Source: a virus. From it: a DNA stretch of 22,511 nucleotides. The DNA lies in IMG/VR virus record IMGVR_UViG_3300047459_000095, positions 1 to 22,511 of that record; one strand, given 5' to 3'. The notes under the pieces are model-generated. The model did no database searches, was not told the origin of the DNA, and was given only the letters and a program-made list of their open reading frames with translations. Below, piece after piece: positions 1 through 22,511 of the stretch (position 1 is the stretch's first letter; every line of letters begins with the position of its first letter). Position numbers and translations under genes: made by a program.

Positions 1-117
1 ATAGACCCTATCAACTTGTTTTATTCGTATAAAAAACGTAGATTCGAATATCTTAATGAAAATGGTAGTCTAGTAGACCCATTAGATATAGCAAGAATAA
101 CTAACCAAACATTCTAA
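1..117 (+). CDS. C-terminal end of an unknown protein (cut by window edge)
   Basis: Frame 1 is open from the first base to a TAA at 115-117 and gives the last 38 residues of a protein, ending VDPLDIARITNQTF. The stop lies 3 bases before the methyltransferase ATG, and this tight spacing suggests both are in the same + strand operon. The fragment is polar with several aromatic residues (FYSYKKRRFEY). I do not recognise it, and too little is present to assign a function. Confidence 0.6.
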   Translation: MDPINLFYSYKKRRFEYLNENGSLVDPLDIARITNQTF

Positions 118-120
118 ACT

Positions 121-1524
121 ATGAAATTAAAAGTAGGAACAGATTTTAGTGGCATAGGCTCACCTGAGACTGCACTAAAAAGATTAAAGATTCCACACGA
201 AAATGTGTTTGCTTGTGATATTGATAAATACGCAAAAGCATCTTATCTAGAGCTGCACGATCCAGGAAAGTTTTATGACAATATTACTACTCGTGACCAC
301 ACTAAAGTAGAGCGACTTGATTTGTATGTGGCAGGTTTTCCTTGCCAAGCATTTAGTTATGCAGGTAAGAGGGAAGGGTTCGCTGATGAGACAAGAGGTA
401 CTTTGTTTTTTGATGTAGCTGAGTTTATACAAACCAATAAACCCACTTGCTTTATACTTGAAAATGTAAGAGGTTTAGTTTCTCACGATAAAGGTAGAAC
501 ATTCCAAACTATTACAGATATACTTTCTAATGGAGGAGGTAGTTTAAATGGGCAGGTAGGTCTTGATACAATAGATAATGGTCTAGGTTATCACGTTTAC
601 TATAAGATTCTAAATAGTAAAGATTTTGGTGTTCCTCAGAATAGGGAGAGAATATTTATTGTTGGGTTTAGAAACTGGAGAGAGTTTAGTTTTCCTAAAG
701 AGATGCCTTTAGATAAAAGCCTAAAAGATGTGCTTGAAGATAATGTTGATGAAAAGTTTTACTTGAGTAAAAAGATGATTGATGGGTTTTACAAAAACGA
801 AACTAACAATGAAAGGGTGAATCAGAATCACAAAAAGCATAAAAATGTTTTAGAACATAAAGATTTTATGGATAGTTATAATCAAAGTATTCATAAAGAT
901 TTAGCCCCAACTATAACAAGCAGAATTACAGGGTCAAATAATTATCATATATTTGAAAAAGAAACTAAAGTAATCACACACAGTCTTTACGGCAGAACAA
1001 GTAAAAACGGAAATGGTGGGTCGGGACATTTGACTAGAGAAGATGGCCTGTCTTATTGCGTTGATACAGGTAACTTTCAGGCAGTAGAGTTAGTTATGGG
1101 TGCTATTAGAGGTCGTTATAAAGATGATACTGACAAAAAAGAGACAGAACAAAGGCTAGAACTAAATAGTCAAGAATACACCAATACACTTACATCAGTA
1201 CAAAAGGATAATGTGGTAGTACAAGTAAATCCAAGTAAAGAGTCCGGGGGTGTTCAACCATATCAGCAGAATAGAATTTATGATATTGATGGAGTTTCAC
1301 CTGCTCTTATGGCTAATTTAGGTGGTGACAGAAGTCACAATATAAACACTCCGAGGATAAGAAGATTGACACCATTAGAGTGTTGGAGATTGCAAGGGTT
1401 TAGTGACGAAGATTTGCGTAAAGCGGAGAAGGTGTGTTCTAATAGCCAGTTATACAAACAAGCAGGTAACTCTATAACCGTTAATGTTATGGTAGAGATA
1501 TTTAAGAAGATTTATTTAAAATAG
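121..1524 (+). CDS. DNA (cytosine-5-)-methyltransferase
   Basis: This enzyme transfers a methyl group from S-adenosylmethionine to C5 of cytosine in a specific DNA sequence. The family motifs are in order: motif I DFSGIGSPE (residues 8-16, SAM binding), motif IV GFPCQAFSYAG (72-82, catalytic Cys75), motif VI ENVRG (114-118), motif VIII QNRERIFIVGF (173-183), motif IX RRLTPLECWRLQGF (about 412-426) and motif X QAGNSITVNVM (447-457). The long stretch from about 190 to 410 is the variable target-recognition region, so the recognised sequence cannot be read from the motifs. At 467 residues the protein is complete. No classical restriction enzyme is adjacent, although a candidate nuclease lies two genes downstream. 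In phages such enzymes usually protect the genome against host restriction; a regulatory role is also possible. Confidence 0.95.
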   Translation: MKLKVGTDFSGIGSPETALKRLKIPHENVFACDIDKYAKASYLELHDPGKFYDNITTRDHTKVERLDLYVAGFPCQAFSYAGKREGFADETRGTLFFDVAEFIQTNKPTCFILENVRGLVSHDKGRTFQTITDILSNGGGSLNGQVGLDTIDNGLGYHVYYKILNSKDFGVPQNRERIFIVGFRNWREFSFPKEMPLDKSLKDVLEDNVDEKFYLSKKMIDGFYKNETNNERVNQNHKKHKNVLEHKDFMDSYNQSIHKDLAPTITSRITGSNNYHIFEKETKVITHSLYGRTSKNGNGGSGHLTREDGLSYCVDTGNFQAVELVMGAIRGRYKDDTDKKETEQRLELNSQEYTNTLTSVQKDNVVVQVNPSKESGGVQPYQQNRIYDIDGVSPALMANLGGDRSHNINTPRIRRLTPLECWRLQGFSDEDLRKAEKVCSNSQLYKQAGNSITVNVMVEIFKKIYLK

Positions 1525-1528
1525 AACT

Positions 1529-1864
1529 ATGGCAGACGAAATTACAATGAAAGCAATAAACTTGCTACGTGAAGCCGATCCAAGTATGGATGAGGTAAAT
1601 AGTCTTGATAAGTTTATAGCACATCAAGGTGAGGTAATTAAAATGTATGAGCAGTTTAAAGACCATCCTATGGCGGACAAATTAAAGCCTAGGTTGACAG
1701 TTTTTGAAGAAAGTGCTTATGCCTTTACTTACATTTACACTATGATGAAAACGTATAAGAGAGAGAAGATGTTAGCTAGTGCTAGAGAGTTAGAAATGGC
1801 AAATGCGGTTATAGAGCTTAAGCAAGAATTAGATATATTAAATAAACTAAATAAAGATGACTAA
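1529..1864 (+). CDS. Small helical protein of unknown function
   Basis: This 111-residue protein starts 4 bases after the methyltransferase stop and overlaps the next gene by 8 bases, so the three are probably co-transcribed and translationally coupled. It is rich in charged residues and Leu/Met/Ala and should be almost wholly alpha-helical. The C-terminal third (about 75-108, ending ELKQELDILNKLNKDD) has a coiled-coil-like heptad pattern. It has no signal peptide, membrane segment or cysteine. I do not recognise the family. Its place between a DNA methyltransferase and a candidate nuclease allows an accessory role in DNA modification or processing, but this is inference from position only. 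Confidence 0.75.
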   Translation: MADEITMKAINLLREADPSMDEVNSLDKFIAHQGEVIKMYEQFKDHPMADKLKPRLTVFEESAYAFTYIYTMMKTYKREKMLASARELEMANAVIELKQELDILNKLNKDD

Positions 1865-2288
1865 AAAGGAACTTGACTTGTTAGACCGGTTTGCTAGTAA
1901 GTATAAAATTGATTGTGTCCCTTCCGAGGGAAAGTATGATTTTTGGGATTTTACTTACCAGTGGGATGACAGGAAGTTCTATTGCGAAATGAAGCAAAGA
2001 AACTTTACTTTAGACTTTGCTAGGGATAAGTATAACGAAGGCATATTACTGGAGATGCATAAGTATGAGAGAATACTAAAGCGCACTAAGAACGAAAAAG
2101 CGTCACAAGGGTTATACTTAAATTTCTTTGATGATGATAGTGTACTTATCTACAATCTGAATAAAGTTAGTATAGATAAATGGTTTTGGAAGACTATGCC
2201 CGAAACAACTGATTTTGGTAGAAGAAATTTTATTTATAAATATATTACGTTTTTAGACTACGATAAAGGAAAAGTTTTGTATATTTGA
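1857..2288 (+). CDS. Candidate PD-(D/E)XK-type nuclease
   Basis: This is a 143-residue protein whose central part resembles the restriction-endonuclease-like core. An acidic residue in YDFWDF (Asp28 or Asp31) is followed on the next predicted strand by FYCEMKQR, giving Glu44-X-Lys46. That fits the spacing D-X(12-15)-E-X-K of the fold. A helix-like segment follows (about 58-78), then alternating strands (LYLNFF, VLIYNL). It overlaps the preceding gene by 8 bases and is the last gene before a strong terminator. The family assignment rests on motif pattern alone. It could be a stand-alone nuclease, a degenerate member of the fold, or the cleavage partner of the upstream methyltransferase. Confidence 0.5.
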   Translation: MTKKELDLLDRFASKYKIDCVPSEGKYDFWDFTYQWDDRKFYCEMKQRNFTLDFARDKYNEGILLEMHKYERILKRTKNEKASQGLYLNFFDDDSVLIYNLNKVSIDKWFWKTMPETTDFGRRNFIYKYITFLDYDKGKVLYI

Positions 2289-2346
2289 CCTGTGTTGTGA
2301 TTTAGTAGTTCATAACTTGGTTTTCATTGTTTGGTTAATTGGAAAA

Positions 2347-2377
2347 GGAGGAGTCATTTTGATTCTTCCTTTTTTTT
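2347..2377 (+). terminator. Rho-independent terminator after the methyltransferase operon
   Basis: GGAGGAGTCA (2347-2356) pairs with TGATTCTTCC (2360-2369) as a 10-bp stem with two G-U pairs and a 3-base loop, followed by eight T residues (2370-2377). Four A residues just before the stem can extend the pairing into the T tract. It lies 59 bases after the candidate nuclease stop. Confidence 0.85.
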
Positions 2378-2388
2378 ATTTACATTTG
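2358..2388 (+). promoter_or_regulatory. Candidate Bacteroidota-type promoter for the two small + strand genes
   Basis: TTTG (2358-2361) and TACATTTG (2381-2388) are separated by 19 bases and fit the Bacteroidota -33/-7 consensus TTTG and TAnnTTTG. The predicted RNA start is a few bases before the ATG at 2405, so the leader would be very short and A-rich. The -33 element lies inside the 3' part of the terminator hairpin, so termination and re-initiation signals are overlaid. Confidence 0.55.
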
Positions 2389-2404
2389 AAAAAACTAAAA
2401 CATT

Positions 2405-2626
2405 ATGACGAAAAAGAAACTCACACCAAGGTACAACGACAATAAGGCTATCAGAGCTAAGATAGATAAGTTGTTGCAACAGAACACATCTAACGTAGCC
2501 AATTCGGGTACAGGTAGCAAACTAGACATAGGCGATGATAGTAAGGTCAAGGAGGCTTGGGAAAGAATACAGGCCCGAATAAAAGAAATAGATCCTGTGT
2601 TTTACGATATAATTAAGGAGCGATGA
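2405..2626 (+). CDS. Small hypothetical phage protein
   Basis: A 73-residue basic and polar protein. The N-terminus is Lys-rich (MTKKKLTPRY), the middle is low in structure (residues 27-45, rich in Ser, Asn and Gly), and the C-terminal helix (about 46-72) is amphipathic. It has no membrane segment or cysteine. It is the first gene after the terminator-promoter junction and its stop overlaps the next start as ATGA, which implies translational coupling. I do not recognise the family. Confidence 0.65.
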   Translation: MTKKKLTPRYNDNKAIRAKIDKLLQQNTSNVANSGTGSKLDIGDDSKVKEAWERIQARIKEIDPVFYDIIKER

Positions 2627-2853
2627 GTAGTATAGAAGAAAACGTGTGCTTTAAGATTTTAAAGCGTTCTGAGATAGGTAAAGAGAAATATGGTGTTACG
2701 ATGGAGCGACAAGATTTGAATCGCTTAGAGTGGCTAAAACACGCACAGGAGGAGGCTATGGATTTAGCAGTCTATCTGCAAAAGTTAATAGAGCTTGAGG
2801 AGCAAAAGCCATTTACATACGAATGGAATATAACTAATGAAGGGGACAAATAG
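2623..2853 (+). CDS. MazG-like / NTP pyrophosphohydrolase-like small protein
   Basis: A 76-residue protein that looks like the compact phage proteins of the all-alpha NTP pyrophosphohydrolase (MazG-like) group. Visible landmarks are a helix with GKEKYGVTM (residues 19-27), a linker with R-x-DLNRLEWL (29-38), then KHAQEEAMDLAVYLQKLI (39-56) holding the E-E-x-x-D acidic cluster (Glu43, Glu44, Asp47) typical of the metal-binding helix. A second acidic helix motif of full-length MazG is not obvious, so activity is uncertain. It starts inside the previous stop (ATGA). It is the last + strand gene, and its stop lies within a GC-rich hairpin. If active, it would hydrolyse nucleoside triphosphates to monophosphates and pyrophosphate. 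Confidence 0.6.
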   Translation: MSSIEENVCFKILKRSEIGKEKYGVTMERQDLNRLEWLKHAQEEAMDLAVYLQKLIELEEQKPFTYEWNITNEGDK

Positions 2854-2858
2854 TCCCC
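2842..2858. terminator. Candidate hairpin between the converging operons
   Basis: GGGGAC (2842-2847) and GTCCCC (2853-2858) form a perfect 6-bp GC-rich stem with a 5-base loop. It spans the stop codon of the + strand gene and lies just beyond the end of the - strand operon. No proper T tract follows on either strand, so it may be a weak terminator or only an RNA 3'-end stabiliser. Confidence 0.35.
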
Positions 2859-2865
2859 CTCTCCT

Positions 2866-3006
2866 TTAACTCCCACAAGCCTCGCAATCCTCATCATCGA
2901 TGCTACACGCTTCGGGTTGGTCTTTGTCTTCTAAGTCCTGAATCCAGTTACCGAATACTTCTTCCGCTACTTCTTCGGCACTTTTACTTTGCTTTCCTTT
3001 ATCCAT
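2866..3006 (-). CDS. Small acidic ORF with three cysteines near the C-terminus (46 aa)
   Basis: An ATG at 3004-3006 opens a 46-codon frame ending in TAA at 2866-2868. It overlaps the 3' end of the endonuclease I-like gene by 40 bases. The product starts MDKGKQSKSAEEVAEEVF, is strongly acidic, and ends with Cys34, Cys41 and Cys44 in CSIDDEDCEACGS. It would be the last gene of the late operon and fills the gap before the converging + strand gene. The protein-like composition and the exact fit of the end to the convergence point support it. Its small size and the overlap keep confidence moderate. Function unknown; the Cys cluster could bind a metal. Confidence 0.45.
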   Translation of the reverse strand: MDKGKQSKSAEEVAEEVFGNWIQDLEDKDQPEACSIDDEDCEACGS

Positions 3007-3365
3007 TCTATTGGTATTTGTTTATCTGCCCATTTGATGTTGTGTTTCTCACACCATTCAGAATAGGTCGTTCTACTTCCTTTAAATAACTTATTTGTGT
3101 GTCTTTGAAATACCATTCTAATGTCTAAATCAGAATGTTGTTTAATAACCAATAGCATTTTTTTTCTATCAGTTGCGGTAAACCTACCTTTGAGCTCTAA
3201 TATAATACCATTAGGTAGTATTACATCCGGAGTGTATTTTCTTTGCTCTGAAACCTCGTAGTAAAGATTTCTAGTCTCATATTCAAAATCAACATTAAGA
3301 CTGTCAAGTTCACCACAAACATCCCTCTCATATCCACTTCTATATCTGTTCTTCTTTTTTCCCAT
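2967..3365 (-). CDS. T7 endonuclease I-type Holliday junction resolvase
   Basis: This family cuts branched DNA such as Holliday junctions and replication forks. The 132-residue sequence follows the T7 gene 3 family pattern: an early acidic residue in SGYERD (Glu13), then YTPDVILPNGIILELKGRF (44-62) giving Asp47, Glu57 and Lys59, the PD-(D/E)XK active site with the same Asp-Glu-Lys spacing as in T7. It continues with the conserved tail DRKKM, DIRMVFQ, KGSRTTYSEWCEKHNIKWAD and IPIEWI. Length agrees with the family (about 130-150). It overlaps the upstream HNH gene by 26 bases. Its place at the end of the late operon suggests a role in clearing branched DNA before packaging, which is inferred from position. 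Confidence 0.9.
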   Translation of the reverse strand: MGKKKNRYRSGYERDVCGELDSLNVDFEYETRNLYYEVSEQRKYTPDVILPNGIILELKGRFTATDRKKMLLVIKQHSDLDIRMVFQRHTNKLFKGSRTTYSEWCEKHNIKWADKQIPIEWIKESKVKVPKK

Positions 3366-3675
3366 CTTCAGTTTTCTTTTTCTTACTATTCTCTAACCTA
3401 GTTTTTCTATTGTGGCAAGAGTGACATAGAGACTGAAGGTTATCTGAGCATAATTCAGCACCGCCTTGCTTAATCGGTATAATGTGATCCACTACTTGTA
3501 CCCCAACTACCTTACCCTTCTTTTCACATTCAACGCAAAGAGGGTTTCTGTTAACCCACCACTTTCGTAGCTTTCTCCACTTTGCTCCTGCATAAAAAGA
3601 CGTATCTCCTCCCCAAGACTCTGTAGTCTTTCTCCGGGGAGTTGGGTTTCTTCTAGCTTTTGGTAGTGTAGGCAA
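3340..3675 (-). CDS. HNH endonuclease
   Basis: A 111-residue HNH nuclease. The first zinc-type pair is Cys47/Cys50 (CVEC), the catalytic strand is VVDHIIPI (61-68, with Asp63-His64), Asn79 is in the DNLQSLC motif, and the second pair Cys84/Cys87 is followed by HNRKT. The N-terminus is rich in Pro, Arg and Lys, and the C-terminus is a Lys/Glu tail. The start must be TTG at 3673-3675: the frame has a TGA eight codons upstream and contains no ATG. Phage HNH proteins often sit next to terminase and assist packaging cleavage. Here the gene is at the far end of the late module, beside a resolvase, so a packaging role is possible but unproven. Confidence 0.88.
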   Translation of the reverse strand: MPTLPKARRNPTPRRKTTESWGGDTSFYAGAKWRKLRKWWVNRNPLCVECEKKGKVVGVQVVDHIIPIKQGGAELCSDNLQSLCHSCHNRKTRLENSKKKKTEDGKKEEQI

Positions 3676-3680
3676 ATCGA

Positions 3681-4085
3681 TTAAGATATGATTAGTTCAA
3701 ATCCGTTTCCTTTGGTTGTTTCCAGTAACTCAAGGATAGTCCTTCGAGATGCTGCAATATCCAACAAGGTGTCATTGTTGATTTTTCCAAACCTACTGCC
3801 AACAAGAATACACCCTCTTGTGTCGGTATTATAGTTTCCTTGATGAATAAGTATGAATTTTCTATTGGGAACATCCTCTAATATAAAATGATTTTTGTAT
3901 TTAGGCGATTTTCTAGGCACAACTTTATAAACACCTTTTGGAACACAACTAACATTTCTCATATTAGCTTTCCAAGGTAACTCTAAAGTTACGCACTCAA
4001 AAACTTTCTCTAAGCCATCATACAAAGTAAGATAGCCTAGAGTCTGTTCATTTGATTCGTCTACCCTGTTAAGATAAGCCCTCAT
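3681..4085 (-). CDS. DUF5675 family protein, possible lysis or peptidoglycan-active protein
   Basis: The sequence follows the DUF5675 pattern: TLGYLTLYD, then LELPWKANMRNVSCVPKGVY and RKSPKYKNHFILEDVPNR, then ILIHQGNYNTDTRGCILVG. The last block has His and Gly-Cys placed like the catalytic pair in L,D-transpeptidase (YkuD-like) folds, so a cell-wall role is plausible but not shown. I start it at ATG 4083-4085 (134 residues). The longer frame to 4181 begins with TTG, overlaps the upstream membrane-protein gene by 89 bases, and adds 32 residues unlike the family. AGGAGG directly abuts this ATG, too close for a normal Shine-Dalgarno. It sits just after small membrane proteins, which is the usual place for an endolysin, and no other endolysin is visible here. 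Confidence 0.75.
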   Translation of the reverse strand: MRAYLNRVDESNEQTLGYLTLYDGLEKVFECVTLELPWKANMRNVSCVPKGVYKVVPRKSPKYKNHFILEDVPNRKFILIHQGNYNTDTRGCILVGSRFGKINNDTLLDIAASRRTILELLETTKGNGFELIIS

Positions 4086-4092
4086 CCTCCTA

Positions 4093-4359
4093 TTAATTTT
4101 TGTTAAAAATTTTATGTAATTTACTTTTATCACAACTACAGGATTTTGGTTCACCCATAAAGCAAAGCGGTAATACCGCAATTAAAGCTAGGCAAAGCGT
4201 TTCCCAAGTGATTCCTTGTGTATCGATATTGCTTACTGCTGCTACGGCTAGTACACCCGATACAGTTCTTTTCGATGACCATTTACCTTTGTGGTCTTTA
4301 AACATTTCAGGTACTATTGCGAATATACCTTTGGCTGCCATTTTACTAAATATAGCCAT
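4093..4359 (-). CDS. Putative holin or small membrane protein (88 aa)
   Basis: An 88-residue protein with two hydrophobic stretches: TVSGVLAVAAVSNI (about 32-45) and TLCLALIAVLPLCFMG (about 54-69). They are joined by a short turn DTQGITWE. The N-terminal part has an amphipathic helix (MAIFSKMAAKGIFAIVPEMF) and a basic KGKWSSKR segment. The C-terminus is Lys-rich with a Cys pair (SCSC). Size and topology fit a class II-like holin. It ends 7 bases before the DUF5675 start and follows two further small membrane-type genes, forming a probable lysis cassette. No catalytic motif is present. The holin call is inferred from topology and context. Confidence 0.6.
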   Translation of the reverse strand: MAIFSKMAAKGIFAIVPEMFKDHKGKWSSKRTVSGVLAVAAVSNIDTQGITWETLCLALIAVLPLCFMGEPKSCSCDKSKLHKIFNKN

Positions 4360-4361
4360 AA

Positions 4362-4541
4362 TTATTCTTTATCTTTTTTCTCGTTGTTCTTAATGAAGAA
4401 AGCAACTAAATCATCTATCAATCCAAACACCTTGTCATCTTTTACAGATGGTGTCAATCTAACAATTACTTTAGCAGTAGCTAAAACAGATAATAATAAC
4501 TCAGCTCCGTTGCTTAGTAAATAACTTAAAACTTCTTGCAT
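4362..4541 (-). CDS. Small hydrophobic protein next to the putative holin (59 aa)
   Basis: ATG at 4539-4541 opens a 59-codon frame ending in TAA at 4362-4364, two bases before the ATG of the putative holin. The product begins MQEVLSYLLSNGAELLLSVL and continues through a hydrophobic or amphipathic helix to the short conserved-looking segment RLTPSVKDDKVFGLIDDL. It ends in a charged KNNEKKDKE tail. Similar small proteins with an LTP-(x)-KDD motif occur near lysis genes in phages, but I cannot name a function. The leader is A-rich (AAAAAAAAAG before the ATG), typical of Bacteroidota genes. Confidence 0.65.
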   Translation of the reverse strand: MQEVLSYLLSNGAELLLSVLATAKVIVRLTPSVKDDKVFGLIDDLVAFFIKNNEKKDKE

Positions 4542-4601
4542 AACTTTTTTTTTAGTTAGTAAAGGGAAAGGAAGAAATAGGGGAAAAGGTAGCGGTAAAA
4601 C

Positions 4602-4781
4602 CTACTTCCTCCCTCCTTTACGTTTGTTTCTAATCTTAATAATTTCTGCTACCCATTTATATGTACCGAATGTAACCGCCAACACAAGAGAAGTAATCTG
4701 TAAAGATTCTTCCACATCGGACAGGCTAAGACCTAGTGCCGTAAATTGTGCTATTGCTACTTCTGTTGTATTGCGATCCAT
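4602..4781 (-). CDS. Single-pass small membrane protein, holin-like (59 aa)
   Basis: ATG at 4779-4781 opens a 59-codon frame ending in TAG at 4602-4604, starting 12 bases after the fibre gene stop. The N-terminal half is polar (MDRNTTEVAIAQFTALGLSL). One hydrophobic helix follows (about 30-48, ITSLVLAVTFGTYKWVAEI) and then a strongly basic tail (KIRNKRKGGRK). This is the layout of a one-span holin or spanin-like accessory protein with the tail in the cytoplasm. About 60 bases rich in pyrimidines separate it from the next small gene. Its position at the head of the lysis cassette supports a lysis role. The exact role is inference. Confidence 0.65.
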   Translation of the reverse strand: MDRNTTEVAIAQFTALGLSLSDVEESLQITSLVLAVTFGTYKWVAEIIKIRNKRKGGRK

Positions 4782-4793
4782 AATATTTTATTT

Positions 4794-6965
4794 TTAAATT
4801 TCCTCTAGTGTTAATCTAGCACCATATATTCTGTTATAAGAACCTGATGGATTTATGCTTAATGTTATGTAATTACCCTCTGTTGAATTTACTGGAGTTG
4901 ATAAAGTTAACTCCGTATTAACTGTTCCACTTCCAAAACTTGCTCCATATATAGAACTCCAACTAGAAGCCTGAACAGAAAAAGCGTTTGCAACATTACC
5001 TTTTATAAATACTTTAACAAGTTTATACCCTGCTGGAATTTGTATTGAAACCATATAATAAGTATTTGAACTAGGCATCATCATATAATTCCCTGAACTA
5101 GTTAGAATACCTGATCCTGAGGTTGCACCTAAAAAGTCGTATGGAGTCAAATACCAATACTTCGCAGGGCCAGTAGCATATATACCTGTACCAATATTAT
5201 CACCTTTTAGTTTCCCTTTTATATCACCATAAGAGCCACTAAAAGATGAGTCTATGTTTGCACAAGAAAGTGTGTTGTTTGTAGGGCTATACGTAAAAGA
5301 GGACTCTCCATCAAAACCACCTAAACTATCGTTAAACTGAACAGAGTAGTTTGGGCCTCCCGGACTTCCACCCCCAGTTCCTGCTGCTTGCTCGTACAAC
5401 TGACCATTACTATCAATACCGACTACGTTAGTTTGGGCTGTTGTGGGTAGGTTATTAAATTTAATAACATTAGTACCTGTATTAGAACCTACACGAAGTT
5501 CTGATGTTATTGTAAGATAAGGGGTTCCAGCAGGCACGTAGTTAACTAAAGTTGCCCCGGCTAAATCACCCGTGGCTTGGTCTGCAAATTGTACGTTATA
5601 AGCCGACCCTGCCGCTTTCCCTGTGTTTGCTTGTACAAATTCAGTCGTAGCTACCTTAGTAGAATTATCTCCTACTGCTTGGGTATTAGCATCACAATCC
5701 GTTAATGTTTTATTTGTGAGAGTTTGTGTATCTGTTAATTGTACTATGTTAGCATTTGTTATAGACGCAATCTTAGTAGCGGTAGCCGCATTACCTGTAG
5801 TATCTTGGTCTAATGTAGGGAAAGTACAATTAGTTAAGTCCCCACTTGAGGGAGTACCTAAAGTAGGTGTGGTTAACGTAGGTGATGTTAATGTTTTGTT
5901 TGTTAAAGTTTGTGTGTCTGTTAGTTGAACTATATTAGCATTTGTTATACTAGCTATCTTAGTGGCAGTATCTGCGTTTCCTGTTACGTTACCTGTTACG
6001 TTACCAACTACTGCTGCGTTTAATTGAGGTGTACTTACATCTAATATAGTTGTGCCTTGTACGTTAGTAACATCCGCAGTAATTGTTGCATCTGCACCAG
6101 TAGTTCCATTGTCTAAAATCTTTGAGGAACTATTAGAAGCGTAAATATCACCAACAAATTTGTCTGCATTCATTCGGGTAGCAGTCAATGACCCTATGTT
6201 AGGTTGAAATTTTAGCGAACTCTTAGTTTGTAAACTTGCATCTGCGTCATTAAGGTTCGTTACAAAAGGTATATATTTACTAGTTGAAGCGGTACTACTG
6301 GCAACTTTTACTTTATCCGCAATATCAGCAGTACCTGTCAAGTCCCCAGTTACATCCCCTGTAAATGTAGCGTCTGTACCATCAGTTCCGTTTTCTAAAA
6401 CCTTGCTAGTACCATCACTAGAATATATATCACCATCGATTACTCCTGATACCTCTATGTTTGGTGTTGTTAGTTTTGTTGTGGAAATATCATATGTGAA
6501 AGATGAGTCACCATCTAATCTACCATTTGTGTTAAACTGAACATCTGTGTTATTACCGGCTGCATAAGTAGAATCACCTTGATTATACCCCGGAGCTGAA
6601 ACAAGCGATCCGGGAGGGAAACCAAAATATGTGTCTACAACTTGGTCACCCGGTTGATTTCCGTCTACATATATAACTATAGAAGTAGCCCCTTTTGGGA
6701 TTGTTGCTTTTTCATTTCTTATAGTTACTGCAAAAGAGCCGTCAGGATGAGTGAGTGTAAATATAGAATCATTAGGGATAGGGCCTAATAAACCCGGACT
6801 AGCTATGCTTATAGTTGTAAACGTGGTAGCCCCATCTATTTCAACATCAACTTGACCAAAGGCATCGGTTAAAAGAAAATTATTAAATCTTTCGTGTAAA
6901 CCTTGTAGACCATTATTAATACTATCTAAATCGTTTTCAAGTAATTGAATTTTATCTACCGCCAT
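4794..6965 (-). CDS. Repetitive tail fibre / receptor-binding-like structural protein
   Basis: A 723-residue protein with a modular, Thr/Ser/Asn/Gly-rich composition typical of trimeric phage fibres. The N-terminus (1-35) is a coiled-coil-like helix (LLENDLDSINNGLQGL), then a beta domain (40-125). Repeated modules follow: VQFN..G..DG(D/E)SSFTY at about 142-158 and again near 545, GDIY.S..SK.L.NGT..DAT at 178-200 and 272-294, and an exact 28-residue repeat at 333-360 and 395-422. The last about 130 residues are non-repetitive and aromatic-rich (YWYLTPYDF, YYMVSIQIPAGYK) and could be the receptor-binding tip. It directly follows the 970-residue tail-tip gene, 2 bases apart. Which receptor it binds is not visible. 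Confidence 0.75.
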   Translation of the reverse strand: MAVDKIQLLENDLDSINNGLQGLHERFNNFLLTDAFGQVDVEIDGATTFTTISIASPGLLGPIPNDSIFTLTHPDGSFAVTIRNEKATIPKGATSIVIYVDGNQPGDQVVDTYFGFPPGSLVSAPGYNQGDSTYAAGNNTDVQFNTNGRLDGDSSFTYDISTTKLTTPNIEVSGVIDGDIYSSDGTSKVLENGTDGTDATFTGDVTGDLTGTADIADKVKVASSTASTSKYIPFVTNLNDADASLQTKSSLKFQPNIGSLTATRMNADKFVGDIYASNSSSKILDNGTTGADATITADVTNVQGTTILDVSTPQLNAAVVGNVTGNVTGNADTATKIASITNANIVQLTDTQTLTNKTLTSPTLTTPTLGTPSSGDLTNCTFPTLDQDTTGNAATATKIASITNANIVQLTDTQTLTNKTLTDCDANTQAVGDNSTKVATTEFVQANTGKAAGSAYNVQFADQATGDLAGATLVNYVPAGTPYLTITSELRVGSNTGTNVIKFNNLPTTAQTNVVGIDSNGQLYEQAAGTGGGSPGGPNYSVQFNDSLGGFDGESSFTYSPTNNTLSCANIDSSFSGSYGDIKGKLKGDNIGTGIYATGPAKYWYLTPYDFLGATSGSGILTSSGNYMMMPSSNTYYMVSIQIPAGYKLVKVFIKGNVANAFSVQASSWSSIYGASFGSGTVNTELTLSTPVNSTEGNYITLSINPSGSYNRIYGARLTLEEI
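5700..5783 (-). repeat. Second copy of a 28-residue coding repeat in the fibre gene
   Basis: Codes residues 395-422 (start TATKIASITN, end TNKTLT), identical in protein to the copy at 5886-5969 but different at 14 of 84 bases. Confidence 0.9.
5886..5969 (-). repeat. First copy of a 28-residue coding repeat in the fibre gene
   Basis: Codes residues 333-360, identical in protein to the copy at 5700-5783. All 14 base differences between the copies are silent, including a TCT/AGT serine pair and a CTC/TTA leucine pair. Confidence 0.9.
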
Positions 6966-6967
6966 AA

Positions 6968-9880
6968 TTAATCATTTTTTAATCTATACCATTCGCCATC
7001 CATTGTCATACTTCTTAACTTTAGTGTCCCACCTAAAAAAGCAAAATTCTCATAAATACCATTATTATTAATTGAATACCTTACTACACTTAGTGGACTT
7101 ATATCCTTACTAAATATAGAAGCCTGTAATATTTTTAAAGGGCTTTTTTGCAAATCTAGAAATTGGTGTGCTAATAATTGTGTAAAAGGTTTAGAAATTG
7201 TTGATCCACTATAAGGGTATATATCTGCCACTATAGGGTCGTTATTTTCATCAACTATAGAAAATTGAGGGTCAGAGGTCGTTACACCTATTTTTACATC
7301 ACCCAAATCTATGTTCTCAGTATTATTAGAAGTTTCATTGTATTCTGTAACTCTAAATTCATTACTAACTAAAGAATTTGTTTGTTCTGCCTCTAATGTT
7401 ATAGATTGAGCTTTAGCGATTCTATTTATATAACTACTAACAAATATTTCTCGTTGTCCGCCGCCACCGCCGGCCCTCCATTCGTAATATCTAACTAAAG
7501 GAATCACCTTTATAAATAAACTCATTGTTTCATCAACCGCAGGTATTTTAGTTTTAAACTTTAAACTAGATGATGAATACATTTTAGGGTTTGGAGGGGG
7601 AGTGTAAAATCTAGTGGCTATATCCTCTCTTTTAAGGGTTATAATGTCACCTTCTTTAGGATCTCTCCAACTAGAGTTTTCTAAAGCACCAGTAACAGTA
7701 GACTCGTTAAAATCTTTATCATATATAGCACTAGTTACATTCCTGCCCTTTCCTCTAGTAAGCACAAATCCACTATTTTGATATTGTGATTGCCATTCTA
7801 ACTCACCATCAGGATTCATTCTTAACCATTCTGTTTTTGTACCTGATACTGCTTTTATAACGACCTGTGATTGAAATCTAAAAATTCCCGGTGCTATTGT
7901 CCAACCATTCCCTTTACTTATATCACTAGCATAAAATTCCTCTTCGTAAGTATTAAACCATTTTAATGTGTATTCTGTGTCCGCAGTAATTTGCCCCCCA
8001 TAAACATAAAAGTCATTTATTGGTCTAGGGGACACCCAAGGCTTTTCTGTTATGTCTTGACCCCCCGATATGTTAAAAGCGTCACTTACACCTGTGTAGG
8101 TTGCCAAAACTGAGTTTAGACTTGGTTCATAAGTAAATGAAGAACCTGCAAGTAATACGTGGTTTTGTTGGTCTATAGTTACAGTTAAATCATAGTCAGA
8201 CTTGTTCTGGCTTGAGGAAATGTCCGAAGTATGGTCATATTGGTAGTATGAAACTGCCGCAGGATCTCTTTCTAAATTGTTGGGTTGTGTGAACCACAAT
8301 TGACCTTTCCATTGAAAACCTAGTAAATTAAATATTTTAAGAGCTTCATTAAATGCGTCTTGCTCTTTATACTCTAAAGGAAAATTAGTGTTACTAGCAA
8401 AAGCACCTTTACAAATATAAAACTGGTCTGCCGTAGCATAGCCGGCGTGCATTGCCGGTACTTCCCATTCCATATTAACATTCATATATCTAACGTATTT
8501 GCCAAATACTGTATCTTCCGCAGTAGAACATCTAACTTGACCTATATCTCCAACCCAATCCGTTGTATAAAAATGAAGTCCATTTGGCTCTCCGTTCAAA
8601 CCAAAATTGTCTTTTTGCTCCCACGTAAAATCAAAATTTTTATAGTCATTGTTAGGATTGTTGGTAGTGTTAACAGAAGCAATCTGCGTTGAATTACCAC
8701 CTCCATCTTTTACATAAAGAGTCCCTGATGTTGTTCTTGTATTAAAGGCTACATTGTATTTTTTTCCGGGTATTAAAGTGCTTCCATCCATAGACATAGG
8801 ACTCCTAGCTCCCGGATTTGTAGCCCCATCTATATAAAGCCTACCTAATGTAACTGTGTCTGCTTCGGACGTATACCAATTTGATTTATCTTGGTCAAAA
8901 TAACCATTCACCACTAAATTAACATTACCTAAATTCATAGCATTAGGGTAAGAACTCAAAATATTTGATAAGCGGTAATTTATTTTCTTTTGGTCGGGGC
9001 TATCAAATTCAATAAATTGTTTATCCTTAAACCTTCCGTAAGAATCGTTTGCAGTTAATGTTACTCTGTAGGGAAATGAGGTGTTTTCTATTACATCAAA
9101 AGATGGTTGCATATACCCTTTCCATATAGTCGATACATAATATTGAACAGGGTCTTTAGCTACCTCTACAATGTACTTTTGGGATGTACCATCTAGCAAA
9201 TCGTGAATAAAATTCTCATCAAGATAATTTGTTATATTTAAGTGAAGTTTGAGTTCTGATGCTAAAAAATTCCTTTCCCTAGTAGCCCCTTGGCCATTCC
9301 AAGTTATTTCAACACCTTCTCCTGTAAAATCAAGTCGTGATGTTGCCGGAATATTTCCGTGAGCCTCAGGATCGTTTATTGAGGGCGGTAGGGTAATAGT
9401 AGCATCGTATACAACAACAGTTGAGTCATTTCCCTGACCATCTGTGTTAATCAATTCAAATGAAGGAAATCCTGAAACTACAGTCCCCATATTATAACCA
9501 ATGTTAAAAATACCATCTTTATAAGCACCTGAATTGCCGCTAATATTTTGCCAAGAACCACCTTTCAGTCGGAATCGTATAGTGTCATTTTCTTTAAGGT
9601 CTAATTTTATTACAACTTTGTAAAGTTGATTTGACACTATTGGGTTGATAGTTTGACTTGCCAAATTTGCATAACCTGTCCCATCTTCATTAAGAATGTA
9701 AGACTCAGAACCCTCCCTAAAAGAAGCGTTTTGTGTTGTCCAGTAAGTTGACCTATTAAAGGATGTGTCAAAATTAGTTAGAAAATTAAAATATCCTAAT
9801 TTTTTTATAGTAACACGTACAAATTCTTCTTTTTCGTTTTTAAACGACCAACTCTTAAAAACTCCGTATATTGCCTCCAT
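6968..9880 (-). CDS. Large tail-tip (baseplate hub / Tal-like) protein with two inserted CBM-like domains
   Basis: A 970-residue protein encoded directly after the tape measure, where distal-tail and hub proteins sit. The host scaffold resembles Bacteroidota phage tail proteins: MEAIYGVFKSWSF...FVRVTIKKL (1-29), then ATSRLDFTGEGVEITWNG (179-196), LLDGTSQKYIVEV (228-240), STIWKGYMQPSFDV (250-263) and YRVTLTANDSYGRFKD (271-286). It ends with LLAHQFLDLQ and a TLKLRSMTMDGEWYRL terminus. Two segments interrupt it: about 31-166 and about 318-455. The second begins NLVVNGYFDQDKSNW and has a strand order like family 4/9 carbohydrate-binding modules. A GAGGGGGQ linker lies late in the chain. The tail-tip role is inferred from order and scaffold similarity. 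Confidence 0.7.
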   Translation of the reverse strand: MEAIYGVFKSWSFKNEKEEFVRVTIKKLGYFNFLTNFDTSFNRSTYWTTQNASFREGSESYILNEDGTGYANLASQTINPIVSNQLYKVVIKLDLKENDTIRFRLKGGSWQNISGNSGAYKDGIFNIGYNMGTVVSGFPSFELINTDGQGNDSTVVVYDATITLPPSINDPEAHGNIPATSRLDFTGEGVEITWNGQGATRERNFLASELKLHLNITNYLDENFIHDLLDGTSQKYIVEVAKDPVQYYVSTIWKGYMQPSFDVIENTSFPYRVTLTANDSYGRFKDKQFIEFDSPDQKKINYRLSNILSSYPNAMNLGNVNLVVNGYFDQDKSNWYTSEADTVTLGRLYIDGATNPGARSPMSMDGSTLIPGKKYNVAFNTRTTSGTLYVKDGGGNSTQIASVNTTNNPNNDYKNFDFTWEQKDNFGLNGEPNGLHFYTTDWVGDIGQVRCSTAEDTVFGKYVRYMNVNMEWEVPAMHAGYATADQFYICKGAFASNTNFPLEYKEQDAFNEALKIFNLLGFQWKGQLWFTQPNNLERDPAAVSYYQYDHTSDISSSQNKSDYDLTVTIDQQNHVLLAGSSFTYEPSLNSVLATYTGVSDAFNISGGQDITEKPWVSPRPINDFYVYGGQITADTEYTLKWFNTYEEEFYASDISKGNGWTIAPGIFRFQSQVVIKAVSGTKTEWLRMNPDGELEWQSQYQNSGFVLTRGKGRNVTSAIYDKDFNESTVTGALENSSWRDPKEGDIITLKREDIATRFYTPPPNPKMYSSSSLKFKTKIPAVDETMSLFIKVIPLVRYYEWRAGGGGGQREIFVSSYINRIAKAQSITLEAEQTNSLVSNEFRVTEYNETSNNTENIDLGDVKIGVTTSDPQFSIVDENNDPIVADIYPYSGSTISKPFTQLLAHQFLDLQKSPLKILQASIFSKDISPLSVVRYSINNNGIYENFAFLGGTLKLRSMTMDGEWYRLKND
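8516..8929 (-). other. Second inserted CBM-like domain in the tail-tip protein
   Basis: Codes about residues 318-455. It shows NLVVNGYFDQDKSNW, GRLYIDGA, LIPGKKYNVAFNTRT and YVKDGG, closely parallel to the domain in the tail terminator (ENGQFESNINGW, LEIST, IESGKSYICEYSW). Confidence 0.62.
9383..9790 (-). other. First inserted CBM-like domain in the tail-tip protein
   Basis: Codes about residues 31-166. It shows NFDTSFNRSTYWT, a beta-rich middle with QLYKVVIKLDL, and a closing strand VVVYDATITL. Similarity to the other two inserted domains is weaker, so the call rests on layout and position between conserved scaffold parts. Confidence 0.5.
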
Positions 9881-12022
9881 TTACCTTTTGTTTTTTCTTC
9901 TATTCGCTCTATCAAAAACTATCAATAAATCATCACCTGTTATTCTTACATCAGGTATAACAGTACCGCCTCCACCTAAAGCGTGGTTAGGTATTATTGT
10001 TCCGCTTGATCCAGGAACAAATAACTCAGGGCCTCTTTCTCCCACAAGACTCATTTTACCTGTAGGTGGTCGACCTCCATCGGCAAAAGCTCCGCCCATC
10101 ATTTGACCTAAAATATCTTTGAATCCACTTGCTCCATCTCCACCGAATCCACCAATACTTGAAAGTCCAGTCATTTTAAGCAAAGCAGATAATATCAATG
10201 CTTTTACAATCATCTTTAGCATCATCTTTCCTAATTCTATAAAGATGTTACCTAGACCTTCAAATAAATTTTCTCCACTAACTATTACGTCAGCAAATGA
10301 ATCTGCAAAAGATAACGCAGTCTGTTCTCCAAACTCCTTAATAGCGTTATTAAATCTTTGTGTAGCTGCTTTAGCTGACTCTAAATCTGCTAAGTATTGT
10401 TTATATTCGTCTTGGAAGTCAAATGGTGATGCTACGAATTCTTTTTTCTCTTCTCCTGTAGATTCAGAAGAACCTAAACTAGGCATACCTGAGTCAGTTC
10501 CACCAAATAAATTAGGGAGTTTTATATCAAGATTATCTAAACCACCTTTGATAGAATCGGTTAGTGATCCAAATTCGTGTTTATATTCTTTAGTCTCTTC
10601 TTTAGCGTTTTCTATATCTTCTTTCCAACCTGCAAATGGATTTATTGCCTGTGACTTTATTCCTATAAAGTCGTATAACTTTTGAAATCCTTGTACAAAT
10701 TTATCAAATGGGGTGAGTAGTATTTGTATAATACTAAGCATAGTGTTTTTCCACCAACTCACATCGGTAAATCTTTCCCTAAATGCTTCCCAATTGTCTA
10801 GTATGTATTTTATTGCTATTGGAACTAAGGCTAGAGCTGCTATAATCAATCCTATAGGACTTGTAAGGGCGGCTAAGACTGTTCCTAATCCAATGTATGC
10901 AGCACTAAGACCGGCTACAACAAGTAACATAGGCCCTAGTAAAGCGGCTAAAGTTCCTATTACAACTATTGTCTTTTGTGTGTTTTCGTCTAACTTAGCA
11001 AATTTTCCTGCCAAGGTTGTTATACCCTCTATTAAGGGTGTAATCATATCTGAGATAAGAGCTCCTAATTCTAATTTTAAACCCTCTATAGCCGACTCCA
11101 TCTTTTTTACTTTAGCAAAGGATGTTTGTCCCATTGCCGTAGCCATCTCGTCTAGTCTGCCGGTGTTAGTTTTGTATTCTTCAGTAAGTTCAGCTAACTT
11201 ATCTTTATTTTGAGATAATATTAATAACTGGTTAGCTGCGGTAACACCTACTAATTCTTGTGCCTCGTTAAGGGTCATACTACCACTAGCAAGGTCATCT
11301 AGTGTTTCCTTGAATGGGATTCCCTCCTCATTCATTTTCATAAACACTTTCCTTAGACCTGTACCTGCCTTGGATGCTTTGATACCATTATCCATAAGGA
11401 CACCCATCATTGAAGACAACTCTTCTATATCTACACCTACTGCGTTGGCTGAAGCTCCTGCGTGACCGAAAGCAGTAGAAAATGTACTAAGTTGTATAGA
11501 TGAATTTGCAGCAGCACTAGCTAGTGTATTAGCTACTCTAGCCGAATCTGTACTTTCTAGGTTAAAGGCATTTAAAGATGATGCCACAGTATTAGCAGCT
11601 AAAGATAAATCTTCTCCAGTTGCAAGGGCTAAGTCTAAGATAGACCCTTCCATCTCTTTAATGGCGGTAGGGTCGAAACCTTTACGACCTAATGTTAATT
11701 GTAAATCAGAGACTTGAGCAGCGGTAAATTGTGTAGTTGCACCTAATCGTTTGGCTTCCGAAGTAAGCATTTTCATCTCTTCGGCAGTAGCCCCGGTGAC
11801 AGTCATCACCTTAGTCATACTATTCTCAAACTGAGAGAATGTATCAAAGGCAGATTTACCTAAAGCCGTTAAAGGAGCTGAGACACCAAAAGATAACGTA
11901 GAACCTACTCTAGCTGCATTTGAAGCAAAAGACTTTAAAGACTTATTAGCCTTACCTAAACCTGCCTCTAAGCCCTTTATATTGGCTGCTACAATTATCG
12001 ATATAGTCTTTAATGAACCCAT
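9881..12022 (-). CDS. Tail tape measure protein
   Basis: A 713-residue tape measure protein, which sets tail length and forms the tail core before ejection. The N-terminal half matches the TP901-1-type core: helical repeats with GLGKANKSLKSFA, FDTFSQFENSMTKVMTVTGA, LTSEAKRLGATTQFTAAQVS, ALATGEDLSLAANTVAS and LMDNGIKASKAGTGLRKVF (about 20-230). A hydrophobic region at about 345-410 (GTLAALLGPMLLVVAGLSAA) is the usual membrane-active segment. The C-terminus has the common phage ending MSLVGERGPELFVPGSSGTI. The gene abuts the tail-tip gene (stop and ATG adjacent) and follows the chaperone pair. At about 1.5 angstroms per residue the tail would be near 105 nm, which is an estimate only. Confidence 0.93.
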   Translation of the reverse strand: MGSLKTISIIVAANIKGLEAGLGKANKSLKSFASNAARVGSTLSFGVSAPLTALGKSAFDTFSQFENSMTKVMTVTGATAEEMKMLTSEAKRLGATTQFTAAQVSDLQLTLGRKGFDPTAIKEMEGSILDLALATGEDLSLAANTVASSLNAFNLESTDSARVANTLASAAANSSIQLSTFSTAFGHAGASANAVGVDIEELSSMMGVLMDNGIKASKAGTGLRKVFMKMNEEGIPFKETLDDLASGSMTLNEAQELVGVTAANQLLILSQNKDKLAELTEEYKTNTGRLDEMATAMGQTSFAKVKKMESAIEGLKLELGALISDMITPLIEGITTLAGKFAKLDENTQKTIVVIGTLAALLGPMLLVVAGLSAAYIGLGTVLAALTSPIGLIIAALALVPIAIKYILDNWEAFRERFTDVSWWKNTMLSIIQILLTPFDKFVQGFQKLYDFIGIKSQAINPFAGWKEDIENAKEETKEYKHEFGSLTDSIKGGLDNLDIKLPNLFGGTDSGMPSLGSSESTGEEKKEFVASPFDFQDEYKQYLADLESAKAATQRFNNAIKEFGEQTALSFADSFADVIVSGENLFEGLGNIFIELGKMMLKMIVKALILSALLKMTGLSSIGGFGGDGASGFKDILGQMMGGAFADGGRPPTGKMSLVGERGPELFVPGSSGTIIPNHALGGGGTVIPDVRITGDDLLIVFDRANRRKNKR

Positions 12023-12023
12023 T

Positions 12024-12682
12024 TTACTTTTTTTGTTTTAATTTTTCGTATTTTTCTATAACAGATTGTATATGTTCTCTAGAGGCTATCTTTTTCTTAG
12101 ATTTACGTTTATTGTCCCAAGGGAAAGGGAGTATCTCTGTAGGTTTCAACTTCTTCTTACTATGTGGTGCTAAACAGGAATGTGCTATTATTCTTGTTTG
12201 TTCCCACCGATCCTGAATCAATTGTTCTTGATAGTCGTTAAATCCTTTTAGTTGGTTGTTGAAGGCTCTAGGGGTTAAATTATAAAGCTCGTCATAACTT
12301 AACCCCATCCTGCCTAAACCTATTTGTTCGAGTCTATCCCAATCAATCTCACCCGATTCTTCATCAACTTCCTCCCCCTCAACTACTTTCCCTCACTTTG
12401 AGGTTGGTCAATTTGGAAGGCTTCAAATATTTCGTTGATTTTAGAGAATTCCTCATTATCAAGCCAATCCTCAATATCGCTAATCTTATGCTTAAATGGT
12501 TCGCCAATTTTCTTAGCACCATACTTTAAACCAAAATATGCAATAATCCCAATGTGGTCAATCTCTGACCCTAACTGATTCATTTCGCTTAACTTTAAAC
12601 CGCACTTATTGCAAATGTCTTTTAAAGCTAAATAACTAAACCTAATCGGCCTTTCTTGACCGCCTATTTCTACCTTTTTCAT
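12024..12682 (-). CDS. Tail assembly chaperone, frameshift product (gpGT-like)
   Basis: This is the long product made when ribosomes slip -1 at GGGAAAG (12386-12392). The 99 residues read from 12682 are joined to a second frame read from 12386 to the stop at 12024, giving about 219 residues. The second frame is open from the slip site and runs through acidic residues (VVEGEEVDEE) to IDWDRLEQIGLGRMGLSYDE and LYNLTPRAFNNQ, a pattern typical of gpT-type domains. An ATG inside it at 12306-12308 would give only 94 residues and cut the domain in its first helix, so independent translation is less likely. In lambda, gpG and gpGT coat the tape measure and recruit tail tube subunits. The tape measure gene starts 1 base after this stop. 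Confidence 0.85.
12383..12682 (-). CDS. Tail assembly chaperone, short product (gpG-like)
   Basis: A 99-residue protein between the tail tube and tape measure genes, the fixed place of gpG-type chaperones. It begins MKKVEIGGQERPIRFSYLAL, a small beta part followed by helices (LKDICNKCGLKLSEM, IGIIAYFGLKYGAKK, IEDWLDNEEFSKINEIFEAF). It ends in GAG GGA AAG TAG, so the stop is directly at the slippery heptamer. It has no catalytic motif. Most ribosomes should stop here and give gpG in excess over the fusion product, as known for the lambda family. The ratio cannot be read from sequence. Confidence 0.88.
   Translation of the reverse strand: MKKVEIGGQERPIRFSYLALKDICNKCGLKLSEMNQLGSEIDHIGIIAYFGLKYGAKKIGEPFKHKISDIEDWLDNEEFSKINEIFEAFQIDQPQSEGK
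12386..12392 (-). promoter_or_regulatory. -1 programmed ribosomal frameshift site GGGAAAG
   Basis: On the - strand the zero-frame codons GAG GGA AAG TAG contain the heptamer G GGA AAG, identical to the lambda G-T slip site. It lies immediately before the zero-frame stop. After a -1 slip the frame reads GTA GTT GAG and stays open for 120 codons through the gpT-like domain. Confidence 0.88.
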
Positions 12683-12698
12683 TTTTTATTAGTTTAAA

Positions 12699-13520
12699 TT
12701 AAACTTCTTGTCGTGTTAAAGTCTCTGTCCCTTGGAATGTAACAGAGAAAGTTGCATTCTCTTCTACACCTGCATCCATTGAGATGCTAGTTACCTTTAC
12801 ATTACCTGCGAAAGCTATATCTGTGCCATTTGTAAATCTTTCACTAAACCTAACAAATACAGAATCACCAGTTTTTAAATCGTCTAATTGGTTTTGGAAA
12901 TCTTCGGCTTGAGTAAAATCTTGCAAAGCATCTGTAGTTATTTCAAATGATTTTAATCCTGCAAGATGTTCTGCTGCCCCACTAGAGTCTTTATTTGTAA
13001 CATCTCTAGTTTCTCTATTTACGCTTAGTGATGCAGATGTACTATAGCCTATTGGAACATAAGTATTATTAGTTTCTCCATCTTGAGTAACAGTAAAATC
13101 TATATGTTCGTAATCTATAATCGCAGCATTTGCCACATCTTGTGGTACAATTTCTACTACATCAGCTACCTCTCCTAAATAGGAGAAAGTAATGGTTAGT
13201 GTTGATTGAGCATTTGCTTGGTCGCTTACAGGGGTTAATGTAACTCCACTAGATGGCCAGTTAGGCAAACCCATCAATGTGTTTCTAATTGCTAGTGCAT
13301 TTCTATAGCCCTGTGTATCGAAGGTGTTTATAGTTATATCAAAATCAGGTAATTTTACACCACTCGAATCATAAAGGTTTTTTACAGTTAAGGCTGCGTT
13401 GCTTTGACCAGATGCTTGTTTAATGGCATCATTACCATCAAAAAATATTTCCGTAATTTGAGCTTGGTCTGCCGGTGACTTTTTATAAACTAATAAATCC
13501 GATGCGTTTTTAATTGCCAT
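12699..13520 (-). CDS. Major tail (tube) protein, long paralogue
   Basis: A 273-residue tail tube-type protein related to TP901-1-like major tail proteins. It shares with the preceding gene the N-terminus MAIKNASDLLVY, the segment STSASLSVNRETRDVTNKDS, HLAGLKSFEITTDALQDF, and the C-terminal VTSISMDAGVEENATFSVTF. Between residues about 13 and 155 it carries an extra region absent from the short paralogue, with its own beta-type pattern (ALTVKNLYDSSGVKL, LTITFSYLGEVADVVEIVP). That region may be a surface domain on the tube or a duplicated and diverged tube domain. It lies 25 bases after the short paralogue and 16 bases before the chaperone gene. Which paralogue is the main tube subunit cannot be told from sequence. 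Confidence 0.82.
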   Translation of the reverse strand: MAIKNASDLLVYKKSPADQAQITEIFFDGNDAIKQASGQSNAALTVKNLYDSSGVKLPDFDITINTFDTQGYRNALAIRNTLMGLPNWPSSGVTLTPVSDQANAQSTLTITFSYLGEVADVVEIVPQDVANAAIIDYEHIDFTVTQDGETNNTYVPIGYSTSASLSVNRETRDVTNKDSSGAAEHLAGLKSFEITTDALQDFTQAEDFQNQLDDLKTGDSVFVRFSERFTNGTDIAFAGNVKVTSISMDAGVEENATFSVTFQGTETLTRQEV

Positions 13521-13545
13521 AATTTAATGGATTTAAAAGTTAATA

Positions 13546-13956
13546 CTATGTTAAGTCTCCTGTTCCTTGTAGAGTTAAAGAGTAAGTAGCGTTTTCTTCT
13601 ACACCTGCGTCTACACTACACGAAGTGATGTAAGCATCTCCTGAGTAAGTTTGACCAGCAGTACCAAAGCTAACTGTTACCTTTGCAGTTTCAGCATCAG
13701 CTACTAACATTTGTGTGATTAAAGCGTCAACATTATTGTTACCTGTAAAATCTACAAACCCATCTCCTGAGATTTCCCAAGATTTAAGCCCTGCTAGAGA
13801 TGTAGACCATCCCTCACTTGATTTTGTAGTAGAATCTCTCATCTCTCTTGAGATAGATAGTGATGCAGAAGTTGCGTGTAGAAGTACGTTTGAAGGTGTA
13901 CCACCTGCTCCATTTACTAATTTAACAACTACGTCTGTTGCATTTTCTATTGCCAT
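13546..13956 (-). CDS. Major tail (tube) protein, short paralogue
   Basis: A 136-residue protein with the size and pattern of a TP901-1-type major tail protein: MAIENATDVVVKLV, TSASLSISREMRDSTTKSSE, SLAGLKSWEISGDGFVDF and CSVDAGVEENATYSLTLQGT. The four-residue core AGLK, the segment RE(M/T)RD, and DAGVEENAT recur in the next gene, showing a tandem duplication. It starts 6 bases after the tail terminator gene. At this size it equals one tube domain. Both paralogues could be in the virion, or one could cap or start the tube. Confidence 0.85.
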   Translation of the reverse strand: MAIENATDVVVKLVNGAGGTPSNVLLHATSASLSISREMRDSTTKSSEGWSTSLAGLKSWEISGDGFVDFTGNNNVDALITQMLVADAETAKVTVSFGTAGQTYSGDAYITSCSVDAGVEENATYSLTLQGTGDLT

Positions 13957-13962
13957 TTTATT

Positions 13963-14796
13963 TTAGTTTTTAATTATTAAACAATTGAAAGTTAAGTTTT
14001 TGTAGAACTTTTCGGGAGTCTTAAAATATTCGTCATCTAGATTTTCAAATCTAAACTTAGCAGTATAAGACTGCCCATCTTCGGTATATATTACCTCGTA
14101 CAAATCTAAAGCGTCTACAACTGCTTTAGCTTGATTATATGTCGTTTTATATTTATCAGCAAAACAAGATATGTTTACTGAAACATCGCAAGAATTTAAA
14201 GAACTACCCTTTGACATAAAATTAGATACGTTTCTAATCTCATAAGTTGTCGCAGGGTATTCTATTCCTTGTGGTATTATCACAGGGAAAACACCAAGAT
14301 TTGTAACTTCTTTTACTGTTATGTAGTTTAACCTACCTTCTGAGTATTGAACCTCACTCCAGTTGTTGAAATGCAAGAAAACATACCCATTTACTGAAGA
14401 GGTAAACGTAAAACTAGTTGTACCTTGGTCAACATTATTTCTAGGGCCTTCATATATATTATTTGTTAAATATGCAGAACCTATATCTACACTTGTTGGA
14501 AATTCTGAATCCCAAGAGTATTCACATATATAGCTTTTACCTGATTCAATAAGAATTGGTGCGTAGGCTGAAGCGTAATTCCCAGTACCACCCAAAGTGC
14601 TTATTTCTAAGGCTTGTCTTGAAGCATCCCAAGTTTTACCTCTAGGAGGTGATGGGGAAGTAAACCATCCATTTATATTAGACTCAAATTGACCATTTTC
14701 AACTAATTCAGAACCAAATGTTGATCCATTAGCTACGTTAAAAACAAAGCTGCCGGCTAATCTGTCAAATATCTTTTTACCTATTACTGCAAACAT
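13963..14796 (-). CDS. Tail terminator / completion protein (DUF3168-like) with an inserted CBM-like domain
   Basis: The two ends form a DUF3168-type tail completion protein: MFAVIGKKIFDRLAGSF (1-17) and then GVFPVIIPQGIEYPATTYEI (168-187), SVNISCFADKYKTTYNQAKA (206-225) and a C-terminal strand pair. Together they make about 135 residues, the usual length for this family, which caps the tail at the head-tail joint. Between them, about residues 25-166, lies a foreign domain that starts SELVENGQFESNINGWF, passes LIESGKSYICEYSW, and closes with LNYITVKEV, the layout of family 4/9 carbohydrate-binding jelly rolls. The insertion is exactly at the loop before the FPVIIPQG strand. It abuts the gp10-like gene upstream with no gap. 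Confidence 0.8.
   Translation of the reverse strand: MFAVIGKKIFDRLAGSFVFNVANGSTFGSELVENGQFESNINGWFTSPSPPRGKTWDASRQALEISTLGGTGNYASAYAPILIESGKSYICEYSWDSEFPTSVDIGSAYLTNNIYEGPRNNVDQGTTSFTFTSSVNGYVFLHFNNWSEVQYSEGRLNYITVKEVTNLGVFPVIIPQGIEYPATTYEIRNVSNFMSKGSSLNSCDVSVNISCFADKYKTTYNQAKAVVDALDLYEVIYTEDGQSYTAKFRFENLDDEYFKTPEKFYKNLTFNCLIIKN
14299..14724 (-). other. Inserted CBM-like domain in the tail terminator
   Basis: Codes about residues 25-166 of the tail terminator. Begins ENGQFESNINGW, has LIESGKSYICEYSW in the middle and closes with YITVKEV, the pattern of a family 4/9 carbohydrate-binding-module jelly roll. Borders are approximate. Confidence 0.65.
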
Positions 14797-15312
14797 CTAA
14801 AATCCTGCTTTTCTTATTAGCTTGTCAACTAGTTTACCTATACTTTTTTCTGCCGTAGCCGAGACATCATTCCCCATTCTATCAGCAGTTATTTTAAATA
14901 CGTTAGGAAATATTTTTACTTCACCTCCTTGAACATAACCTTCAATTTGCATAGCAGCTAAGTTTTTACTTGCCCCTTTTCTCCAATAGTGAGGGTTAAC
15001 TTTTTTAGCTAATGGCCCTACAAATAGACCGGGATTTTTTGACCTTTTTGCAGTTACTACACCTATAGTGTCTGCCGTTCTTGTTCCTTGAACATAAGTC
15101 TTTGCTTGAGTGTCATATCTCAATCCCGGATTTTTACTTTTAAACTGACTCTTATAAGCCTGTTTCATTCCTTTAGCCAACTTATTCGCAGCAGGTCGTA
15201 GAGCTCTATTTATTTGAGTTCTAGACTGTCTTGCAGTTAGACCTAATTTTTTTAATCTTTTACCAACTGACTCGACTCCTGTAACCTTTATTTCAAAGTT
15301 TTTATCAGCCAT
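14797..15312 (-). CDS. HK97 gp10-like neck protein
   Basis: A 171-residue basic protein of the HK97-gp10-like neck family. It begins with FEIKVTGVESVGKRLKKLGL and the helix RTQINRALRPAANKLAKGMK (32-51), the usual start of these proteins. It continues with TIGVVTAKRSKNPGLFVGPL and PHYWRKG, a conserved site of the family. The C-terminal helix is amphipathic and basic. It overlaps the head-closure gene by 8 bases and abuts the tail terminator gene. Together with the two genes upstream it makes a type-1 neck as in HK97 and SPP1. Confidence 0.88.
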   Translation of the reverse strand: MADKNFEIKVTGVESVGKRLKKLGLTARQSRTQINRALRPAANKLAKGMKQAYKSQFKSKNPGLRYDTQAKTYVQGTRTADTIGVVTAKRSKNPGLFVGPLAKKVNPHYWRKGASKNLAAMQIEGYVQGGEVKIFPNVFKITADRMGNDVSATAEKSIGKLVDKLIRKAGF

Positions 15313-15682
15313 TTGGATTTGTTTCTTTTAAATCTTGTTTAGTAAATATTTCTATATACTCCTTTCTTGGGTCTATTACAAAACCTAAAATTTCATAATA
15401 ATCTTGTGTCCCTTCTTCTTTTAATCTCCAGTCTGCACCCAACACTTTGGTTGTTTCACTATATCTTATAGTAAAAACAAATCTACCATAAGATTGCAAT
15501 TGGTCACCTTCAAATTTCTCCTGTATATCCCTTAGGGTTTTAACATTCTTGTTAGCCCATACTGATGTAGCTTGTGTGTAGCTTTTAGTAATACCACCAA
15601 AAGCATCAGTAGTAAATCCGGGAGCTTCTAATGCCATTTTTACATTAAAATCACCTGCTTTTATTTTACTAATAAATGCCAT
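15305..15682 (-). CDS. Head-tail joining / head closure protein
   Basis: A 125-residue protein of the phage head-tail joining family (SPP1 gp16-like). Visible features are the N-terminal strand FNVKMALEAPGFTTDAFGGI, TQATSVWANKNV, RFVFTIRYSE and the late strand DYYEILGFVIDPRKEYIEIF. These follow the family's beta-barrel order, where VWA and the pair Y-x-I-x-G are typical. It starts 3 bases after the connector gene and overlaps the gp10-like gene by 8 bases. The protein closes the portal channel after DNA packaging. Confidence 0.88.
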   Translation of the reverse strand: MAFISKIKAGDFNVKMALEAPGFTTDAFGGITKSYTQATSVWANKNVKTLRDIQEKFEGDQLQSYGRFVFTIRYSETTKVLGADWRLKEEGTQDYYEILGFVIDPRKEYIEIFTKQDLKETNPNG

Positions 15683-15685
15683 ATC

Positions 15686-16297
15686 CTAGTGGTAGCATTT
15701 ATAAGGTTGTAGTAATATTTCAGATGCCATAGGAAAACTACGTTTTCTATCTTCTCTAAAATAATACATATCACCTACAATTAACATTATAGCTTGTTTA
15801 ATAGCTTGTGGTACATCACTTACTGCATCTCCAAAACCAGTTTTAAAACGATACCAAAATACATTAGAAGCGTCTTTTTTTGTATTTCTTAAAATAGCAG
15901 GATATGTACTAGCTAAATAAACTATAGATGGGTTAGAAAAAGCATCTAAATATGCGGCATCACTACCAATTTGAAAACCATTTTCGTCAATTACATTTAC
16001 TCCGTAAGGAGAGTTACCACCTGTATGCACTACTAATGTGCAATCGGGAAAGATTAATGATGCCTTATCCACAACCTCATTAAAATACAATTCGTATTCG
16101 TGAGTAATAAAGTGTCTAGCACAATAATTCTCAGCCATTTCTGTAGCAGAGTCTATATATAAACCCAACAAAGTATCCTCATAACTTGTATCAATACGAA
16201 GATGCTCTTTAATTTCAGCAACTGTCACTACCTTAGTTGCAGGATCGTCTACTAAATATAAATCGCCTTGTTTGTTTATGTTTGGGTCTAAGTACAT
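15686..16297 (-). CDS. Head-tail connector (HK97 gp6-like adaptor)
   Basis: A 203-residue protein with the gp6-type adaptor signature VVTVAEIKEHLRIDTSYEDT followed by LLGLYIDSATEMAENYCARH (about 23-62). The C-terminal part has VPQAIKQAIMLIVGDMYYFRED (about 162-183), the conserved closing helix. It is longer than the about 100-residue HK97 gp6 because of a middle beta part with TLVVHTGGNSPYGVNVIDEN. The protein binds the portal ring and links it to head closure. It is the first gene after the capsid terminator. Confidence 0.85.
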   Translation of the reverse strand: MYLDPNINKQGDLYLVDDPATKVVTVAEIKEHLRIDTSYEDTLLGLYIDSATEMAENYCARHFITHEYELYFNEVVDKASLIFPDCTLVVHTGGNSPYGVNVIDENGFQIGSDAAYLDAFSNPSIVYLASTYPAILRNTKKDASNVFWYRFKTGFGDAVSDVPQAIKQAIMLIVGDMYYFREDRKRSFPMASEILLQPYKCYH

Positions 16298-16315
16298 AGA
16301 ATTAATATTGTAAGT

Positions 16316-16342
16316 AAAGGGAAGTCCCGAAGGACTCCCTTT
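16316..16342 (-). terminator. Hairpin terminator after the major capsid gene
   Basis: On the - strand AAAGGGAGTCC (16342-16332), loop TTCG (16331-16328) and GGACTTCCCTTT (16327-16316) form a stem of about 11 bp with one bulged T. The stem is closed by a stable C(UUCG)G tetraloop, and the 3' arm ends in TTT followed by ACTTAC. It sits 20 bases after the capsid stop. It could lower expression of the downstream neck and tail genes relative to capsid. A T tract also follows on the + strand, so it may work in both directions. Confidence 0.75.
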
Positions 16343-16361
16343 TTAATTTAAACTATAACTA

Positions 16362-17612
16362 TTATGCAGTTAAAGAAGTTGCTTTAACGAAACCTGCTCC
16401 GTTAGAAACACCCCAGTCCATAAATTGATTAAGAACCAATTTCGTTTGACCATTTGCTGCTACTGTGTAAGGGTCTACCAAGATGTCTAATCCACCAAAC
16501 ATTCCGATGTACAACTTAGAGAAGTCACCGAAGAAGAAGTCAGCAGAAGTATCTGCTACCTTAGTACATCCATTAGTGAAGAATGATTTGTAACCATTAA
16601 CGATTCCACCTTGGAAACCTGCACTAACACCTGCTACTTGAGCAGCTTGTTTGATGTCTTTCAATAATGCTGGGCTACAAACGTATGCCAAGTTACCTTC
16701 AAGTCCACCTGCTTCAGCTAAAGCTCCTTCTGCCGCTACTAAATCAGAGAATACAGATGATGCATCGTATGTAGTGTCAGAGGTAATTGAACCAGTAGCT
16801 ACTTGACCTAGAGAAGTTGGAGCTCCTCCACCTGCATTTGCGGTACTAAAGATAGCTGCATCCATTTTTTGTCCTACTGCACGACCTAAGTCACGGATAA
16901 TTGCTTGTTCTGCACCTGCTCCGTTTTGCATCAATAATTGCTTAGAGATGTTTACATAAGCTGCTAGACGATTTGGAGTCAATTCAACTTTTCCAAAGTT
17001 AGTTCCACCATCTGCTGCTGCATCAATCTCTCCTTCCCAAGCAACTGTAGAAGTACCTGTTACAGGGATAGTAGTGTTAGCAGAAAGGTTAGTAAGGATG
17101 TTTGCTCCTACTTTATCAAATACAGAAGCCTCTCTCATTGCATCAGCAAAACCTAATATGTTTGTTCCTGCGATTCCTGATGCCGGTGCCTCAACTTGAC
17201 TTACGTTAGCACGTTGCTCTAAGATAAAAGAAGGAATACCAAGTCCGTTGATAGAACGACCTGCGTTTCTTGCTTCATTTACTGCCTCTTCGTGCATTTC
17301 TCTTTCAATACCATCAAGGTTTCCGTTCATAGAACCTTGGATTGCCTTAAAGAAAGAGTAGTCTCTTACTTCTGTTGGCTCGTTAACTGGTGCAGATGCT
17401 ACGTTAGAAGCGATTTCTGCGTTTAGTTTTTCTTGTCTTTCAACCATTTCAATGTCTTTCTTTAATTTATCGATGCTTTCCATTTTTGCATCGTAGGATA
17501 CTTGCTCGTCTTCATTTAGGTTACGAGCCTCAGTTTTACAAGTTTCAAGCATTACATTTGACTCTTCAATCAAACTTGCTCTCTCTTGACGTAATTCTAC
17601 AGAATTTTTCAT
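16362..17612 (-). CDS. Major capsid protein, HK97 fold
   Basis: A 416-residue HK97-type major capsid protein. The first about 75 residues form a charged coiled coil (LRQERASLIEESNVML, KMESIDKLKKDIEMVERQEK), which acts as the scaffolding delta domain and is normally cut off by the prohead protease. The mature part starts near residue 85-100 and shows the E-loop/P-domain patterns: SANTTIPVTGTSTVAWEGEI, LTPNRLAAYVNISKQLLMQN, LGRAVGQKMDAAIFSTANAG, GGIVNGYKSFFTN and GDFSKLYIGMFGGLDILVDP. It is followed by a hairpin terminator and preceded directly by the protease gene, whose stop abuts the capsid ATG. Confidence 0.95.
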   Translation of the reverse strand: MKNSVELRQERASLIEESNVMLETCKTEARNLNEDEQVSYDAKMESIDKLKKDIEMVERQEKLNAEIASNVASAPVNEPTEVRDYSFFKAIQGSMNGNLDGIEREMHEEAVNEARNAGRSINGLGIPSFILEQRANVSQVEAPASGIAGTNILGFADAMREASVFDKVGANILTNLSANTTIPVTGTSTVAWEGEIDAAADGGTNFGKVELTPNRLAAYVNISKQLLMQNGAGAEQAIIRDLGRAVGQKMDAAIFSTANAGGGAPTSLGQVATGSITSDTTYDASSVFSDLVAAEGALAEAGGLEGNLAYVCSPALLKDIKQAAQVAGVSAGFQGGIVNGYKSFFTNGCTKVADTSADFFFGDFSKLYIGMFGGLDILVDPYTVAANGQTKLVLNQFMDWGVSNGAGFVKATSLTA

Positions 17613-18581
17613 TTAGAGTTTACTTTTAAGTGTTAATTCATTTTGTAATAATCCGATTTTATTAAGTGTTTCTTCACTATCGCATACTTGTTCTTGCTCT
17701 ACCACTTCTTGAACTTTCTCGGAAATTTCTTCCTTGATTTCTTCTAAAGCTCGTAGTGCAACATCGGTATTCGAGTAAGCCCCGACACCAACAATAGAAA
17801 CATCAAATAGTCTAGCAACTTTTTTAATGTTTCTTTTATGGACATCACCATCTTGAGTCCACTCATCATCTTCAACTGTAAAAGCAAAAGACGATTCGTA
17901 CAATAAACCTCTACGCATAAGTTCAGCGACATCATTACCTGTAGAAGTGTTTGGTAAAGTTCCATCATATTTTAGTCCTCTCTCGTCTAGTGAGAGTTTT
18001 AATGTACCACCTTGGTTACGATCCAGGATAGCGTTCATATCGTGATTGTATGTAAGTATCACGTTATCTTCTAATCGACCATCAAAAGCATCACGAGAGA
18101 TTGTTTCTCTAAAACCTAAATCTCTACTTTCGTGGTCAAACAGAGCTGCATAACCACTAACTCGATAATCCTCAGACTCATCGTCTTTACGAACCTCGCA
18201 TTTAGCAGTAAACACTCTTATTTCTTTATTGTCTTTCATATCAAAACTTTTTTCTTCTCGTTCAATCTCTTTAACCTTTTTCTTAGACCAACTAAATCCT
18301 GCGTTTCCTCCCCACAATGCCCAAGCAATTCTCCAAGCAGTCGGGCCGCCATCACTCTCTTTTGCAGAGTAGTGTTTAGATTTGTTATTCTCGTGTCGGC
18401 TAAAGAATGAATACATTCTCTTAATCGTTGAGATTGATAAATCTCCGTTAATTATATCTCTAGCTCTTGAAACTCCAGTTGAAGTTCCTCCTCGACCATA
18501 CTCTTTCCTCCATTCAAGACCTTTACGAGCCTCTTCTCGCATTCCGCTAGTTGGAGTAGTGTTTATGTCTTTTAAAGCCAC
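17613..18581 (-). CDS. Prohead protease with an extra N-terminal domain
   Basis: Residues about 121-282 are an HK97-type prohead protease (U35/S78-like). The blocks are RVSGYAALFDHESRDLGFRE, NVILTYNHDMNAILDR with catalytic-type His180, RGLLYESSFAFTVEDDEW with Ser230/231, and RLFDVSIVGVGAYSNTDVAL. It cuts the capsid delta domain and itself during maturation. Residues 1-113 are an added domain (TSGMREEARKGLEWRKEYGR, GVSRARDIINGDLSISTIKRM, SDGGPTAWRIAWALWGGNAG) seen in some phage proteins but not needed for the protease. The start is GTG at 18579-18581, sharing one base with the portal stop. An internal ATG at residue 115 could give the protease alone. The C-terminus is acidic and coiled-coil-like. 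Confidence 0.9.
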   Translation of the reverse strand: MALKDINTTPTSGMREEARKGLEWRKEYGRGGTSTGVSRARDIINGDLSISTIKRMYSFFSRHENNKSKHYSAKESDGGPTAWRIAWALWGGNAGFSWSKKKVKEIEREEKSFDMKDNKEIRVFTAKCEVRKDDESEDYRVSGYAALFDHESRDLGFRETISRDAFDGRLEDNVILTYNHDMNAILDRNQGGTLKLSLDERGLKYDGTLPNTSTGNDVAELMRRGLLYESSFAFTVEDDEWTQDGDVHKRNIKKVARLFDVSIVGVGAYSNTDVALRALEEIKEEISEKVQEVVEQEQVCDSEETLNKIGLLQNELTLKSKL

Positions 18582-19825
18582 TATTCTTCTTTTAAATCAG
18601 TTCTAGAGGTAGCTTCACCAAGTTTATCTAAAGGCATCATATTAGATTGCATATAAACTTTTTCGCTTTCTTCGCCCATAGGGTTCATATCCTCTAAAGA
18701 ACGAACTTCATCCGGACTCATAACACCAATATTTACGAGTGTTCTATAATAATCTGCTCTACTTTTTGAGTCACCTCTAAGCAATGCAGTAAGATTAAAT
18801 TTAAAATATTGATAACCTCTATCCTTTGAAGGAATGAGTTTTGCGTTTAATTCGCTTTCTATTCTACGAATCCAAGGTGTGATAGTATGAACTACAAAAT
18901 CTATTTGTTGTGATTCTATAGAGTTGTAACTTGACTTTGTAAGGTCGTTAACCAAATGGTTAGGGACTCTAAACACTCTACAAATATCGCTAACTTGATA
19001 TTCTCTAGATTCTATAAATTGTGCCTGATTGTTAGGTACAGTTCTAGAAACCCAGTCCATACCTTCTTCAAGAATTGCAGTCTTACCTGAATTAACTGTT
19101 CCCTGATAGTTAGCACTCCAAGATTGCTTTAATCGTTTAGCAGTTTCAGGTTTCAATGTACCCGGATGTTTAAGAACACCACCCATATGTGATCCATTCT
19201 TAAACCAAGAACCTGCGTGTTTATCTAAAGCTATAGAAATACCTAGTGTTTCGGCAGCAGCTTGAATAGGTGGCTTACCAATAATACCATCAAATGATAA
19301 ACCTTTAATGTGAATCATATTCATTGACTGCACTTTTCCAACTACAGGATAAGGGGTGTCTATGTTTTGTGTAACTTCATAATAAACTTCCCTCCCATCA
19401 GGAGATGTAAAAACATCAACGTCATTAAATTGTATTGGATGAAGACCGATTGGTAAACCGCCTTGGTTACGTTCTATGTAAGCACAGAAGTTACCATCAA
19501 ATGATAAATCAACCAAAGCTCTTTCAAAGAACATAAAAGAATTGTATAAAGGAGAGGGTTGTTCACCAATCAACTTATTCAGAGGATTGTCATTAAGTTT
19601 TATCTTTCTATTATTATCATCTTTATAATATAGACAGATGGGAAGGGAAGCTATTGTCTCAGACAAAACTCGAACACAAGACCATACGGTAGCGACTCTT
19701 ATCGCTTGTTCTTTTGAAATTGTCTCACCTGATGCACTTAAAGAACTGGTAATGATGGTTGATCCATAAATAGACCTAACCTCTTCGTCAGTCTTGTTTT
19801 TTCTGAAAAAATCTAATAAACCCAA
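18581..19825 (-). CDS. Portal protein, HK97 type
   Basis: A 414-residue portal, the ring through which DNA enters and leaves the head. Typical blocks are GLLDFFRKNK at the N-terminus, ISKEQAIRVATVWSCVRVLS, SETIASLPICLYY, HPLHP-like IGLHPIQFNDVDV, IHIKGLSFDGIIGKPPIQAA, SQQIDFVVHTITPWIRRIES (the portal stem/crown helix region) and YRTLVNIGVMSPDEVRSLED near the end. The start is TTG at 19823-19825: an in-frame TAA lies a short way upstream and no ATG fits, while GLLDFF matches the usual portal N-terminus. A weak AGAGG lies just before it. Its stop shares a base with the GTG of the protease gene. Confidence 0.94.
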   Translation of the reverse strand: MGLLDFFRKNKTDEEVRSIYGSTIITSSLSASGETISKEQAIRVATVWSCVRVLSETIASLPICLYYKDDNNRKIKLNDNPLNKLIGEQPSPLYNSFMFFERALVDLSFDGNFCAYIERNQGGLPIGLHPIQFNDVDVFTSPDGREVYYEVTQNIDTPYPVVGKVQSMNMIHIKGLSFDGIIGKPPIQAAAETLGISIALDKHAGSWFKNGSHMGGVLKHPGTLKPETAKRLKQSWSANYQGTVNSGKTAILEEGMDWVSRTVPNNQAQFIESREYQVSDICRVFRVPNHLVNDLTKSSYNSIESQQIDFVVHTITPWIRRIESELNAKLIPSKDRGYQYFKFNLTALLRGDSKSRADYYRTLVNIGVMSPDEVRSLEDMNPMGEESEKVYMQSNMMPLDKLGEATSRTDLKEE

Positions 19826-19878
19826 AGCCTCTTGAATAGTTATACATTAATAAATAGTAAAAACACCGATATACTGAA

Positions 19879-20403
19879 CTACTTTTCTAACTTTTTTTTC
19901 AACTTAATTTGCGTCTTAGCTAGTGTTTTGTATATATATCGTTCTGAAACATCCTTTATTTTAGCTATTTCCCTGATTTTAAGGTCGTATTCGTACCTTA
20001 ACATAAGCACATCTTTAGTGAATTTATTCTTAATGTTTAGTGCTTCTTGCCATAACTCATCAGCCTTCGTATCATAATCCTGATATACTGGAGCGTCTTT
20101 AAGCCCTCTGTCACGATATTTCTTATGAAAAGGAGAAGTATTAGATAATACTTGATTAGTCGTAATCCTAGCAATGTAATATCTAAAAGAATTAGTTTCA
20201 TATAGTGATTGAATTGTCTCATCTGATTGTGTAAGTAATATTATATTAACTTCTTGAATAAGGTCGTTTACAAGGTGAAAATCTTGATTTCTACCTGCTA
20301 CAGACTCACATATCTGCCTTATGACAGGTTGTTCTAGAGTTATTATCTCGTTTTTATATAAAGAATATTTCTTTGTCATCGTATCCCGATCCGTTATTAT
20401 CAT
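19879..20403 (-). CDS. Sigma-70-like RNA polymerase sigma factor homologue
   Basis: A 174-residue protein with two sigma-like parts. Residues about 43-84 (HLVNDLIQEVNIILL, then FRYYIARITTNQ) resemble region 2 (DLxQEV...F..Y...I..N). Residues about 130-172 (KDVLMLRYEYDLKIREIAKI, then KDVSERYIYKTLAKTQIKL) form a region-4 helix-turn-helix. It could direct host RNA polymerase to phage promoters, or act as a DNA-binding packaging or regulatory protein. It overlaps the terminase gene by 50 bases. I keep ATG 20401-20403 because its leader (CAAAATAAAAATG) is A-rich like other Bacteroidota starts; the second ATG at 20379 is possible. Confidence 0.7.
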   Translation of the reverse strand: MIITDRDTMTKKYSLYKNEIITLEQPVIRQICESVAGRNQDFHLVNDLIQEVNIILLTQSDETIQSLYETNSFRYYIARITTNQVLSNTSPFHKKYRDRGLKDAPVYQDYDTKADELWQEALNIKNKFTKDVLMLRYEYDLKIREIAKIKDVSERYIYKTLAKTQIKLKKKLEK

Positions 20404-21943
20404 TTTTATTTTGCATCGCCTCAGATAAAGCCATTAGAGTAGATATAATACCATCAATCTTTTCGGTACTTTTACTTTTGTCTGGTTTTATATTTGAAGC
20501 AGGGTCGATTTTCAAAACTACGTTTGACATCATCCATCTCAATATAGGATTTCCTCCGTGTCTAATTTTGTTTGATAATATAAGTGTTTCAAATTCTTTA
20601 GAGGCCGGTGACATTGTTTTAAAACCTTGTCCTACAGGTATCATTGGACATATGCCTTCTTCTGTAATATCTATAACCAATTGAGACGAATTCCATCGGT
20701 CATAGCCCATCATTTTTATATCAAATAAACTTGATAATTCTGTAATTTTGTGCTTAATAAAGTTATAATCACAGACATCTCCGGGAGTAAACTCTATATA
20801 TCCTTCATCCCTCCACCTAACATAGTCTACCTTATCTCTCTCAGTCCTTATATAAGCGTTATCTTGAGGTATAAAATTGTATAATAATAAGTCATAAGAA
20901 CCATCATCCTTTGGAAATAGTAGTGTAATACAGGTAACATCTCGAACCGAAGCTAAATCTAACCCACCAAAACAAGTTTTACCATAGAGCTCCTCAATAT
21001 TTACCTCACCATCGCACTCCATAAACTGAGAATCTGTAATCCAGTTAATCTCACTACTCACCCATTGATTAAGGTGAAGTCTTTTAAATGTTGGTACAAA
21101 TGAAGGTTCGTTTTTAGCCCTAAGAGATTGTTGTTTCATATACTCAGCAGTTATGATAGTACCATAACCCGGATTAGCTTTTTTCCAAACTTCTTCGTCA
21201 AAAATATCATCTTCCTCTTCAGCCTCATAAACTACTGCTAAGAATGTATCGTCTTTGATTACACCACTAATTAATTTTTTTGAATAATTGTATAATTCTT
21301 TACTAATGTGTGTTTTCAAATCACCCACCCCGGCGGTAGTAATACCTAACATAAGTGGTTCTTTTCTTGCTCCCATAGATGTTAAAAGAACGTCATACAA
21401 ATCTCTATTTTTGTGTGAGTGGATCTCGTCTAATAAACAACAAGACAAGTTAAGTCCGTGCTTGGTGTCAGCATCTGCTGATATAACTTGATAATACGAT
21501 CCAACTTTATCATAGGTAATTGAATCCCTGTAAGTGTTTGCCCTCTTAGCTAACTCAGGACTCTGTAAAACCATATTTTTAGAGATACTAAAGGATAGCC
21601 GGGCCTGAAACTTATCAGCAGCAGCAGACACAATTTCCGCACCTTTTTCTCCATCAGAAAATAACATATACAAAGCAATACCACACATCAAATTTGTCTT
21701 ACCATTTTTACGTGGAATAAAGACAAAGCATTGACGATATTTTCTTAGACCAGTCTTCTTAGATTTCCATCCAAATAAGGGTTTTATAATATCGTTCTTT
21801 TGCCATTCTTCAAGTATAAATGGCTGACCGGCTAAATCCCCTTTGGTGTGTAAACAAAAAGTCTCAATGAAGTCTACTGCTCTGTTTGCAGATTTCTCAT
21901 CATAGTAATATTTCTTCTCGTTAATGCTATCTAAATTAGTCAT
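20354..21943 (-). CDS. terL: Terminase large subunit
   Basis: A 529-residue terminase large subunit of the Terminase_1 group (HK97-type). The ATPase half has a Walker A-like loop PRKNGKT (77-83) and Walker B CCLLDEIHSH (168-177, with Asp172-Glu173), followed by the coupling segment LGITTAGVGDL (199-209). The nuclease half starts with CFGGLDLASVRDVT (324-337, catalytic-type Asp329), then GYDRWNSSQL. It ends with ILRWMMSNVVLKIDP and KSTEKIDGIISTLMALSEAM, where an Asp of the third acidic site is expected. It cuts and pumps the genome into proheads through the portal. The gene overlaps the small subunit by 8 bases and the sigma-like gene by 50. Confidence 0.96.
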   Translation of the reverse strand: MTNLDSINEKKYYYDEKSANRAVDFIETFCLHTKGDLAGQPFILEEWQKNDIIKPLFGWKSKKTGLRKYRQCFVFIPRKNGKTNLMCGIALYMLFSDGEKGAEIVSAAADKFQARLSFSISKNMVLQSPELAKRANTYRDSITYDKVGSYYQVISADADTKHGLNLSCCLLDEIHSHKNRDLYDVLLTSMGARKEPLMLGITTAGVGDLKTHISKELYNYSKKLISGVIKDDTFLAVVYEAEEEDDIFDEEVWKKANPGYGTIITAEYMKQQSLRAKNEPSFVPTFKRLHLNQWVSSEINWITDSQFMECDGEVNIEELYGKTCFGGLDLASVRDVTCITLLFPKDDGSYDLLLYNFIPQDNAYIRTERDKVDYVRWRDEGYIEFTPGDVCDYNFIKHKITELSSLFDIKMMGYDRWNSSQLVIDITEEGICPMIPVGQGFKTMSPASKEFETLILSNKIRHGGNPILRWMMSNVVLKIDPASNIKPDKSKSTEKIDGIISTLMALSEAMQNKNDNNGSGYDDKEIFFI

Positions 21944-22406
21944 TACTAAAGAAGTTTTCTATTTTTATATCAGGGTTGTTTGCTTGTTGTTCTATAGCAT
22001 TTACCTTTGCCCGGCTTGATGGTGTTAAACCAAATTCTTTTAGTAGCTGAAAGACTCTTACAAATGCTTGATTAGCTATGATTACTTCAGGCCTTTGTAT
22101 AGACTTTGTGTGTCCTTCTCGTGATGTTACGTCTTGTGTAGGCCCTAGTGTGTTAATCACTTCTTTTGCTTGTTTGTAATCGCCATAAGCATCACAAAGC
22201 AAAGTAAGGGATAGTTCGTCTGACTCAGTAAGCACAGACATATTGTGAAGTAATTGTGATAATTCAATGAAAGACTTTTGACCATCCTCAGATAGCCAAG
22301 TTGGTACTGGCGGTATCTTTAATGGAGATGTAGGCTCGTTTGGATTGGTTCTATCTGCCCTTAACGTGCCTCTTTGTTTCTTTAATTCTGTCGGTAATCT
22401 CTTCAT
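21936..22406 (-). CDS. terS: Terminase small subunit, P27 family
   Basis: A 156-residue protein like P27-type terminase small subunits, which recognise the packaging site and load the large subunit. The N-terminus MKRLPTELKKQRGTLRADRT matches the family opening (basic, then P-rich PLKIPPVPTWL). Helices with LSEDGQKSFIELSQLL, SDELSLTLLCDAYGDYKQAK and ANQAFVRVFQLLKEFGLTPS follow, and the SSRAKV motif is the family's usual end. It is the first gene of the long - strand late module. The A/T-rich stretch upstream is the only non-coding region ahead of it in the window, and a packaging site could lie there or in terS itself. Confidence 0.9.
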   Translation of the reverse strand: MKRLPTELKKQRGTLRADRTNPNEPTSPLKIPPVPTWLSEDGQKSFIELSQLLHNMSVLTESDELSLTLLCDAYGDYKQAKEVINTLGPTQDVTSREGHTKSIQRPEVIIANQAFVRVFQLLKEFGLTPSSRAKVNAIEQQANNPDIKIENFFSND

Positions 22407-22439
22407 CTTCGGCTAACATACAAAAAATTATTTAATTAA

Positions 22440-22470
22440 AAAAAATAAGAAAGAAAAAAAGTAACACAAA
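22440..22470 (-). promoter_or_regulatory. Weak candidate promoter for the late operon
   Basis: On the - strand TTTG (22470-22467), 19 bases, then TATTTTTT (22447-22440) resembles TTTG / TAnnTTTG with the last G replaced by T. The spacing is the same as at the promoter near 2358. It would start RNA roughly 25-30 bases before terS. The region is simple A/T-rich sequence, so a chance match is quite possible. Confidence 0.3.
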
Positions 22471-22487
22471 AAAAGAAAGAATACTCT

Positions 22488-22505
22488 TTATCCTTATCCT
22501 TATCT
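22488..22505. repeat. Three tandem hexamers upstream of terS
   Basis: TTATCC, TTATCC, TTATCT in direct tandem (GATAAG-type repeats on the other strand), about 80 bases upstream of terS at the right window edge. They could be part of a packaging or regulatory site, but the array is short and cut off by the window. Confidence 0.5.
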
Positions 22506-22511
22506 ATAGGG

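Follow-up and report, generated by a model that had tools for sequence, protein, structure and literature searches.

A siphophage tail terminator split by an exchangeable domain with a CBM-type fold

The terminator gene and its surroundings

The window, the whole 22.5-kb stretch of DNA that was analysed, is a virus record encoding the structural operon of a siphophage (Table 1). The operon is comprised of the genes for terminase, portal, protease, HK97-type capsid, the head-tail adaptor Ad1, the head closure protein Hc1, a 171-aa protein and the tail terminator, in this order; next, 3' of the terminator, come a pair of tail tube genes, a further two small genes and the gene for the tape measure. 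The protease, which has no family match, was named by its gene position and sequence. The terminator gene lies between the head-closure/neck genes and the tail tube gene on the minus strand and is read from an ATG at 14796 to a stop at 13963, giving 277 aa; the plus strand of the interval 13963-14796 contains many stops. The order Ad1, Hc1, 171-aa protein, terminator and tail tube is also kept in relatives. Judged by its position, the 171-aa protein may be of the gp10 type and act at the neck or in tail completion.

Several other parts of the window are of note. A 723-aa protein (4794-6965) without a family match contains repeated 'NANIVQLTDTQTLTNKTLT' segments and is probably a tail fibre. 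A gene for a C-5 cytosine DNA methylase (121-1524) runs in the direction opposite to that of the structural operon, on the plus strand. When the window is compared with the related contig L002, the tape measure (9881-12022) diverges sharply past its N-terminal part and the adjoining genes stay close, while Ad1 and Hc1 (15305-16297) have variable stretches of about 40-50% identity per 15 residues; the capsid proteins of these two closely related phages are 97% identical. A search for the host, consisting of two scans of bacterial genomes, found no close prophage, and the portal has about 40% identity or less to cultured phages among the matches listed.

Table 1. Positions in the window of the split terminator, its parts and neighbouring features
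Feature	Position	Strand	Evidence
Tail terminator with internal jelly-roll insert, 277 aa	13963..14796	-	ORF, phrog_347, ortholog alignment, AlphaFold2, fold match
Terminator residues 1-24, N-terminal helix region up to the insertion point	14725..14796	-	Helix H2-14 in model; insert-free orthologs align
Terminator residues 25-166, inserted CBM4/CBM16-like beta-sandwich	14299..14724	-	Ortholog presence/absence, models, fold matches, CBM_4_9 in homologous inserts
Terminator core, residues 167-277	13966..14298	-	phrog_347; GTA terminator Z 16.1
171-aa upstream neighbour, between head closure and terminator genes	14797..15312	-	Gene order; no family match
Head closure protein Hc1 / Phage_HCP	15305..15682	-	PF05521 E 3e-14, phrog_25 E 1.6e-8
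Head-tail adaptor Ad1	15686..16297	-	phrog_40 E 2e-19, PF05135 E 2.5e-11
Major tail (tube) protein 1	13546..13956	-	PF06199 E 1e-17, phrog_1407 E 8e-26
Major tail (tube) protein 2, N-terminal extra region variable	12699..13520	-	PF06199 E 9e-8
Module related to the insert, residues 321-412 of the 970-aa tail protein	8645..8920	-	Profile match

A terminator core and an independently folded insert

The initial annotation had proposed that the two ends of the protein join into a tail terminator of the DUF3168 type. The full 277-aa protein matches phrog_347, 'tail terminator', over residues 161-271 with an E of 4e-4; upon joining of the two flanks the match improves to E 5.6e-5 and reaches residue 6, and insert-free orthologs of 136-137 aa align over their whole length with the flanks of the window protein, which bears out the proposal. 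The family DUF3168 is now PF11367 (Tail_completion_gp17) in Pfam. The window protein does not reach PF11367 in a Pfam search and its 136-aa ortholog L040 scores below the cut-off (E 1.3e-3), but two aligned relatives, L119 and L120, score above it (E 2.6e-14 and 9.9e-6), and the flanks align with the terminator family. Sequence profiles of the core and of the insert gave nothing firm against PDB sequences. In structure, residues 1 to 276 of the model match chain 6tba_4A of the GTA particle with a Z of 16.1 and an rmsd of 2.2 over 127 residues (VIA-align, with the insert skipped). A GTA tail terminator of 134 residues, which equals the length of this chain, is named in PMC10747895. The product of the window gene is confirmed as a tail terminator, in which helix 1 and the core are split by an independent beta-sandwich.

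The AlphaFold2 model of the full protein (pLDDT 88, pTM 0.84, from an alignment of 27 sequences) has the order helical N-terminus, beta-sandwich, core. Residues 25-166 predicted alone form ten strands (pLDDT 88, pTM 0.85); whether modelled within the full protein or by itself, the insert adopts an independent beta-sandwich fold. Together with the insert-free orthologs, this rules out the insert being a part of the terminator fold. A self-splicing or intein-like element is likewise unsupported, as the insert is an in-frame beta-sandwich with CBMs as its closest folds. These comprise an arabinanase sandwich domain (Z 16.1), a porphyran-binding CBM (15.7) and CBM16 (15.1), followed by a hyaluronan-binding module (14.8), CBM4-2 (14.5) and an alginate-binding CBM (13.6). 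The best matches are CBM-type jelly rolls, and no Ig family is found among the 50 matches listed. Stig cyclases, which are not polysaccharide binders, have the same fold (Z about 13), so that the fold by itself does not prove sugar binding.

At the sequence level, the insert of the window has no Pfam match, PF02018 (CBM_4_9) included. This family is matched by 2 of the 16 aligned homologs of the insert (best E 9e-7), and the full protein of another ortholog, L037, reaches 25.4 bits, just under the cut-off of 25.9. The CBM_4_9 matches of homologous inserts and the fold matches to CBM16 and CBM4 agree with the jelly roll of CBM 4/9 type that had been predicted to lie inside the terminator.

Exchange of the insert and spread of related modules

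A collection of orthologs baited with portal, capsid and terminator contains 70 distinct complete proteins, derived from uncultured, mostly marine phages (metagenomic contigs). They fall strictly into two length classes: 56 of the 70 have 136-137 aa and no insert, and the remaining 14 have 257-280 aa and carry an insert of about 120-145 aa. The insertion point is the same in 14/14, between residue 23/24 and 'VFPVIIPQG', after the N-terminal helix and before the core. The best comparison is that of L040 (136 aa) and L041 (257 aa), whose 109-aa cores are identical. A 281-aa protein in BFVD, A0A516M9I3, aligns over the full length (E 1.6e-11) and may be another insert-bearing terminator. The insert of L041 has no match in cultured phages.

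Three contigs represent the empty and two filled states of the gene on a near-identical core: L040 has no insert, L041 has insert A and L128 has insert B, and their DNA is all but identical from AATAAGGTGTTTCC to the gene's end and on to where the next gene starts. L041 and L128 agree exactly in the 18 N-terminal codons and in the core protein, but their inserts are only 34% identical; the synonymous divergence is about 1.0 in the insert and 0.015 in the core. Similarly, the window and L002 are 93% identical in the core (dS 0.14) and 36% in the insert (dS 0.84), and L020 forms a further empty/filled pair with L011/L101. The insert of L002 clusters with that of L025, whereas its core clusters with that of the window. 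The core and insert trees are in conflict (AU test, p 0.00014 with the insert tree and p 0.012 with the core tree). The core tree requires at least three changes of the insert state, two of which are forced by well-supported branches. Point divergence of a single ancestral insert as the sole cause is contradicted by this conflict and by the synonymous divergence of the insert, which far exceeds that of the core. The insert is a swappable cassette that is present, absent or replaced on a near-identical core. It also looks constrained, since dN/dS is about 0.26 within close pairs (L101/L016 and window/L003); the pair L030/L037, with few changes, is an exception with a dN/dS near 1.

A survey of modules related to the L041 insert confirmed 333 such stretches in viral contigs. 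The 80 loci kept encode mostly long, often multi-copy, adhesin-like proteins, and the family also occurs in head-region and tail-tube proteins. In the group of phages to which the window belongs, carriers of the module are a large protein whose gene lies between those for portal and protease, the 970-aa tail protein found in the window and, with a C-terminal copy, a long version of tail tube protein 2 (561-584 aa; L063:9720-11411, L068:11560-13245), which has a further internal extra region. The portal-protease interval of three contigs (L082:4549-6738, L068:4499-6376, L047:4336-6924) encodes a protein of 590-860 aa with CBM-like and LamG-like modules, possibly a head decoration or fibre, and L063:4594-5040 a 148-aa stand-alone version. 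The long form of tail tube protein 2 with its CBM is found in one (L016) of about 11 phages with the terminator insert and, among the others, in about 26 of about 65; given this exception, the mutual exclusion of the two is a trend only and is not claimed.

A second group of phages (L284-L327, for example L287:3001-4200 and L316:3001-4956) was reached via L120 and L122. Here, C-terminal ConA-like domains are appended to the PF11367 terminator (about 152-156 aa) in 20/32 distinct proteins. Laminin_G_3 was found in all six members scanned, with two stretches in L316. The tree of this group has five state changes by parsimony, of which the well-supported branches force only one. As the second group adds its ConA-like domains at the C-terminus, terminators bear different lectin-like domains at different sites.

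A putative neck collar and its alternatives

In the explanation that we consider fairly probable, the exchangeable CBM-type jelly rolls of six siphophage terminator subunits form an outward neck collar by which the virion is weakly tethered to glycans. The terminator core would cap the tail tube as a ring, as other terminators do, with the jelly roll placed in the link that leads from helix 1 into the first strand of the core. A hexameric ring with outward inserts is suggested by the family and by the size of the channel. In solved terminators, the beta-sheet lines the channel and the helices are peripheral (PMC11784142, PMC10276861). A channel of about 40 angstrom would hardly have room for six 15-kDa sandwiches, so that the inserted domains are expected outside the ring, as a collar around the neck. 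Each of them probably binds, weakly and multivalently, a glycan of the host surface or of the polysaccharide surrounding the host; the fold points to a glycan as the putative ligand. Binding of the collar would add to reversible adsorption in an auxiliary role. The ring would stay near-constant and the insert would be gained, lost and replaced by recombination because, we propose, the glycan target varies.

The auxiliary role in reversible adsorption is suggested by three lines of evidence taken together: the exchange of inserts on a constant ring, the convergence of terminators on lectin folds, and the precedent of lactococcal phages, in which a GFP fusion of an NPS CBM binds weakly to host cells (PMC6669499). 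It counts against this reading that the neck is distant from the cell once the tail tip has docked and that most phages of the group manage without an insert. It is about an even chance that the arrangement is more general, that is, that at least two mostly marine siphophage groups have independently come to use the terminator ring as a recurrent platform for exchangeable lectin-like modules, with a six-fold, recombination-switched collar tethering the virion by its neck.

The main rival to a glycan-binding collar, in our judgement an unlikely one, is that the insert is a structural brace at the neck. The Ig-like neck domain of the marine siphophage R4C, carried by the adaptor, touches the capsid and its authors argue for local stability (PMC10276861), and a CBM fold does not by itself show binding. 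A brace on conserved partners should, however, co-vary with them, and the insert is replaced by domains of about 35% identity on a near-constant core while the capsid protein stays 97% identical; in addition, the 56 insert-free orthologs do without it. The presence of porphyran- and alginate-binding CBMs among the closest folds would fit another explanation, to which we assign a rather low probability, namely that the collar binds environmental polysaccharide (algal or particle-borne, or a biofilm matrix) instead of the host cell and keeps virions near their hosts. Such a role in holding virions near cells in complex environments has been discussed for the Ig-like capsid decoration of Peru-2 (PMC13320782), but the fold gives no specificity, as binders of xylan, hyaluronan and other ligands match about equally well.

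It is improbable that the insert travels as a neutral passenger of domain shuffling and serves no function under selection. Modules of this kind are promiscuous in phage proteins, as seen in the module survey and in the Ig-like domain literature cited in PMC13320782. A passenger is nevertheless difficult to reconcile with a dN/dS well below 1 in several pairs, an open frame in all 14 distinct insert proteins, repeated gain, loss or transfer, and the independent solution with another lectin fold in the second group. An artefact of assembly or annotation, such as a chimeric contig or a tail fibre mistaken for a terminator, is hardly conceivable. Although every sequence comes from metagenomic contigs, this explanation is already contradicted by the agreement of independent contigs: 14 distinct intact ORFs from several metagenomes have the insert at the identical position, the gene order is conserved and the model fits a solved terminator.

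The split protein resembles known tail terminators (PF11367, phrog_347, lambda gpU, SPP1 gp17 and the GTA terminator) in core fold, gene position and the family matches of its relatives, and differs from them in the extra domain that follows helix 1 and precedes the first strand of the core, or, in the second group, in the C-terminal ConA-like domains. Its insert shares with CBM4/CBM9 and CBM16 the predicted fold (Z 14-15) and the CBM_4_9 matches of homologous inserts, but those modules are attached to enzymes, whereas the insert is a part of a virion ring, and that of the window has no sequence-level match. Phage Ig-like decoration domains are likewise promiscuous accessory beta-sandwiches on virion proteins, spread by exchange, but probably belong to another fold family and are found on other carriers (capsid, tail tube, adaptor). 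The closest parallel in position are the NPS collars of lactococcal 936 and P335 phages, which also present exchangeable CBM-type domains at the neck, a location that the terminator insert would share, and whose domains are exchanged next to a near-identical N-terminus (PMC10684548). NPS is, however, a separate fibrous protein of 500-900 aa with a BppU-like N-terminal domain and a trimeric coiled coil, whereas the module described here is within the terminator ORF, one per subunit. According to the initial annotation, a glycan-binding collar on this ring is not known as a described arrangement. This needs to be narrowed: CBM neck collars are known, as a separate protein, and it is the terminator-borne version that was not found. 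Among the open-access papers searched, none was found to describe a tail terminator with a CBM or a lectin domain; one may exist elsewhere.

The usual place to look for host recognition by siphophages is the tail tip, and annotation pipelines treat the terminator gene as plain structural. From the sequences, the terminator ring appears to be an attachment site at which parts for host recognition can be changed. The natural alleles, empty, with insert A and with insert B on a near-identical core, make the function directly testable and constitute a ready metagenome marker for such phages. If the swappable neck module is indeed of the glycan-binding type, adsorption would be tunable at the head-tail joint as well.
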